A DNA stretch of 64,000 bases, taken from the NCBI GenBank assembly GCA_000230955.3, contig CP007060.1, positions 2,108,001 through 2,172,000 on the forward strand, given 5' to 3'. Position 1 is the first letter of the stretch; every line of letters begins with the position of its first letter. Source of the DNA: Halobacterium sp. DL1 (GTDB taxonomy: Archaea; Halobacteriota; Halobacteria; Halobacteriales; Halobacteriaceae). The translations under genes and the position numbers were made by a program. The notes beneath the pieces were generated by a model. The model had not been told where the DNA came from, did not search any database, and was given only the letters and a program-made list of their open reading frames with translations. Positions 1-64,000 of the stretch are shown here, piece after piece.

Positions 1-18
1 TTTGCTACTCGTGGGGCG

Positions 19-1494
19 TCACTCGAGGTCCTGCCAGGAGAGCCGGGGATTGCGCGCGGCGCTCGTCTGGTCGATGCGCCGGGCCGTCGTGCGGGTCGGC
101 GCGTCCGCGAGGGTCGCCTCGTCCTCGCCGGCGACCGCGTTGAACGCGTCCGCGAGGTCGTCGAGGTTCGCCTTCGTCTCGACCTCCGTCGGTTCGGTCA
201 TCAGCGCCTCGTCGACGAGTTCCGGCCACTTCGTCGTCGGCGGGTGGACACCGTAGTCGAGCATGCGCTTGGCGACGTCGGCGGCGTCCTGGTCGCCCGC
301 GCTGGCGACGAACTCGTGGTGGAACGGGCCGAGCGGAATGTCGTAGTCGACCTGCTCGGCGAGGTAGTTCGCGTTCAGCACGGCCTTCGCGGAGGCGTCC
401 GCGAGCCCCGCGTCGCCGAGTCTGTCGATGTACGCGAACGCCTTGATGAGCACGAGCCAGTTGCCCTGGAAGCCGTGGACCTTCCCGACGCTCTGCTCGG
501 GGGTGTACAGTTCGTAGTTGCCGGCGGTCGCTGCTCGCGGGTCGCTTCGCTCCCCGCTCGCACGTCCCGTGTCGCGGCGCGACACGCGCCGGACGTGCGG
601 GTCGGGGAGGAACTCCGCCAGGTCCTCGGAAACGCCGACCGGGCCTGCGCCGGGGCCGCCGCCGCCGTGGGGCGTCGCGAACGTCTTGTGGACGTTGAAG
701 TGCATGATGTCGAAGCCCATGTCTCCCGGGCGCGCGCGACCGAGTAGCGCGTTCAGGTTCGCGCCGTCGTAGTAGAGCAGGCCGCCCGCGTCGTGGACGA
801 GTTCGGCGATCTCCTCGATGTCGTGCTCGAAGAGGCCCAGCGTATTCGGGTTCGTGAGCATCAGCGCGGCGGTGTTCTCGCCGAGCGCTGCCTCGAGGGC
901 CTCGGGATCGACGCGACCGTCGTCGCCGGAGGGGAGTTCGATGACGTCGTAGCCGCCGAGCGCGGCAGAGGCGAAGTTGGTGCCGTGGGCGGCGTCCGGG
1001 ACGACCACCTCGTCGCGGTGGCCCTCGCCGTTGGCCTCGTGATAGGCCTCCGCGAGCAGGATGCCCGCGAACTCGCCGGCGGCGCCCGCGGGTGGCTGGA
1101 GCGTGACGGCGTCCATGCCGCCGATGCGTCCGAGGTAGTCCTGGAGGTCGTGCATGAGTTCCAGGGTGCCCTGCGTCGAGCGCTCCGAGCGGTCCGGGTG
1201 GACGCTCGCGGCGGGGAGGGCGGCGACGTCCTCCGTGAACCGCGGGTTGTACTTCATCGTACAGGAGCCCAGCGGGTACGGCCCGGAGTCGACGCCGTAG
1301 TTCTGCTGGCTGAGTCGGACGTAGTGGCGGGCGAGTTCGGGCTCCTCGAGGCTCGGGAGCGTGAGTTCGTCCCGGGTCAGGTCGTCGGGGAGCGAGGAGT
1401 CGACGTCGACGGTGGTCTCGTCCTTCTCGGAGAGCAGCGACTCGTACTGGTCGCCGTCGGCGGGCGCGTAGCGCGCCTGGTCGTAGAACTCCAT
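19..1494 (-). CDS. gcvPB: Glycine dehydrogenase (decarboxylating) subunit 2
   Basis: Encodes the C-terminal half of the split P-protein, the PLP enzyme that decarboxylates glycine and passes the methylamine group to lipoyl GcvH. The PLP lysine is visible in FNVHKTFATPHGGGG (Lys about 270), and YPLGSCTMKYNP near the N terminus is typical. It is 491 aa, normal for the family. The ATG at 1494 shares its A with the TGA of gcvPA, so the two are translationally coupled. Residues about 303-324 (VSRRDTGRASGERSDPRAAT and following) look inserted relative to the family and correspond to a palindromic DNA element (see repeat at 559-599). The frame stays open, so the gene is probably functional. Confidence 0.95.
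   Translation of the reverse strand: MEFYDQARYAPADGDQYESLLSEKDETTVDVDSSLPDDLTRDELTLPSLEEPELARHYVRLSQQNYGVDSGPYPLGSCTMKYNPRFTEDVAALPAASVHPDRSERSTQGTLELMHDLQDYLGRIGGMDAVTLQPPAGAAGEFAGILLAEAYHEANGEGHRDEVVVPDAAHGTNFASAALGGYDVIELPSGDDGRVDPEALEAALGENTAALMLTNPNTLGLFEHDIEEIAELVHDAGGLLYYDGANLNALLGRARPGDMGFDIMHFNVHKTFATPHGGGGPGAGPVGVSEDLAEFLPDPHVRRVSRRDTGRASGERSDPRAATAGNYELYTPEQSVGKVHGFQGNWLVLIKAFAYIDRLGDAGLADASAKAVLNANYLAEQVDYDIPLGPFHHEFVASAGDQDAADVAKRMLDYGVHPPTTKWPELVDEALMTEPTEVETKANLDDLADAFNAVAGEDEATLADAPTRTTARRIDQTSAARNPRLSWQDLE
559..599. repeat. Palindromic repeat carried in frame inside gcvPB
   Basis: Arms 559-567 and 591-599 are perfect 9-bp inverted repeats. Inside them, 569-585 is a perfect 8-1-8 palindrome (GTGTCGCG-G-CGCGACAC). 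Together with adjacent GCTTCGCTC-type sequence it encodes about 22 extra residues in GcvPB. Similar CGAAGCGA/TTCGCTC-rich sequence occurs in intergenic repeats elsewhere in this window. Confidence 0.7.
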
Positions 1495-2816
1495 CAGTTC
1501 GCCACCTCCGCGAAGGCCGCGACGAGCGCATCGGTCGAGTGTTCGTTCGCGTCGGTCACGCAGACCTGCACCGTGTGGTCGTCGACGGCGTGCACCGCGA
1601 ACCCCTCGGCTTCGAGGTCCGCGACGATGGCGGGCGCGGGCTGGTCCGTGCGCGCGAGGAACTCCCGGAAGTGGTGGCGGTCGTGGACGGGTGCTCGCAC
1701 GCCCTTCACGTCGTCGAGGTCGGCAGCGAGGTCCCGAGGGAGGTCGACCATCCGCTCGGCCAGGTCGACGAGGCCGTCGGCGCCGAGCGTGGCGGCGTGG
1801 ATGGCGGCGCGGAGCGCGACCCACGCCTGGTTCGTGCAGATGTTCGACGTCGCTCGCTCGCGGCGGATGTGCTGCTCGCGCGTCTGGAGCGTGAGTGTGT
1901 ACGCGCGGTTGCCCGCGTCGTCCTCGCTCGCGCCGACGAGGCGGCCCGGCACCTGCCGGAGGTACTCCTCGCGGCAGGCGAACACGCCGAGGCCCATCCC
2001 GTAGCTCGTGGGGAGGCCGAGGACGCTCGCGTCGCCGACGACGACGTCAGCGCCGACGTCGACCGGTCGCTGGAGCAGCGAGAGCGCGACGGGGTCCGAG
2101 CCGAGGCAGAACACCGCGTCGTGGTCGTCCGCCAGGTCGCCGACCGACTCGAGGCGCTCCTCGATGGCGCCGGTCGTAGTCGGGTTCTCGGCGTGCACCA
2201 TCACAACGTCGTCGTCCATCGCGTCCGCGAGCGCGTCGACGTCGACGGTCCCGCGTTCGGTCGGGTAGCGTTCGACGGTGACGTCCGACCCGCCCGTGTA
2301 GTTCTCGAGGACGCTCACGTGGCCGTCTCGCAGGTACTCCGGGACGAGCACGCGGTCGCCCGACGAGGAGCGAACGCGCTTGGCGAGCAGTGCGGCCTCG
2401 GCGAGCGCCGTGGCCTCGTCGTACATCGAGCAGTTCGCGACCCCGAGGCCCGTCAGTTCGACGAGCAGCGACTGGTACTCGAACAGCACCTGCAGGAACC
2501 CCTGCGTGACCTCCGGCTGGTACTGCGTGTAGGAGGTGATGAACTCGGAGCGCTGGGAGAGGTGGTCGACGAGCGACGGCACGTAGTGCTCGTAGTGGCC
2601 GCGCCCGAGGAACTCCCGCAGGTCGTCGTTGTTCGACAGCCGCCGGGTTGTCTCCCGGACGGCGGCCTGTTCGGACTTGGCGTCGATGCCGAACTCCCCG
2701 TCGAAGCGCACCGACTCTGGGATGTCGAAGAGCGCCTCCACGTCGTCGACACCGACCGCGTCGAGCATCTCGGCGGTCTCCGCCGCCGTGTGGGGCGCGT
2801 ACGGACTCCCGCTCAT
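1494..2816 (-). CDS. gcvPA: Glycine dehydrogenase (decarboxylating) subunit 1
   Basis: Encodes the N-terminal half of the split glycine decarboxylase (440 aa, usual for archaeal and Gram-positive two-subunit enzymes). The family features [15 protein letters not shown] near the start, [14 protein letters not shown] and [19 protein letters not shown] are all present. It lacks the PLP lysine, which sits in GcvPB. Its stop overlaps the start of gcvPB by one base. It is separated by about 330 bp from gcvH upstream on the same strand, so it may have its own promoter. The ATG at 2816 fits the family N terminus. Confidence 0.95.
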
Positions 2817-3145
2817 GGTCGTCCCCCACGCGAGCGACGAGCGACTCCGGTTTCAGTCATGGACGACGTTTACGATGCGGACACCAAGAGGCTCCCGGTT
2901 TGCGGAACCGTGGACCGGCCGAGATGTGCAATTACGTGTATTGATAGAGTGGTTCTCACCACCAGTTAGACACGAACGAGCTAGTAATCCGGCGACAGCC
3001 GAATCGTGCGCCGGGCGGATTTACGGCGGTCCGTACCCTCCCTGGTCGGCCCGCGGACCGGGATTCGTCCGGGTGCTCGTTGCAACCTGCAGGCTCCGCT
3101 GGGCGGAGACCACTTCGCAGAAGGTAGCGGGTCGAGAGGTCGCGC
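2817..3145. other. Intergenic gap between gcvH and gcvPA
   Basis: This 329-bp stretch within the gcv cluster has no convincing gene. It is more AT-rich near 2865-2965. I see no clear glycine riboswitch or strong hairpin. It presumably carries the gcvPA promoter on the minus strand, but I cannot pick a TATA box with confidence. Confidence 0.4.
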
Positions 3146-3520
3146 TCAGGCGATCTGGTCGCGGTACTCGTCGGGGCTCAGCAGGTCGTCGATGTCGGCC
3201 TCGTCGAAGTCGAGTTCGACCAGCCAGCCGTCACCGAACGGGTCCTCGTTGACGAGTTCGGGCTGGTCCTCGAGGGCGTCGTTGACCGCGGTGACCTCGC
3301 CGCCGACCGGCGCGTAGATGTCCGAGACGGCCTTGATGGACTCGACGACCCCGAGGGCTTCCTCGGCGTCGAGTTCGTCCCCTTCGCCCGGGAGTTCGAC
3401 GAACACGACGTCGCCGAGTTCGTCCTGCGCGAAGTCGGAGATGCCGACGCGGCCGGTCTGCGGGTCTATCCACTCGTGCGATTCAAGGTAGTACAGGTCG
3501 TCGGGTACGTCGAAGCTCAT
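3146..3520 (-). CDS. gcvH: Glycine cleavage system H protein
   Basis: Small lipoyl carrier (124 aa) that shuttles the aminomethyl group from P-protein to T-protein and is reoxidised by lipoamide dehydrogenase (not in this window). The lipoylation site is Lys63 in [14 protein letters not shown]. The N-terminal region [10 protein letters not shown] and the C-terminal DGWLVELDF are family hallmarks. The ATG at 3520 overlaps the gcvT stop by 4 bp (ATGA), so the two are coupled in one transcript. Confidence 0.97.
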
Positions 3521-4614
3521 TTGTCGATGAAGGGTGGGGTGGTGATGGTCGCTTCCTTGCCGGTGCCGCGAACGACCACGTGGACGGTCGTGCCGTCGTC
3601 GGCGTAGTCGACGTCCACGTAGCCGAGTCCGATGGGTTCGCCGAGCGTCGGACTCATCGTACCGCTGGTGACTTCGCCGACGGCGTTGCCGTCGGGCGTC
3701 GTTATCTCGTAGCCGTGCCGCGGGACGCCGCGTTCCTCGAGGACGAGGCCGACGAACTGCTCGTCCACGCCCGCCTCCTGCTGGGCGGCGAGAGCGTCCC
3801 GGCCGACGAACTCGGTGTCCAGGTCGACCGTGAAGCCGATGCCCGCCTCGAAGGGAGTCCGCGGGTTCTCCTCGGGGTGGAAGTCCTGCCCGGAGAGCAG
3901 GAACCCGTACTCCATGCGGAGCGTGTCCCGCGAGCCGAGCCCGCAGGGCTGACAGTCACTGGCGAACGCGTCCCAGACCGCGCCCGCGCCGTCCGACGGG
4001 AAGACGAGTTCGAAGCCGTCCTCGCCCGTGTAGCCGGTGTTGGCGACCCAGCACTCGACGCCCGCTACGTCGGCGTACGCGGCGGTGAACGGCGAGAGGT
4101 CGAGGACGTCATCGCCGGCGCGCGCGGCCACGAGGTCCGGTGCGTCCGGCCCCTGGACGGCGAGCATGCCGTAGTCGTCCGTGGCGTTCTCGACGGTGGC
4201 GTCGAGGCCCCACTCGTCGCGGTGGGCCGTCCACCGCTCGTACATCTGCTCGTCGTGGCCGGCGTTCGGCACGAACAGGTAGTCGGCGTCGTCGCCCTCG
4301 GGCATCCGGTAGACGACGGTGTCGTCGAGGACGACGCCCTCGTCGTTCGTGATGGTTGAGTACTGGGCGTCGCCGGGGTCGAGCGCGGAGACGTCGTTCG
4401 TCGTGAGGCGTTGCAGCAGCGCCTCGGCGTCCGGACCGGACAGCGCTATCTCGCCCATGTGGGAGACGTCGAAGATGCCGGCCGACTCGCGGACGGCGGT
4501 GTGTTCTGCCGTGATGGAGTCGAACTCGACGGGCATCTCCCACCCGCCGAACTCGGTGAACTTCGCCCCGCGGTCCTCGTGGCGGCCGTACAGCGGCGGC
4601 GTCCGAAGGCCCAT
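3517..4614 (-). CDS. gcvT: Aminomethyltransferase, glycine cleavage T protein
   Basis: Tetrahydrofolate-dependent aminomethyltransferase (365 aa) that releases ammonia and makes 5,10-methylene-THF. It opens with [25 protein letters not shown] and contains the folate-site region [20 protein letters not shown], with the GCV_T C-terminal domain from about residue 270. It is the first gene of the gcvT-gcvH pair. A TATA-like GCATTAC lies about 27 nt before the ATG on the minus strand (near 4638-4645), so it is probably leaderless. Confidence 0.96.
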
Positions 4615-4935
4615 ATCCGTGCGGTCGGCGGCCGGGAAGTAATGCTTTCGTATCCCGCCCAGCGGAAGGTGGGTTCACCGACGACCCCTCGCTGGCCCAG
4701 TTCGCGCGACCACCGTCTCTGATGCGGCCCGTCGTCTTCTGGCCAGGCGCAGCGGGCGCCCCTGACGCCGCCGTCCGCGGGGGGACAAATCACAACGTAG
4801 TGTATCAAATTCGACTCCGGGGGCCAACCGGCACCGTTCCGGGTGGACGACTAGGTGTTCGACTGACTCCCCCGCAGTTCGGTCCCGCAGCGACGGTTCC
4901 GGCACGCTCTTGTCCCGCGACCACCCACGCGGCGT
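4615..4935. promoter_or_regulatory. Divergent promoter region, gcvT and NYN gene
   Basis: This 321-bp stretch separates two divergent genes. On the minus side a TATA-like element (read CATTAC on the minus strand) sits about 27 nt from the gcvT ATG. A short AT-rich patch (4783-4812, ACAAATCAC...GTGTATCAAATTC) could hold another promoter. No open frame in it has the composition of a haloarchaeal gene. Confidence 0.4.
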
Positions 4936-5382
4936 ATGGAACGACTGCGGGAGTTGCTGGGCGACGACGCCGGCGGCGTCGCCCTGTTCGTTGATGGGCC
5001 GAACGTCCTCCGCGACGAGTTCGACGTGGACCTGGACGACGTGCGGGAGCGCGCCGCGGCCGCCGGGCCGCTGACGGTCACCAGGCTCTACCTCGACGAG
5101 CACGCCACCCCGGAACTCATCCAGGCGGCGGAGGCCCGCGGCTACGACGTGCGCGTCACCAGCGGCGACGTCGACGTGAAACTCGCCGTCGACGCCACCG
5201 AACTCGTACTCTCGGAGGGCGTCGACGTGCTCGCCGTCGCGTCCCGCGACACGGATTTCAAGCCCGTCCTGGAGCAGGCCGCCAGACGGGGCGTTCGCAC
5301 GCTCGCCATCGCGCCCGGCGAACACGGCCGCTCTGATGCGCTTCGTAACGCTGCCGACGACGCGATTGTTCTCGGCGAGTAA
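4936..5382 (+). CDS. NYN domain (PIN-like) protein, LabA/DUF88 type
   Basis: A 148-aa single-domain protein of the NYN/TIGR00288 group, related to PIN-type nucleases. The acidic metal-site residues of the fold are visible: Asp20 in LFVDGPNV, the aspartates of TSGDVDVKLAVDA, and the aspartates of AVASRDTDFKPVL. The role is presumably RNA cleavage or RNA processing, but the substrate in archaea is not known. It is monocistronic, divergent from gcvT and followed by a long repeat element rather than a gene. Confidence 0.85.
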   Translation: MERLRELLGDDAGGVALFVDGPNVLRDEFDVDLDDVRERAAAAGPLTVTRLYLDEHATPELIQAAEARGYDVRVTSGDVDVKLAVDATELVLSEGVDVLAVASRDTDFKPVLEQAARRGVRTLAIAPGEHGRSDALRNAADDAIVLGE

Positions 5383-5416
5383 TAACCAGAGACACTGCGC
5401 TCGTCGCTTCTAAGTA

Positions 5417-5670
5417 CACCCAGAAAGCCCCGGGTGACTGAACCGTCCGCGACTCGCTGCGCGCGTTCGCTCCGCTCACGTGCTTGCTTCGTCGGGGCCG
5501 GGTTCAGCCACCCGCCCCTTTCAGTCCCGCCGCGCAGTTTGTCTAATCGGCAGGGGGCGGACTGAAAGGGGCGGGACTGTGGACGAAGACAGGCGACGTA
5601 AGCACCGCAGGCCGCAGGCCGAGGAGCGCAGCGAGCCTCTCGAGTCCACAGTCTCGGGGCTTTCTGGGTG
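5417..5670. repeat. Nested inverted-repeat element, predicted four-way junction
   Basis: A 254-bp intergenic element bounded by perfect 16-bp inverted repeats (5417-5432 CACCCAGAAAGCCCCG; 5655-5670). Inside are three adjacent stems: 5433-5444 with 5501-5512 (12 bp, one mismatch), 5511-5527 with 5559-5575 (17 bp perfect, core GACTGAAAGGGGCGGG) and 5576-5584 with 5644-5652 (9 bp perfect). Almost no bases separate the stems, so the element can fold as a cloverleaf or cruciform. It could be a non-autonomous mobile element or a structured RNA. No protein is encoded. Confidence 0.75.
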
Positions 5671-5751
5671 CAACAAGAGAGATGACAGAGACGGAACCAC
5701 CGACACTAACGTTCTGAAAGACTTTCACACGAGAAGGCAGAACAGCCACCC

Positions 5752-6597
5752 ATGACCGACCTGGAGACGCCCGTCCTCGACAACCACATGCACCTCGACG
5801 CCGCCAACCGGGGCCTCGAGGCCGTCGGGGAGTTCGCGCGCAGCGGCGGGACCCACCTGCTCGTGGTGAACAAGCCGTCGTGGCACCACGGGGTCGAGGC
5901 AGACGACGGCGAGGCGTTCCGTCCGGTGTTCGAGGAGACGCTGCGGCTGGTCTCGGCGGCCACCGACCGTCTCCCCGGGCGCGCGTGGCCCGTGCTCGGC
6001 GTCCATCCGGGACTCGTCTCGCGGCTCGTCGACGAGCGCGGGTTTGACCCCGAGGAAGCGCGGGAACTGATGTGCGCGGGCATCGACGTCGCCGCGGAGT
6101 ACGCCGCCGACGGACAGGCTGTGGCGCTGAAATCCGGGCGGCCGCACTACGACGTCAGCGACGCGGTGTGGGAGGCGTCGAACGCAGTTATCCGGCACGC
6201 CTGCGAGCGCGCCGCGGAGACGGGCGTCGCGCTTCAGTTGCACACGGAGGCCACTGAGGACCTGACCGACGTCGCCGGGTGGGCCGAGGACGCCGGTCTG
6301 TCGCCGGGGCGGGTCGTCAAGCACTACGCGAGCGGGCGACTCGAGGGCGTCACGAAGAGCGTGATGTGCGAGAAGGACTACCTGGAGACGGCCGTCGAGG
6401 TGGGCGAACCGTTCCTGATGGAGACCGACTTCGTCGACGACGCCGACCGCCCGGGCGCGGTGATGGGGCCGAAGACGGTGCCGCGGCGCGTGCGGTGGCT
6501 CCAGAAGCAGGGCCACGACGACGCGGTCCACCTCGCACACGTCGAGACACCGGAGGCGGTGTACGGCATCGACACGCGGGGGACGCTGGACGGCTGA
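5752..6597 (+). CDS. TatD-related metal-dependent hydrolase
   Basis: A 281-aa TIM-barrel amidohydrolase of the archaeal TatD-like group. Metal ligands are recognisable: His12 and His14 in LDNHMHLD, the histidine in LQLHTEATED and the Asp in METDFVDD near the C terminus. A conserved VHPGLV segment follows the first strand region. Bacterial TatD proteins act as DNA exonucleases, but the archaeal branch is uncharacterised, so the substrate is unknown. It lies just downstream of the structured repeat and 96 bp before the DUF2150 gene on the same strand. Confidence 0.85.
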   Translation: MTDLETPVLDNHMHLDAANRGLEAVGEFARSGGTHLLVVNKPSWHHGVEADDGEAFRPVFEETLRLVSAATDRLPGRAWPVLGVHPGLVSRLVDERGFDPEEARELMCAGIDVAAEYAADGQAVALKSGRPHYDVSDAVWEASNAVIRHACERAAETGVALQLHTEATEDLTDVAGWAEDAGLSPGRVVKHYASGRLEGVTKSVMCEKDYLETAVEVGEPFLMETDFVDDADRPGAVMGPKTVPRRVRWLQKQGHDDAVHLAHVETPEAVYGIDTRGTLDG

Positions 6598-6693
6598 GCG
6601 CACGTCTACGCCCCGGAAAGGCCGTCTCGTGGCGGTTTTTCGGACTCGTGCCTGAAGGAAAGGCCTTTGTCTCGGGCAACCGGTTTTCGTGGT

Positions 6694-7272
6694 ATGAGCG
6701 CCCCCGAGGAGGAGTTCTACTCCGAAGAACGCTGGCAGAACTGGCTTGACCGCCTCAGAGACGAGGAGATCGACCCCGAGGACGAGGACTCCGCGCGCCT
6801 CCTGTTGAACCTCCAGGACGACGTCGCCATCGCGGTGGCGAAGATCATCAAGGCCTACGAGAACGACGACATCGACGAGGACGAGGCGATGGGGGAGCTC
6901 GCGGACATCCGCGAGGTCGTGCTCTCCGAACCCGACTTCGACGACGAGGACAAGGTGATGCTCGTCGACGGCGTCCAGACGAGTCTCGTCGCCGTCTTCT
7001 ACAGCGCCGAGCAGTACGTCGCCGATGGCCCCGCCGACGAAGCGTCCGTCGAGGAGTACGTCCACGCGGCCGTCGAGGCCGAGAGCGAGGAGGATCTCGA
7101 CCGCGCGCTCGGCCTCGTCGCGGCCGGCGGCACGCGCGTCGCTGACGGCGACGACCTCGACATGGCCGTCCTGGACGACGTCGAGTACGGCCTCGTCACC
7201 GAGTGGGTGAACGGACTCGACAGCCTCCAGAGCGCGCTCTCGGACCCCGAAGTCATCGAAGACGACGACTGA
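6694..7272 (+). CDS. DUF2150 family haloarchaeal protein
   Basis: A very acidic 192-aa protein with no signal peptide or membrane segment. It opens MSAPEEEFYSEERWQNWLDR, which is typical of the DUF2150 family. An upstream in-frame start at 6667 would add nine residues that do not look conserved, so the ATG at 6694 is preferred. The function is unknown. The family is cytosolic, predicted to be helical and largely confined to haloarchaea. The C terminus ends in an acidic tail. Confidence 0.8.
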   Translation: MSAPEEEFYSEERWQNWLDRLRDEEIDPEDEDSARLLLNLQDDVAIAVAKIIKAYENDDIDEDEAMGELADIREVVLSEPDFDDEDKVMLVDGVQTSLVAVFYSAEQYVADGPADEASVEEYVHAAVEAESEEDLDRALGLVAAGGTRVADGDDLDMAVLDDVEYGLVTEWVNGLDSLQSALSDPEVIEDDD

Positions 7273-7288
7273 GCCGGTAGCCGCCGCG

Positions 7289-7295
7289 TTTATAC
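7289..7295 (+). promoter_or_regulatory. TATA box for the surface protein gene
   Basis: TTTATAC, centred about 29 nt before the GTG start at 7322. The spacing predicts a leaderless or near-leaderless transcript. Confidence 0.6.
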
Positions 7296-7321
7296 CCCTC
7301 GCCTCCAGAGTTCACCCAACT

Positions 7322-10123
7322 GTGCGTTTCAGGGACGACACCCGGGGGGTAACGGTGCAAGTGGGGGCAGTCCTGCTCTTCGCCACGATCATCATCGCCC
7401 TCTCGGTCTACCAGGCGACGGTCGTCCCAGCCGAGAACTCGGACGTCGAGTACCGCCACAGCCAGCAGGTCCAGGGGCAGCTCGTCGACGTTCGGAACGC
7501 GCTCGTCGCGACGGCCGAGACCGGCGACGCGCGCCCCGCGACGGTCTCGCTCGGGACGGAGTACCCGAACCGCGTGTTCCTCGTGAATCCGCCGCCAGCC
7601 GCGGGCACGCTCAGGACGGACACCTACGACGACCCGACCGTGATGGTGTCGAACGTGAACGCGACGAACCCCGAGACGCGGGACTACCTCGACGGCTCGT
7701 GGGCGCAGCCGACGAAGTCCCTCTCGTTCGTTCCGGGGTACCACGAGTACCGTGACGCACCTCGGTTGCGCTACGAGGCGTCCTTGCTCTCGAACTACTA
7801 CCCCGAGCAGAACATTTCGGTGCCGCTGACCGACCAGTTGCTCGTGGACAGCGAGACGCGCACCGTCTCCCTGGTCGCACTCAACGGGTCGCTGAGCACG
7901 TCGCGGTCGTCGTCAGTGGCCCTGGACCCGGCGGCCCTGAGCGCGCCAGCCGAGCGCGTACAGGTCCAGCCCGACGACCCCGGGCAGCCCGTGAACGTCA
8001 CGGTACCGACGGTCGTAGACGCGAGCGTCCTTCGGAACAGCACGGGCCTCGGCGACAATCCGAACGTCTCCGTCGTCCAGAACGGCACGGACCGCGTGAC
8101 GCTCTCGGTCGACTGGAGCGGGCCGTTCACGCTCCGCACCGCGAAGGTCGGCGTCGGCAGCGACACCGAGGGGTCGCCCCCGACGTACCTCACGCTCGTG
8201 GAGAGCGACGACGACAGCGTCACCGTCGAGGCCCGCGACGCGTACAACAATCCCGAGTCGGGGGTGACGGTGTCCGTGAACGGAACCAACCCCTTCGACG
8301 CCGCCAGTGCGGTCACCAACGAGGACGGGCGGGCGACCTTCGTCGCCGGGAACAACGAGGACACAACGACGACGCTCTCCATCCTCGACAACAGTGACGC
8401 GCAGGAACGAGTGGAGGTCGACGTCGACACGACGAGTCCGGCGGCGGAGGGTGGGAGCGGCGGGTCACTCGTCTACCTGGGTGACGGCTCCGCGTTCGAC
8501 GGGGAGGACGGCGACCAGGTTCCCGGTGGCGTCTCCTTCACTGTGGAAAACCAGTTCGCGAGCGACGTCACCATCACGGACGTGACCGTCCTCCCAGAGA
8601 ACGGTGCACTCACCGGCCTCTCGGACAAGGGCGCCGGGCTCGGGTATGGACGAAGCGAACTCGCCGTGTCGAACGGCGCACAGACCGAGTCCGTAGACGT
8701 CCCGCTCACAGACCCCGAGTACTCGTACGTCGGCGCGAGAGGACTGACGTTGTCGCTGGCACAGAACCGGAACGAGGACGTCTACGACACTGCTGGCGGG
8801 GAGTTCACGACTGCCGAGGCAAACGCGTCCGGAACAGTGACACTCTCACCGAACGGGACGGCACAGGTGTCCTTCGCCGAGTTTTACGTGGGCGCCACGA
8901 CTGGGTCACCGACGGCGGCGAACGTGACGGACGAGGATTTCCGCGTGTTAGTGAGCTACGAGCGGAATAGCAAGGCGAGCAGCGACGAGTTCGTGGTGTA
9001 CGCCGACGAGCCGACCGACGGCGTCGCCGTGACGAGTATTGTCCCGAACGCGGGCGCACAGACCCAGACCATCGAGTTCACGATGGATTCGGCGATGGAC
9101 GCCAGCGAGTCCATCCAGGTGGACTTGAGCGAGGCGCAGTCCGTGAGCCCCGACCAGGTAGACTACCAGTCCGCCAGCGCGAGCCTCGTGAGCGGGCCGA
9201 CTCCGTCGAATATCGGTTTCGCCCAGCAGTCGAGCACGGACGCCGTCGTCACGTACAGCCCCTCCAGTGACCTGAGTGCGGGTCAGACGGTCACACTAGA
9301 GGTCACTGACGTAGACGCCGGGCCCACCGGCAGCCAGAACGGCCCCTACACCGCGACGTGGAGTCGCTCGGACGGCGGCACGGACACGACGACGTTCACC
9401 GTCGCACCCGAGGACGGCGACGCCAACCTCCAAAGCGTCGCCGTGTCGGATCTCGGGAGCGGGCCGGGGCAGACCCAGACCCTCTCGTTCACGCCGGACG
9501 ACGCGCTGGAGGGCAACGAGAGAGTCGCCATCGACCTGAGTGCCGCGCAGGTCGGGAGCGTGGACTACTCGAACGCCGGCGTGAGTTCGGTGACGGTCGG
9601 GAGCGCCACCAAGAGCCAGAACGGTGACACCGTATACGTGACGTACACTGCGCCGAGCGGCGGTGTCACGAGCGGCACGACCGTCGACGTGGAGCTCTCG
9701 GGCGTCGAGTCGGCTGGCAGCGGCACGTACGACGCCGGGTTCAGTCGCGCCCGCGGCGACACGGCGAGCGCGACGTTCTCGGCGACCGGGGGCGGCACTA
9801 CCGACCCGAGCCTCGAGTCGTCGACAGTCACGGACAACAGTGAGACGACTGGGCCACCGTTCAACCGGCAAGCGCAGTACGATGTCGCGTACTCCGTGTT
9901 CGACCCCGACAATCGCTTCGACCGGGTTGAGGTAACGTTCGACAGCCCGGAGGTGGCCCCGGAGACGGAGACGAACTTTGCTGAGTCGGGGTCTGTCAGT
10001 TACACTGGCCCCGACGGGTCGAGCGGGGACGAGTACACCATCGAGATCCGGGTCTACGACGTCAGTGGGTCCGTAGTCGATTCGCAAACCATCACGGACA
10101 CCGCCGACAACACTGACCCCTGA
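7322..10123 (+). CDS. Large pilin-like surface protein with Ig-like repeats
   Basis: A 933-aa predicted extracellular protein. The N terminus, RGVTVQVGAVLLFATIIIAL followed by SVYQATVVP, resembles the haloarchaeal type IV pilin-like or class III signal segment: a short charged head, then one hydrophobic helix. Residues about 296-375 (VEARDAYNNPESGVTVSVNG) are a Big-1 type Ig domain. Two diverged tandem repeats follow at about 570-700 and 702-830; each starts with a GxGQTQT or NAGAQTQT strand and ends near a TATWSR or AGFSRA strand. There are many N-glycosylation sequons (NxS/T) and no obvious C-terminal anchor. The start is GTG, chosen from the TATA spacing and the pilin-like N terminus. Likely a surface structural or adhesion protein; the role is inferred. 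Confidence 0.75.
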   Translation: MRFRDDTRGVTVQVGAVLLFATIIIALSVYQATVVPAENSDVEYRHSQQVQGQLVDVRNALVATAETGDARPATVSLGTEYPNRVFLVNPPPAAGTLRTDTYDDPTVMVSNVNATNPETRDYLDGSWAQPTKSLSFVPGYHEYRDAPRLRYEASLLSNYYPEQNISVPLTDQLLVDSETRTVSLVALNGSLSTSRSSSVALDPAALSAPAERVQVQPDDPGQPVNVTVPTVVDASVLRNSTGLGDNPNVSVVQNGTDRVTLSVDWSGPFTLRTAKVGVGSDTEGSPPTYLTLVESDDDSVTVEARDAYNNPESGVTVSVNGTNPFDAASAVTNEDGRATFVAGNNEDTTTTLSILDNSDAQERVEVDVDTTSPAAEGGSGGSLVYLGDGSAFDGEDGDQVPGGVSFTVENQFASDVTITDVTVLPENGALTGLSDKGAGLGYGRSELAVSNGAQTESVDVPLTDPEYSYVGARGLTLSLAQNRNEDVYDTAGGEFTTAEANASGTVTLSPNGTAQVSFAEFYVGATTGSPTAANVTDEDFRVLVSYERNSKASSDEFVVYADEPTDGVAVTSIVPNAGAQTQTIEFTMDSAMDASESIQVDLSEAQSVSPDQVDYQSASASLVSGPTPSNIGFAQQSSTDAVVTYSPSSDLSAGQTVTLEVTDVDAGPTGSQNGPYTATWSRSDGGTDTTTFTVAPEDGDANLQSVAVSDLGSGPGQTQTLSFTPDDALEGNERVAIDLSAAQVGSVDYSNAGVSSVTVGSATKSQNGDTVYVTYTAPSGGVTSGTTVDVELSGVESAGSGTYDAGFSRARGDTASATFSATGGGTTDPSLESSTVTDNSETTGPPFNRQAQYDVAYSVFDPDNRFDRVEVTFDSPEVAPETETNFAESGSVSYTGPDGSSGDEYTIEIRVYDVSGSVVDSQTITDTADNTDP

Positions 10124-10157
10124 TTTCGTCTATCGTCGAAACCCCTATCGACAAACC

Positions 10158-10163
10158 CATAAG
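10158..10163 (+). promoter_or_regulatory. TATA-like box for hydroxymethylglutaryl-CoA synthase
   Basis: CATAAG about 25 nt upstream of the ATG at 10186, consistent with a leaderless transcript. Confidence 0.45.
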
Positions 10164-10185
10164 CCACCGCTGAGACGTTCAGAGC

Positions 10186-11523
10186 ATGACAAGCGTCGGC
10201 ATCGACGCCATCGAAGTTCGAACGGGGCGACTGCAACTCGACCTCGCGGAGACGTTCGCCCCCCAGAAGGGTGACGACCCCGAGAAGTACACGAAGGGGC
10301 TGGGCCTGCACAGGTCGTCGTTCCCGGACGCCTACGAGGACATCGTCACGATGGGCGCGAACGCCGCCCACCGGCTGATGGAGCGCAAGGGCCTCGAACC
10401 GGAGGACATCGGCCGCATCGACGTGGCCACGGAGTCCGCCTTCGACAACTCCAAGCCCGTCTCGACGTACGTCGCGGGCTGCCTCGAACAGGTGTTCGAC
10501 GGCGACTTCCACCACGCCAACAAGGGCGAGCGGAAGTTCGCGTGCATCGCGGGCACCCAGAGCCTCGACGACGCCGTCAACTGGATTCTCGCGGGCCGCA
10601 ACCGCGGCCGCGGCGCGCTCGTCATCGCCACCGACACCGCGCTGTACACCCGCGGCGACCCCGGCGAGGCGACGCAGGGCGCGGGCGCCGTCGCGATGTA
10701 CATCACGGAGGACCCGGACGTCGTCACGCTCTCGATAGAGCAGGGGTACGGCTCCGCGGACGAGACGGACTTCCTGAAGCCGAACCAGCAGTTCCCGTCC
10801 GTCGACGGCAAGCGCTCCATCCAGGTGTACCTCTCGCGGATGCGCGAGGCGCTCACCGACTTCGAGAGCGTCGCGGGGGCGACCCACCCCGACGACTACG
10901 AGTACATCCCGTTCCACACGCCGTACCCGGGGATGGTGCGGAAGGCCGCGCTCCTCGGCTTCCGGCACATGATCCGGAACACGGAGGTCGAGGACGAACT
11001 CGCGAGCGAGATCGGGCGCCAGCCCCGCCGCGAGGACTTCGACTCCCGGGAGGGCTTCGACGACGCCATCCGCGACCACATGGACGACCTGAAGGAGACC
11101 ACGGCCTACCGCGAGTGGTACGCCGACGCCATCGAGCCGACGCTCTCCATCTCCAGCGAGGTCGGCAACTGGTACACGGGCTCCGTCCACCTCGCCCGCC
11201 TGAGCGCGCTCAAGCACGCCGCGGAGAACGGCGTCGACCTCGCCGGGAAGAAACTGCTCGTCGCCTCCTACGGCTCCGGCGCGCAGGCCGAGTTCCACGC
11301 CGAGACCGTCCAGCCCGGCTTCACCGAGGAGGTCGCGGCGTGCAACGTCGACGAACAGATCGACGCCCGCTACGACCTCACCTTCTCGGAGTACGAGGAC
11401 GTCCACGACCGGCACAACCACGAGAAGAGCTCCGAACTCGAGCCGTTCACGCAGCCCGACGCCGAGTTCGTCTTCGACGGCTGGGGCCCGATGAACGAGC
11501 GCAAGTACACCTACGTCGAGTAG
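10186..11523 (+). CDS. hmgB: Hydroxymethylglutaryl-CoA synthase
   Basis: Condenses acetyl-CoA with acetoacetyl-CoA to HMG-CoA, the committed start of the mevalonate pathway that makes archaeal isoprenoid lipids, carotenoids and retinal. At 445 aa it is the long haloarchaeal form. The catalytic triad is present: Glu83 (ATESAFDN), nucleophile Cys120 (RKFACIAGTQ) and His244 (IPFHTPYPGM). It is monocistronic and converges with the alcohol dehydrogenase gene 40 bp downstream. Confidence 0.95.
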   Translation: MTSVGIDAIEVRTGRLQLDLAETFAPQKGDDPEKYTKGLGLHRSSFPDAYEDIVTMGANAAHRLMERKGLEPEDIGRIDVATESAFDNSKPVSTYVAGCLEQVFDGDFHHANKGERKFACIAGTQSLDDAVNWILAGRNRGRGALVIATDTALYTRGDPGEATQGAGAVAMYITEDPDVVTLSIEQGYGSADETDFLKPNQQFPSVDGKRSIQVYLSRMREALTDFESVAGATHPDDYEYIPFHTPYPGMVRKAALLGFRHMIRNTEVEDELASEIGRQPRREDFDSREGFDDAIRDHMDDLKETTAYREWYADAIEPTLSISSEVGNWYTGSVHLARLSALKHAAENGVDLAGKKLLVASYGSGAQAEFHAETVQPGFTEEVAACNVDEQIDARYDLTFSEYEDVHDRHNHEKSSELEPFTQPDAEFVFDGWGPMNERKYTYVE

Positions 11524-11562
11524 CGCGACCCCCTGTTCTCACTGTCGAGCGCCGTCCGTCAC

Positions 11563-12825
11563 CTACCACGCAGCCTCGAGAACCTCCCGTAGCTCCTCGA
11601 CCGTCGCGTCGAGTCCCGGGGGCGCGTTCCGCATGAAGACGTCGTCGGCGACGTACGCCGCGACGTCGCCGAGTTCGTCGCGCTCCGGGTGGTCGTCGAG
11701 GTCACGGATGCGCTGGGGGAGGCCGAGGCCGTCCCGGATCTCGGTGAGTCCGGCGATGGCCGCGTCGGCGGCGGCCTCCCGGTCGTCCTGGGGGACCCCG
11801 GGGGCGAGCGCCTCCGCGAGCAGGCCGCGGCGGCCGTCGACGTGCTCGAAGAGGTAGCGCAGCGCGTGCGGCGCGACGGCGGCGTGCGCGCGGCCCTGGT
11901 GGGCGTCGAACCCGTGGGTGAGGCCGTGGCCGAACGCGTGGAGAACCGAGAGCGTGGAGCCGTCCGGCCGCGAGACGCCGTACTGCGCGAGCACGATGCC
12001 GAGTACCGCGCGCTCGACGTCCCGCGGGTCGGGGTCGTCGGTGCCGAGCGCGGGCAGCCCCTCCCGGCAGAGACGGAGGCCGTGGACAGCGGTGGCGTCC
12101 GAGACGGGTGTGGCGTTCTTGCCGTACAGTGACTCGACGGCTTTGTCGAGGCCGTTCATCGCGGACCCCACGAGCACGCGCTGCGGCGTGGTGTCGAAGA
12201 GGTCGGGGTCGTAGTGGAGGACAGTGGGCATCAGCCGGGGGTCGGAGACGCCGCCGCCCGCGTGCGACTCGACAGGGTCGGTGTCGGGACCGACGGAGAT
12301 GCCGGCTCCCTGCGAGAGGTCGGCGCCCGCGAGCGTGGTGGGCACGGCGACGGCTGGGGGGAGGTCGCCCTCGGGCGGGGTGATGGTGCCGTTCTCGGCG
12401 AGTTCCCTGGCGGCCGCCTCGTGGGTCAGGTCGCGGGCCACGAGGAAGCGCGCCACCTTCGTCACGTCGAGGCTGCTGCCGGAGCCGACCGCGACGAACG
12501 CGTCAGCGTCGGCTTCCTCCAGCGCCTCAGCGGCGGCATGGGCGGTCGCGACGCGCTTCTCGGGCGTCGTCTCCGCGAACTCGTCGGCGAGCGCGTCGCC
12601 GAGGCCGTCCCGGACCGGGTCCATGACTGCGGGCGTCGAGCCGACCGTCCGGCCGGTGACGACGAGGGCGCGCGACGCACCGATTTCGCGGAGTTCCTCG
12701 CCGAGTGAGTCGACGCAGCCGCGACCGAATCTGATTGTTCCCGGCTCGTACTCGAACCGGAAGCCGTCCGCGCCGTACGTCCGGCCGTCGAAGCCGTCGA
12801 GGGGGCTGTCGGAGCGCTCGTCCAT
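11563..12825 (-). CDS. Iron-containing alcohol dehydrogenase family protein
   Basis: A 420-aa NAD(P)- and metal-dependent dehydrogenase of the Fe-ADH/maleylacetate reductase superfamily. The nucleotide-binding region VGSGSSLDVTKVARFL and the metal-site segments NGLDKAVESLYG and SVLHAFGHGLTHGFDAH, with three regularly spaced histidines, are visible. The substrate cannot be read from the sequence. An in-frame GTG at 12849 would add eight residues; the ATG at 12825 starts MDERSDSPLDGFDG and is preferred. It is divergent from nothing close: the HTH regulator upstream lies on the same strand, 75 bp away. Confidence 0.85.
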   Translation of the reverse strand: MDERSDSPLDGFDGRTYGADGFRFEYEPGTIRFGRGCVDSLGEELREIGASRALVVTGRTVGSTPAVMDPVRDGLGDALADEFAETTPEKRVATAHAAAEALEEADADAFVAVGSGSSLDVTKVARFLVARDLTHEAAARELAENGTITPPEGDLPPAVAVPTTLAGADLSQGAGISVGPDTDPVESHAGGGVSDPRLMPTVLHYDPDLFDTTPQRVLVGSAMNGLDKAVESLYGKNATPVSDATAVHGLRLCREGLPALGTDDPDPRDVERAVLGIVLAQYGVSRPDGSTLSVLHAFGHGLTHGFDAHQGRAHAAVAPHALRYLFEHVDGRRGLLAEALAPGVPQDDREAAADAAIAGLTEIRDGLGLPQRIRDLDDHPERDELGDVAAYVADDVFMRNAPPGLDATVEELREVLEAAW

Positions 12826-12900
12826 ACGTCGCCTACCAGCGAGAGCCACAAAAGCGCTCGCGAACGTCGGGCGTCCTCGCGGGCGGCCCCCTCGCCCGGG

Positions 12901-13608
12901 TCAGGCGTGCTCGCGGAGCGCGGCGAGCATCTCCTCTAGGTCCATCTCCGTGACGGCCAGCGAGAAGCCGTCGCGCTGGGCGAGCTCCGGGGCGTGCTCC
13001 CAGAGGTCGTCGGGCGAGAGGCCGTGGAGGAGCACGGCGCTCGGCGTGGGGTTGGCGACGCGGAGCGCGACCAGCGGGCTCTCCCCGCGGGAGACGTTCG
13101 TGAAGCCGAGGACGCGGCTCGTCGACTGGCCGTAGAGGCGGTAGAAGCCGTCGCCGCTGAGGCGCGTGATGGCGTTGATGGAGTCGATGACGGTGTGGCC
13201 GGTGATGTGGTCCCGGTCGCCGGAGACGATCTCGGTGGCCTCGACGGTGTCGTAGAGGGTGTCGAGTGCCACGGACGCGGGGTACTCGCGGAGGTCGAGG
13301 ACGACGTCGCTGTCGAAGCCCGCCGAGAGCACGCGGGCGTACTGCCGGATGTGTTCGCCGCTACGGCGCTCGTCGATGTCGAGCAGCGCGTTCACGAGGC
13401 GGCTGACGAGCGCGATGCCGGGGCTCTCCCGGCGGCCGCTCTCGTAGTCGGAGACGACAGACGACGAAACGCCGAGCTCGTCGGCGAGCGCCGTCTGGGA
13501 GACGTCGAAGTCCGTCCGCCACTTCCGGAGGGTGGCGCCCGGGTCGTCGCTGAGCGTAATCTCGCCGGCGATGCGCTCCGCGAGGCCGGCACGCGGGTCG
13601 GCGTCCAT
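12901..13608 (-). CDS. Helix-turn-helix (XRE/COG1709-like) transcriptional regulator
   Basis: A 235-aa regulator. An XRE-type HTH spans about residues 25-65: WRTDFDVSQTALADELGVSS is the HTH, followed by VVSDYESGRRESPG. The remaining C-terminal domain (from about 80), with HTVIDSINAITRLSGDGFYR, matches the uncharacterised archaeal COG1709-type regulators. The ATG at 13608 gives a short acidic N terminus, MDADPRAGLAERIAGE. It is divergent from the YdjM-like gene (98 bp between starts). The target genes are unknown. Confidence 0.8.
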   Translation of the reverse strand: MDADPRAGLAERIAGEITLSDDPGATLRKWRTDFDVSQTALADELGVSSSVVSDYESGRRESPGIALVSRLVNALLDIDERRSGEHIRQYARVLSAGFDSDVVLDLREYPASVALDTLYDTVEATEIVSGDRDHITGHTVIDSINAITRLSGDGFYRLYGQSTSRVLGFTNVSRGESPLVALRVANPTPSAVLLHGLSPDDLWEHAPELAQRDGFSLAVTEMDLEEMLAALREHA

Positions 13609-13706
13609 GCGCGGGAGTCGCCACTGCCCGGCCAAAAGTCTGCCGGAGCGGGTTCGACAGGTGACGAACGACAAAGCACATTGCCCGGTGGTACCGAGGC
13701 ACACGC

Positions 13707-14330
13707 ATGCCATCGACAGTCGTCCACGTGGCGTTCGGGGCCGTCGTGGCGACAGCGTTGCTCCGCGAGTTCGACGCGAAGGCGCTCGCCGCGGTCTGCG
13801 CGTTCGCCGCGCTCCCGGACCTCGACACATTCCTCGGCCTGTGGATCCACGGCGGACACCGCGCGCTCCTCCACACCGCCCTCCTCCCGGTGGCGCTGGG
13901 TGCACTGGTCCTCTGGGACAGCCACCGCGAGGCGTCGTGGCTCCGCGGACGGTTCGGCGCACGCGGGCCCCACGTGGCGGGCGTTGGTGTCGTTGCGCTC
14001 GCGCTCGGCGGCATCGGCCCCGACCTGCTCACCAACGGCGTGAACGTCCTCTACCCGGTCCACGACCAGTTCTACGCGCTCTCCGGGAAGCTCGAACTCT
14101 CCAGCACGAAGGGGCTCGTCCAGACGTTCGTCGACCTGGGAGAGAACGGCGACACCGCCCGCGGCAGCACGGAGACGGTCCACTATCGGACTGGCGTGGA
14201 CGTCGAGCGCGGCGCGGACCCGGCGGACGCCGAGCGCGTCTTCCCCATCGTCTCCTCGGGCCTCCAGTTGCTCGTCGTGGTGGTCGCGGCGACGAGCGTC
14301 TTCGGCCGGTTCCGCGAGGCGAACCGCTAA
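13707..14330 (+). CDS. Membrane-bound metal-dependent hydrolase, YdjM/DUF457-like
   Basis: A 207-aa polytopic membrane protein. The family pattern is clear: VVHVAFGAV near the N terminus, then ALPDLDTFLGLWIHGGHRAL and LLHTALL, which supply the His/Asp metal ligands of the LexA-regulated YdjM/DUF457 family. About four hydrophobic helices are present, with a polar insert at 120-170. The substrate is unknown. It is followed by a GNAT gene on the same strand after 24 bp, possibly co-transcribed. Confidence 0.75.
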   Translation: MPSTVVHVAFGAVVATALLREFDAKALAAVCAFAALPDLDTFLGLWIHGGHRALLHTALLPVALGALVLWDSHREASWLRGRFGARGPHVAGVGVVALALGGIGPDLLTNGVNVLYPVHDQFYALSGKLELSSTKGLVQTFVDLGENGDTARGSTETVHYRTGVDVERGADPADAERVFPIVSSGLQLLVVVVAATSVFGRFREANR

Positions 14331-14354
14331 CGTTCCCGGGGGCGAACGCGGAAC

Positions 14355-14843
14355 ATGGTCAGGCCGTACGCGGACGGGGACAGGGAGTCGCTCTGGGAAC
14401 TGAAACGCGGCTTCGAGACGGGACTCGGCGAGGGAACGGGAGGCGAGGAGAAGGCCGCGACGTACGAAGCGAAACTCGACGAGGACTACCGCGAGCGGTG
14501 GCTCGACTGGGTCGGGCGCTGCGTCGACGAGCAGGAGCGCTGCGTGCAGGTCGCTCCCTCGCCCGAGGGCGACGGTCTCGCCGGCTACGTCTTCGTCCTG
14601 CCGGAGTCGATGGCGTTCGTCTGGGACGCCGCCGTGCTGAACGAGATATACGTCCGGTCCGAGTACCGTGGGACGGGCGTCGCGGACGACCTGATGGACG
14701 CCGCCCTGGCGTTCGCCCGCGAGCAGACCCTCCCACTCGACCGCCTGGTGCTCGACGTCGACCGGGAGAACGAGCGGGCGCGGCGGTTCTACGACCGCCA
14801 CGGGTTCGCCCACTGGGGGGAGCTGGTGGCCCGAGAGCTCTGA
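14355..14843 (+). CDS. GNAT family N-acetyltransferase
   Basis: A 162-aa acetyl-CoA-dependent acyltransferase. Motif A is visible as EIYVRSEYRGTGVADDLMDA (the R/QxxGxG/A acetyl-CoA loop), and the final DVDRENERARRFYDRHGF is the usual motif B and terminal segment. The substrate is unknown. It probably shares a transcript with the preceding YdjM-like gene. Downstream, an 87-bp gap precedes the potassium transporter. Confidence 0.9.
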   Translation: MVRPYADGDRESLWELKRGFETGLGEGTGGEEKAATYEAKLDEDYRERWLDWVGRCVDEQERCVQVAPSPEGDGLAGYVFVLPESMAFVWDAAVLNEIYVRSEYRGTGVADDLMDAALAFAREQTLPLDRLVLDVDRENERARRFYDRHGFAHWGELVAREL

Positions 14844-14930
14844 GTGGGGCGATACGTGCGGCCGGTGGCTCCAGGAGCGGGCCAGGTCGAAACGGCCATC
14901 AATCCCCCCTCCGACTGCTAGAGACGTTCG

Positions 14931-16478
14931 ATGGCTCGCACGCTGAGCACGTACGTCGACTTCAGGACGAGCGTGGCCTTCGTCGGGAGCGTCCTGAAGT
15001 ACATCGGTGTGACGCCGCTGTTCCCGCTCGTTCTGGCGTTCTACTACGGTGAGGACCCGCTCCCATTCGTCGCGACGAGCGTCGTCATGGTCGGTGGCGG
15101 CGTCCTCCTGGAGCAGTTGAGCGACGACACCGACCTGGGCAACCGCGAGGCGTTCCTCCTGGTGAGTCTCGCCTGGCTGGTCGTCCCCCTGGCCGGGACG
15201 GTGCCGTACCTCGTCGCGGGCGTGGGCAGCGTCGCCAACCCCGTCAACGCCATGTTCGAATCGATGAGCGGGTTCACGACGACCGGCGCGACCGTGCTCG
15301 GGGAGATATCGGTCGACCGCCACGGCCACGCGATGTTGCTGTGGCGACAGCTCACCCAGTGGCTCGGCGGCATGGGCATCCTCGTGCTGATGGTCGCCAT
15401 CCTCCCCGAACTCTCGGTCGGCGGCGCCCAGGTGATGAACGAGGAGGCGCCGGGGCTCTCACTGGAGAAGCTGACGCCCCGCATCCAGAAGACGGCGCGG
15501 GGGCTGTGGGGTATCTACGCCGGGTTCACCGTGCTCGCCGCGCTCGCCTACTACGGTCTCCACCTCGTCGGCGCGGCGCCGAACATGGACCTCTACAACG
15601 CGGTTGCCCACGCGCTCACGACGCTCCCCACCGGCGGATTCAGCCCCGAGGCCCGGAGCGTCGAGGCGTTCACGCCAGCCGTCCAGTGGATGGTGATGCC
15701 GTTCATGCTCGTCGCCGGGACGAACTTCGCGCTGTTCTGGTACGTCTTCCGGGGGGAGCCCAGCCGGCTCACCGAGAACACCGAGTTCCGGTCGTACCTG
15801 CTCGCTATCGCCGGCTTCGGGGCCGTCATCTCGGCGGTGCTGTTCGCCGGCGTCGGCCTCGCGGAGACGCCGGTGAACGTCGACGTCATCCCCGGCAACG
15901 TGGAGGACTCGCTCAGGCAGGGTCTGTTCCAGGTCATCGCCGTCGTGACGACCACCGGCTACGCGAGCATGGACGTCAACACCTGGGACGCCTCCGCGCA
16001 GACGATACTGCTGTTCGCGTACTTCCTGGGCGGCTCCGCGGGCTCTGCCGCCGGTTCCATCAAGATCGTGCGCTGGGTACTGGTGAAGAAGGCCGTCGTC
16101 CGTTCGCTGTTCACGACCGTTCATCCGGACGCGGTGAAGCCGATCCGCGTCGGGGACGACGCCGTCGACGAGGGAACCATCAGGGACGTCTTCGTGTTCG
16201 TACTGCTCTTCGTCGGGCTGTTCGCGCTCTCGACGGTGCTGCTCTACCTCGACAGCTTCCGGACGGCCGGCGTGTCGATGTCGGGCCTGGATGCGATGAG
16301 CGTCGCCATGGCCACGCTGGGGAACGTCGGTCCCGGCTTCGGCGTCGTCGGCCCGATGAACAGCTTCCTGCCGTTCACGGACGCCGCGAAGCTGTACATG
16401 GTGTTCCTGATGTGGATCGGGCGCCTCGAGGTGCTGTCGGTGCTCGTCATCTTCACGCCGGCGTTCTGGAAGCGCTGA
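14931..16478 (+). CDS. trkH: TrkH family potassium uptake protein
   Basis: A 515-aa ion-conducting subunit of a Trk/Ktr-type potassium importer, central to the salt-in osmoadaptation of haloarchaea. Four pore loops are readable: SGFTTTGATVL, TLPTGGFSPEA, VTTTGYASMD and LGNVGPGFG, each with the glycine of the selectivity filter. About ten hydrophobic segments are present. No TrkA/RCK gating partner is adjacent, so it must be encoded elsewhere. Confidence 0.93.
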   Translation: MARTLSTYVDFRTSVAFVGSVLKYIGVTPLFPLVLAFYYGEDPLPFVATSVVMVGGGVLLEQLSDDTDLGNREAFLLVSLAWLVVPLAGTVPYLVAGVGSVANPVNAMFESMSGFTTTGATVLGEISVDRHGHAMLLWRQLTQWLGGMGILVLMVAILPELSVGGAQVMNEEAPGLSLEKLTPRIQKTARGLWGIYAGFTVLAALAYYGLHLVGAAPNMDLYNAVAHALTTLPTGGFSPEARSVEAFTPAVQWMVMPFMLVAGTNFALFWYVFRGEPSRLTENTEFRSYLLAIAGFGAVISAVLFAGVGLAETPVNVDVIPGNVEDSLRQGLFQVIAVVTTTGYASMDVNTWDASAQTILLFAYFLGGSAGSAAGSIKIVRWVLVKKAVVRSLFTTVHPDAVKPIRVGDDAVDEGTIRDVFVFVLLFVGLFALSTVLLYLDSFRTAGVSMSGLDAMSVAMATLGNVGPGFGVVGPMNSFLPFTDAAKLYMVFLMWIGRLEVLSVLVIFTPAFWKR

Positions 16479-16502
16479 CGGGCTGGAGCGCGCGAGTACC
16501 GT

Positions 16503-17699
16503 TCAGCCTCCGTCGCCGTCGAACCGCGAGAGCGAGACCGCGTCGTCGTACGCCGTCTCCTCGCCGTCCGCGAGTTGTCGGGCGACGATGGAGCCGACCG
16601 CGGGCGCGTACTGGATGCCGGCCATCGTGACCGCCAGCGCGAGGCCGTCGACGGGCGTCCGTCCCACGATGGGCTTGCCGTCGGGGGTGCTGGTCCCCAC
16701 ACCGACCCACTCGTCGACCAGGTCCGCGTCCGCGAGCACGGGCAACAACTGCTCGGCGGCCGCGAGCGCGGGCTCCCGGAACGCGGCGGCGTCGGTGTCG
16801 TCGACCGAGCACGGACCGTCACCGAGGTGCCGCGAGGGGTCGTCCGGGGTGTACGTCACGAGGACCGTGTCGTCGCGCTTCGGGTGGACGCCGACGCCGC
16901 TCTCGTGGGACTTGATGGCGGGCAGCGTGTACGCGAGCGGGTCGTCAAGTTCCAGCGCGAATACCGGCGAGAGTACGTGACCGACGGGGAGGTCGACGCC
17001 CGCGCGAGCGGCCAATTTCTGGTTCCACGGCCCCGCCGCACAGACGACCGCTTCGGCCTCTACCACCTCGGTTCCGGCTAGCTCCACGCCGGTCACGCCG
17101 CCGTCGTCCACGCGGACGTCCGTCACCTCCGTGTTCGTCTCGAACGTCGCACCGTGGTCCCGCGCCCGCTCCACGAACTCCATCGCGAGCGCCCGTGGTC
17201 CGAGCGTCCGGCTCTCGTCCTGCACGTAGCCGTAGTCCGGCCGGTAGAGCGCGCCCTCGGCGGATTCCACGTCGAGCGGTGGGAGCAGGAACCGCTCGTG
17301 GAGCCGCTCGCCGGGAACGTAGTCGACGAGGCTGTTGGCGTACTTCGCAGCCGCGGGCGGGTCGGGGTCCGGATCGCCTGCGGCCGCAGCGAGCGCTTCG
17401 AGGCGCCGCGCGCCGTCCGGGGACGTCGCGACGCGGAGCCGCCCCGACTGCCGGTAGCGGGGGTCGGCCTCGGGGTCGGCGAAGAACTCGTTGTACAGGC
17501 GGAACCCGTACTCCTTCAGGCGGTGGTACGGGTCCGGCCCAGCGACCCCGACCATCGCAGTCGCCCGAAACGTCGTCTCCGCAGCGAGTTCCCCCCGCTC
17601 GTAGACGACGACAGGCGCGTCCGTCCGCTCGCCGAGGTGGTAGGCGACGCTCGCCCCGACGATACCCCCGCCGACGACCACGAACGGTGCGTCCGTCAT
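16503..17699 (-). CDS. FAD-dependent oxidoreductase, DAO family
   Basis: A 398-aa D-amino acid/sarcosine/glycerol-3-phosphate oxidase-like flavoprotein. The N-terminal Rossmann motif VVVGGGIVGASVAYHLGE is followed by ERGELAAETTFRATAMVG; the C-terminal region GVGTSTPDGKPIVGRTPVDG contacts FAD, as in glycine or sarcosine oxidases. The true substrate cannot be told; an amino acid or N-methyl amino acid is plausible. It converges with trkH (24-bp gap), and 67 bp separate it from the upstream membrane gene on the same strand. Confidence 0.87.
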   Translation of the reverse strand: MTDAPFVVVGGGIVGASVAYHLGERTDAPVVVYERGELAAETTFRATAMVGVAGPDPYHRLKEYGFRLYNEFFADPEADPRYRQSGRLRVATSPDGARRLEALAAAAGDPDPDPPAAAKYANSLVDYVPGERLHERFLLPPLDVESAEGALYRPDYGYVQDESRTLGPRALAMEFVERARDHGATFETNTEVTDVRVDDGGVTGVELAGTEVVEAEAVVCAAGPWNQKLAARAGVDLPVGHVLSPVFALELDDPLAYTLPAIKSHESGVGVHPKRDDTVLVTYTPDDPSRHLGDGPCSVDDTDAAAFREPALAAAEQLLPVLADADLVDEWVGVGTSTPDGKPIVGRTPVDGLALAVTMAGIQYAPAVGSIVARQLADGEETAYDDAVSLSRFDGDGG

Positions 17700-17766
17700 T
17701 CGTGTGCACCGTCGGACGGCGGCGTCTTAGGTACCGGGGAGGGTTCGCGGGTTTCCCGCGCGACTC

Positions 17767-18339
17767 CTACCGCGTTGCGGCACCGAGCACGCCGCCGAGC
17801 GCACCGAACACCACCGGGTAGACGATGCCGGCGAGCAGCACGCCGAGCGCGTACTCCACGTGGACGCTGCTGTCGCCGACCGAGTATCGGAAGGCGACCA
17901 GGCCGGCCACGGCGAGCACGAGGTATCCCACGGTGACGGTGACGCCCGCGCGGGCGCCGGACCGGGCCTCGACGGCGTCGGCGTTGCGCGCGACCACGAA
18001 GCCGGCCAGCAGTAGCAGGACGACCGGCACGAGGTACAGCAGCGTCGGGGCGTTCCCGTCCGCGACGAGGTTCCGGGCGGCCCGGCCGCTGCCGAGCGCG
18101 GGCGTCGTGAACGCCACGTTGTGCGCGTTGTAGTATAGCCAGCCGACGGCCTGCCAGACCGGAATGGGGTCGCCGCCCAGGAACTCCACGAAGGCGTTGT
18201 ACGCCTGGAGGCTCTCCTCGACGGACCCCGACTGCCAGAGGTACGTGACGACGTAGCCGGCCACGTAGGCGACAGCGCCGGTCGCAGCGCCGGCTCTGAT
18301 ACCCGCTCGCTCCAACGGTGTCGTCTCGACAGATTCCAT
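17767..18339 (-). CDS. Haloarchaeal membrane protein, unknown function
   Basis: A 190-aa protein with about five hydrophobic segments. These begin at residues 15-33 (GAATGAVAYVAGYVVTYLW), then about 100-118, 128-148 and 158-185. A short soluble loop (residues 34-95) contains YNAFVEFLGG and YYNAHNVAFTTP. I recognise no catalytic motif. Proteins of this look are common and uncharacterised in haloarchaea. It lies between the FAD enzyme and the YihY-family gene, all on the minus strand, and may form a loose operon with them. Confidence 0.7.
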   Translation of the reverse strand: MESVETTPLERAGIRAGAATGAVAYVAGYVVTYLWQSGSVEESLQAYNAFVEFLGGDPIPVWQAVGWLYYNAHNVAFTTPALGSGRAARNLVADGNAPTLLYLVPVVLLLLAGFVVARNADAVEARSGARAGVTVTVGYLVLAVAGLVAFRYSVGDSSVHVEYALGVLLAGIVYPVVFGALGGVLGAATR

Positions 18340-18393
18340 GGCCCGCCCTGCACGACCCGGCAGGAAGTCACTTCTGGCCGGCGGTCTGCGACC

Positions 18394-19449
18394 TTACTCG
18401 TCGCCCGCGTCCTCTCCGGCCGTCCAGTTGAGCGTGACCCGCCACGTCCGCTCGCCGTCGTCCGTCTCGTTCTGTTCGAGAACCTCGACGTCGCCGTCGG
18501 GTCGCTGGCGCCGCTCGGCGCCGTCCGCCCGGGGCTGCATCCCCTGGTAGTGACCGGTGAGGTCCTCGCGCAGGTCGTCGAGGTAGGCGGCCAGTTCATC
18601 GCGCCCCATTTCCTCGTCTCGCGTGGTGTCGTAGCCCGCCGCGCCCTGTCCGACGCCACCCGGCGTGCCCGAGGAGTGACCGCCGACAACGGCGTTGACC
18701 ACCGCGCCGAGGAGCAACACGAACGCCGAGAAGTAGAGGTAGGTGATGACGATGACGACGCCGCCGAAGAAGCTCCCCGATCCGGGGTCGCTGAACGTGA
18801 GGTACACCTGGAACAACGCCTGGAACGCCGCCCAGCCGACCGCCGCGAAGAGGACGCCCGGGAGCACGTCCCGCCAGCCGACGTCGGCGTCGGGGAACAC
18901 GTAGAAGATGGGGAAGAACGCGACCACCAGCCCCGCGACCAGCACGAGCGGCGTCAGTAGCCCGAGGTAGGGGACCGTGTCGGAGAACACCGCGAAGACG
19001 CCGCTGGCGCCGACGGTCACCACGACGGCGACGACCAGCGAGAGGAGGACCACGACGCCGTCGCGCATCTTGTCCGTGAAGCTGTTGTGCCTGGTGGTCT
19101 CGTAGATCTCAGAGAAGGCGGTATCGAGCCCGCGGAAGATCTTCAACGTCCCCCACAGCAGGACGACGAGCCCGATGAACGAGGCGCCGCCGACGGACGA
19201 CTCCCCGCCGAGCAACTGCTGGACGACGTCCGCTATCGGCCCCGGCAGCCAGTTCCCCGCAGCGGTGACGATGCGGGCTTCGAGTCCCCCGCCGATGACC
19301 GACAGCACCAGGAACAGCAACACCAGCATCGGCGCCAGCGAGATGAACGCGTTGTACGCCAGTCCCGCCGCCATGAACGTGACGTTCTTCTCGGAGAACT
19401 CCGAGAACACGCGCTTGCCGAAGCGGCCCACAGTGGAGAGCCTGGACAT
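18394..19449 (-). CDS. YihY/virulence factor BrkB family membrane protein
   Basis: A 351-aa integral membrane protein. The N-terminal FSEKNVTFMAAGLAYNAFIS, then LAPMLVLLFL, is the hallmark of the YihY/BrkB (UPF0761) family. About six helices follow, with an FGGVVIVITYLYFSAFVLLL segment late in the protein and a hydrophilic acidic tail from about residue 270. The function is unknown; the family was once mis-called RNase BN. It is 73 bp downstream of the copper ATPase on the same strand. Confidence 0.88.
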   Translation of the reverse strand: MSRLSTVGRFGKRVFSEFSEKNVTFMAAGLAYNAFISLAPMLVLLFLVLSVIGGGLEARIVTAAGNWLPGPIADVVQQLLGGESSVGGASFIGLVVLLWGTLKIFRGLDTAFSEIYETTRHNSFTDKMRDGVVVLLSLVVAVVVTVGASGVFAVFSDTVPYLGLLTPLVLVAGLVVAFFPIFYVFPDADVGWRDVLPGVLFAAVGWAAFQALFQVYLTFSDPGSGSFFGGVVIVITYLYFSAFVLLLGAVVNAVVGGHSSGTPGGVGQGAAGYDTTRDEEMGRDELAAYLDDLREDLTGHYQGMQPRADGAERRQRPDGDVEVLEQNETDDGERTWRVTLNWTAGEDAGDE

Positions 19450-19522
19450 ACCTGACGTTCGCCTCGAAACTGGAAAACTCGCACGGCAGTCGTGACGGTT
19501 CGACGGGGCCGCAGGCTACCGT

Positions 19523-21751
19523 TCAGTCGGCCGCCGGTGCGTCGCCGGCCGACGCCGACGGTGCAGTCGGCCCGCCCGGCAGAGTGAGGTCGAGGCGGCG
19601 GAGGAACTGCGCGTTGACGGCGACGACGACGGTGCTGAGCGACATCAGCAGCGCGCCGACGGCCGGCGAGAGCAGGATACCGACTGGGGCGAGCACGCCC
19701 GCCGCGAGCGGGATGGCGAAGACGTTGTAGCCCGCCGCCCAGACGAGGTTCTCCTGCATCTTCCGGTAGCTCGCGCGGCTGAGTTTCACCAGGCGGACCA
19801 CGTCCAGAGGGTTGTTCTGCACGAGCACGATGTCCGCTGACTGCACCGCGACGTCCGTGCCGCTCCCGATGGCGATGCCGACGTCGGCCCTGGTGAGCGC
19901 GGGCGCGTCGTTGACGCCATCGCCGACCATCGCCACCAGGTCCCCGCGCGCCTGGAGTTCGGCTATCTTCTCGTCCTTGTCGCCGGGCAGCACCTCGGCG
20001 AAGTAAGTCTCGATGCCGAGTTCCGCGGCGACGGCGCGGGCGACGTCTTTGGAGTCGCCGGTCAGCATCGCGACGTCGACGCCGAGGTCGTGGAGCGCGT
20101 CGACGGCCCGGCGGCTCTCCTCCCGGATGACGTCCGCGAGCGCGAACGCTGCGACCACGCTGTCCTCGCCGCGCACGAGGTAGACGACCGTCTGGGCGTT
20201 CTCGCCGGCCCGCGTGGCGAACTCGGCGAGCGGCGTCGGCGGGTCGACGCCGAGTTCGTCGAGGAGGTTCGGCCCCCCGACGTACACCGTCTCGCCGTCG
20301 ACGCGAGCGCGGGCGCCCCTTCCCTTGATGGCCTCGAACCCGCTGGCTGCGGGCGGTTGCAGGCCGCGGTCGGCCGCCCCCTCCCGGATGGCGCGGGCGA
20401 TCATGTGCTCGGAATCCGCTTCGACGGCCGCGGCGAGTTCGAGCGCGTCCTCCTCGTCGATGCCCTGGGTCTCGACGGCCACGAGGCCCTGCTCGCCCTC
20501 CGTGAGCGTCCCCGTCTTGTCGAAGACGACCGTGTCGAGGTCGCGGGCCTGCTCCATCGCGACGCGGTCCCGGACGAGCATCCCGTTGCGCGCGGCCAGC
20601 GACGTGTTGATGGCGACGACGAGCGGGACCGCGAGACCCAGCGCGTGCGGACAGGCGATGACGAGCACGGTGACGACGCGCTCGACGACCGTCGCGTCGA
20701 ACTCGACGGCGAGCGTCCACGCGACGGCGGTGACGGCCGCGGCGCCGACGGCGACGTAGAACAGCCACCCTGCCGCGCGGTCGGCGAGCGCCTGGGTCCG
20801 CGACTTGCTCTGCTGGGCTTCCTCCACGAGGCGCATGATGCCCGCCAGCGCGCTGTCGTCGCCGACCGCGGTGATGCGGACGCGGAGGCTCCCGTCGCCG
20901 TTGACGGTGCCCCCGACCACCTCGTCGCCGGGCGCCTTCGACACCGGCTTCGACTCGCCGGTGATCATCGCCTCCGTCACGTCAGACTCCCCCTCCTCGA
21001 CGACGCCGTCCGCCGGCACGCTCGCGCCTGGCCGGACGAGCACGAGGTCGCCGGCGTCCAGGTCGCCGACGGCCACCTCCTCGGTCCCCGCGTCGGTGAT
21101 ACGCTCGGCGGTGTCGGGGAGGAGCTTCGCCAGTTCGTCGAGCGCGCCGGAGGCCCGGCGCACGCTGCGCATCTCGATCCAGTGGCCCAGCAGCATGATG
21201 ACGACGAGCGTCACCAGTTCCCAGAAGAACCCCGTCAGCCCCTCGACGAAGACGCTGACGAGGCTGTAGGCGAACGCCACGGAGATGGCCATCGAGATGA
21301 GCGTCATCATCCCCGGCTCCCGCGAGCGCATCTCCGGGACGGCCATCCGGAGGAACGGGACGCCGCCGTACGCGAAGACGACGACGGCGAACAGCGGGCC
21401 GACCCACTCGCTGCCGGGGAACGCGGGCGCGGAGAACCCGAGCCACTCCTGGAGCATCTCGCTGTACGCCAGTACGGGAACCGAGAGGACCAGACAGACG
21501 AAGAAGCGCCGCCGGAACAGCTGTTCGTGTCCGGCGTGCATCCCGCCGCCGTGGTCCCCGTGGCCGCTCGTCTCCCCGTGAGCGCCGCCTCCCGCGTGGC
21601 CGCCACCCGCGTGGGGCTCGCCGTGGCCGACGGCGTGCTCCGACGGACCTGCCGCGTCTCTCGCCGTGCCCTCCTCCTCCAGCATGCGCTGTTCGGTGCG
21701 GTCGGTCTGGTCGTCGTCCCCGCCACCGTGGGTGTGTTCGTGGTCGTCCAT
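19523..21751 (-). CDS. copB: Heavy-metal P-type ATPase, CopB type (CPH motif)
   Basis: A 742-aa P1B-type ATPase that pumps heavy metal, probably copper, out of the cell. The metal site in the membrane is [14 protein letters not shown], so CPH rather than the CPC of CopA, which places it in the CopB group. Other motifs: TGES in the actuator domain, phosphorylated Asp in [18 protein letters not shown], and the hinge [16 protein letters not shown]. The first 75 residues are rich in His and Gly ([20 protein letters not shown]), a metal-sensing or buffering tail. No CxxC heavy-metal domain is present. The gene is immediately downstream of a His-motif protein gene on the same strand. Confidence 0.92.
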
Positions 21752-21838
21752 CGGTCGGTGCGCTGGTAGCGCCTACGCTGGCCAGTCACATTGCTTCCGG
21801 GGGCGTCCCCTGCAGCACCGGAAGCAACGGTGCCGGCG

Positions 21839-22600
21839 TTACGGGTCGACGCGGACGTCGAACTGCGCCGTCGTGAGGACTCCCTCGGGCCTCGCCTGGA
21901 GGAACAGCCGGTACCGTCCCGGGGTGGGAAACCGCGCGGCGAACTCGACGCGTCCGCCGTCGAGCGCACTCGCCTCCGGGTGGACGTGGAGGTACGCCAG
22001 GTCGCCCTCACGGAGCGCCACGAGGTGTCCGAGCGCGCCGAGGTACTCGCCGAGTTCTCCGACCGGGTCGCCGTCGCGCCGCAGTTCGAACGACAGCGTA
22101 GTGCGCTCCCCGGGCGCAACCTCGTCGGCGAGCAGTTCGACCTCGTAGTCGCCAGCCGTCGTCTGCCGCGAGGCGTCGGGTCGCGGGGCCACGTCCGCTG
22201 GGCCGGCGGCAAAGAGGTCGAACCCGAGCGTTGTCGGGGTGCCGTCGACGACGATGTCGACGAACGCGCGGTACACACCCGGGTCCGGGAGCGCGAACTC
22301 CTCGACGCGCCACGTGCCGTCGCCGTCCAGTTCGGGGTGGCGGTGCTGGAAGCGGGTCAGGTCCCGGCGGACCACGACGAGGTGGCTGGGGCGGCCGTGG
22401 GCCGCCTCGAAGTCGGTCACCGCCTCCCCGTCCTCGTCGACGACGCGGAACGTCCACTCCGTGGGCGTCCCCGGGTCGAAGCGCGTCTCGGACGGGACGA
22501 GTCGGAGGCCGTCCGCGGCGACCGCTAGACCGCCTGGTGCAGCGTGCCCGTCCGGTCCGTACCCCCGTGGACTGCCGCCGTGGGTCGAGTGGTCCTCCAC
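21839..22600 (-). CDS. His-motif protein adjacent to the copper ATPase
   Basis: A 253-aa acidic protein with two similar halves, each an all-beta module with a His motif: RFQHRHPELDGDGTW near residue 95 and AYLHVHPEASALDGG near residue 210. The pattern RRDLTxFQHxHPxxDxDGTW resembles secreted proteins found beside copper ATPases in actinobacteria. A role in binding or handling copper is therefore likely but inferred. The GTG start at 22600 is chosen because the longer frame runs into the repeat region upstream. No clear signal peptide is visible from this start, so its location is unsettled. Confidence 0.65.
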   Translation of the reverse strand: MEDHSTHGGSPRGYGPDGHAAPGGLAVAADGLRLVPSETRFDPGTPTEWTFRVVDEDGEAVTDFEAAHGRPSHLVVVRRDLTRFQHRHPELDGDGTWRVEEFALPDPGVYRAFVDIVVDGTPTTLGFDLFAAGPADVAPRPDASRQTTAGDYEVELLADEVAPGERTTLSFELRRDGDPVGELGEYLGALGHLVALREGDLAYLHVHPEASALDGGRVEFAARFPTPGRYRLFLQARPEGVLTTAQFDVRVDP

Positions 22601-22668
22601 GGGTGCTAGTACTCGCCGGACCCTCAACGAGTTTGGGGCGCACTGCTTGTCATGGTCCCGTCGAGGGT

Positions 22669-22833
22669 CGCTCCGCAACCACCAAACGCGGCTCACGGGT
22701 CACTTCGTTCCCCGTTCGCTCATCCCGTTGTCCTCCTTCCAGTCGGACAACGCGGGTCACGGCTCACTTCGTTCACCGTTCACAGTAACGTGGGCTCGCT
22801 TCGCTCCCCACGCGCTCCGCAACCACTAAACGC
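22669..22833. repeat. Duplicated intergenic repeat upstream of rfcL
   Basis: The 21-bp sequence CGCTCCGCAACCACCAAACG plus C at 22669-22689 recurs at 22813-22833 with one change (C to T), giving ACTAAACG in the second copy. Between them are variants of CACTTCGTTC and CGCTTCGCTC. The second copy carries the probable rfcL TATA box. Confidence 0.65.
22825..22832 (+). promoter_or_regulatory. Probable rfcL TATA box in a repeat copy
   Basis: ACTAAACG is centred about 26 nt before the rfcL ATG, the leaderless spacing. The first repeat copy has ACCAAACG at the same place. Confidence 0.45.
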
Positions 22834-22854
22834 ACCTCGCACCTTCCTCCGCTA

Positions 22855-24342
22855 ATGACCGACTGGACGGAGAAGTACCGGCCGTCCTCGCTCTCGGAGG
22901 TGCGCGGGAACAACAAGGCCCGCGACGCCCTGCGGGAGTGGGCGGACACGTGGGCGGACCACGGGGAGGCGGCGATCCTCCACGGGAGTCCCGGTATCGG
23001 GAAGACGTCGGCCGCCCACGCGCTCGCGGCGGACGAGGGCTGGGACGTGGTGGAACTGAACGCCTCCGACCAGCGCACCGCAGACGTCGTCGAGCGGGTC
23101 GCCGGCGAGGCCGCGAAGTCCGGCACGCTCACCGGCGGCTCCGGCGGCCGGAAACTCGTCGTGATGGACGAGGCGGACAACCTCCACGGCAACGTCGACA
23201 GGGGTGGCTCGGCGGCCATCACGCGGCTCGTCAAGGAGGCCACCCAGCCCATCGTCCTCATCGCCAACGAGTACTACGACATGAGCAACGGGGTCCGGAA
23301 CGCCTGCCGGGACATCGAGTTCCGGGACGTCTCGAAGCGCTCCATCGTCCCCGTCCTCCGGGACATCTGCCGGCGCGAGGACGTGGCGTACGACGACGAG
23401 GCCCTGGAGGCCATCGCCGAGCAGAACTCGGGGGACCTCCGGTCGGCGGTCAACGACCTGCAGGCGCTTGCGGAGACGTCCCGGAAGCTCACCGTCGACG
23501 ACGTTGTGATGGGCGAGCGGGACCGCTCGGAGGGCGTCTTCGACTTCCTCGACGCGCTCATCAAGACCCACGGCGCCCAGGACGCACTCGAAGCGGCCTA
23601 CGACGTCGACGAGACGCCCGACGACCTCATCAACTGGGTCGAGGACAACGTCCCGAAGGACTACTACGGCGAGGAACTCGCGGTCGCCTACGAGTTCCTC
23701 TCGAACGCGGACGTCTGGCTCGGCCGCGTCCGGGCGACCCAGGAGTACTCCTACTGGCGGTACGCGACGGACAACATCGCTGGTGGTGTGGCGGCCGCGC
23801 GGCGGAACGACCACGGCGGCTGGACGCGTTACGGCCCGCCGTCGTACTGGCGGAAGCTCGGCAGTTCGCGGGCGACCCGGGAGAAGCGAGACTACGTCGC
23901 GCGCCACATCGCGGACACCGCGGGCTGTAGCATGGCGACGGCGCGCAGCGAGGTACTCCCGTTCCTCGCGGTGATGACCCACCACTGCAAGAACCGGGAG
24001 CTGACGGTGGCGATGACGGCGGCCTACGACCTCGACGCCGAGCACGTCTCGTTCGTCACGGGGTCGGGGAAGACGACGAACAAAGTGGAGTCAATCGTCG
24101 AGGACGCCCGGGAACGCCGCGAGCAGGAGGCCGTCGACCACTCCGGGGGCGCCTTCGAGGGCGCGACCCGCGACGCGGACGCGGCCGTCTTCGGTAGTGA
24201 GGAGGAGGACGCAGACGCGGGCGACGACGCGGACGCTGAGGAGGACGACGTGCTCACTGACGACGAGAGTGAGTCGGTCGAAGAACAGGCTGCGGCCGCG
24301 GAGGCCGACGACGACCAGTCGGGGCTCGACGAGTTCTTCTAG
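22855..24342 (+). CDS. rfcL: Replication factor C large subunit
   Basis: The 495-aa large subunit of the clamp loader that opens PCNA on primed DNA. Walker A is at residues 43-52 (HGSPGIGKTS), Walker B is VVMDEADNLHG (about 102-112) and sensor 1 is LIANEYYDMSN. A long acidic C-terminal tail (from about 425) ends in QSGLDEFF, a PCNA-interacting PIP box. The length is typical of haloarchaeal RfcL. Its TAG stop overlaps the reverse-strand TAG of the ABC permease within one CTAG. Confidence 0.97.
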   Translation: MTDWTEKYRPSSLSEVRGNNKARDALREWADTWADHGEAAILHGSPGIGKTSAAHALAADEGWDVVELNASDQRTADVVERVAGEAAKSGTLTGGSGGRKLVVMDEADNLHGNVDRGGSAAITRLVKEATQPIVLIANEYYDMSNGVRNACRDIEFRDVSKRSIVPVLRDICRREDVAYDDEALEAIAEQNSGDLRSAVNDLQALAETSRKLTVDDVVMGERDRSEGVFDFLDALIKTHGAQDALEAAYDVDETPDDLINWVEDNVPKDYYGEELAVAYEFLSNADVWLGRVRATQEYSYWRYATDNIAGGVAAARRNDHGGWTRYGPPSYWRKLGSSRATREKRDYVARHIADTAGCSMATARSEVLPFLAVMTHHCKNRELTVAMTAAYDLDAEHVSFVTGSGKTTNKVESIVEDARERREQEAVDHSGGAFEGATRDADAAVFGSEEEDADAGDDADAEEDDVLTDDESESVEEQAAAAEADDDQSGLDEFF

Positions 24343-25283
24343 TTCCCCGACGTCCGGCCGCCCGCAGAGCCGCCAACGCCCGGGACGGCGACCTGCTTGC
24401 GCACCCACTCCATCGTCGTCGTCGCTGAGAGGACGAGCAGGATGTAGACGACCGCGGCAAGCAGGAAGAGGTCCAGGAACCGGTAGTTCTGGTAGGCGGT
24501 GCTCTCGGCGATCTCGTACAGCTCGGTGACGGTGATGAACGACGCCAGCGAGGAGTACTTCACGAGGTAGACGAGTTCGTTCGTCCACGACGGGATGGCG
24601 TACCGGAGCGCCTGCGGGAGCACGACGTAGCGGATTCCCCCGACCTGCGAGAGGCCGATGGACCGCGCGGCGGTGAGCTGGCCGGTTGGGACGCTCTCGA
24701 TGGCGCCGCGGATGTACTCGGCCTGGTAGGCGGCGCTGTTGATGGTGAAGCCGACGACGGCCACCCAGACGGCCTGGGCGGGCACGATGCCGGTGCCGAC
24801 GAACGGCACCTCGGCGAACCAGCGGGACAGCGGGAGCGCGTAGTAGAGCACGAACAGCTGGGCGAGTAGCGGCGTCCCGCGGATGAGTTCGATGAAGCCG
24901 AGCGCGAGCCAGCCCGAGACGCGCCCGTAGACGCGGGCTGCCGCCAGCGGCACCGCGATGAAGATGCCGAAGAAGATGCCCAGCACCGTCAGCACGACGG
25001 TGAGCCACGCGCCCGCGGCGAACGCCGGGAGGTACTCCGCGGCGAACGAGATGGAGCCGAGCAGGTTCGCCACCCACCCGATGGGGGCACCGATGAGGCC
25101 GAGGCCGACCGCCGACTCGCGCAGCGCGGCGGCCGCCTCGGCGAACGGGGCCGGCGGGACGAACGGCTCCCCCTGCTCGACGATGACGCCGCCGAACCAG
25201 TCGTTGAGCAGGCGCAGGGAGAACCAGAACCAGAACACCGCGAGGATGGCGTTCCGGCCGAGCCGCTGGGTGAGCCGTCTCAT
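24339..25283 (-). CDS. Amino acid ABC transporter permease (second)
   Basis: A 314-aa membrane permease of the His/Glu/Gln polar amino acid (HisM/GlnP) family. The EAA loop that docks to the ATPase is visible as EAAARSIGLSQ-like TAARSIGLSQVGGIRYVVLP. The conserved ELIRGTPLLAQLFVLYYALP segment is also present. It has a longer N terminus than its partner at 26029. Its start overlaps the ATPase gene stop by 4 bp. It is the last gene of the four-gene operon and ends tail-to-tail with rfcL. Confidence 0.9.
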   Translation of the reverse strand: MRRLTQRLGRNAILAVFWFWFSLRLLNDWFGGVIVEQGEPFVPPAPFAEAAAALRESAVGLGLIGAPIGWVANLLGSISFAAEYLPAFAAGAWLTVVLTVLGIFFGIFIAVPLAAARVYGRVSGWLALGFIELIRGTPLLAQLFVLYYALPLSRWFAEVPFVGTGIVPAQAVWVAVVGFTINSAAYQAEYIRGAIESVPTGQLTAARSIGLSQVGGIRYVVLPQALRYAIPSWTNELVYLVKYSSLASFITVTELYEIAESTAYQNYRFLDLFLLAAVVYILLVLSATTTMEWVRKQVAVPGVGGSAGGRTSGN

Positions 25284-26026
25284 TGCCCGCCGTGGAGCTC
25301 CGTGAGTCGACTGAGGAACGCCGCGGTGCGGTCCTTCTCGGGGCGTTCGAACAGCTGTTCGGGCGGGCCGTGCTCGACGAGCCGACCGTCCTCGAGGAAC
25401 ATGATGTCGGTGGCGGCCTGGCGGGCGAACCCCATCTCGTGGGTGACGACGAGCATCGTCATTCCCTCCTCGGCGAGGTCACGCATCACGCTCAGGACGT
25501 CGCCGATGAGTTCGGGGTCGAGCGCCGACGTCGGCTCGTCGAACAGCATCAGCTTGGGGTCCATCGCGAGCGCGCGGGCGATGCCGACTCGCTGCTTCTG
25601 ACCGCCGGAGAGTTCGGCGGGGTAGGAGTCGGCCTGCTCGGCGAGGCCGACGCGCTCGAGTTCCTCGAGCGCGCGCTCGGAGGCCTCCTCCTTGGAAAAC
25701 TCCCTGACGCGGCGCAGTCCGAGGGAGACGTTCTTCTTCGCGGTCAGGTGCGCGAACAGGTTGAAGTCCTGGAACACCATCCCGACCTGCCGGCGGAGGT
25801 CGTTCTGGTCCATCGCGTAGATGGACTCGCCGTCGAGGACGATGTCGCCGTCGTCGATGTCGGTCAGGCGATTGATACAGCGGAGCATCGTGGACTTCCC
25901 CGAGCCCGAGGGGCCGACGAGCACCTGCACGTCCTGGCGGTCCATGTCGAAGGAGATGCCTTCGAGGACCTCCTCGTCGCCGTAGCTCTGGTGGACGTCC
26001 TCGACGCGGAGTAGTGGGTCTGTCAT
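25280..26026 (-). CDS. Polar amino acid ABC transporter ATPase (GlnQ-like)
   Basis: A 248-aa ATPase of the polar amino acid ABC family. Walker A VGPSGSGKSTMLRC (about 37-50), signature ELSGGQKQRVGIARAL, Walker B KLMLFDEPTSALDPE and the switch His in LVVTHEMGFARQA are all intact. It overlaps the second permease by 4 bp and follows the first permease after 2 bp, so all parts of the importer are tightly co-translated. Confidence 0.96.
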   Translation of the reverse strand: MTDPLLRVEDVHQSYGDEEVLEGISFDMDRQDVQVLVGPSGSGKSTMLRCINRLTDIDDGDIVLDGESIYAMDQNDLRRQVGMVFQDFNLFAHLTAKKNVSLGLRRVREFSKEEASERALEELERVGLAEQADSYPAELSGGQKQRVGIARALAMDPKLMLFDEPTSALDPELIGDVLSVMRDLAEEGMTMLVVTHEMGFARQAATDIMFLEDGRLVEHGPPEQLFERPEKDRTAAFLSRLTELHGGQ

Positions 26027-26028
26027 GG

Positions 26029-26712
26029 TTAGTTGCCTCCGGGGATGGCGACGCGCCTGTTGAGCGCCTCGATGCCGCGGTTGACCGTCACCGTCAGCAC
26101 GAAGTAGATGAGCGACGCCGCCAGGAACACTTCGAGCGCGGCCGACGTCTGCAGCGAGAAGAGGTCGTAGCTCCGCTTCAGGAGTTCGGCCACGCCGATG
26201 GCGTAGGCGATGCTGGTGTCTTTCAGCACGATGGTGAACTCGTTCTGGAAGCCGGGCACCGAGCGCCGCAGCGCCTGGGGCAGGACGACGTGTCGGATGG
26301 CGCCGAGTTTCGAGAGGCCGACGGAGCGCGCGGCCTCCATCTGGCCGCCGCCGACGCTCTCGATGGCGCCACGGAAGATCTGGCTCTGGTAGGCCGCCGA
26401 CCGCACGCCCAGCGCCAGCGTCGCCGCGAGGAACGCCGGCGAGACGCCGGCAGCGAAGTACGTCAGCGCGATGATGACGAGAATCGGGGTCCCGCGAATG
26501 GCGACGCCGAGCGGTCGCACGACGCCCTTCGAGTACCGCCCGCCGTAGGCTTCGACGATGCCCGCCGGGAGGCCGAGGACGAACCCGAGCACGATGCTGA
26601 AGAACGTCAGCAGGATGGCGAGTCTGGTGCCCGCGATGAAGAACTCCCGCTGGCGCCAGACGAACTCCCAGTCGCCGACCCCCGCCTGGAGGACGAACTG
26701 CGTCGGGTCCAT
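26029..26712 (-). CDS. Amino acid ABC transporter permease (first)
   Basis: A 227-aa permease of the HisM/GlnP family with about five membrane helices. The EAA loop is MEAARSVGLSKLGAIRHVVL, and AIRGTPILVIIALTYFAAG is the family core motif. With the permease at 24339 it probably forms a heterodimeric channel, as in HisQM. It lies 5 bp downstream of the binding-protein gene. Confidence 0.93.
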   Translation of the reverse strand: MDPTQFVLQAGVGDWEFVWRQREFFIAGTRLAILLTFFSIVLGFVLGLPAGIVEAYGGRYSKGVVRPLGVAIRGTPILVIIALTYFAAGVSPAFLAATLALGVRSAAYQSQIFRGAIESVGGGQMEAARSVGLSKLGAIRHVVLPQALRRSVPGFQNEFTIVLKDTSIAYAIGVAELLKRSYDLFSLQTSAALEVFLAASLIYFVLTVTVNRGIEALNRRVAIPGGN

Positions 26713-26717
26713 CGCCG

Positions 26718-27509
26718 TTACTCGCTAGCGAACCACTTCTCGGTCAGGTTATCGTACGTGCCGTCCTCGCGGACGGCCGCGAGCCCGTCGTTGAGCGCGG
26801 TCTGGAGTTCGGAGGCGTTCTCGCGTACGCCGAAGCCGTACTCCTCGCCGGTCTGGATGGTGAACGCGATGACGACGTTGCGGTTGGAGACGAACGTCTC
26901 CGCGACCGGTGTGTCCACGATGACGGCGTCCGTGTTGCCGTTCGTGAGGTCCTCGACGGCGAGCACGTAGTTGCCGTAGGTGGTCGCCTGGGAGCTGCTG
27001 ATGGTGCCGTCGTCGACCAGCATCTGCATCTGGTCGGCGCCCGTGGTCCCCGACTGGGCCCCGATGGGGCGGTCAGCCAGGTCCTCGACCGAACCCGGCT
27101 GGAAGTCGCCACCCTCCCGCACGAGGACGGCCTGGTTCGCGTCGTAGTACGGGTTCGTGAAGTCGATGGTCTCGTCACGCTCGTCGTTGATGGTCATCGC
27201 CGCCGCGATGACGTCGATGCGGTCGTTGTCGAGGGCGGTGATGAGCTGACCGAACTCCAGGTCCTCCCACTCGCCGAGCGTGTAGTCGGTCTGCTCGACG
27301 ACAGCCGACAGCAGGTCGACGTCGAAGCCGACGAGTTCGCCACTCTCGTTGACGAACTCGAACGGCGGGAAGCCGGAGGCAGTGCCGGGGACGATGGTGT
27401 TCTCGCCACCGCCGCCGCTGCCGGTGAGCTCCGAACAGCCCGCGACAGAGAGTGCAACGCCCGTTCCGCCGACGCTCTTGAGGAACGTCCGCCTGTTGAG
27501 TTCAGACAT
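26718..27509 (-). CDS. Amino acid ABC transporter substrate-binding lipoprotein
   Basis: A 263-aa extracellular solute receptor of SBP family 3 (polar amino acids). The N terminus, MSELNRRTFLKSVGGTGVAL then SVAGC, has a twin-arginine motif and a lipobox, so it is a Tat-exported lipoprotein anchored outside the membrane, as is usual in haloarchaea. Ligand-site segments GFDVDLLSAVVEQ and AAMTINDERDETIDFTNPYY are typical of the family. It is the first gene of the operon; the ligand is unknown. Confidence 0.94.
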   Translation of the reverse strand: MSELNRRTFLKSVGGTGVALSVAGCSELTGSGGGGENTIVPGTASGFPPFEFVNESGELVGFDVDLLSAVVEQTDYTLGEWEDLEFGQLITALDNDRIDVIAAAMTINDERDETIDFTNPYYDANQAVLVREGGDFQPGSVEDLADRPIGAQSGTTGADQMQMLVDDGTISSSQATTYGNYVLAVEDLTNGNTDAVIVDTPVAETFVSNRNVVIAFTIQTGEEYGFGVRENASELQTALNDGLAAVREDGTYDNLTEKWFASE

Positions 27510-27561
27510 GATATGTTCGTAAGACGGCGCGTGGTTTAAAACCCCTCGAACGACGCCGTCC

Positions 27562-28404
27562 TCAGGAGTTCTCCACGCCGGCTCTGCCCGGCGCGGCGGT
27601 CGGCTTCCCGTAGACGACCGCGACGAACAGTACCCCGACGCCAGCGGCGAGCGCGTAGTACGTGACCTGGACGGTCGTGGAGAACTGGACGATGCCGGTG
27701 CCGAGCAGCACCTGGACGGTGACGAGGACTGTCGCGAGCCCCATCAGCGCCGCGCCGCGGTCGGCACCCCGCCGGAGCGCCCGGACGCAGGCGACCAGCG
27801 CCGCGGTGAACACGAGCAACTCGAAGAAGTGGTGGGTCAACTGGACGCGGGTGCCGTAGGCCGCGAACAGCGTGTTCCGGGAGAAGGCGAGTTCGAGCGG
27901 GAGCAGCGCGAGGCCGGCCAGCGCCGCGGTGCGGACGCGCCCGAGACCAACGCCGGCCACCTCTCTGATCCGGATCGTGGTGTAGACGAGCGTGCCGAAG
28001 ATGGCGAGGGCGGCGAGGTGGTGGACGGCCTGCGTGAGCGGCATGTACCCCCACGGGAGCAGGCCGCTGAACGTCACGGTGGTGCCGCCCAGAATCACCG
28101 TCAGCGGCAGGAGGACGACGGCGAGCACGCCGCCGAGTTGAATGTCGCGCTCGTCGAAGCGGCGCCACGCCACGACGCCCGTGCCGACGATGAAGAAGCC
28201 AACGACCATCGCGACGGCGCGGTGGAACCACTCGATGAAGTCGTGGAGCGGCAGGCCGAACGGGAGCAGTTGTCCGTTGCAGTACGGCCACTCCAGACCG
28301 CAGGTCGCGCCGGACCCGGAGACGGCGGTGAACTCACCCAGCAGGATGAGGACGAACGTGAGCGCGGTCGTCACGGCCGCGAGATAGTACGAGCGGCGAG
28401 CCAT
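27562..28404 (-). CDS. ctaA: Heme A synthase (COX15/CtaA family)
   Basis: A 280-aa polytopic membrane enzyme converting heme O to heme A for aa3-type oxidase. About eight helices are arranged as two similar halves. Heme-ligand histidines lie in EWFHRAVAMVVG, TQAVHHLAAL and LTHHFFELLVF. The CGLEWPYCNGQ loop carries the cysteine pair of the CtaA/Cox15 family. The ATG at 28404 (MARRSYYLAAV) is chosen over an upstream start that adds only arginine-rich non-conserved residues. It fits functionally with the cytochrome oxidase cluster at 55 kb although it is not adjacent. Confidence 0.9.
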   Translation of the reverse strand: MARRSYYLAAVTTALTFVLILLGEFTAVSGSGATCGLEWPYCNGQLLPFGLPLHDFIEWFHRAVAMVVGFFIVGTGVVAWRRFDERDIQLGGVLAVVLLPLTVILGGTTVTFSGLLPWGYMPLTQAVHHLAALAIFGTLVYTTIRIREVAGVGLGRVRTAALAGLALLPLELAFSRNTLFAAYGTRVQLTHHFFELLVFTAALVACVRALRRGADRGAALMGLATVLVTVQVLLGTGIVQFSTTVQVTYYALAAGVGVLFVAVVYGKPTAAPGRAGVENS

Positions 28405-28534
28405 ATCCAGAACTTTCGGCTGTCGGTACGTATGCGTGTCGTCTCGCGCGCGACCCCCGGAGTTCGACGTCCGACGAATCCGGCTTCGACGCGTTGGGAC
28501 AGGCTTTTGCCGGTAGCCGCGGCACGAGTAGAAC

Positions 28535-30781
<2,247 letters not shown>

Positions 30782-30849
30782 CGTAGCGGTATCTCGTTCC
30801 CCCATTTTCGGTTGCCGGTAGCCATCAGAAGACCAGCACCAGTGCGCGG

Positions 30850-30975
30850 AGCGCACTGTTCACCGCGCGAACGAAGTGAGCGTGGGCCGACGACTGTACG
30901 AAGCGAAGCGAAGTGAAGGAGGAGTGCTTTTTCCGCAAGTTTTTGCCGAGCGGGGGTCGCTACGCGACCCCCCGC
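30850..30975. repeat. CGAAGCGA-rich intergenic repeat with hairpin
   Basis: The gap between maeB and the convergent RNase H gene holds GCGAACGAAGTGAGCG and GAAGCGAAGCGAAGTGAAGG, which resemble other intergenic repeats in the window, then a hairpin GGGGGTCGC-TAC-GCGACCCCC at 30952-30972. TTTTT runs on both strands flank the hairpin (about 30918 and 30940 on plus; the AAAAA at 30981-30985 reads TTTTT on minus), so it may also act as a two-way terminator. Confidence 0.5.
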
Positions 30976-30992
30976 AGCGCAAAAAGTGGGTT

Positions 30993-31613
30993 TTAGTCGC
31001 CGACGCGGCGGTCTGCCCGCGAGGGCGGCGGAATCTGCGGGTCGGACTCCGACACCTCCGGGAGCAGACAGCGCGCGGGTTCCTGGTTGACGTGTGCGTA
31101 CTGGCCCGGTTCGTTCGCGAGGACGTGGGCCGGGTTGTGCTTGCTGTCGACCTGCGCGGCGCGGAGTTCGTCGAAGCCCACGACCCGGGCGCGGATGCCC
31201 CGCCAGTGGTGCTCCGCGGACGCCGGGACGGTGAACTGCTTGAGCGGACGGTAGTCCCGCGTGCGAGAGGCGAGCATCGCGGCGTTCACGTTGCCCGCGA
31301 GGTTGTTGTGGTCGACGAGGACCCCGACGCTCGCGTTCGCCGGTGCGCGGTGGGCGAGCGTGTCGAGGCCGAGGTGGAGCGCGCGGTACTCGGCGACGTT
31401 GTTGTTCGGCGCCTCGTCGGGCACCGAGAGTCGTGCTACCCGTTCGCCGTCCCGTGCTTCGATGATGACGCCCAGGCCGCTCCCGTCGCTGGCGTAGGAG
31501 CCGTCGGTGGCGACGTAGAAGTCCCGTCGATGGGAGCGCGGCGGGTGGGCGATGTGCGGCGTCGGGGAGTCGTCGAACAGGTCGCGGAGATTTGACCGGC
31601 CCACGATGGCCAT
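30993..31613 (-). CDS. rnhA: Ribonuclease HI
   Basis: A 206-aa type 1 RNase H that cuts RNA in RNA-DNA hybrids. Active-site acids are readable: Asp in FYVATDGSYASDGSG, Glu in NNNVAEYRALHLG, Asp in GVLVDHNNLAGN and a C-terminal Asp in AAQVDSKHNPAHVLAN. An N-terminal extension, IVGRSNLRDLFDDSPTPHIA, is typical of haloarchaeal homologues. The ATG at 31613 is supported by a TTAAG box about 27 nt upstream on the minus strand, inside the palindrome CTTAAG at 31637-31642. Confidence 0.9.
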   Translation of the reverse strand: MAIVGRSNLRDLFDDSPTPHIAHPPRSHRRDFYVATDGSYASDGSGLGVIIEARDGERVARLSVPDEAPNNNVAEYRALHLGLDTLAHRAPANASVGVLVDHNNLAGNVNAAMLASRTRDYRPLKQFTVPASAEHHWRGIRARVVGFDELRAAQVDSKHNPAHVLANEPGQYAHVNQEPARCLLPEVSESDPQIPPPSRADRRVGD

Positions 31614-31635
31614 ACTACTGTTTTTCCGCGCCGGC

Positions 31636-31667
31636 ACTTAAGCAGTGCGCCGATACCAAAACGATAC
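31636..31667. promoter_or_regulatory. Divergent promoters of rnhA and CBS gene
   Basis: CTTAAG at 31637-31642 is about 27 nt from the rnhA ATG (minus strand). AAACGATA at 31660-31667 is about 29 nt before the CBS gene ATG at 31693. The two genes are therefore expressed from back-to-back promoters in an 80-bp gap. Confidence 0.5.
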
Positions 31668-31692
31668 GTGGCGGGCCCGCGACCCTCCACGT

Positions 31693-32187
31693 ATGCAGGC
31701 ACGTGACCTGATGACGGCTGACGTCGAGACAGTCCACGAGGACGAGGAGGTCAGCGAGGTGCTCCGGAAGCTCGCCCGCCGGGACTTCACCGGCTTCCCC
31801 GTGGTGGACGACGCGGACCGACTCGTCGGCGTCGTCACCCAGCGGGACATGGTGGAGTTGTTCCAGCCGAAAGACCGCACCATCTGGATTCCCATCGGCC
31901 TCCCGCCGTTCCTCGAGTCCCTGGAGTACGGGTTCGACCTCTCGTGGGACGAACTGGAGTCGGAACTTGACCTTGCGCGCCACGCCGGCAAGCCGATTCG
32001 GAAGATCATGACGACGGACGTGCTCACCGTCGAACCGGACGCCAGCATGGACGACGTGCTCGCGATTCTCGCCTCCGACGACCGCGACGTGAACCGCGTT
32101 CCCGTCGTCGAGGGCGAGACGCTCGTCGGCCTCGTCACGCGCGAGGACGTCCTGCGCGCGCTCCACGCGGAGCGAAGCGGGGCGTGA
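31693..32187 (+). CDS. CBS domain-containing protein
   Basis: A 164-aa protein made almost entirely of a CBS pair, a fold that binds adenosyl nucleotides and usually regulates other proteins. The first CBS (MQARDLMTADVETVHEDEEV ... GFPVVDDADRLVGVVTQRDM) and second CBS (IRKIMTTDVLTVEPDASMDD ... RVPVVEGETLVGLVTREDVL) are separated by an insert, IPIGLPPFLESLEYGFDLSW, between residues 62 and 95. The ATG at 31693 is preferred over an upstream GTG at 31645. The partner is unknown. Confidence 0.88.
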   Translation: MQARDLMTADVETVHEDEEVSEVLRKLARRDFTGFPVVDDADRLVGVVTQRDMVELFQPKDRTIWIPIGLPPFLESLEYGFDLSWDELESELDLARHAGKPIRKIMTTDVLTVEPDASMDDVLAILASDDRDVNRVPVVEGETLVGLVTREDVLRALHAERSGA

Positions 32188-32233
32188 GGACGCCGCGCCG
32201 AGGCGGCGGCAAGACGTGCCCGGCTTCGAAAGC

Positions 32234-32239
32234 GTAAAC
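32234..32239 (+). promoter_or_regulatory. TATA-like box for the DMT transporter
   Basis: GTAAAC centred 27 nt before the GTG start at 32263, which supports that start and a leaderless transcript. Confidence 0.45.
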
Positions 32240-32262
32240 GTGCTCGCGAGCGGACTCTCGGC

Positions 32263-33186
32263 GTGACCAACTACCGGGACGCCCTCCTGTTCCTCGCGCT
32301 CGCGGCGGTCTGGGGGTCGGCGTTCGTCGCGATCAAGGCCGGCCTCCGCGCGGGCTTCGAACCCGTGCTGTTCGCGGCCGTCCGCTACGACATCGCCGGC
32401 GTGGTGATGCTCGCCTACGCTGCGCACGTCACCGACCAGTGGCGTCCGCACTCGCGGGCGGACTGGACTGCTGTCGGCATCGCTGCCGTGTTCATGATTG
32501 CGGCCTACCACGCCTTGCTCTTCGTCGGCGAGACGAGTCCTGACGTGTCGAGCGCCGCCGCCGCGGTGCTCGTCAGCCTCAGCCCCGTCCTCACCACGGG
32601 GTTCGCGCGGGCGTTCCTCCCCTCCGAACGGCTCTCCGTCGTCGGCGTCCTCGGCCTCCTGCTCGGTCTCGTCGGCGTCGTCGTGCTGTCGGACCCGAAC
32701 CTCTCGAACCTGCTCGGGGAGAGCACCGTCGGCGAACTGCTCGTCTTCCTCGCCGCGGCGTGTTTCGCGCTCGGGAGCGTGCTCACCCAGCGCGTCGACG
32801 ACGACCTCTCGATCGAGACGCTGGAGGCGTGGGCGATGATTCTGGGCGCCGGCCTCATGCACGTCGTCAGCCTCGGCGCGGGCGAGACCCAGTCGATTCC
32901 CCTCGATGGCGACGCGCTGTGGGCGCTCGCGTACCTCTCGCTGGCCGCCAGCGCCGTCGGCTTCCTGATCTACTTCCAGCTGCTCGACCGCCTCGGCGCC
33001 ATCGAGATCAACCTGGTGAGCTACGTCGCGCCGGTCTTCGCCGCGGTCGGCGGCCTCTACGTCACGAACGAGCCGGTCACCCCCAACGTGGTGGTCGGGT
33101 TCGTCGTCATCTTCGCCGGGTTCTGCCTGCTGAAGCGCCGGGCGCTCGCCGACGAACTCGGGAAGGTCCGGGCGACGTGGGCGTAG
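32263..33186 (+). CDS. EamA/DMT family transporter
   Basis: A 307-aa membrane protein with ten hydrophobic helices in two EamA repeats. The first repeat starts LFLALAAVWGSAFVAIKAGL and the second LLVFLAAACFALGSVLTQRV. It ends with a short basic and acidic tail. The family exports metabolites such as amino acids or nucleosides; the substrate is not predictable. The GTG start is set by the TATA spacing. It converges with the aldo/keto reductase gene after 9 bp. Confidence 0.88.
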   Translation: MTNYRDALLFLALAAVWGSAFVAIKAGLRAGFEPVLFAAVRYDIAGVVMLAYAAHVTDQWRPHSRADWTAVGIAAVFMIAAYHALLFVGETSPDVSSAAAAVLVSLSPVLTTGFARAFLPSERLSVVGVLGLLLGLVGVVVLSDPNLSNLLGESTVGELLVFLAAACFALGSVLTQRVDDDLSIETLEAWAMILGAGLMHVVSLGAGETQSIPLDGDALWALAYLSLAASAVGFLIYFQLLDRLGAIEINLVSYVAPVFAAVGGLYVTNEPVTPNVVVGFVVIFAGFCLLKRRALADELGKVRATWA

Positions 33187-33195
33187 AACGGAGCG

Positions 33196-34164
33196 CTACT
33201 TCGCGTCGGCGATGCGCTGGAACTGCTCGTCGGTGAGGTCGATGTCCGCGGCGTCCAGGTTCTCGCGGAGCTGCTCGGGCGTCCGCGCCCCGGTGATGGG
33301 TGCGGTGACGCTGTCGTGGTGGACCAGCCACGCGAGCGCGGTCTGGGCCGGGGACGCACCGACCTCCCCCGCGACGGCCTCGACCTCCTCGAGGGCGTCG
33401 AAGTTCTCGGGGGTGAGGTAGGAGTCGACGAACTGCTGGTCGGTGGCGCCCCGGGTCCCCTCCGGGGGCTCCTCGCCGCGGCTGTACTTCCCGGTGAGGA
33501 ACCCGCCCGCGAGCGGCGACCACGGCACGACGCCAACGTCGTAGTCCACGCACATCTCGAGGTAGTTCCCCTCTACCTCGCGGTTGACGGCGTTGAACCG
33601 GGGCTGGGCGACGGTGAACGGCTCGTACCCCTCGCGGCGCGCGATCTCGTTTGCCTTCGCGACCTTCCAGGCGTTCGGCTCGAACGTCGACGTGCCGAGG
33701 TAGTTGACCTCGCCGTCGCGGACGAAGCCGTCGAGCGTTCGCATGAACTCGCGTGCGGGCGTGTCGTCGTCCCAGCGGTGGATGTAGAGGAGGTCGACGT
33801 AGTCCGTGCCGAGGCGGTCGAGGATCTCGTCGACGTTGTTCCGGAGGTGCTTGCGGTTGAGGCCGCGGCCGTTCGGGTCGTCGCGGGTCGGCCAGTAGAT
33901 CTTCGAGGCGACGACGAACTCCTCGCGGTCGCGGTCGGCGAGCCAGTCGCCGATGTACTGCTCGGCGCGGCCGGCGCCGTACATGTCCGCGGTGTCGATG
34001 AAGCGGCCGCCGGCGTCGGCGTACGCGTCGAGCAGTTCGTGCGCTCGCTCGCGGCCGACCTCGACGTCGCCGTCGTCGTTCTCCCGGCCGAACCGCCAGG
34101 TGCCGAACGCGATTTCGGAGACCTTGAGGCCGGTGCGGCCGAGCGGAACGGAGTCGAGACCCAT
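33196..34164 (-). CDS. Aldo/keto reductase
   Basis: A 322-aa NADP-dependent oxidoreductase with a TIM barrel. The catalytic tetrad can be read: Asp and Tyr in FIDTADMYGAGRAEQYIG, Lys in FVVASKIYWP and His in YIHRWDDDTP. The cofactor-binding C-terminal segment PAQTALAWLVHHDSVTAPIT is typical. The substrate is unknown; many such enzymes reduce sugars or reactive aldehydes. It reads toward the DMT gene. Confidence 0.92.
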   Translation of the reverse strand: MGLDSVPLGRTGLKVSEIAFGTWRFGRENDDGDVEVGRERAHELLDAYADAGGRFIDTADMYGAGRAEQYIGDWLADRDREEFVVASKIYWPTRDDPNGRGLNRKHLRNNVDEILDRLGTDYVDLLYIHRWDDDTPAREFMRTLDGFVRDGEVNYLGTSTFEPNAWKVAKANEIARREGYEPFTVAQPRFNAVNREVEGNYLEMCVDYDVGVVPWSPLAGGFLTGKYSRGEEPPEGTRGATDQQFVDSYLTPENFDALEEVEAVAGEVGASPAQTALAWLVHHDSVTAPITGARTPEQLRENLDAADIDLTDEQFQRIADAK

Positions 34165-34224
34165 GCGAGACGGGAGGAGAGCGGCGGTGTTAAGCGGTGC
34201 GTCTTCGGGTGACGGCGCGGTCGG

Positions 34225-34473
34225 TTACTCGTCGGTGCGGTGCCGGCTGCCGAGCAGGAGCGCGACCACGTGGGCCGCGACCAGGCCGGCGAGCGCAGTC
34301 TGTTCGGCCGGCGATGTCGGGCCGGAGACGACCAGCGGGAGGTAGAGGAACGGGAGGGCGACGGCCGACCAGAAGCCGACGACTTCGAGGGGCTTCAGGA
34401 CCGTCGCGGACGCTGGCGTCGAAACGGCGTCCGATGCGGCCTCGGCGAGAGCGGAGCGGGAGGGGGTTGACAT
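34225..34473 (-). CDS. Small haloarchaeal membrane protein
   Basis: An 82-aa protein with two hydrophobic helices, about residues 31-50 (VGFWSAVALPFLYLPLVVSG) and 56-75. The N terminus, MSTPSRSALAEAASDAVSTP, is polar. It has a good ribosome-binding site (GAGGTGA at 34481-34487, seven bases before the ATG) and an upstream CTATAT box (about 34516-34521), so it is translated from a leadered message, unlike many neighbours. I do not recognise a function. Confidence 0.65.
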   Translation of the reverse strand: MSTPSRSALAEAASDAVSTPASATVLKPLEVVGFWSAVALPFLYLPLVVSGPTSPAEQTALAGLVAAHVVALLLGSRHRTDE

Positions 34474-34480
34474 CAGGAGT

Positions 34481-34521
34481 TCACCTCGTCATCACAGTGT
34501 ACTGGCGGCGCCACCATATAG
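34481..34521 (-). promoter_or_regulatory. TATA box and ribosome-binding site
   Basis: On the minus strand CTATAT (about 34516-34521) precedes GAGGTGA (34481-34487). The latter is seven bases from the ATG at 34473, one of the few clear Shine-Dalgarno sites in the window. Confidence 0.5.
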
Positions 34522-34820
34522 GGGGCCGACCGTTGGAATCGTTTCATCCCGATTCAGTTCGTCAGCCGCGAAGTAACCTCAGTTTAGAACGTGTTTGAAA
34601 CCGTTTAGACGTTTTATCGAGCCCGCGGAACGCTTCTCGTAGATATCGGAGTTTTCCGGCCAGTTTGCCCGCGTCGGACGCTAGTCAGCCGCTAGCACGC
34701 CTCCCGTACGCTCGCACCCACCCCATCAAAGTACGTTGACATGTAGGCCGATTTGGCCCACTCGTTTCCTTCAGAAGATGGAGAGCCAGGGCTCACTTCC
34801 AGTGTACGTCTCGCGCAGAA
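34522..34820. other. AT-richer gap without a gene
   Basis: This stretch of about 300 bp between the small membrane gene and tRNA-Met is less GC-rich than its surroundings (for example around 34570-34660). I see no coding frame with haloarchaeal composition and no clear RNA fold. It may contain tRNA 3' trailer sequence. Confidence 0.4.
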
Positions 34821-34977
34821 TGCCCGGGGAGGGTTTTGAACCCTCGATCTCCGCATGTCCCAGGTTCGAGGCTCGGCGGGCCTCGCGGACATGCCGAACA
34901 ACCACGTGGCGTGGGTTGCCGCACCGAAGCTCGGAACCCTATGAGTGCGGCGCTATGACCAGCTAAGCCACCCGGGC
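34821..34977 (-). tRNA. tRNA-Met (CAT), elongator, with intron
   Basis: The acceptor stem GCCCGGG (34971-34977) pairs with CCCGGGC (34822-34828), with discriminator A at 34821. The T arm GAGGG-TTCAAAA-CCCTC and D arm are normal. The anticodon stem CCGCA/TGCGG encloses loop CTCATA-A with anticodon CAT. An 83-nt intron (34857-34939) interrupts the loop one base after the anticodon, the canonical archaeal 37/38 position. The mature length is 74 nt before CCA. Introns in elongator tRNA-Met are known in haloarchaea. Confidence 0.93.
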
Positions 34978-35003
34978 GCAGTTGCCGCTAGGCGGAGCCC
35001 ATT

Positions 35004-35010
35004 CTTTAAC
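35004..35010 (-). promoter_or_regulatory. TATA box for tRNA-Met
   Basis: GTTAAAG on the minus strand, about 30 nt before the tRNA 5' end, which predicts initiation within a few bases of the mature end. Confidence 0.5.
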
Positions 35011-35039
35011 GTTCTCATCTGCAGTGGCCACCCGTCGGG

Positions 35040-35045
35040 TTTAAG
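35040..35045 (+). promoter_or_regulatory. TATA box for the DUF7115-like gene
   Basis: TTTAAG centred 27 nt before the ATG at 35070, the leaderless arrangement. Confidence 0.55.
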
Positions 35046-35069
35046 CCGAGGCGGTGGTTTCGGGCGTAC

Positions 35070-36125
35070 ATGAACGTACCCGCGCTCGTCCAGTCGTCGC
35101 TCGGGGACGAGGACGTCGCCGCGCACGTGCCGCTGAAGGGGGAGGACGCGCTGTTCGTCACGCCGACGCGAACCGTCATCTACAGGGCCGACGGACTGCT
35201 CAGCGACGAGACCGTCGAGGAGTTCTCACACGACGCCGAGGGCATCCAGGTCAGCGAGGGGCGCCGGAAGGCGAAGATAACGCTCGACTACGGCCTCGAC
35301 GGGGAGGAGACGTTCTCCGTCCCGTCGGGCAAACTCGACGACGTACTCCACCCCATCATCGCCGGTGTGCTGAACGCTGCTGGCGTCACGCAGGCGGGCG
35401 AGACCGTCAAGCGAACGTACCGGTTCAGCGAACTCACGCTGGTCGTGACCAGCGACCGCGTCGTCAGGCACATCGGCGAGGCAGTCTGGGGTCCGGACTA
35501 CGAGGAGATTTCCTTCGAGGCCGTCACCGGCATCGACGTCGAGGACGGCAACGTCGCGAGCCAGCTCGCCCTCGAGACGACCGGGCGCACCCAGCGAATC
35601 AAGGCGCCGAACGAGGAGTTCCGGGACGTCCGCGAGACCGTCGAGGAGGCCGTCTACGCCTACCACGACGTGGCCAGCGCCGAGGAGTTCGCGCGGCTGA
35701 ACGTCGACGAGGACGACGACGCGGCAACCGACGAGGTGTCGTTCGGCGGCGGCGTCGACCCCATCGACACCAGCGGCGTCGGCGAGGACGACGAGGAAGC
35801 CGCCGGGGCGCCCGAGTCGGCGGGCGCGCAGGCCCAGGTCGCAGAGGAGGCGGGCGGGCGGTCCGCAGCCGCCGCCGAGACGGGTGGCGAGCGTGGCGAG
35901 GACGACGAGTTCGAGTCGAGCGGCTTCGAGACGGCGGCCGCGAAGGTCGAACCGCCAGTCGCGCCCGAGGACCTCGAGACGGAACTCGACGAGATGGAGG
36001 ACGTGGTCGCCGAGATGGCCGAGACCATCGAGCGACAGCGGGAGGTCGTCGACGCACAGCAGGCGGTTCTCGACGCCCAGCGCGAGCGCCTCGCGGCGCT
36101 CCGGGCGCTCATTCCCGACCAGTGA
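35070..36125 (+). CDS. DUF7115-like haloarchaeal protein with coiled coil
   Basis: A 351-aa acidic cytosolic protein. Residues 1-195 form two similar beta-rich modules resembling PH-like folds: LFVTPTRTVIYRADGLLSDE in the first and LTLVVTSDRVVRHIGEAVWG in the second. Residues 205-305 are a low-complexity acidic and Ala/Gly linker. Residues about 308-350 are a coiled coil (ETELDEMEDVVAEMAETIER and following). The function is unknown. The family name is from memory and uncertain. The 3' end overlaps the convergent gene by 17 bp. Confidence 0.7.
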   Translation: MNVPALVQSSLGDEDVAAHVPLKGEDALFVTPTRTVIYRADGLLSDETVEEFSHDAEGIQVSEGRRKAKITLDYGLDGEETFSVPSGKLDDVLHPIIAGVLNAAGVTQAGETVKRTYRFSELTLVVTSDRVVRHIGEAVWGPDYEEISFEAVTGIDVEDGNVASQLALETTGRTQRIKAPNEEFRDVRETVEEAVYAYHDVASAEEFARLNVDEDDDAATDEVSFGGGVDPIDTSGVGEDDEEAAGAPESAGAQAQVAEEAGGRSAAAAETGGERGEDDEFESSGFETAAAKVEPPVAPEDLETELDEMEDVVAEMAETIERQREVVDAQQAVLDAQRERLAALRALIPDQ

Positions 36126-36504
36126 CCTTCCGGATGCACGAGGAGCCGAAGGCGCCGAGTTCGCCGGCGTCTAGCCGAACGAAGTAGCCCGTCGCTATCG
36201 CCGACCCGCAGCGCCGACACGAGAACTCCCCCTCCTTCGTGAACACCTCCGAACGGAACGACACGTAGGCGCCGCCCTGGGGGTACACCTCGCCGTCCTC
36301 TCGTTCGATGACGCCGCGCTCCTCGGCGGCGTCGAGGATCTCGCGGGTCGTCCGCGGGTGTGTGGTCACCGTCTCGATTCGGTCGATGGCGTCGGCGACG
36401 GAGAGCGACTCGAACTCCAGTTTCGAGAGCAGTTCCACGCCGAGTTCCACGGGGTCGGCCGCCTGGTCGCCCGCGTGCTCGGCGCCGTCGTCGCCGTCGC
36501 TCAT
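36109..36504 (-). CDS. DUF5830 family protein with zinc-binding cysteines
   Basis: A 131-aa haloarchaeal protein. The N-terminal half is a winged-helix-like segment (VELGVELLSKLEFESLSVAD, TREILDAAEERGVIEREDGE). The C-terminal half has CRRCGSAIATGYFV and a third cysteine in GSSCIRKVTG, likely a zinc site. The ATG at 36504 (MSDGDDGAEH) is chosen; a longer frame upstream is arginine-rich and not gene-like. The role is unknown, possibly nucleic-acid binding. It converges and overlaps slightly with the coiled-coil gene. Confidence 0.75.
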   Translation of the reverse strand: MSDGDDGAEHAGDQAADPVELGVELLSKLEFESLSVADAIDRIETVTTHPRTTREILDAAEERGVIEREDGEVYPQGGAYVSFRSEVFTKEGEFSCRRCGSAIATGYFVRLDAGELGAFGSSCIRKVTGRE

Positions 36505-36584
36505 GGATACTCCTGGGTCGACGGCGCACTTGACGCTTGCGCGGATGGACAACGATAAGCGCCTGCCCCGGATAGCGGGCGGCG

Positions 36585-37214
36585 ATGAAACGGTACGCGG
36601 CCGGCGCGGCGGTCGCCGCGCTGGTGGTCGTCGCCGTCGCCGTCCGCCCCGACAGCGCGCTCGGCGTGCTCCGCGCGGCCGTCGCCAGCCCCTGGTTCCT
36701 GCTGTTCCTCGTGGGCCTGTACGCAATCAGGCCGTTCCTGGGCTGGCCGATCAGCCTGCTGTCGGCGCTCGTCGGCTTCCGGTACGGCGTCGCCGTCGGT
36801 GTGCCCGTCGCACTCGTCGGCGCGGTGGGCACCAGCCTCCCCGCCTACGTCGTCGGCCGCCGCGCCCCGGCGGACGGCCGCCTTCTGGGTCGGTTCACCG
36901 ACGGGAGCCGGCGCTACTTCGACGCGACGGGCGACCTCCGCGGCGTCGTCGCGGCGCGCCTCGCACCGACGCCTTCCGAACCGATTTCTGCCGCAGCGGG
37001 CGCCGGTGGCGTCGGCCTCCGCGCGTTCGTCGGCGGGACGCTGCTCGGCGAACTCCCGTGGGTGGTGGCGACGGTCACGCTCGGCAGCGGGCTGAACGCG
37101 TTCACGATGGACGCCGCGCGGGTGGACCCGACGCTGCTCGTCGGTGGCGCACTCGCCGCGCTACTCGTTCTGACGCCGGTCGCGCACCGCGCGTGGCGGG
37201 CACGGCGGGCGTGA
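36585..37214 (+). CDS. TVP38/TMEM64 (VTT domain) membrane protein
   Basis: A 209-aa membrane protein of the VTT/DedA-related superfamily. The conserved core is visible: FLGWPISLLSALVGFRYGV, then GTSLPAYVVGRRAP, and the ARLAPTPSEPISAAAGAGGV motif followed by GTLLGELPWVV. Family members are thought to move or scramble lipids; a specific role here is not known. It is divergent from the DUF5830 gene, with 80 bp between starts. Confidence 0.82.
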   Translation: MKRYAAGAAVAALVVVAVAVRPDSALGVLRAAVASPWFLLFLVGLYAIRPFLGWPISLLSALVGFRYGVAVGVPVALVGAVGTSLPAYVVGRRAPADGRLLGRFTDGSRRYFDATGDLRGVVAARLAPTPSEPISAAAGAGGVGLRAFVGGTLLGELPWVVATVTLGSGLNAFTMDAARVDPTLLVGGALAALLVLTPVAHRAWRARRA

Positions 37215-37449
37215 GTCAGGAGACCCAGAAGTTGCAGATGTCACACCGTAGAACACGTATACCCAGGTGGCGCCTCCGGAGGCCGGGGTGGTGGTCGCGT
37301 TCACGTACGAGGGTATCGGGTGACGGTCGAACAGAACGGGCTGGCCACATTCGTGGCGGCGGAGTGACCCCACGCCCACACTGGTGGGGCAGGCGCGATC
37401 GGTGCGGTCCGTACGGCCCGCAGCCGGCGGTGTATCCCTCGGTGTGCAG

Positions 37450-37602
37450 TCAGTCGTCGACGCAGACAATCGTCCCGGTGGCGTTATGCATGAACTCCAC
37501 ACCGCCACAGTCGGGGCACGAGTCTACCATCGGTACGAACTCTTCATCCGCCGTGGTGGCCCGGACGAATTCGCCACACGACCGGCACATCAGCATTTCC
37601 AT
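37450..37602 (-). CDS. Small zinc-ribbon protein, coupled to HTH gene
   Basis: A 50-aa protein starting MEMLMCRSCGEFVRATTADE. Two CxxC knuckles, CRSC and CPDC, are spaced 24 residues apart and should hold one zinc. Its ATG at 37602 shares the A of the upstream HTH gene stop (TGATG), so it is translationally coupled to that regulator. Haloarchaea encode many such micro zinc-finger proteins, some of which affect biofilm or swarming; this one is uncharacterised. Confidence 0.75.
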   Translation of the reverse strand: MEMLMCRSCGEFVRATTADEEFVPMVDSCPDCGGVEFMHNATGTIVCVDD

Positions 37603-37949
37603 CAGGGGTCCACTGTCGCTCGGAGATACTGGGTCCACTCCTCGGCGACGACCGCCGAGGGAGCACCCCAATACCGGCTGGTCTGGGTGCGAGCGTCGTA
37701 GTCGATGAGGCCCAGGTCCGCTAACTTCGGCAGGTCGGCGTGCCGAAGGTGCCCCCGAACGCGCTCCCGCTCGCTGTCAGCCTGATGCGTCGAAATGAAC
37801 GTGGCGAGGTCGGCCAGGGACGCCATGTCCTCGTCCGTGGTTTCGAAGTACGCCAGCACCAGCCGCCGCCGCTCGCTCGCCAGGGCCGTGTGCAACCGAC
37901 TCACGGTCGCCGCGTCAGCCTTCGTCGCGGAAAGGGGGGCGGTGGACAT
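37602..37949 (-). CDS. DUF7344-like winged-helix regulator
   Basis: A 115-aa protein with a winged helix-turn-helix of the haloarchaeal DUF7344 type. LHTALASERRRLVLAYFETT is the first helix pair, the segment VRGHLRHADLPKLADLGLID is the recognition and wing region, and DYDARTQTSRYWG is the wing. The N terminus, MSTAPLSATKADAATVS, is unstructured. It probably regulates transcription; the targets are unknown. It is the first gene of a two-gene unit with the zinc-ribbon protein. Confidence 0.8.
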   Translation of the reverse strand: MSTAPLSATKADAATVSRLHTALASERRRLVLAYFETTDEDMASLADLATFISTHQADSERERVRGHLRHADLPKLADLGLIDYDARTQTSRYWGAPSAVVAEEWTQYLRATVDP

Positions 37950-38034
37950 GCACGAGTGTAGTCCTCAATCCAGAATAGGAATCACTGTTGAACGCTCAAC
38001 CCTTTTTTAAGACGGTGGGGCACGGATGGAGAGG

Positions 38035-38694
38035 TCACTCGAAGTCGGCGGCCGAGGACTGCAGAGTTTGTTCGAGGATTTTCTCGTTGCCGCGGCGCAG
38101 CCGGTTAGAGACGGCCTGCTCGGAAACCCCGAGTTCGGCGGCGAGGTCCGCGAGTGACGACTGGCGCGGCGACTCGAAGTAGCCCTGGTGGAGCGCCAGC
38201 ACGAGTGCCTCCCGCTCGGGCTGCGTGAGGTCGAACCGGTGGCCGGTCGGGGTCTTCTCGGTGAGCGTGTACGACCGCTCGATGTGGAGGGTGATATTCT
38301 CCTCCGTGCAGAAATTGTAGAACGTCGAGAGCGCATCGTGGTGTGGGAACCGCAGGCGGAACTGCCACTCGGAGTCGCCGTTACCCTCCAGGATGACGCC
38401 CCCGCTGGTGTTGATGATTTCCAGGAGGCTGAACGGCTCATCGGCCCACTCGACGCGGTAGAGCACCCAGTCGTCGGCACGGTCGAGGGCGTCGACAGTA
38501 CCGATAGCAGGATTCTCCCGGACCCGTTGTTCGAACGTTGCGTGGTCGGCCCCGCGCACCCAGAGGAAGGGCATGACCGCATCGCTGGTCGGGACGAGCC
38601 GTTCGAGTTCGATGCGCATCCCCGGCGGGTCCGCCAGCACCTCCCCGAGCAGGAACTCCGTGGCAGGAATCGTGAACTCCACGATGACGCTCAT
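38035..38694 (-). CDS. HTH_10 (bacterio-opsin activator-like) regulator
   Basis: A 219-aa haloarchaeal regulator. The N-terminal domain (residues 1-155, SVIVEFTIPATEFLLGEVLA) is the BAT-type sensory region. The C-terminal HTH_10 domain spans about 160-215: FDLTQPEREALVLALHQGYF, then LADLAAELGVSEQAVSNRLR. Such proteins control metabolic and stress genes; no target is obvious here. The ATG at 38694 is chosen because the preceding in-frame residues (MAAVAIPR) are not conserved-looking. Confidence 0.88.
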   Translation of the reverse strand: MSVIVEFTIPATEFLLGEVLADPPGMRIELERLVPTSDAVMPFLWVRGADHATFEQRVRENPAIGTVDALDRADDWVLYRVEWADEPFSLLEIINTSGGVILEGNGDSEWQFRLRFPHHDALSTFYNFCTEENITLHIERSYTLTEKTPTGHRFDLTQPEREALVLALHQGYFESPRQSSLADLAAELGVSEQAVSNRLRRGNEKILEQTLQSSAADFE

Positions 38695-38898
38695 ACGAGG
38701 AATCGCTACGGCCGCCACGTATTAAGGCGATATGGCCAGCCCACTTCCCACGGCGCAGACACCCACGACGGAGACGGCTGGAGTGGAGACGGCAGGAGTC
38801 GCCCGTCCGCCCACGAGAACGAGGCCGATGAGGTGGGGTCGTGCTCTGTCACGCGCGGTGTGGTGCTGTGCAGACCACCAGCAGTATCGACCAGCGCC

Positions 38899-39168
38899 CT
38901 ATTCGTCAGGCACGTCTATGGCCTCCGGGAGTTCACCATCCTCTGCGTATTGCTCGACTTGGTGGAGTGCCATGTCTCGAACCGACGAAATAGAGGTATC
39001 GTCCTGGAATAATTCCTCGAACTTCTCACACTCCGCTCGGAACGCTGCTCGTACAGTCGTTTCAGAGAACGTTTGGTGGTCTTCGAGAATGGATTGCAGA
39101 GATTCTACTACGTCGTCTGTCAGGTAGTCTCGGCGTCCTCGTCTGTCTCCTGACCTCATTACAGCCAT
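38899..39168 (-). CDS. Hypothetical small acidic protein
   Basis: An 89-aa predicted helical protein (YLTDDVVESLQSILEDHQTF, then SETTVRAAFRAECEKFEELF). It has no cysteine pair, signal or membrane helix. The region is noticeably less GC-rich than its neighbours, which may mean recent acquisition. An alternative ATG lies three codons in (39159). I do not recognise a family. The acidic composition and wobble-position bias make a real gene likelier than not. Confidence 0.5.
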   Translation of the reverse strand: MAVMRSGDRRGRRDYLTDDVVESLQSILEDHQTFSETTVRAAFRAECEKFEELFQDDTSISSVRDMALHQVEQYAEDGELPEAIDVPDE

Positions 39169-39504
39169 TCACTCAGAATGTGGTGAAAATGCGTTACGAT
39201 AGGGCGTCTCACCTGTCGACAGCGATAGGAGTCGCCGAGTCGTGAGCGCTGGGAGATGATACACCGACAGAGGAACTCACGACCTGAGCACCGCACCGAG
39301 CAACACCGTGGCGCGGTTCTCGGGGGTGGGTCGCGCTCTGTCGCGGCAGACGCGCGTGAGTGCCTGACTGGATCTGTTCGAACCGTCGGAGTGGAACACA
39401 GGGGCGAGAATCACCGGGTCGTCCGAAACCGAGAGACTGTAGCGGGGTGCGTCCCGCGGCCTCACTGCTGGCGAGGTGGGTACCGCTTCTCTATCTTCTG
39501 TGGG
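39169..39504. other. Gap of about 335 bp, no gene seen
   Basis: Between the small hypothetical gene and the zinc-finger gene. The open frames here have arginine-rich, low-complexity translations and do not look real. I see no clear repeat. Confidence 0.4.
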
Positions 39505-39630
39505 TCACACCCAGAAGTTGTCCGAGCAGTCCATGATGACGCCGTGCTGCGGGCAGACGTACTTGCAGTGGCGCTTGAAGAGGTGCGCCTCGCACATCGG
39601 GCACGTCGGGCCGCCCGCGTCCTCGGCCAT
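39505..39630 (-). CDS. Small zinc finger protein (HVO_2523-like)
   Basis: A 41-aa protein, MAEDAGGPTCPMCEAHLFKR then HCKYVCPQHGVIMDCSDNFW. Cys and His pairs (CPMC, HCKYVC, CPQHG, DCSD) fit the haloarchaeal HVO_2523-type zinc finger family. The ATG at 39630 is supported by a TATA-like CTAAACC on the minus strand about 27 nt upstream (near 39654-39660), so it is leaderless; an ATG at 39669 would add 13 residues. It is divergent from the MscS gene. Confidence 0.78.
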   Translation of the reverse strand: MAEDAGGPTCPMCEAHLFKRHCKYVCPQHGVIMDCSDNFWV

Positions 39631-39745
39631 GCGGGAGGCTGCGGACGCGAGCGGTTTAGGCGTATCCATCGCAGCGGCCACCAGGGCGGACCCGGTGCGA
39701 AACCTGACCGTCCGAACCCCCCGACCGCGTCTAACACGTCTGTAG

Positions 39746-39750
39746 TTTAT
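39746..39750 (+). promoter_or_regulatory. TATA box for the MscS gene
   Basis: AGTTTATC, with TTTAT at 39746-39750, is centred about 28 nt before the GTG at 39776. Confidence 0.5.
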
Positions 39751-39775
39751 CTGGCAGCGCACCGTAGAGAACAGG

Positions 39776-40894
39776 GTGAGGGAGTCTCCGGAGATGGTCC
39801 CCCCGCTACTGGGCTTACTCCAATCTAGCATCCCGGTCGACGGCACGCTGGAAATCATCGCTGTCGCTAGCCTCGCCGCAATCGGCATCTGGTACCTCGG
39901 CACCTGGTTGCAGGCCCGCTTCCGGACGGTGAACGCGGAACTCGTCCGCGCTGGACTCCTCCTTGCGCTTACCGTCGTCGTCACCGTCGTCCTCGTACAG
40001 CAGTGGCAATCGACCGCCGACCTGCTGTCTATCATGGGCGCACTCGAGTTCGGCGTCAACGCGGCAATTCTCGTCCTCCTCACAGTCGTCGTCTTCGTCG
40101 CCGCCCACGCGGTAACACGGATCGTCAAGCGGCTACTGCTCGGTGAGCGGCCGAAGGAGCGCACGATGACCGGACACCAGCGCCGCATCCTCTTCTACAT
40201 CGGTCAGGTCGTCGTCTACGTCGCCGCCGTCTTCGCGTCGTTGGCTCTCTGGGGCATCCAGTTGAGCGATCTGCTGCTGGGGGCTGGCGTCCTCGGTATC
40301 GTCCTCGGGCTAGCGTTCCAGAGCACGCTCGGCTCGATTCTCGCCGGCTTCGTGCTGATGCTGTCCCGGCCCTTCGAGGTGGGTGACTGGGTGCGCATCG
40401 GCGACCACGAGGGGTTCATCACCGAGATATCGATCAACCACGTCCGGCTACGCAACCTCGACGGCGAACACGTCGTCCTGCCCAACGAGGGCGTGAACAA
40501 TCGGACAATCATCAACCGCAGCGTCGAGGGAAAGCTCCGGCACACCGTCGAAGTGGGCGTCGATTACGACACCGACCCGGAGCGCGCGGAGGCAGTTGCC
40601 CTCGAGGCGATCAGCGACCTGGACGAGATCATGAGCCAGCCAGCCCCACAGGTGCTGCCGGTGCAGTTCACCGATTCGGCGGTCCTCCTGGAGGTCCGGT
40701 TCTGGATCGACAATCCGACGCCACAGCGCAGGTGGCGCGCCGCACAGGTCGTCATCCACGCGGTCAAGACCGCCTTCGGCGAAGCGGACGTCAAGATCCC
40801 GTTCCCGCAGCGCGAACTCACGGACCGCCAAGCGGACAGCGGCGCCCGCGTCGCCGAGACCTCACGGCGGCCCACCGAGACGGACGACCTGTAG
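39776..40894 (+). CDS. MscS family mechanosensitive channel
   Basis: A 372-aa membrane channel that relieves turgor on osmotic downshock. It has about five helices. The pore helix is LLGAGVLGIVLGLAFQSTLG, then SILAGFVLMLSRPFEVGDWV is the junction into the beta domain, and VVLPNEGVNNRTIINRS is the conserved MscS core. The C-terminal alpha/beta domain ends before a short polar tail. The GTG start at 39776 fits the TATA spacing; an ATG at 39794 is the alternative. Confidence 0.9.
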   Translation: MRESPEMVPPLLGLLQSSIPVDGTLEIIAVASLAAIGIWYLGTWLQARFRTVNAELVRAGLLLALTVVVTVVLVQQWQSTADLLSIMGALEFGVNAAILVLLTVVVFVAAHAVTRIVKRLLLGERPKERTMTGHQRRILFYIGQVVVYVAAVFASLALWGIQLSDLLLGAGVLGIVLGLAFQSTLGSILAGFVLMLSRPFEVGDWVRIGDHEGFITEISINHVRLRNLDGEHVVLPNEGVNNRTIINRSVEGKLRHTVEVGVDYDTDPERAEAVALEAISDLDEIMSQPAPQVLPVQFTDSAVLLEVRFWIDNPTPQRRWRAAQVVIHAVKTAFGEADVKIPFPQRELTDRQADSGARVAETSRRPTETDDL

Positions 40895-41084
40895 TGACGG
40901 CCGCCGGGACGACCCGGACGACGCCCGCAGATGTACATCTCTTGCCGCACGCGTGGCTACGTAACCATCTGTGTGTTGTCGCTCCATCCCGCGAACTGGA
41001 CGAAGAACCCGTGCCAGTAGCTGCGTTTCGACGGAGACGTGGTCGCCGTAGCGATTCGCCGTGAGCGCGTGAACGAGCGCTACG

Positions 41085-44000
41085 TCAGCACTCGCTCCAG
41101 CCGCAGGACTCGCAGGTCTTGCAGCCCTCGCTGAAGTAGAGGCTCATCGACCCGCAGTCCGGACACTCGGGGCTCTCGCCCGCCTCGATGAGCGACTGGG
41201 TCGCGTCCTCGGCGTCCTGTGCAGCGCCCTCGCCCGCGCTGACCGGGCCCTGCGGGCCGCCGACCGCGGCGTCGGCCCCACCGCCGTCGGTCTCGCGGGT
41301 GGCCGTCGACTCGTCGGTGAGTTCGGTGAGGTGTTGCTGCTGGGGGTAGGCCGCGCGGTCGACGTCACCTTCGAGGTAGCGGCGGAGCGCGGTACCGAAG
41401 GCGTCCGGGATAGAGTTGACCTGCTCGCCCTTGTCCCAGGCGACCTTCGGGCTGCGGATGCCCTGCAGTTTGTCGGCGATCTCCTCGGGGTCGACGCCCG
41501 AGCGGAGCGCGACGGAGATGGTCTTCGCGAGCGCCTCCGTGAACGAGCCCGTGAAGCCACCGCTGTTGCCGGTGTTAGCGAACAGCTCGAACGGCCGCTC
41601 GCGCTCGGGGTCCTCGTTGATAGTGACGTAGAGCTTCCCGTAGCCGGTGTCGATGCGCTGGGTGACGCCGTGGAGGAGGTCGGGACGGGACTGCTTCTCG
41701 GCGAACTCGCCCTCGAGTGCGTCCTCGTCGCCCGCGAACAGGTCCCGGAGGTCCTCGCCGAACTCGGCCTGAACCTCCTCGGACTCGAGGAAGCCCTCGA
41801 TGCCGCCGAACGTCTCCTCGATCTGCTCGACCATCGCTTCGGCTGCCTCGTCCTCGTCCATCCCGGAGAAGTCGGCGTTGTCGGCGCGCGTCGTCAGCAC
41901 CTGCTTGCTGCGGGTGCCGTCGCGGTAGACGGTGACGCCCTTCCCGCCGTTCTCGTAGATGTAGCGGTACACCTCGTCCATGTCCTCGACGGAGGCGTCG
42001 TTCGGGAAGTTGCAGGTCTTCGAGATGGCGGAGTCGACGCCCGCCTGGCACGCGGTCTGGACCGCGGCGTGCTCCTTCCCGGAGAGGTCGGAGGTGACGA
42101 CGAACAGTTCACCGATGGCGTCCGGGACCGTCTCCAGGCCCTCGACGCCGTCGAACTCGTTGTTCGCCATCTGCTCCTGTGCCTCCTCCTTGACCGCGTC
42201 GACGTCGATGTCGTTGTCGACCAGCGTCCGGAGGAAGTAGTCGTCGAACTCCACGAGCATCTCGTCGCCCTGCACGTCGTCGGAGACGTTCTTGTAGTAG
42301 GCGACGTTGTAGATGGGCTCACAGCCGCCCGTGGTGTTGCCGACCATCGACGTGGTGCCGGTCGGCGCGATGGTCGTCGTGTTGTGGTTGCGGATGGGGT
42401 AGCCGTCCGCCCAGTCCGCGGCGTCCTCGCCGGTGTGGTGTTCGAACCACTCCGCGTACTCGGTCGGGTTCGCGTACTTGGACTTGCCCCACTCGTCGAA
42501 GCTGTCGCGCTCGCCCGCGAGGTCGTGGCTCGCGGCCTTCGATCCGTGGTCGATGCGCGTCATCAGCTGGCGGGCGATCTCGTTGCCCTCCTCGCTGCCG
42601 TACTTCACGCCGAGCTGGATGTACAGCTGCGCGAGGCCCATGACGCCGAGACCGATCTTGCGCATCTCGGCGACCTTCTCCTCGATCTTCTCGACCGGGA
42701 AGTCCGACATGGTGACGACGTTCTCGAGGAAGCGCGTCCCCATCTCGATGCGGTGGTCGAACTCCTCGGTGTCGACGGCCTCCGCGAGGAAGCGCTCGAC
42801 GCCCTCCTCCAGGGAGTCGAACTCGTTCTGCTCGCTCCAGACGCGCCAGTCGGGCGCGTTCTGGGCGGCGAGCGTCGAGAGGTTGATGTGGCCGAGGTTG
42901 CAGGCCTCGTACTCCTCGAGGGGCTGCTCGCCACAGGGGTTCGTCGCGAGGATGCGGTGGTCGGGGTGCTCCTCGACGTCGAAGGAGTGCTGCTTGTTGA
43001 CGCGCTCGAGGTAGATGACGCCGGGTTCGCCGTTCTCGTGGGCGCCCTCGACGATGCGGTCCCAGAGCTCGCCGGCGGGGATGGTGAGCTCCTCGCCGGG
43101 TTCGACGTAGTGGCCGAGCCCGTAGCGGGAGTACATCTCCCTGGTCTCCTCGGTGGCAATGTGTGGTTCGCCCGTACGCGGGTTCGTGAACGTGTACTCC
43201 TCGCCGTTCTCCAGGGCCTCCATGAAGCCGTCGGTGACGCCGACGGAGATGTTGAAGTTAGAGAGGTGGCCCTCGACGGCGTTCCGGAGGTGCTTGGGCA
43301 CGCGGCCGTCCTCGTCGATGAGTTCGCGGGCCTCCTCCAAGGCCTCGGAGAACGTGGTGTACGTGTAGTCGTCGGGGTCGTTGAGGCGGAGCGTGTGCGC
43401 GAGGCTCACGTCCTTGTTCTTCGCGTGGATGAACTCCACGACGTCCGGGTGGGAGACCCGCATTACGGCCATCTGGGCGCCGCGGCGCGCGCCGCCCTGC
43501 GCGATGGTCTCGCACATCTGGTCGAACGTCTCCATGAACGTCAGCGGCCCGGAGGCGATGCCGCCCGTGGAGCCGACGGAGTCGCCGTAGGGGCGGAGCT
43601 GCCAGAACGCGTACCCCATGCCGCCGCCTGACTGGAACACTTCGGCGGCCTCCTTGGCGGTCTGGTGGATGTCCGTGAGGTCGTCGCCCGGCGAGTCGAC
43701 GAAGCAGGCCGAGAGCTGCTGGAGTTCGTCGCCGGCGTTCATCAGCGTCGGCGAGTTCGGCATGAACGCGAGGCGCTCCATCAGTTCCTGGAACTCGCCG
43801 CGGATGCTCTTGACGTGCGCTCGCGCGCTGTCGTCGTCGAGGTCGGGGACGATGGTGTCGTAGGCGAACTTGTTGACGTTCGCTTCGGTCAGTTCGACCT
43901 CGGCGTCGTCCTCGGGGGTGACGCCCGCACCGAACACTTCCTCGGCGAGTTCGTCGCGGCGCGGGTGGTCGGGTTTGAGCTGGTCCGGCGTGACCGTCAC

Positions 44001-44228
44001 CGGCTCGTCCGTCTCGTAGACGACTTCCGCGAGCGCGATGTTCTTCGCGACGCGCTCGAAGAGGTCCTCCTGGCTCTCGACGGGGTCGCCGCTGGAGTCC
44101 TTGCGGAGGTAGCGCGCGGGCAGGATGTTCTGGTAGGCGTTGTCGGTCATCCGGTCGGCCAGCGTGTCGCCGTCGACGCGCTTGACCGGCAGCGTGAGGT
44201 CGTCCGCGGAGAGGTCGTGGGAGCTCAT
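41085..44228 (-). CDS. nrdJ: Adenosylcobalamin-dependent ribonucleotide reductase (class II)
   Basis: A 1047-aa enzyme making deoxyribonucleotides with coenzyme B12. Motifs: SACFVDSPGDDLTDIHQT (first redox Cys), NPCGEQPLEEYEACNLGHIN (active-site Cys and Glu of the finger loop), and NTTTIAPTGTTSMVGNTTGG. The C-terminal CPDCGSMSLYFSEGCKTCES plus CGWSEC is a zinc-ribbon with the tail cysteines that re-reduce the active site. No intein interrupts it. A GGGAGGG run lies just before the ATG as a possible ribosome-binding site. It is the only RNR in the window. Confidence 0.96.
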   Translation of the reverse strand: MSSHDLSADDLTLPVKRVDGDTLADRMTDNAYQNILPARYLRKDSSGDPVESQEDLFERVAKNIALAEVVYETDEPVTVTPDQLKPDHPRRDELAEEVFGAGVTPEDDAEVELTEANVNKFAYDTIVPDLDDDSARAHVKSIRGEFQELMERLAFMPNSPTLMNAGDELQQLSACFVDSPGDDLTDIHQTAKEAAEVFQSGGGMGYAFWQLRPYGDSVGSTGGIASGPLTFMETFDQMCETIAQGGARRGAQMAVMRVSHPDVVEFIHAKNKDVSLAHTLRLNDPDDYTYTTFSEALEEARELIDEDGRVPKHLRNAVEGHLSNFNISVGVTDGFMEALENGEEYTFTNPRTGEPHIATEETREMYSRYGLGHYVEPGEELTIPAGELWDRIVEGAHENGEPGVIYLERVNKQHSFDVEEHPDHRILATNPCGEQPLEEYEACNLGHINLSTLAAQNAPDWRVWSEQNEFDSLEEGVERFLAEAVDTEEFDHRIEMGTRFLENVVTMSDFPVEKIEEKVAEMRKIGLGVMGLAQLYIQLGVKYGSEEGNEIARQLMTRIDHGSKAASHDLAGERDSFDEWGKSKYANPTEYAEWFEHHTGEDAADWADGYPIRNHNTTTIAPTGTTSMVGNTTGGCEPIYNVAYYKNVSDDVQGDEMLVEFDDYFLRTLVDNDIDVDAVKEEAQEQMANNEFDGVEGLETVPDAIGELFVVTSDLSGKEHAAVQTACQAGVDSAISKTCNFPNDASVEDMDEVYRYIYENGGKGVTVYRDGTRSKQVLTTRADNADFSGMDEDEAAEAMVEQIEETFGGIEGFLESEEVQAEFGEDLRDLFAGDEDALEGEFAEKQSRPDLLHGVTQRIDTGYGKLYVTINEDPERERPFELFANTGNSGGFTGSFTEALAKTISVALRSGVDPEEIADKLQGIRSPKVAWDKGEQVNSIPDAFGTALRRYLEGDVDRAAYPQQQHLTELTDESTATRETDGGGADAAVGGPQGPVSAGEGAAQDAEDATQSLIEAGESPECPDCGSMSLYFSEGCKTCESCGWSEC

Positions 44229-44601
44229 CGACGGTCCCTCCCCGGTACAGTGCGTTGCGTGGTTGGTTGGAGTATCATGGATTGGTCGAACACCGGGTCG
44301 CAGTTGACGACGAATGGTACCGCGCGGAGCGGTTAGTAGTTGTGTTTCTACACCCCGCGACGGCCGCCGTCAACCGGCCCGAATCTGCGTGCCTCAAGTG
44401 TATGGCTGGCTGGGTCATAAGCCCATCCAAAGCGGGGTGAAAGTGGTAACCATCTATCGACAAATGTCGGGGACGTAGCGGTGTTTTCAGTTTCGTCCTC
44501 CAGTGGAACAAGAGGGGGGTTCGGAAGCGCGGGAACCGCCGGCTGTTCGGGGTAGCGCTGCCAGCGGTGGCGACCCCGATTCGGCGGCGGTCAGGCCGGG
44601 G
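44229..44601. other. Upstream region of nrdJ
   Basis: A 373-bp gap between trpG and nrdJ, both on the minus strand. An imperfect palindrome, TGGGTCATAAGCCCA (44411-44425), contains a TATA-like CTTATGA on the minus strand. I do not see the conserved B12 box of a cobalamin riboswitch. The weak open frame in it does not look like a gene. Confidence 0.4.
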
Positions 44602-45189
44602 TCACACCGCGGCGAGGAAGTTACGAATCAGGTCGTGGCCGGCGCCCGTCAGGACGCTCTCGGGGTGGAACTGCACGCAGGCAATGGGGTGCTCGCGGTG
44701 GCGGACGCCCATCGGGAGGTCGCCGCCCGCGACGGTGGCCGACACCTCGAAGCAGTCCGGAATCTCCGTGCACGCCAGCGAGTGGTAGCGGGCCGCTGGG
44801 AACTCCTGTTCGACGCCCGCGAAGACGCCCCGGCCGTCGTGCTCGACGTCACTCGTCTTGCCGTGAATCGGTTCGGGGGCGCGACCGACTTCGCCGCCGT
44901 ACTCGTACACCGCGGCCTCCATGCCGAGGCAGACGCCGAGCGTCGGCACGTCCGGGCTCACGTCCCGCAGGACGTCGGCCGTGACGCCGACGTCGCGGTC
45001 GTTCTTCGGGTGGCCGGGGCCGGGGCTGACGACGATGGCGTCCGGGTCGACGTCGCGCACGTCGTCGAGGCTCGCGGAGTTCTTCACCACCGGTGTCTCC
45101 GGGCGTCCGCCGTCGACCTGCTGTTCGGAGACGTACTCCACGAGGTTGTACGTGAACGAGTCGAAGTTGTCGACGAAGAGGACTTTCAC
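44602..45189 (-). CDS. trpG: Anthranilate synthase component II (glutamine amidotransferase)
   Basis: A 195-aa class I amidotransferase that feeds ammonia to TrpE. The oxyanion/nucleophile segment is LGVCLGMEAAVYEYGG, with the catalytic Cys. The His-Glu pair is in QFHPESVLTGAGHDLIRNFL. VDNFDSFTYNLVEYV opens the protein as usual. MetGlu replaces the HisGln that follows the nucleophile in many bacterial TrpG proteins; similar variants occur in haloarchaea. It is the last gene of trpDFEG and overlaps trpE by 4 bp. Confidence 0.95.
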   Translation of the reverse strand: MKVLFVDNFDSFTYNLVEYVSEQQVDGGRPETPVVKNSASLDDVRDVDPDAIVVSPGPGHPKNDRDVGVTADVLRDVSPDVPTLGVCLGMEAAVYEYGGEVGRAPEPIHGKTSDVEHDGRGVFAGVEQEFPAARYHSLACTEIPDCFEVSATVAGGDLPMGVRHREHPIACVQFHPESVLTGAGHDLIRNFLAAV

Positions 45190-46760
45190 GGCTGGACCTC
45201 CGGTTCCGGTTCGCGCTCGCGGATACGCTCGACGGCGGCGAGCACGCCGTCCATCTTCGCCTCCGTCTCGTCGAACTCAGCGGCCGGGTCGCTGTCGGCG
45301 ACGACGCCCGCCCCCGCACGCACGCGGAGGGTATCGTCCGCACCGCCGCTCCCAGCCTCGATGGTGGCCGACCGGATGGCGATAGCGAACTCCGCGTCCC
45401 CGGTCCACGAGAAGTAGCCGACGCCGCCGCCGTAGATTCCCCTGGGGGAGGCCTCGAGGGCGTCAATGTGCTCCATCGCGCGGACCTTCGGCGCCCCCGA
45501 AAGGGTGCCCGCGGGGAACGACGCGCGGGTCGCGTCGAAGGCGTCCGCGTCCCCTGCGAGCGTCCCGGTGACGGTGGACTCGATGTGCTGGACGTGGCTG
45601 TACTTCAGCACGCGCATGAACTCGGGGACGCGGACGCTCCCGGGTTCGCTGACGCGGCGCACGTCGTTGCGCGCCAGGTCCACGAGCATCGCGTGTTCGG
45701 CGCGCTCCTTCTCGTCGGCGAGCATCTCGCCCGCAAGGCGGCGGTCCTCGACGGGGCTGGCGCCACGGGGACAGGTGCCCGCGATTGGGTTGTTCACCAC
45801 GGTGTCGTCGTGGACCGCGACCAGCGTCTCGGGACTCGCGCCGACAACGGTGCGGTCGTCGTGGGAGAGCAGGAACATGTACGGCGAGGGGTTGACGTCG
45901 CGGAGCGCGGCGTAGAGGCCCCGGGGGTCGACGTCGCCGTCGAGTTCACGCGTGCGCGAGACGACCGCCTGGTACACCTCGCCGTCGAACACCGCCTCCT
46001 TCGCCTTCGCGACGGCGTCCTCGTATTCGTCGCGCGGGCCGGCGCGCTCGTCGGTGACGCGAAAGCCGCCGAACTCGGGGGCTTCCGCCCCGGCGAGCAC
46101 TGCCTGCACGCGTTCGGCCTCCGCGCGGAGGTCGTCGTAGGCAGCGTCTGGGTCGTCCTCGTCGCCGACGACGGGCGTGAACACGAGCGAGACGTCGCCC
46201 GTCGCACGGTCGAAGACGAGCGTCCGCGTCGACAAAACGAACTCCGCGTCCGGGAGCGGCGTCTCGGGGCGCTCGACGCCCACCTCCTCCAGCCAGAGGT
46301 CGTACACCGCGTCGTACGCGAGGAAGCCGACGAGGCCGCCGTCGAGTAGCTGGCGGTCCCCGTCGGGGAAGCCGCGGCGCTGGACGTCGGGCAGCACGCC
46401 CCGCAGTCGGTCGAGCACGTCACCCTCGCCGGTTCCGAGCAGGTCGGCCGCGCGCTCGTCACGGAGGCGCTCGACGTCGGTCCCGTCCGGTCCGACGGCC
46501 ACGACGGCGGCGGGGTCGTAGCCGACGAAGGAGTAGCGGGCGTGGCGGTTCTCGGAGGCGCTCGACGGGCGGAACGCGCCGTCCGGGTCGCTCGCAGCGG
46601 TCTTCTCGGCGCTCTCCAGCAGGAAGCCGTAGTCCCCCTCGGTGAGCGCGTCGTACGCAGTGAGCGGGGAGACGTCGGCTTCGAGGGTCGCGGCGACGCG
46701 CACGACCGCCGGCCCGTCGCCCGCGAGGTCGCTGAACGCCGAGCGAGTGGTGTCCATCAC
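45186..46760 (-). CDS. trpE: Anthranilate synthase component I
   Basis: A 524-aa chorismate-binding enzyme making anthranilate. Core motifs: VYQAVVSRTRELDGDVDPRG, PETLVAVHDDTVVNNPIAGT, the metal/chorismate region ERAEHAMLVDLARNDVRRVS, and the stretch FPAGTLSGAPKVRAMEHIDA then YGGGVGYFSWTGD. The N-terminal LLESAEKTAASD resembles the LLES tryptophan feedback site, so allosteric control is likely. It overlaps trpF and trpG by 4 bp each. Confidence 0.96.
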   Translation of the reverse strand: MMDTTRSAFSDLAGDGPAVVRVAATLEADVSPLTAYDALTEGDYGFLLESAEKTAASDPDGAFRPSSASENRHARYSFVGYDPAAVVAVGPDGTDVERLRDERAADLLGTGEGDVLDRLRGVLPDVQRRGFPDGDRQLLDGGLVGFLAYDAVYDLWLEEVGVERPETPLPDAEFVLSTRTLVFDRATGDVSLVFTPVVGDEDDPDAAYDDLRAEAERVQAVLAGAEAPEFGGFRVTDERAGPRDEYEDAVAKAKEAVFDGEVYQAVVSRTRELDGDVDPRGLYAALRDVNPSPYMFLLSHDDRTVVGASPETLVAVHDDTVVNNPIAGTCPRGASPVEDRRLAGEMLADEKERAEHAMLVDLARNDVRRVSEPGSVRVPEFMRVLKYSHVQHIESTVTGTLAGDADAFDATRASFPAGTLSGAPKVRAMEHIDALEASPRGIYGGGVGYFSWTGDAEFAIAIRSATIEAGSGGADDTLRVRAGAGVVADSDPAAEFDETEAKMDGVLAAVERIREREPEPEVQP

Positions 46761-47404
46761 GATTCGACCACCGCGTGGTCGGCCTTCGCGTTCGCCACGA
46801 ACTCCCTGACCGCGTCGTGGTCCTTCTCACCGCCGGCAGCCTCCACGCCGGAGGCCACGTCCACGGCGAACGGGTCGGCTGCCTCGACGGCGTCCGCGAC
46901 GTTCTCCGGCGTGAGTCCGCCCGCGAGGACGACCGGCGAGTCGACCGACGCCGCGAACTCGCGGGTCGCTTCCCAGTCGTGGGTGCGGCCAGTGCCGCCC
47001 GCGCCGTCGCCGTCCACGGAGTCAACCAGCAGCGCGTCGACAACGTCGTCGTATCGGCCGGCGTCGGGGTTCGCGGCGTCGACGGAATTCAGCACGCCCG
47101 CGTCCGCGTTCGCCGCGACGTACGCCACGTCGCCGACCGGCAGGTCGCCGTGCAACTGGACGACGTCCGGGTTCACGCGGTCGACGAGTTCGACCGCGTG
47201 CTCGGGTGCGTCGGGCATCGTCACGAGGACGGTGGTGACGAACGGCGGCGCCGCGGCGACCAGGTCTGCGGCCTGCTCGACGGCCACCTCCCGGGGCGTG
47301 TCCACGGGCACGTCGGCGATTATCCCAACGGCGTCGGCGCCAGCCGCGGCGGCCGCTCGCAGGTCCGCCTCGTCCGTGAGCCCACAGATCTTCACGCGCG
47401 TCAT
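46757..47404 (-). CDS. trpF: Phosphoribosylanthranilate isomerase
   Basis: A 215-aa TIM-barrel enzyme of tryptophan synthesis. The N-terminal TRVKICGLTDEADLRAAAAA carries the catalytic Cys, and ASGVEAAGGEKDHDAVREFV near the C terminus carries phosphate-binding and catalytic residues. VVQLHGDLPVGDVAYV and VLAGGLTPENVADAV are family motifs. It is coupled to trpD and trpE by 4-bp overlaps. Confidence 0.95.
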   Translation of the reverse strand: MTRVKICGLTDEADLRAAAAAGADAVGIIADVPVDTPREVAVEQAADLVAAAPPFVTTVLVTMPDAPEHAVELVDRVNPDVVQLHGDLPVGDVAYVAANADAGVLNSVDAANPDAGRYDDVVDALLVDSVDGDGAGGTGRTHDWEATREFAASVDSPVVLAGGLTPENVADAVEAADPFAVDVASGVEAAGGEKDHDAVREFVANAKADHAVVES

Positions 47405-48420
47405 TGCGTCGCCGTGCGGGTTCCCTGGAGGGTCCGGAGCGTCTCTGCTGCGTCGCCAGAGTCGATGGCTTCGCGTGCGCGCTCGGCGCCCGCTTCGAGC
47501 GAGTCGGCCTCGCCCGCGACGTAGATGGCGGCGCCGGCGTTCGCGAGGATGATGTCGCGCTTCGGGCCGGTGACGTCTCCCGAGACGATGCCGCGGAGGT
47601 CGCGGGCGTTCTCCTCGGGGGTGCCGCCAGAGACGGCTTCGATGGGCGCCTCGTCGAGCCCGAAGTCGGCTGGCGTGACGGTGTACTCCTCGACGCTGTC
47701 GCCGTCGACCTCCGCAACGGTCGAGGGGCCGTGGAGCGCGAACTCGTCGAGGCCGTCGCCGTGGACGACGAGCGCCCGGTCGACGTCCATGTGCGAGAGC
47801 GCGCGGGCGAGCGTCGGCACGAGGTCGGGGTCGTAGACGCCGACGACCTGGGCGTCCGCGCCCGCGGGGTTCGTGAGCGGGCCGAGCAGGTTGAAGATGG
47901 TCCGCATCTCGAGTTCCCGGCGCGGGCCGATGACGGCCTTCATCGCGGGGTGGAACGCCGGCGCGTGCATGTAGCCGATGCCGTGGTCCTCGACGAGTGC
48001 CTCGACCGATTCGGGGTCGGCGTCGAGGTCCACGCCAACTTCCTCGAGGACGTCGGAACTGCCCGAGGAGGAGGAGACGGAGTAGTTGCCGTGTTTGGCC
48101 ACGGGGACGCCTGCGCCGCCGACGACGAGCGTGGAGGTGGTGGAGACGTTGATAGTGTCGTAGTCGTCACCGCCCGTGCCGCAGGTGTCGACGAGCGGTT
48201 CGCGGTCCGGGTCGATGGTGCGTGCGGCGTCGCGCATCCCTCGCGCGAACCCCGCGATCTCCGTCTCCGTTTCGCCCTTCGCGCGGAGCGCCACGAGCAG
48301 CGCGCCGATCTGGGCGTCCGTTGCGTCCTCGAAGATTCGCGTGACGGCGTCGCGAGCGTCGGCGAGACTCAGGTCCTCGCCGTCTGCGACGCGCTCGGTG
48401 TACTCGTTTATATCGGACAT
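47401..48420 (-). CDS. trpD: Anthranilate phosphoribosyltransferase
   Basis: A 339-aa enzyme joining anthranilate to PRPP. Signature loops are VDTCGTGGDDYDTINVSTTS and KHGNYSVSSSSGSSDVLEEV; the anthranilate-site region is HPAMKAVIGPRRELEMRTIF then NLLGPLTNP. The ATG at 48420 (MSDINEYTERV) is chosen because the longer frame would start within the promoter/operator. It is first in the overlapping operon trpD-trpF-trpE-trpG; trpC, trpB and trpA must lie elsewhere. Confidence 0.95.
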   Translation of the reverse strand: MSDINEYTERVADGEDLSLADARDAVTRIFEDATDAQIGALLVALRAKGETETEIAGFARGMRDAARTIDPDREPLVDTCGTGGDDYDTINVSTTSTLVVGGAGVPVAKHGNYSVSSSSGSSDVLEEVGVDLDADPESVEALVEDHGIGYMHAPAFHPAMKAVIGPRRELEMRTIFNLLGPLTNPAGADAQVVGVYDPDLVPTLARALSHMDVDRALVVHGDGLDEFALHGPSTVAEVDGDSVEEYTVTPADFGLDEAPIEAVSGGTPEENARDLRGIVSGDVTGPKRDIILANAGAAIYVAGEADSLEAGAERAREAIDSGDAAETLRTLQGTRTATQ

Positions 48421-48443
48421 CGATGTTCTATTCCGGGTTACAG

Positions 48444-48470
48444 TGTACAAGTCTGTACAACTACTTAACC
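48444..48470 (-). promoter_or_regulatory. trp promoter with two TGTACA operator-like boxes
   Basis: On the minus strand a TATA box GGTTAAGTAG (48461-48470) is followed by two identical TGTACA palindromes at 48454-48459 and 48444-48449, exactly 10 bp apart, ending 24 bp before the trpD ATG. They fall between TATA and the expected start of transcription, where a bound protein would block initiation. TGTACA is the TRP-box consensus described for the methanogen regulator TrpY. Confidence 0.6.
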
Positions 48471-48556
48471 CTGTCGTGGCCGTCGGCGCTCGGTTCCCCG
48501 TTTCGAAACCTTCAACTATACCCCCGGACTACGGTGAGATGCGCCGAAGGCCACGC

Positions 48557-48631
48557 GGGTTGGTGGTCTAGTCAGGCTATGACACCTCCTTGACATGGAG
48601 GAGGTCGGCGGTTCAAATCCGCCCCAACCCA
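48557..48631 (+). tRNA. tRNA-Val (GAC)
   Basis: The acceptor stem GGGTTGG (48557-48563) pairs with CCAACCC (48624-48630), discriminator A at 48631. The anticodon stem CCTCC/GGAGG encloses TTGACAT with anticodon GAC. The T arm is GGCGG-TTCAAAT-CCGCC. It is 75 nt, has no intron, and CCA is not encoded. It lies divergent from the trp operon. Confidence 0.95.
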
Positions 48632-49152
48632 CTTCTCAACTCACTCACGCCGGTCAGCGGCGCTTGTGTCGCGGAACGCGCCGTCGTGGCGTGAATGGGG
48701 TTGCGGATTTGAACCCTGCAAGGCGCGCGCAGGGAAGCGAGCACGTCTTGCACTGGTTCATAATCTGGCACTCCCCACTTCTACCGAACTTCACCCAGCG
48801 AGAACCGCATGCGTACCGACGTTATGGGGCTCGACGAGCCGCGAAGAATGACGAGGACGCCGCGTCGGCGACCAGTCGACCAAACTTGAGTCGTAGAACC
48901 TGCCAGTTCTGGATATCCAACCCGTTCAATAATTTCGGACCCTGTTCTAACTACGCTAACTAACGTAGACGCTGTTTGTTTTTCTTCGAGTGAGTAGAAC
49001 CAACCACAATACATATGCAGTGGCCGCCCGACGTCTTGGTAGAGTTTGACACACGGGGGCGGACTGCCTCCGGAACACCATGGGACGGCGAAGAGTAGTG
49101 CTGGCAGTTCGAGACCACGCGAAATTCGGCCGTTACACGGGCGAAACCCACT
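48632..49152. other. Gene-poor gap after tRNA-Val with inverted T-arm copy
   Basis: This 521-bp gap is less GC-rich at 48890-49030. GCGGATTTGAACC at 48703-48715 is an exact inverted copy of 13 bp of the tRNA-Val T arm (48610-48622), and the reverse strand continues with an AACCC-like acceptor remnant. This resembles a decayed integration site. No integrase and no other gene are apparent. The promoter of the coxS operon should lie at the right end. Confidence 0.45.
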
Positions 49153-49632
49153 ATGACGACACTCGACATCTCACTGACGGTGAACGGAACCGCACACGAA
49201 CTCACGGTCGAACCGCGGACGCTTCTCGTGCACGCGCTCCGAGACGAACTCGGATACACCGGGGCGAACATCGGGTGCGAGAGCGGTCGGTGTGGCGCCT
49301 GCACTGTTCACCTCGACGGGCGGGCTGTCAAGTCCTGCACGCTGCTCGCCGCGCAGGCCGACGAACGAGCCGTCACGACTGTCGAAGGGCTCGGAGCCGA
49401 CGGCGAGCCCCACCCCATCCAGGAGGCGTTCAAGGAGGAACACGGTCTCCAGTGTGGCTACTGTACGCCGGGGATGCTTCTCGCCAGCACCGACCTCATC
49501 GAGAGCGAAGAATCGCTCGACGAAGAGGCGATTCGCGAGGGTATCGACGGCAACCTCTGTCGGTGCACCGGCTACCAGAACATCGTCGAAGCGGTCGGTA
49601 CAGCGCAGTCCCGGATGGAGGACGACCGATGA
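49153..49632 (+). CDS. coxS: (2Fe-2S) small subunit, xanthine/CO dehydrogenase family
   Basis: A 159-aa iron-sulfur subunit of a molybdenum hydroxylase. The plant-type [2Fe-2S] site is Cys42, Cys47, Cys50 (NIGCESGRCGAC) and Cys62. The second cluster uses LQCGYCTPGML and LCRCTGYQNIV. It passes electrons from the Mo site to FAD. It is first in a small-large-medium operon, and its stop overlaps the large-subunit start by 4 bp (ATGA). Confidence 0.93.
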   Translation: MTTLDISLTVNGTAHELTVEPRTLLVHALRDELGYTGANIGCESGRCGACTVHLDGRAVKSCTLLAAQADERAVTTVEGLGADGEPHPIQEAFKEEHGLQCGYCTPGMLLASTDLIESEESLDEEAIREGIDGNLCRCTGYQNIVEAVGTAQSRMEDDR

Positions 49633-52004
49633 GCACGGACGAGCGCGAATCGCTCGTCGGCTCCCCAATCGAGCGCCGGGAGGACATGAGCCTGCTCACC
49701 GGCAGCGGCGAGTACACGAACGACATCGACCGCCGCAACCTGACGCACGCCGCGATACTCCGGAGTCCGCACGGCCGCGCCCGAATCGAAGACATCGACA
49801 CGGCAACGGCGGAAGCGATGGACTCGGTCCACGCCGTCTACACGGGACAGGACGTCGCCGACAGCGACATCCCGAACAACATCCAGACCGGGTGGAAGCT
49901 CCCGGAACTCGAGGAACCCCCACAGCGAATCATGGCGACGGACACCGTCCGCTACCAGGGCGAGCCGGTCGCAGTGGTCGTCGGTGATACCCCCGCCCAG
50001 GCAGTGGACGCCGCCACCGCTATCGACGTGACGTACGAGCAACTCCCAGCGGCGGTCGGGCCGAGCGAGGCTGCCGACGACGACGCACCAGTCGTCCACG
50101 ACGAGGTCGACGACAACCTCGCCTTCGACTGGGAAATTGGCGACGAAGCGAGCACCGCCGAAGCGTTCGAGTCGGCGGAGTACACGGCGAGCATCGACCT
50201 AACCCAGCAGCGCATCGTTCCGTCCGCGATGGAGCCACGCGCGTCGCTCGCGGACTACGATTCCGCCACCGGCGAGTTGACGCTCTGGCTCACCACCCAG
50301 AACCCACACCTCCACCGGACGCTGCTGGCGACGCAGACGCTCGGGATTCCGGAGAGCAAGATCCGCGTCATCGCGCCCGAGGTCGGCGGCGGCTTCGGGA
50401 ACAAGATCTACCACTACCCGGACGAGGCGATCGTCTCGTGGTGCTCGATGCAGCTCGACCGCCCGGTGAAGTGGCAGGCGACCCGCAGCGAGGACAACCA
50501 CGCGGCGTGTCACTCCCGCGCTCACGAGACACAGGGCGAAATCGCGCTCGCCGAGGACGGCACAATCGTCGGCATCCGCGCGGACACGTACGCCGACATG
50601 GGCGCCTACCTCCAGTTCTTCGCGCCGGCGGTGCCCACCTTCATGTACGGTTGTCTGTTCCCCGGCCAGTACGGCATCCCGAACGTGCACTGCCGCGTCC
50701 GGGGGACGTTCACGAACACGGCGCCGGTCGACGCGTACCGCGGGGCTGGCCGCCCAGAGGCCACCTTCCTCGTCGAGCGACTCGTCGACCTCGGCGCCCG
50801 CGAGGCTGGAATGGACCCCGTCGAACTCCGACGACAGAACTACATCCAGCCCGAGGAGTTCCCCTTCGACAACGGCGTCGGGCTCACCTACGACAGCGGC
50901 GACTACGAGCACTCCCTCGACACGGCGCTCGAGAAGGTCGACTACGAGGAACTCCGCGAGCGCCAGGCGGAACTCCGCGAGGAAGGCCGGTATCTCGGCA
51001 TCGGCATCGTCGGGTACGTGGAGGCCTGCGGTATCGGACCGTCTCGGACCGCCGACGAACTCGGCTCCACGATCGGGCTCTGGGAGAGTTCGGTGGTCCG
51101 GTTCAACTCCTCCGGGACCGTAACCGCCTTCTGTGGTACGTCTGGCCACGGACAGGGACACGAGACGACGTTCGCACAGATCGTTTCGGACGAACTGGGG
51201 GTCGACTACGAGGACATCGAGATCGTCGAGGGCGACACCGACCAGACCCCCGAGGGACGGGGGTCCTACGGGAGCCGTAGCGGCCCAGTCGGTGGGAGCG
51301 CGGTCGTCTCCAGCAGCCGGAAGGTCGTCGAGAAGGCGCGGCAGATCGCCGCCCACCAACTCGAGGTGACACCAAAGGACGTCGAGTTCGAGGACGGCAC
51401 GTTCTCCATCGCGGGTGCGCCGAGCAGGGCGGTCGGCATCCAGGAGATCGCTCGGGAGGCGTACACCGGGTTCAACCTCCCGGACGGGATGGAACCCGGC
51501 CTCGAGGCGACCGCATTCTACGACCCGGAGAACTACACCTACCCGTTCGGCACCCACGTCGCCGTCGTCGAAGTCGACCCCGAGAGCGGGGAGGTCGACG
51601 TCCAGCGCTACGTCGCAGTCGACGACGTCGGGACCCAGATCAATCCACGGGTCGTCGAGGGGCAGGTCCACGGCGGCGTCGCACAGGGAATCGGACAGGC
51701 GCTCTACGAGGGAGCGGAGTACGACGAGACCGGGAATCTCCGCACCGACTCCTTCGAGAACTACGCCGTGCCGGCCGCCGACCAGATACCCACCATCGAG
51801 ACCGATTCGACCGTCACGCCGTGCCCGCACAACCCGCTCGGCGTGAAGGGCGTCGGTGAGGCGGGCGCAATCGCCTCACCGCCGGCGGTCGTCAACGCCG
51901 TCGTCGACGCCCTCGAACCGTTCGGGGTCTCTCACATCGACATGCCGCTGACGCCGGAAGCCGTCTGGACTGCCATCCACGAGTCGAACGGGGGTGACGA
52001 CTGA
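49629..52004 (+). CDS. coxL: Molybdopterin large subunit, form II CoxL/xanthine dehydrogenase family
   Basis: A 791-aa molybdopterin-cytosine-dinucleotide catalytic subunit. The active-site loop reads [20 protein letters not shown], the AYRGAGR of form II enzymes rather than the AYxCSFR of true (form I) CO dehydrogenase. Other cofactor segments are [29 protein letters not shown] and the C-terminal Glu region [20 protein letters not shown]. The real substrate is unknown: an aldehyde, purine or other heterocycle is as likely as CO. The ATG at 49629 is set by the overlap with coxS. The stop shares one base with the next start. Confidence 0.9.
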
Positions 52005-52909
52005 TGTACCCCGAGAACTTCGACTTCCACCGTGCAGAGACGGTCGACGAAGCACTCTCGTTACTGGACGAACACCGCAGCCGAGAGACCGCGGTTCTCG
52101 CCGGTGCGCACGGTCTGGTCCCGCGGCTGAAAGCACGCGAGGAGACGCCAGACGTCGTGGTCGACATCGGTCGAATCGACGCGCTCCGTGGAATCGAAGC
52201 GACCGAGAGTGGGCTGCGTATCGGGGCGCTCACCCCGTACGTCGACGTCGTCGAGTCGGACGCCGTCTGGGAGCAGGCGACGGCGTTCGCCGAGGCGACC
52301 AAGAACATCGGCGACCTCCAGGTCCGGAACATCGGCACCGTCGGCGGGAACATCGCCCAGGCACACCCCGCCTCGGACCTGCCGGCCGCCGCGCTCGCCG
52401 TCGACGCCTCCATCGTCGTCCGGGGGCCTGACGGAGAACGAGAGATAGCCCCCGAGGCGTTCTTCTCGGGGGCGTTCTCGACGACGCTCGCCGACGACGA
52501 ACTGGTCACGCATCTCGACGTCGAAGCGCAGGGCGAACAGGGGGTCGGCGCGTACGCGAAACGAGCGAGACAGTCCCTGGGGTACGCAGTGGTCGGCGTC
52601 GCCGTGTCACTCCAGGTCGAAGACGGCGTCGTCACGTCGCCGAGCGTCGCGGTCAACGGCGCAGTGGAACACCCGGTTCGCCTCCCGGGCGTCGAGGAGT
52701 CGCTGGAGGGCGCGGACGTATCGGCGTCCGCACTGGAGGCAGCGGCAGCCCGTGCGGGCGAAGAACTGAGCGAGAACGAGCTGCGGGACGGCATCGACGC
52801 GTCGCCAGCGTTCCGCCGCCAGCTCCTGGGCGTCTACACCAGACACGCGCTCGACGCAGCGGCCGAGCGGGCCGGCTTCGACACCGCCACCGAGCCGGCT
52901 CCGCAGTGA
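52004..52909 (+). CDS. coxM: FAD-binding medium subunit, molybdenum hydroxylase
   Basis: A 301-aa flavoprotein subunit that hands electrons to the final acceptor. The opening PENFDFHRAETVDEALSLL is typical. The FAD-binding motif IRNIGTVGGNIA is seen here as QVRNIGTVGGNIAQAHPASD. A CO_deh_flav_C domain follows from about residue 185. It starts by TGATG overlap with the large subunit, so the order is S-L-M, the usual order for form II systems. No maturation gene (coxDEFG, mobA-like) is nearby. Confidence 0.92.
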   Translation: MYPENFDFHRAETVDEALSLLDEHRSRETAVLAGAHGLVPRLKAREETPDVVVDIGRIDALRGIEATESGLRIGALTPYVDVVESDAVWEQATAFAEATKNIGDLQVRNIGTVGGNIAQAHPASDLPAAALAVDASIVVRGPDGEREIAPEAFFSGAFSTTLADDELVTHLDVEAQGEQGVGAYAKRARQSLGYAVVGVAVSLQVEDGVVTSPSVAVNGAVEHPVRLPGVEESLEGADVSASALEAAAARAGEELSENELRDGIDASPAFRRQLLGVYTRHALDAAAERAGFDTATEPAPQ

Positions 52910-52967
52910 GAACGCTCACTGCGAACTCACGCTGACGCCCACCGCGACAGCCCACTGCCAGACACGA

Positions 52968-52972
52968 TTTAC
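52968..52972 (+). promoter_or_regulatory. TATA box for HalOD1 gene
   Basis: TTTAC within GATTTACGCC, centred 27 nt before the ATG at 52997. Confidence 0.45.
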
Positions 52973-52996
52973 GCCTGGGCGTCCAACTGTCCGACC

Positions 52997-53287
52997 ATGG
53001 CAGGAGTGGACGAACACGCCGAGCGTCGACGGTACTACCCCGACGACGAGAGCGTCCCGCTCAGTACGGCCATCTACGAGGCCATCGAGGCCCACCACGA
53101 AGCCACCCTGGAGAACGACGAGTTCGGCCTGCACGAGCACGTCAATCCGGAGGCCATCGACATGCTGTTCACCGACACGGGCGACGACGACATCGAGATA
53201 TCCGTCCAGTTCAACCCCACCAACGTGACGGTCGCCGTCTGGAGCGACGGCGGCATCGACATCCGCGTGAGCGAGAAGATGGAGTAG
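52997..53287 (+). CDS. HalOD1 output domain protein
   Basis: A 96-aa single-domain protein of the HalOD1 family, an output module of haloarchaeal signalling proteins. Typical elements: VPLSTAIYEAIEAHHEATLE at the N terminus, then NPEAIDMLFTDTGDDDIEIS and VQFNPTNVTVAVWSDGGIDI. It is not fused to a receiver or sensor domain here. It is leaderless by TATA spacing. It converges with a second HalOD1 gene. Confidence 0.85.
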   Translation: MAGVDEHAERRRYYPDDESVPLSTAIYEAIEAHHEATLENDEFGLHEHVNPEAIDMLFTDTGDDDIEISVQFNPTNVTVAVWSDGGIDIRVSEKME

Positions 53288-53354
53288 CACCGCCGGACGC
53301 CGATTCAGTGTGAACCGCCTTGCGTCTACTACAATCGACGTAGCCAGCGGCCGG

Positions 53355-53642
53355 TCAGTCGAGGCGCAGGAACGTCGCCCCGCCGTGCTGATGGACGGTT
53401 ATCTGGTAGCCCGCGTAGTGGAACTGGACCTTGGCCTGGGCGTCCGCCGACGGCGGGTCCTCGAACAGGTGGGTGAGGAGGTGGTCGATGGTGCCGTGCA
53501 CTGCCGGTAACTCGGTCGGGTCGACCCCCTCCAACTCCGCGACCACCTCCGCTACTTCGACGGCGGGCTCCTCCCTTTCTGTGTTTAGTCGGTGAAACAC
53601 GAGGTCACTGGGGCCGTCTGCAGTCGGCGTGTCCTGGACCAT
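53355..53642 (-). CDS. Second HalOD1 output domain protein
   Basis: A 95-aa protein of the same family: PAVEVAEVVAELEGVDPTEL, then VHGTIDHLLTHLFEDPPSAD and VQFHYAGYQITVHQHGGATF. The ATG at 53642 (MVQDTPTADG) is preferred to a longer frame; a TATA-like ACTATG lies about 28 nt upstream on the minus strand. It sits tail-to-tail with the first HalOD1 gene and head-to-head with the IS66-interrupted cox promoter. Confidence 0.8.
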   Translation of the reverse strand: MVQDTPTADGPSDLVFHRLNTEREEPAVEVAEVVAELEGVDPTELPAVHGTIDHLLTHLFEDPPSADAQAKVQFHYAGYQITVHQHGGATFLRLD

Positions 53643-53779
53643 AGTGGTGGTTGTCCAGCGTTCGACATAGTAGTTCAGCCGCCGACTGCATCGAGCCACG
53701 GGGCTACCTGCCTCCGTTCGTGGCTCGAACGACAAATGTGCAGCGGCGACTACCCTCGAAGCGGTGTTTTCGGACCGAA

Positions 53780-53786
53780 TATTTAC
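53780..53786 (+). promoter_or_regulatory. Original coxB TATA box, cut off by IS66
   Basis: ATATTTA lies 21 bp left of the IS direct repeat. If the IS and one repeat copy are removed in thought, this box sits about 36 nt from its centre to the coxB ATG, a normal archaeal distance. It therefore looks like the native promoter, now separated from the gene by 1.6 kb. Confidence 0.5.
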
Positions 53787-53874
53787 GTGTATGCGAAGAA
53801 AATTCGTACGTGTTTACCCCCAGAACGATTTCGCCACTCTCTCGTAAGTTGCTCCTGACCCAACAGTAGAGCAA

Positions 53875-53939
53875 TGCAGACGACAGGGTGTTCTCCGAGG
53901 GACGGTCTCCGGCAGGGAGACCGTCCCGCGTCGTCTGCA
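53875..53939 (+). other. Strong hairpin in IS leader before the transposase
   Basis: Outer stem TGCAGACGAC (53875-53884) with GTCGTCTGCA (53930-53939), perfect 10 bp. Inner stem GGGACGGTCTCC (53899-53910) with GGAGACCGTCCC (53916-53927), perfect 12 bp with loop GGCAG. It lies 20 bp before the transposase start and could limit expression driven by outside promoters. Confidence 0.7.
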
Positions 53940-53958
53940 CTGACCGAGGAGAGTTGTG

Positions 53959-55398
53959 ATGGTCGCTGACGAAAAAGTGGAGCAACTGCTTGAGCGGATC
54001 ACTGCTCTCGAAAATCGCGTTGATGAACTTGAGCAGGAGAAAACAAACCTCAAGCAAGAGAATCAGCAACTCCGCGAAGAGAACAAACGTCTCAGAGCTA
54101 AGCTCCGGTGGTACGAGGGACCGCATACACCACCGAGCAAGGACCAGTCAGACCAAGAGGAGTCGTCGTCCTCGTCCGATGCGGACGAGGACGACGAACA
54201 GCCACGTACTGACGGTGGGACACCGGGTCGAAAGCCCGGACACGACCCTGAGTGGCGAGCCGCACCTGACCCAGATCGAGAAATCGACGTTACCTGTGAC
54301 TGCTGTCCGGAGTGTGGCGAAGGGTTCGACGAGTCGGCGGGCGTCAGCCCCCGACTCGTCGAGGAACTCCCGGATCCACAGCCACCCGAAGTTACACAGT
54401 ACAACCGCCATCACTACGAGTGCTACTCTTGTGGAGCCGAGACTGTCGCTTCACACCCCGACTGCCCCGACGAGGGGCAGTTCGGGGTGAACGTCATCGC
54501 CCAAGCCGCTCTTTCCAGATACGATCACCGCCTCCCCTACCGGAAGATCGCCGACCGCTTCGAGCAATTGCATGGCCTCGAACTCTCAGGTGCATCTGCG
54601 TGGCACGCGACCGAGCGCGCTGCGCGCGCCGGTCGCTGTGAATACGAACAGATCCGCCGACGGATTCAGCACGCTGACGTTGTTCACATCGACGAGACGG
54701 GAATCAAACGCGACGGCGAACAGGCGTGGATGTGGACGTTCAGGACGGACGAGCACACGCTGTACGCGGTCAGAGAGAGTCGCGGAAGCGATGTTCCCGT
54801 AGAAGTCCTCGGCGAGGACTTCGCGGGAACGGTCGTCTGCGATGGGTGGACGGCATATCCGGCATTCACCAGCAACCTCCAGCGGTGCTGGGCACATATT
54901 CTCCGCGAAGCGGAAGATGTCGCTGACAAGTACGAGGACGGAGAGCCAATTCACCGGCATCTCACGCAAATGTACGTCGGTCTCCAGTCGTGGCTGGAGA
55001 CCGACCCGAGCCTTCGTGAGCGAGCACAGATGCACCGATCAAGCCAGAACGGACTCAAATCGCTCGTTAGGTGCTCAGCTACCGACGACCCAGTGGCAAC
55101 ACTGCTCGGGAAGATCAAAGGAGGGATCGACCACTGGCTCACCTTCATCGGTGAGCCAGCAGTCTCGCCAACGAACAACGCTGCGGAGAATGCGCTTCGT
55201 GAGCCGGTTGTTCTCCGGAAAATCATCGGGACGCTCCGCAACGACCGCGGGATGTTCGTTCACGAGACGTTGCTGTCCCTGCTGGCGACATCGCGCCAGC
55301 AGGGACGCAATCCCTACGAGAAGCTCAAGCGCATTGTCCGAGACAACGAGATGATTTCACGGACTCACGCTGTGCCATCCGTCGAGTCCTCGGGGTAA
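53959..55398 (+). CDS. IS66 family transposase
   Basis: A 479-aa transposase. Residues 3-55 form a leucine-zipper-like coiled coil (LLERITALENRVDELEQEKT). A polar linker follows, then a zinc-binding segment (CDCCPECGEGF and CYSCG), then the DDE domain: Asp in VVHIDETGIKRDGE, Asp in GTVVCDGWTAYP and Glu in SPTNNAAENALRE. The frame is intact and the catalytic acids are present, so it may be active. GTG and ATG codons are adjacent; the ATG at 53959 follows GAGGAGAG, a fair ribosome-binding site. Confidence 0.93.
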   Translation: MVADEKVEQLLERITALENRVDELEQEKTNLKQENQQLREENKRLRAKLRWYEGPHTPPSKDQSDQEESSSSSDADEDDEQPRTDGGTPGRKPGHDPEWRAAPDPDREIDVTCDCCPECGEGFDESAGVSPRLVEELPDPQPPEVTQYNRHHYECYSCGAETVASHPDCPDEGQFGVNVIAQAALSRYDHRLPYRKIADRFEQLHGLELSGASAWHATERAARAGRCEYEQIRRRIQHADVVHIDETGIKRDGEQAWMWTFRTDEHTLYAVRESRGSDVPVEVLGEDFAGTVVCDGWTAYPAFTSNLQRCWAHILREAEDVADKYEDGEPIHRHLTQMYVGLQSWLETDPSLRERAQMHRSSQNGLKSLVRCSATDDPVATLLGKIKGGIDHWLTFIGEPAVSPTNNAAENALREPVVLRKIIGTLRNDRGMFVHETLLSLLATSRQQGRNPYEKLKRIVRDNEMISRTHAVPSVESSG

Positions 55399-55428
55399 AC
55401 ACATACGAAAATTCGTTACATACTACGC

Positions 55429-56187
55429 ATGCTAATCCTTGGCACATCACTCCGGGGGGTGGTGCTCTCGTCACTCGTGCCTCGAGGGACGCGTTCGTAC
55501 GTCTTCGAGCAGATATACGTCGTGTTCCTCCTGCTGGGGACGCTGGTGGGCATCGTCGTCATCGCGTACATGCTGCACAAGGCGTACAAGTACCGCGCGT
55601 CGTCGAACCGCGGGGACGTCGCGGATCGGCCGGCTGTCGGTGAGATACCGTCGGGGAGCGGGGGCGGCCGGAAGCTGTTCGTCTCCTTCGCGCTCAGCGC
55701 CATCATCGTCATCTCGCTCATCTCGTGGACGTACTTCACGCTGCTCTACGTGGAGAGTCCCGACACGGCGGCGGACGAGGACCCGCTCGAGGTCGAGGTC
55801 GTCGCCCACCAGTTCTACTGGGAGTTCGTCTACCCGAACGGCTACTCAGAGCGGGGCACGCTGCGCGTCCCGGAGGACCGGCGCGTCCAGTTGACAGTGA
55901 CGTCGTCGGACGTATTCCACAACTTCGGCGTCCCCGAACTGCGGGCGAAAGCCGACGCGATACCGGGTGAACGGACGGACACGTGGCTCGAGGCGTCGAG
56001 CCCCGGAACCTACGAGGCGCACTGCTACGAGCTCTGTGGCGCCGGCCACTCGTTCATGGACGCCACAGTCCTCGTGATGGACGAGGGCGCCTACGAGGAC
56101 TGGTACGCGAGCACGTCGAACGGGACGGCAGAGAACACCACGACTACGGACGCTAGCGCGGCAATCGCGTCCACAGCGGGGGTGTAA
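55429..56187 (+). CDS. coxB: Cytochrome c oxidase subunit II
   Basis: A 252-aa subunit that carries the CuA electron-entry site of the heme-copper oxidase. It has two N-terminal membrane helices (VVFLLLGTLVGIVVIAYML and LFVSFALSAIIVISLISWTY), then an outside cupredoxin domain. CuA ligands are in CYELCGAGHSFM plus the upstream His in DVFHNFGVPEL; WEFVYPNGY is the aromatic electron-entry region. The first cox gene starts only about 20 bp from the IS66 right end. It is followed by subunit I after 6 bp. Confidence 0.95.
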   Translation: MLILGTSLRGVVLSSLVPRGTRSYVFEQIYVVFLLLGTLVGIVVIAYMLHKAYKYRASSNRGDVADRPAVGEIPSGSGGGRKLFVSFALSAIIVISLISWTYFTLLYVESPDTAADEDPLEVEVVAHQFYWEFVYPNGYSERGTLRVPEDRRVQLTVTSSDVFHNFGVPELRAKADAIPGERTDTWLEASSPGTYEAHCYELCGAGHSFMDATVLVMDEGAYEDWYASTSNGTAENTTTTDASAAIASTAGV

Positions 56188-56193
56188 CCCCCG

Positions 56194-58779
56194 ATGAGTG
56201 GAGACGAGACGTCGCCCGACGAGAGCGTCGAAGCGGACGGGGGTGTCGCCGGCGAGGCGGTACACGAGGACCACGAGTTCCCTCCAAAGAGTTCGGTGAA
56301 GCGGTGGTTCGTCACGACCAACCACAAGGACGTCGGCATGCTCTACCTCGTCACGTCGCTCCTGTTCCTCGTCATGGGCGGCGTACTCGCGTTGCTGATG
56401 CGGACGCAGCTGTGGGTCCCGCGTGCCCCCGGAACCGGGCCGCTGTCCGCGTTCGCGTACAACCAGGCCGTCTCGGTGCACGGCCTAGTGATGGTGTTCT
56501 GGTTCCTGTCGCCGTTCGCGTTCGGGTTCGCGAACTACGTCGTCCCGCTGCAGATAGGTGCGAAGGACCTCGCGTTCCCCCGGCTGAACGCGCTGAGCTA
56601 CTGGTTCTACCTCGCATCGGGCATCCTGCTCGGCGTGTCGTTCTTCCAGGGCGGGTCGTTCGCTGGCGGGTGGACGATGTACGCGCCGCTGAGCCTGCCG
56701 CGGTTCGTCCCCAGCATCGGCGGGAACTCGGCCATCCTCGCGCTGCTGCTGTTCGTCGTATCGGTGACCGTCGGGTCGGTGAACTTCCTGACGACCATCC
56801 ACCGGATGCGCGCCGACGGCCTGACGCTCCGGCGGTTGCCGCTGTTCACGTGGACCATCCTGTTGACCGTCTGGATGATGCTGTTCGCGTTCGCGGCCCT
56901 GCTCGCGGCCCTGCTCATCCTCTCGGCGGACCGCCTGCTCGGGACGACCTACTTCGCGGCCGAGGCCGCCAACGGCGCGCTCCTCTGGACGCACCTCTTC
57001 TGGTTCTTCGGCCACCCAGAGGTGTACATCGTCTTCTTCCCGGCGCTCGGCGTGATGGCGGAGACGTTCCAGACGTTCACCGGACGGCGCATCGTCGGCC
57101 GCAAGTGGTTCATCGCGGCGATGGTGCTGGTCGCCCTTCAGAGCTTCGTGGTCTGGATGCACCACATGTTCCTCACGAGCATCAACCTCGAGATTAAGAC
57201 GCTGTTCATGGTGACCACCATCGGCATCTCCCTGCCGTTCGACCTGATGGTGTTCTCGCTCATCTACACGATGGTGAAGGGGCGCATCCGGTTCACGACG
57301 CCGTTCCTCTTCTCCTTCGGGGGGCTGTTGCTGTTCATCGTCGGCGGCATTACGGGGGTGTTTCTGGGCGCCGTCGTCCTCGACTACGAGTTCCGCGGCA
57401 CGTACTGGGTGGTCGCCCACTTCCACTACGTGATGGTCGCGGGCGTCGCCGCGCTCATCGGCGGGCTCTACTACTGGTACCCGAAGATGACCGGCCGGAT
57501 GTACGACGAGTTCCTCGGGAAACTCCACTTCGCCGTCTTCTTCGTCGGCTTCAACCTGCTGTACTTCCCGATGTTCGTGGCGTGGGAGACGCCCCGCCGG
57601 GACTTCGCGTACGACCCCGGGATGACGACCTGGCACCAGCTCGCGACCGTCGGCGGGTTCGTCTTCGGCCTCTCGTTCCTCATCATGGTGTACAACATGG
57701 TCGTATCGGCGTACGCGGGCGAGCCAGCCGACGACAACCCCTGGGAGTACGCGTCGACGGCCGAGTGGGCGGTCCCGTCGCCGCCGCCCCTGGAGAACTT
57801 CCCCGGCGTTCCGAGCTACGGGGGTGGCAGACTCCAGTTCCTCGGCGGCGACTCGGAGACGGACGCCACCGAGTCCGACGCGGCGGACAGCGTCGCCGAC
57901 GGCGGGTCGCCCGACGGTGTCGCGGACGGCGCCGGGACGGCCGAGGTGGTCGGGGGTGAGGTCGCGACCCCGCACCGTCGCGCCCAGGAAGAGACCCACG
58001 ACCCCGCGCCAAGCCACGCCAGCATCTGGCCGTTCGGCGTCGGCGTCGCGGCGTTCCTCGCACTGTTCGGCCTCTCCGGCTTCCAGAACGGCCAGTTCGC
58101 GTCCGGGGCGATGGGAACCGTCTACGCGGCGTCGACTGGCGTCGGCCTGCTCGGCGTCCTCGCGACGCTCGTCGCGATGGCTCGCGAGCGGTTCCACGGC
58201 CCGAGCGGCCCGTTCGGGGAGAGCTGGCCGTTCGGCGGCGTCGGCAACGTCAAGACCGGGGTCTGGATATTCCTCGCGTCGGACGTCGTCCTGTTCGGGG
58301 CGTTCATCGGCGCGTACGTCTTCCTCCGGTTCTCCACGGGCTGGGTGGCCTGGGAGCCGATTCCGGAGAACGTCACGCCCGGCCTCGTGAACACGTACCT
58401 CCTGTTGACCAGCAGTTTCGCCGTCGTGCTGGCCCTGGAGGCCGCCGAGCGGGAACACCGGTGGGGCGTGGTCGCCAGTCTCGGGACGACGCTGGTGCTC
58501 GGCCTCGGGTTCCTGGGCAACAAGGCCATCGAGTGGAACCACCTCTTCCACGAGGGCGTCTGGCTGTCGTCGAACGTGCGCGCGTCCACGTTCTTCCTGA
58601 CGACCGGGCTCCACGCCGCCCACGTCATCACGGGGCTGTTGATAGCGGCGTACATGCTCCCGCGGGCGTGGCGCGGCGCGTACCTCGGCGACAGCGCGCC
58701 GATAGAGCACTTCGGGCTCTACTGGCACTTCGTGGACATCGTGTGGCTGTTCCTGTTCCCGCTGTTCTACATCCTCTGA
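56194..58779 (+). CDS. coxAC: Cytochrome c oxidase subunits I and III fused
   Basis: An 861-aa fusion. Residues 1-545 are subunit I with 12 helices: NQAVSVHGLVMVFW (heme ligand His), WFFGHPEVYIVFFPALG (CuB His, His-Tyr link), WMHHMFLTS (CuB His pair) and YWVVAHFHYVMVAG (heme ligands). After an acidic linker (about 545-605), subunit III follows with seven helices, ending HFGLYWHFVDIVWLFLFPLF. The HPEVY glutamate and KDLAFPRLN aspartate indicate an A-type proton path. This I+III fusion is known in some archaea and bacteria. Confidence 0.95.
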   Translation: MSGDETSPDESVEADGGVAGEAVHEDHEFPPKSSVKRWFVTTNHKDVGMLYLVTSLLFLVMGGVLALLMRTQLWVPRAPGTGPLSAFAYNQAVSVHGLVMVFWFLSPFAFGFANYVVPLQIGAKDLAFPRLNALSYWFYLASGILLGVSFFQGGSFAGGWTMYAPLSLPRFVPSIGGNSAILALLLFVVSVTVGSVNFLTTIHRMRADGLTLRRLPLFTWTILLTVWMMLFAFAALLAALLILSADRLLGTTYFAAEAANGALLWTHLFWFFGHPEVYIVFFPALGVMAETFQTFTGRRIVGRKWFIAAMVLVALQSFVVWMHHMFLTSINLEIKTLFMVTTIGISLPFDLMVFSLIYTMVKGRIRFTTPFLFSFGGLLLFIVGGITGVFLGAVVLDYEFRGTYWVVAHFHYVMVAGVAALIGGLYYWYPKMTGRMYDEFLGKLHFAVFFVGFNLLYFPMFVAWETPRRDFAYDPGMTTWHQLATVGGFVFGLSFLIMVYNMVVSAYAGEPADDNPWEYASTAEWAVPSPPPLENFPGVPSYGGGRLQFLGGDSETDATESDAADSVADGGSPDGVADGAGTAEVVGGEVATPHRRAQEETHDPAPSHASIWPFGVGVAAFLALFGLSGFQNGQFASGAMGTVYAASTGVGLLGVLATLVAMARERFHGPSGPFGESWPFGGVGNVKTGVWIFLASDVVLFGAFIGAYVFLRFSTGWVAWEPIPENVTPGLVNTYLLLTSSFAVVLALEAAEREHRWGVVASLGTTLVLGLGFLGNKAIEWNHLFHEGVWLSSNVRASTFFLTTGLHAAHVITGLLIAAYMLPRAWRGAYLGDSAPIEHFGLYWHFVDIVWLFLFPLFYIL

Positions 58780-58781
58780 CA

Positions 58782-59042
58782 ATGACCAGGCTCAAACTGT
58801 ACACCGCGATCTACGTCGTGTTGTTCGTCTCCGCGACCGTCCAGGTGCTCGTCGAGCAGGCCGGGATGGCGTACTGGACGGCGCTGGGAATCATCATGGT
58901 GCTGTCGTTCGCGAAGGCCGTCGTGGTCGCCGGCTACTACCAGCACCTCCGCTGGGAGCCGCGGTCGGTCACGACGCTCGTCGCCATGGGACTGCTCGCG
59001 GCACTGGCGTTGACCGTCGCGGCGACGTACTCGATAACGTGA
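58782..59042 (+). CDS. Cytochrome c oxidase subunit IV
   Basis: An 86-aa protein with three membrane helices of the prokaryotic COX4 type: LYTAIYVVLFVSATVQVLVE, then YWTALGIIMVLSFAKAVVVA and the YYQHLRWEP loop before helix three. It is a small structural subunit and follows the I+III fusion after 2 bp. Its stop overlaps the next start (GTGA). Confidence 0.85.
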   Translation: MTRLKLYTAIYVVLFVSATVQVLVEQAGMAYWTALGIIMVLSFAKAVVVAGYYQHLRWEPRSVTTLVAMGLLAALALTVAATYSIT

Positions 59043-59275
59043 CCACCCAGCGTTCGGCGTCGACGACTCCGCGCGAACGACTGGGGTGGGCGGCACTGTT
59101 CGCCGTGCCGATGGGCGTCGGCGTCGCCGTCGCGACGGCGCAGTCGGTCCGCCTCCCGCCATCTCATCCGATGGTCGTAGCCGCCGGGGTGGGGACGACG
59201 CTGCTACTGGCGCTCCTCGTCCTGGGAGCGACGGCAGTGAACCAGTCGGCCGGAGGACCCCCAGAACGGGACTGA
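59039..59275 (+). CDS. Small cox-cluster membrane protein
   Basis: A 78-aa protein with two helices (residues about 17-35 and 46-66) and a polar tail. The GTG start overlaps the subunit IV stop by 4 bp. Similar small membrane proteins are found in haloarchaeal cox clusters without a known role; assembly or an extra subunit are possible. Confidence 0.7.
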   Translation: MTTQRSASTTPRERLGWAALFAVPMGVGVAVATAQSVRLPPSHPMVVAAGVGTTLLLALLVLGATAVNQSAGGPPERD

Positions 59276-59292
59276 GGCCACCACCGCACAGG

Positions 59293-59298
59293 TTTAAC
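59293..59298 (+). promoter_or_regulatory. TATA box within the cox cluster
   Basis: TTTAAC, centred 27 nt before the ATG at 59323, suggests this small gene also has its own leaderless transcript. Confidence 0.5.
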
Positions 59299-59322
59299 CT
59301 GGGCCGATACGTACACGCTAGC

Positions 59323-59520
59323 ATGGGACGTGATTCGCTCGTGTTCGGCGCCATCGTCGTCGTGCTGACCGTGGGCATCGCGGCGCTGCTCGCCGGGGAG
59401 TTCTTCCACGGCGTCGACTACCTCGTGCCCGTGGGCGGCGCACTGGCGCTACTCGCCGTGGGCGGCCTCACTGCCGCCATCGCGCGGGAGCCGGTCCCCG
59501 AGTCGGCCGGCGACCACTGA
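59323..59520 (+). CDS. Small membrane protein at the end of the cox cluster
   Basis: A 65-aa protein with two helices, SLVFGAIVVVLTVGIAALLA and YLVPVGGALALLAVGGLTAA. It has its own TATA box 27 nt upstream. The function is unknown; its position suggests a link to the oxidase. It converges with the zinc-finger/membrane gene after 22 bp. Confidence 0.65.
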   Translation: MGRDSLVFGAIVVVLTVGIAALLAGEFFHGVDYLVPVGGALALLAVGGLTAAIAREPVPESAGDH

Positions 59521-59542
59521 CCACGGGCCGACGAACGAGGCG

Positions 59543-59857
59543 CTACAGGATGTCGCTGCCGAGGACGACCATGTACAGCAGGACGGTGAGCGCGTAGAGG
59601 ACGCCAAGCGCCACGACGACGCGCAGGTGGAAGTAGAACAGTTCCTCGCGTTCGGCCTCCCGGGCCGCTTCGTAGGCCGTGCGTTCCGCGGACGAGCACG
59701 CCTTCGGGTGCACCTCGCCGACGTGCAGGTCGCGGGCCGCCGTCTCCGCGAACGGGCGGCCGCAGTGCGAACACGTCGCGGCCACGGCGTCCTCGTCGAT
59801 CGCCGTCTCGACGTCGACTGCGGGCTCGCGTCGGTCCGCGCCGGTGGCAGACTGCAT
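59543..59857 (-). CDS. C2H2-like zinc finger with C-terminal membrane helix
   Basis: A 104-aa protein. Residues about 29-54, ATCSHCGRPFAETAARDLHV then GEVH, form a Cys2His2-like zinc finger. Residues about 78-100 (LRVVVALGVLYALTVLLYMV) form one membrane helix, so the finger should face the cytoplasm. The ATG at 59857 begins MQSATGADRREPAV. It is last in a four-gene operon of membrane proteins facing the cox operon. The function is unknown. Confidence 0.72.
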   Translation of the reverse strand: MQSATGADRREPAVDVETAIDEDAVAATCSHCGRPFAETAARDLHVGEVHPKACSSAERTAYEAAREAEREELFYFHLRVVVALGVLYALTVLLYMVVLGSDIL

Positions 59858-59880
59858 CCGACTCGACGTGGGTGCTGGAG

Positions 59881-61293
59881 TCACAAGTAGACGGGGGCGA
59901 CCGTGGGCTGTCCGACGACCCAGGCGCTGGTCATCGTGTACACCATCATCACGACGACGAACGGGTACTGGCTCCGGATGGGGCGAAGGACGCCCGGGAA
60001 CAGTTCCATCGCGAGCGCGTGGGCGACCCAGACGGCGAGCAGGTGGCCGAGGACCACGAGCGCCAACTGGAGCGTCCCGAACCAGGCCGGGAGCACCGCG
60101 ACCTGGACGGCGTCGACGCCCCCGAAGGGCGCGGCCAGCACGCCGACCAGCGCGGGCGACAGCGTGAGGAAGTAGCCCAGGAAGTGCGCGACGTGGTAGC
60201 CGGCGGCGATGGGTAACAGCGACGGCACGAACCACCGCTCGACGGCGGACGGGGCGAGGAAGCTGTCGACCCGCTCCCGGGAGCGAGCGGCCGCGAACCG
60301 GTAGGCGAGGAGGAACCCGCCGAACCCCGCGAGGAGCGCGACCAGGTAGAAGAGCGCGACCAGGACTCCGCCGACGATGCCGGCGCCGGCGACCGGCGAG
60401 AGGAGCGGGCCGGCCAGGGCGTTCCAGGCGGGCGTCGCGACGAGTCCGTCGAAGGTGGTGACCCAGAGGAGCGCGACGACGAACGCCGTCGAACCTGGTT
60501 CGTCGTCGGTTCCGGGGTCGGTGAGCGCCGCGCCCGGGAGCCGGAGCTGGAGTCCGTCCTGCCCCCGCTGGACTGGCGCGACGCGGCCGTAGAGGCGGAA
60601 GACGCGGGACACAGGGTCGATGCGGCCGTACCAGGTGTCGGTGCCGTAGCGCGCCGCACCGGCGAGCGTCGCGACGGTGTAGCCCGCGACGAGCGCGCCG
60701 AGCGCTCGCGGGTCCGCGGCGAGCGGGCTGACGACCTCGACCCAGACGAGTGCCAGGAGGCCCGCGACGCTCGGCCACGCACCGTAGCGCTCCGGGTACG
60801 AGCGGTTGCCGGACGTCTGGAGGACGCGGGCGAGCGTCCGCCACGGGTTCACCGCCGGCCAGCTGTTCCCGACGAGGTAGGTGGACATCGCGTAGCCCGC
60901 CCACCACCCCACCCAGACGACGAGGATAGCGAGGTTCGTCGTCGGCGTCGACGGACCGAGGACACTGGCCGCCAGCACGAGCGCGAGCACGGCGACGCCG
61001 GCTGCAGACAACAGCGTCACGCCGGCGCGCCACAGCACGGCGGGTGACGGCAGGACCGCCCGCCAACCGTTGACCGCGCGGATGCCCTCGTGGTCCGTCA
61101 GCAGACTGTTGAAGAGGAAGGAGGCGCCGACGAGCACGCCGCCAGTGACGACCGTCAGCCAGGACGGAACCTGGGTCGCTCCGGCGGCGTCACTCAGGCC
61201 GCCGACGTGGGCTACCAGCGACCGGAGAGCAGCCAGGACGGACCACCGTGCAACGAGGACGGCGAGGACGGCGAGGAGGGTTGGGAAAGTCAC
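59881..61293 (-). CDS. Polytopic membrane protein in the cox-facing operon
   Basis: A 470-aa protein with about twelve hydrophobic helices. Notable stretches are VNPWRTLARVLQTSGNRSYP, GYHVAHFLGYFLTL and RYGTDTWYGRIDPVSRVFRL. The NPWRTL and GYHVAHF patterns resemble membrane proteins annotated, doubtfully, as fenitrothion hydrolase in actinobacteria. I would not assign that reaction. It overlaps the upstream gene by 4 bp. A role in respiration or metal/heme delivery is possible from context only. Confidence 0.7.
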   Translation of the reverse strand: MTFPTLLAVLAVLVARWSVLAALRSLVAHVGGLSDAAGATQVPSWLTVVTGGVLVGASFLFNSLLTDHEGIRAVNGWRAVLPSPAVLWRAGVTLLSAAGVAVLALVLAASVLGPSTPTTNLAILVVWVGWWAGYAMSTYLVGNSWPAVNPWRTLARVLQTSGNRSYPERYGAWPSVAGLLALVWVEVVSPLAADPRALGALVAGYTVATLAGAARYGTDTWYGRIDPVSRVFRLYGRVAPVQRGQDGLQLRLPGAALTDPGTDDEPGSTAFVVALLWVTTFDGLVATPAWNALAGPLLSPVAGAGIVGGVLVALFYLVALLAGFGGFLLAYRFAAARSRERVDSFLAPSAVERWFVPSLLPIAAGYHVAHFLGYFLTLSPALVGVLAAPFGGVDAVQVAVLPAWFGTLQLALVVLGHLLAVWVAHALAMELFPGVLRPIRSQYPFVVVMMVYTMTSAWVVGQPTVAPVYL

Positions 61294-61988
61294 GACGGGT
61301 CACGCGTCCCCGTACGCCAGACGAGGAGGACGACGGCGGCGACGAAGGCGGCCGTCGAGAGGTCGACTGCGAAACTGTACACCGTCGTCGGGACGGCGCC
61401 GCCGAGAACGACGGCGAGCAGCGACGCGAACACCGGCCACGAGCAACTGGCGCAGGCGAGCAGGCCGAGCGCGCCGCTGAGCGCGGCCGCGGCGAAGTCG
61501 AGAAGCGCGACGTAGACGAGGTAGGCCAGTGCGAGGTAGCCGACGACCTTGTAGGGGACGAGCGTCAGGGTGAACGCTGCGTGGTCGTAGACGACTGTCG
61601 GGCCCCACCCGGGCGGGAGCGACGTGAACAGTTCGAGGCCACGGGGGCCGCCGTGGCTGTGACTGTGCCCGAGGTGTGTAACGTCGAGCACGCCGCCGAG
61701 GTACGCCAGCACCAGAAGGTAGCCCGCTGTGACAACGAGGACGGCGACGCGAACGCGCCGCGAGGCGTCCGGAGGCGCGACCGTGAAGACGGCCCACGCG
61801 GCGAGATTCACCCAGACGAACGGGTAGAGGAGGTAACGGACGCTGGTCGGTTCCGCGCCGGTGAAGCCGAGGTAGCCCGCGAGGAGCGCGAGTTCGGCGA
61901 GGACGACGGCGGCAACGACGGCGAGTGCTACGGGGGAGAACCTGCGAGAGAGCGCGTCGAGCGACCGGGCAGCGACTGAGTCGGTCAT
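61290..61988 (-). CDS. Membrane protein with HxxHxHxH and CxxC motifs
   Basis: A 232-aa protein with about six helices. A loop after helix three holds THLGHSHSHGGPRG (His105, 108, 110, 112), and a later helix boundary has LLACASCSWPVFAS (Cys179, Cys182). These are plausible copper or heme ligands and thiols, which would suit a gene beside a heme-copper oxidase, but no family function is known to me. It overlaps the next gene by 4 bp and follows the upstream gene after 17 bp. Confidence 0.72.
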   Translation of the reverse strand: MTDSVAARSLDALSRRFSPVALAVVAAVVLAELALLAGYLGFTGAEPTSVRYLLYPFVWVNLAAWAVFTVAPPDASRRVRVAVLVVTAGYLLVLAYLGGVLDVTHLGHSHSHGGPRGLELFTSLPPGWGPTVVYDHAAFTLTLVPYKVVGYLALAYLVYVALLDFAAAALSGALGLLACASCSWPVFASLLAVVLGGAVPTTVYSFAVDLSTAAFVAAVVLLVWRTGTRDPS

Positions 61989-62005
61989 GACAGTCGTGGG
62001 TAGGG

Positions 62006-62413
62006 TCAGCCGAAGAGGAGTTTCGCGGCGATGACGCCGACGAGGACGACGGCGAAGAGCCAGGCGCTCAGTCCGACGGAGTGGGCCTGTGGGAGGCCGT
62101 GTGCCCGCCCGATGTGGTAGGTTCCCCAGGCGAAGAAGGCCGCGAGCAGCGTCGGAGCGATAGCGACGAGGAGCAGCGAGGCGGCGTCGAGGAACACCGC
62201 GAGCGCCGCGACCAGCAGTAACACCGCGGTCGCAGCGAACGCCACGGTCTCGCTCGAAACGCCGCCCCCGGGGACCGGCGACGCTGCGTCGCCGCGTGGA
62301 CGGAACGTCGGCGTGTACACAGCGTGGTGCCAGCGTCGCGAGACAGCGACGCTCGCGCCGACTAGCAGTACCCCCATCACGACCATACTCAACAGGGCGC
62401 CACTCACTGTCAT
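62006..62413 (-). CDS. Small cox-cluster membrane protein
   Basis: A 135-aa protein with four helices: residues about 3-22, 55-76, 78-95 and 115-133. The segment SRRWHHAVYTPTFRPRG lies after the first helix and YHIGRAHGLPQAHSVG before the last; both are His-rich. It is first in the minus-strand operon 62413 to 59543. A TATA-like CTTATTG lies about 35-40 nt upstream on the minus strand. The function is unknown. Confidence 0.7.
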   Translation of the reverse strand: MTVSGALLSMVVMGVLLVGASVAVSRRWHHAVYTPTFRPRGDAASPVPGGGVSSETVAFAATAVLLLVAALAVFLDAASLLLVAIAPTLLAAFFAWGTYHIGRAHGLPQAHSVGLSAWLFAVVLVGVIAAKLLFG

Positions 62414-62472
62414 GCTACATCGTACCAGAGTTTCGTCCGGACCATCAATAAGTTTCCTGCCACCTCTCCCGG

Positions 62473-62976
62473 TCAGACCTGGTGGTGTGGAATCCCCGTC
62501 AACCGCATCATTACGTAGCCGAGCACGGTCCCGTACAGCAGGTGCGCGGCGAACGTCGTGACGACGAACACGGTGTCGACGTAGAGGCTCGCCCCGGGCC
62601 AGAAGATGAAGACGAAACTCACCCAGAACAACATCGCGATAGTCGCACCGCGCAAGTACGCCGGTTCGCGTGGCGGGAGGAACGTCGCCGTCACGACGAA
62701 GAACAGCGGTAGCATGAAGGCGCCACCGGCGACGAAGAACGCCAACCCGAGGGTCGTGTCCGCCCTCGCGATGAGGAGGTCCGAGAACTGCGCGAGCGGT
62801 TCGATTTGGAAGACGCCGAGGAGCATCGGGATGCCGGCGATGACCGGTGCCATGACGACGAGTCCGGCGATACCGCCCAGCACGGCACTGCCGATGGCAC
62901 GCAACGTGAGTGGCCCTTCGCTCTCACCGAACACCGGTTCGCCGAGGGCCGTCTCCGAACTCGTTCGCTTTGCCAT
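62473..62976 (-). CDS. DUF6789-like haloarchaeal membrane protein
   Basis: A 167-aa protein with four helices and a polar N terminus (MAKRTSSETALGEPVFGESE). Helices: VLGGIAGLVVMAPVIAGIPM, then LGLAFFVAGGAFMLPLFFVV, a third with ATIAMLFWVSFVFIFWPGAS and a last with VFVVTTFAAHLLYGTVLGYV. A TATATA-like run lies only a few bases before the ATG at 62976, so an upstream ATG at 63015 (MPTINITND) is a possible alternative. The function is unknown. Confidence 0.7.
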   Translation of the reverse strand: MAKRTSSETALGEPVFGESEGPLTLRAIGSAVLGGIAGLVVMAPVIAGIPMLLGVFQIEPLAQFSDLLIARADTTLGLAFFVAGGAFMLPLFFVVTATFLPPREPAYLRGATIAMLFWVSFVFIFWPGASLYVDTVFVVTTFAAHLLYGTVLGYVMMRLTGIPHHQV

Positions 62977-63091
62977 GAATATATAATAGTCGTTCGTGAT
63001 GTTAATGGTTGGCATGGGTTCGGATTGAGTGACATGACTTCGACGGTTGCACTCCTCTCGAGCAGAAGCAGGGAGGGACAGCGGCGGAGTC

Positions 63092-63205
63092 TCAGGACGC
63101 CGATTCGGCCAGACTGGTACCACAGTCCGGGCACTCGTCGTAGACGACGGTGACCTGTGCGTCGCAGTCGGGACAGAAGTCGAGCCAGCACGCGCGGTCG
63201 CCCAT
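63092..63205 (-). CDS. 37-residue zinc-ribbon protein
   Basis: Reads MGDRACWLDFCPDCDAQVTV then VYDECPDCGTSLAESAS. Two CPDC knuckles 14 residues apart form a complete zinc ribbon. It is short enough to be missed by gene finders. It starts 26 bp downstream of the lycopene cyclase domain gene on the same strand, so the two are probably co-transcribed. The codon bias (G/C at the third base) and the intact knuckles support a real gene; the function is unknown. Confidence 0.7.
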   Translation of the reverse strand: MGDRACWLDFCPDCDAQVTVVYDECPDCGTSLAESAS

Positions 63206-63231
63206 GGTCTCGGGTTCGGTGGCCAGCGCCT

Positions 63232-63537
63232 TCAGTCCTCGCCGTGGAGCGTCTCGTGGAAGCCGACGACGAGCGCCGGCACGACGACCATGAAGATGTG
63301 TTCCTCGACGGGGATGCCGAGGAACTCGACCCCGGTCCGGAGTTCGATGGCGAAGACGCCGATCTCGAGGGTGTACCAGTCCCAGACGTACGCCAGGGGG
63401 TAGAGCGCGGCGACGGTGACCGCGGCACGTCGGAGCGCGTCCGCGCGGTAGAGGAGGGCGACCGCGAGCGCACCGAACGCCACCTCCGACGCCAGGTACG
63501 TGTAGTCGCCGAAGACGGCGCCGATGTCGGGGAGCAC
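63232..63537 (-). CDS. Lycopene cyclase domain-containing protein
   Basis: A 101-aa membrane protein with three helices, matching one repeat of the archaeal and fungal-type lycopene beta-cyclase (CrtYc/d, LitBC). The hallmark PVEEHIFMVVVPALVVG near the end carries the PxEE motif. Full haloarchaeal CrtY has two such repeats, so this is a half-size protein that may need a partner or do something else. The GTG start at 63537 is set by the TATA box 27 nt upstream. Confidence 0.72.
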   Translation of the reverse strand: MLPDIGAVFGDYTYLASEVAFGALAVALLYRADALRRAAVTVAALYPLAYVWDWYTLEIGVFAIELRTGVEFLGIPVEEHIFMVVVPALVVGFHETLHGED

Positions 63538-63560
63538 GCCCCGGCCTACGCCCCGCAGGC

Positions 63561-63566
63561 CTAAAA
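63561..63566 (-). promoter_or_regulatory. TATA box for the lycopene cyclase domain gene
   Basis: TTTTAG on the minus strand, centred 27 nt from the GTG at 63537. Confidence 0.5.
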
Positions 63567-63645
63567 CTCTACGAGGGCGCTCCGAGACCGCGAGGCACGC
63601 AACAAGGTTCAAGACGCTGGTCCGTGTCCTTCCAGACGAAGAACT

Positions 63646-64000
63646 ATGGATATCTCTACCATCGCGACTAACGACTTCATTGAGGTCGAGGCCGAGGAAC
63701 GGCTGAGCAAGGTTCGGTCTATCTTCGAGAAGGACAACCCCAAGGGAATCATCGTCACGGAGGCGGGGCAGTACGAGGGGGTCATCTCGGAACGACAGCT
63801 CATCTCCTCGCACATCGACGACGACACGAAGGTCGCCGCGCTGATGACCGACGCGCCCCAGGTCGACCGCACCGAGGACGTCCGGGACACCGCCCGGATG
63901 CTCGTCGAGGGCGGCACGAAGATCGCGCCCGTCTTCGAGGCGGGCGACCTCTGGGGGATCGTCAGCGAGGACGCCATCCTCGAGGCCGTCCTCGAGAACC
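63646..64000 (+). CDS. CBS domain protein (partial, runs off the end)
   Basis: The visible 118 residues start MDISTIATNDFIEVEAEERL. A first CBS motif follows (SKVRSIFEKDNPKGIIVTEA, then QYEGVISERQLISSHIDDDT), and a second begins ALMTDAPQVDRTEDVRDTAR with TKIAPVFEAGDLWGIVSEDA. Such proteins bind adenine nucleotides or sense energy state. The C-terminal part lies beyond this window, so the full domain set is unknown. Confidence 0.85.
   Translation, partial: MDISTIATNDFIEVEAEERLSKVRSIFEKDNPKGIIVTEAGQYEGVISERQLISSHIDDDTKVAALMTDAPQVDRTEDVRDTARMLVEGGTKIAPVFEAGDLWGIVSEDAILEAVLEN

Follow-up and report, generated by a model that had tools for sequence, protein, structure and literature searches.

In the 64,000-nucleotide stretch of Halobacterium sp. 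DL1 DNA analyzed here (the window), a 254-bp element built of inverted repeats lies between the genes of an NYN domain protein and of a TatD-related DNase (Table 1). The closest named relative of this TatD gene was found in Halarchaeum acidiphilum. Among 13 Halobacterium genomes, just two (G000, G010) carried an element at this site. The same gene order with just a 35-60 bp gap and no element was found in G001, G002, G003, G007, G008, G011 and G020 and likewise in Halarchaeum acidiphilum, which gave no match to the covariance model described below; in G004, G005, G006 and G009 another gene was located upstream. At the gathering score, Rfam produced no match for the element and only two tRNAs in the window. 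A tRNA match over 157 nt on the minus strand (34821-34977) probably represents an intron-containing tRNA gene.

When the sequence was rechecked, all four stems that the earlier note had described were present (Table 1). Folded as single-stranded DNA, the 254 bases reached -82.8 kcal/mol, an energy that none of 200 dinucleotide shuffles attained (shuffled sequences, -56.0 +/- 4.0 kcal/mol; z -6.7), so the stems are not a product of chance. Besides those of the element, the window contained a single 16-mer inverted repeat whose arms lie at most 300 bp apart (54163/54182), a perfect 16-bp hairpin at 54163-54197 (GTCGTCGTCCTCGTCCG..CGGACGAGGACGACGA) that is unrelated to the family described here.

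A more fitting description of the 254 bp is that a hairpin of about 100 bp occurs twice, the two copies lying tail to tail on either side of a 41-nt spacer. Since the near-invariant unit ends (GAAAGCCCC, GCCCCTTTCAGTCC) are duplicated in inverted orientation, the 16-bp terminal and the 17-bp central stem must form. On the C-rich strand the unit reads (AACACCTC)GAAAG-CCCC-P2(12)-P3-CTCGCTGCGC-P4-TGCTTGCGTCG-P3'-P2'(12)-GCCCC-TTTC, where the bracketed outer flank was kept in the aligned copies to position -8 and not past it. The right unit was the best-scoring unit of the genome, and across the family the spacer mostly measured 38-48 nt (45 unique dimers).

Table 1. Features of the element and its neighbors (window coordinates).
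Feature	Position	Strand	Remarks
NYN domain protein gene, upstream of element	4936..5382	+	PF01936, E 1.6e-24
Outer flank of left unit, conserved 8 nt	5415..5422	+	consensus AACACCTC, here TACACCCA
Terminal stem	5417-5432/5655-5670		16/16 paired
Left hairpin unit, GAAAGCCCC ... GCCCCTTTC	5423..5522	+	covariance model R1, 103.9 bits; alignment A1
Left-unit P2 stem, 12 bp (5432-5443 with 5502-5513)	5432..5513	+	12/13 helix pairs covary in family
First lateral stem as first given	5433-5444/5501-5512		11/12 paired
Conserved loop motifs CTCGCTGCGC (5453-5462) and TGCTTGCTTCG (5481-5491), flanking variable P4 hairpin	5453..5491	+	
Central stem	5511-5527/5559-5575		17/17 paired
Spacer between units, 41 nt	5523..5563	.	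family form AGTCCCACCC..CCGGYTGRYCARCCGG..GGGTGGGACT
Right hairpin unit, inverted	5564..5664	-	covariance model R1, 125.2 bits, E 1.3e-29
Right-unit P2 stem, 12 bp (5644-5655 with 5573-5584)	5573..5655	-	mismatches near base
Second lateral stem as first given	5576-5584/5644-5652		9/9 paired
Outer flank of right unit, conserved 8 nt	5665..5672	-	minus strand reads TGCACCCA
TatD-related DNase gene, downstream of element	5752..6597	+	PF01026, E 2.8e-22

Related copies, for which the earlier note had proposed a search, were found as a dispersed family across the class. A covariance model built from 43 units detected about 40 units in the host Halobacterium genome, with weak matches elsewhere in the window (E 0.03-0.5) left out of the counts, and it matched 127 of 146 Halobacteria genomes in a survey that counted units up to a ceiling of 24 per genome. 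Outside the class, a sample of 197 genomes of the phylum gave no match. Of 69 viral contigs sharing a 14-mer with the element none matched the model, and no phage match was obtained either. The copies were intergenic and, apart from a strand bias of solo copies (see below), their gene context was mixed, as judged from gene calls made by a simple composition rule. Neither a resident transposase nor any other gene recurred next to the copies; neighbors that did recur belonged to orthologous loci.

Some copies were plasmid-borne, including a match on the Halobacterium noricense plasmid NZ_CP089469.1 and two units on the DL31 plasmid CP002989.1. The surroundings of L313, a copy from the DL31 plasmid in which no IS6 ends were recognised by eye, resembled those of L314 (Natrinema), L316 (Haloprofundus) and L154 (G000 contig 2), with shared GGAATGGTCGGTCGCGAGCGA.. 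and CGGGCTAAAATGAATCTGGTCTCGACGCCAGCG sequences; a plasmid region common to several genera is a possible source of this similarity.

The sequences of P2, P3 and P4 varied freely among copies while complementarity was kept. Over 155 distinct arm pairs P2 was 93.6% Watson-Crick paired, compared with 44% when partners were shuffled; double-sided cells numbered 298 against 103.5 +/- 6.4 in shuffles, tests that leave the shared ancestry of the copies in place. The covariation score was 0.585, and at most 0.106 with slid partners. In a MAFFT alignment that was not structure-fitted, double-sided changes affected 12 of the 13 P2 helix pairs and 5 of 5 pairs of P3, and in Halorubrum the outermost GAAAG/CTTTC pair was altered on both sides to CAAAG/CTTTG. 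Other positions were constant: the CCCC/GCCCC and CTCGCT/TTGCGTCG loops stayed unpaired, and P4 held a G.T in 43 of 43 units.

Compensatory changes of the kind sought in the earlier note were thus abundant, and they were located in the lateral hairpins. The central stem showed no covariation above shuffles. Within Halobacterium the outer stem had 125 matches where shuffles gave 110, a small surplus (reached in 25 of 2000 shuffles), and the larger excess of the outer-flank stem outside this genus was confounded by lineage. Because the lateral hairpins covary while the terminal and central stems do so little or not at all, the supported structure is the unit hairpin and not the four-way junction; of the proposed junction the lateral hairpins stood, and its role as an evolved structure as a whole is weakly supported.

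Comparison of one locus between genomes revealed how the arms change. At the asd/dhs locus, the arms within the same flanks differed among G001, G003, G009 and G020; G000 had a collapsed hybrid there and G008 a near-clean loss, and no element was present in G010, G002 and G006. Hairpin arms are exchanged as wholes at this locus, for which gene conversion between copies through their near-invariant ends would be the simplest route. In L267 (1189-1309) the inner loop was inverted relative to the arm ends, which fits an inversion across the P2 stem; as this was the single clear case, arm inversion was rejected as a common process.

Several variants of the unit were also observed. A second arm type, with the P2 sequence GGCGGGCTCGCG and an inner ACATATC..GATAGCGG hairpin, occurred as right arms of the L023, L030, L041, L163 and L191 type in Halobacterium and others; in the dimers observed, its partner was always a standard arm. 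Copies from Haloferacaceae (L162, L165, L182, L183, L189, L208, L209, L222, L243, L248) carried an extra conserved module, CCTCCCCAGCC..TCCCTCGCGC..CGCGCCACCGCA, with further variable hairpins, on the 3' side of the unit at a distance of about 30-330 nt; in L222 it formed the 235-nt spacer between two units. PATE-like palindromes (GTTCGAAAGAC..CGTGATGA) were inserted within arms in L009, L029, L172/L197 and L256, and G143 has two near-identical copies of such a palindrome-bearing composite, which thus seems to have travelled as a whole. In two Halorubrum copies (L190, L263) part of the 5' end (TTATAAAT..AACACCGMCAAAGCCCC) was repeated in tandem directly ahead of the unit.

Signs of mobility came from copies in other genera. 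Two copies about 99% identical were present at unrelated sites of one genome (G143, L172/L197), and similar copies in another genus had their ends farther out than borders of the 5417-5670 type; no target duplications were found at the core border (-8). The copy L169 had IS6-like inverted repeats (GGCGGTGTTTAGTTAAGC / GGTCGTGTTTAGTTTAGC) that began 39 nt outside the core and were flanked by an 8-bp target duplication, ATCGAGGA. An exact pattern that placed such ends, which have a GG tip and a TGTT motif, at a fixed distance from the core gave 31 matches class-wide in 9 genomes and six genera other than Halobacterium, and the reversed control pattern gave none. Perfect 8-bp duplications flanked 8 of 27 IS6-ended elements, and at least 7 of 8 positions agreed in 12 of 27; both dimers and single-unit forms bore duplications, and L332 and L333 represent a single insertion found in two species. 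Most elements were 204-416 bp long, and the core-to-end distance varied by genus from 39 to 61 nt.

The IS6 family is known for 8-bp duplications, GG tips and a cTGTt motif (PMC7986276), and its archaeal members may merit a family of their own (PMC6807381). The IS6 transposase domain PF13610 was detected in 105 of 146 genomes of the class, and the transposase elements shared the IS6-type ends (for example GGTAGTGTTCAGATAAGC; L301, L306) and likewise had 8-bp duplications; transposases and hairpin element did not strictly co-occur across genomes. Mobilisation by Y1/IS605 or RAYT transposases was ruled out by the distribution of PF01797, which was missing from many high-copy genomes (G015, G025, G027, G030, G039) and occurred in genomes that lack the element (G006, G035, G064, G084, G128). 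Since copies with IS6-type ends and 8-bp duplications share these ends with transposase elements, the hairpin family is a MITE-like non-autonomous element without a gene, one of the identities that the earlier note had considered.

The element in the window is probably an old, end-eroded copy of this class-wide haloarchaeal fold-back MITE. As pieced together from the comparison of copies, the core, one hairpin of about 100 bp or two tail to tail, would be bounded by IS6-type inverted repeats in lineages with intact ends, and an IS6-family (archaeal, IS240-like DDE) transposase would move the gene-free element in trans, making the 8-bp duplication. After insertion between genes, whole arms would be swapped between copies, gene conversion being the simplest means; non-pairing arms would be lost or replaced, so that the stem sequence drifts while pairing stays, and selection on a folded single strand, probably of DNA, would keep the pairing. 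The window copy is then best explained as an older insertion in which the ends decayed and the core did not, and we infer that it formerly had IS6 ends; no 8-bp target duplication was found around it. Against this reading, a search of 84 Halobacterium copies, that of the window among them, found no recognisable IS6 end, with no excess at up to 3 mismatches; the genome of the window copy had no PF13610 match, and the co-occurrence of IS6 transposases and the element is not strict. Moreover, decay should hit the core as fast as the ends, and the core is far better kept.

These observations leave room for a core that is independent of IS6, a reading we regard as possible if doubtful. The core would be a single-stranded DNA hairpin or cruciform that a host or element protein recognises by its shape; IS6 ends would have captured this core several times, and IS6 mobility would be secondary. 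Its intact pairing in Halobacterium without IS6 ends and the constant unpaired positions in an otherwise drifting hairpin speak for this, and the spread of core-to-end distances among genera also fits repeated capture. However, no partner protein was found, Y1 transposases do not track the element, no recurrent gene adjoins the copies, and insertion without duplication was not directly observed. In its fullest and equally tentative form, the core could be a selected haloarchaeal nucleic-acid device that folds on one strand, is read by a protein through its shape and has its stems renewed by arm exchange, with IS6 ends a mere vehicle that captured the core several times.

Selection may also be questioned altogether. 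Mutation that perfects palindromes (template switching), together with gene conversion, could keep long inverted repeats paired without selection, as the arms swapped whole at one locus and the inverted inner loop of L267 might suggest. This process would, however, have perfected the fixed unpaired loops and the G.T of P4 too, and we consider it an unlikely source of the covariation.

Mismatches in P2 provided a hint as to which strand folds. Among the non-Watson-Crick cells, read on the C-rich strand, A.C was seen 49 times and G.T 20 times, C.C 21 and G.G 3 times, and C.T plus T.C 18 and G.A plus A.G 6 times. Read on the G-rich strand, the commoner ones are G.T, G.G and G.A, the mismatches best tolerated by a folded strand. 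Folding is thus likelier on the G-rich strand, to which the asymmetry points weakly, the copies not being independent. In RNA helices G.U is clearly commoner than other mismatches, whereas in P2 it made up 2.6% of the cells, hardly above G.G plus G.A. That the G-rich strand might give a structured RNA, either a small RNA or a leader or trailer of adjacent transcripts, agrees with the covariation of the stems, with the mismatch asymmetry and with the bias of solo copies between co-directional genes, whose G-rich strand lay in sense orientation at 25:12. A structured RNA, as also suggested in the earlier note, was nevertheless not favored and appears quite improbable: besides the low G.U content and the missing Rfam match, no promoter-like A+T peak preceded the core over 184 copies (C-rich-strand direction), inverted dimers place both strands in every transcript, and the gene context was otherwise mixed. 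TATA-like boxes ahead of some Halorubrum copies looked lineage-specific. Altogether, DNA is favored over RNA as the folded molecule. A local accident of sequence without relatives has practically no chance of being correct, as fold energy against shuffles, the roughly 40 dispersed units of the genome, the class-wide matches and the covariation all contradict it and nothing was found in its favor.

The repeat is present in nearly nine of ten sampled haloarchaeal genomes, and no description of it was found in the open-access literature searched. By counting its copies one can test whether selection acts on the folding of small mobile elements, on which of the two strands, and to what end; the covariance model can also be used to annotate many intergenic repeats of the GAGCGCAGCGAG type in haloarchaea. 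Among known systems, REP, BIME and REPIN sequences (PMC3116915, PMC2817692) likewise form inverted hairpin pairs between genes, so that the layout is REPIN-like, but their units measure 20-40 bp compared with about 100 bp here, and no RAYT-type Y1 transposase tracks the hairpin units. PATEs, of the IS605 type, are also non-coding, palindromic and haloarchaeal, but have neither inverted terminal repeats nor duplications (PMC3119063); the IS6-ended copies have both, so that a PATE or IS605 origin was set aside, and PATE-like palindromes occur as insertions in hairpin copies. SMR-A of Haloquadratum walsbyi (HqIRS42/43/55) is haloarchaeal and of similar size, about 110 bp, with inverted terminal repeats, up to 54 copies and no known transposase; its same-type copies commonly share more than 95% identity, insert into PATE palindromes and leave no duplications (PMC3119063). 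Judged by this description, membership in SMR-A was rejected, since the hairpin copies are strongly diverged, intergenic and flanked by 8-bp duplications where ends survive.

The closest likeness was to IS6-family MITEs in ISfinder, MITEHarch3 of halophilic archaeon DL31 and MITEBth2, with members of 227 and 336 bp (PMC7986276, PMC6807381). These share with the hairpin family the absence of a gene, IS6-type ends, 8-bp duplications and a similar size, and MITEHarch3, likened here by its description, is haloarchaeal and may be a relative. By the same descriptions, the hairpin family differs in being class-wide, in combining a conserved fold with drifting sequence and in that most copies lack recognisable ends. 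IS6-ended MITEs are thus elements of a known kind, and the unusual part is the core, whose fold persists throughout the class although the sequence keeps changing.
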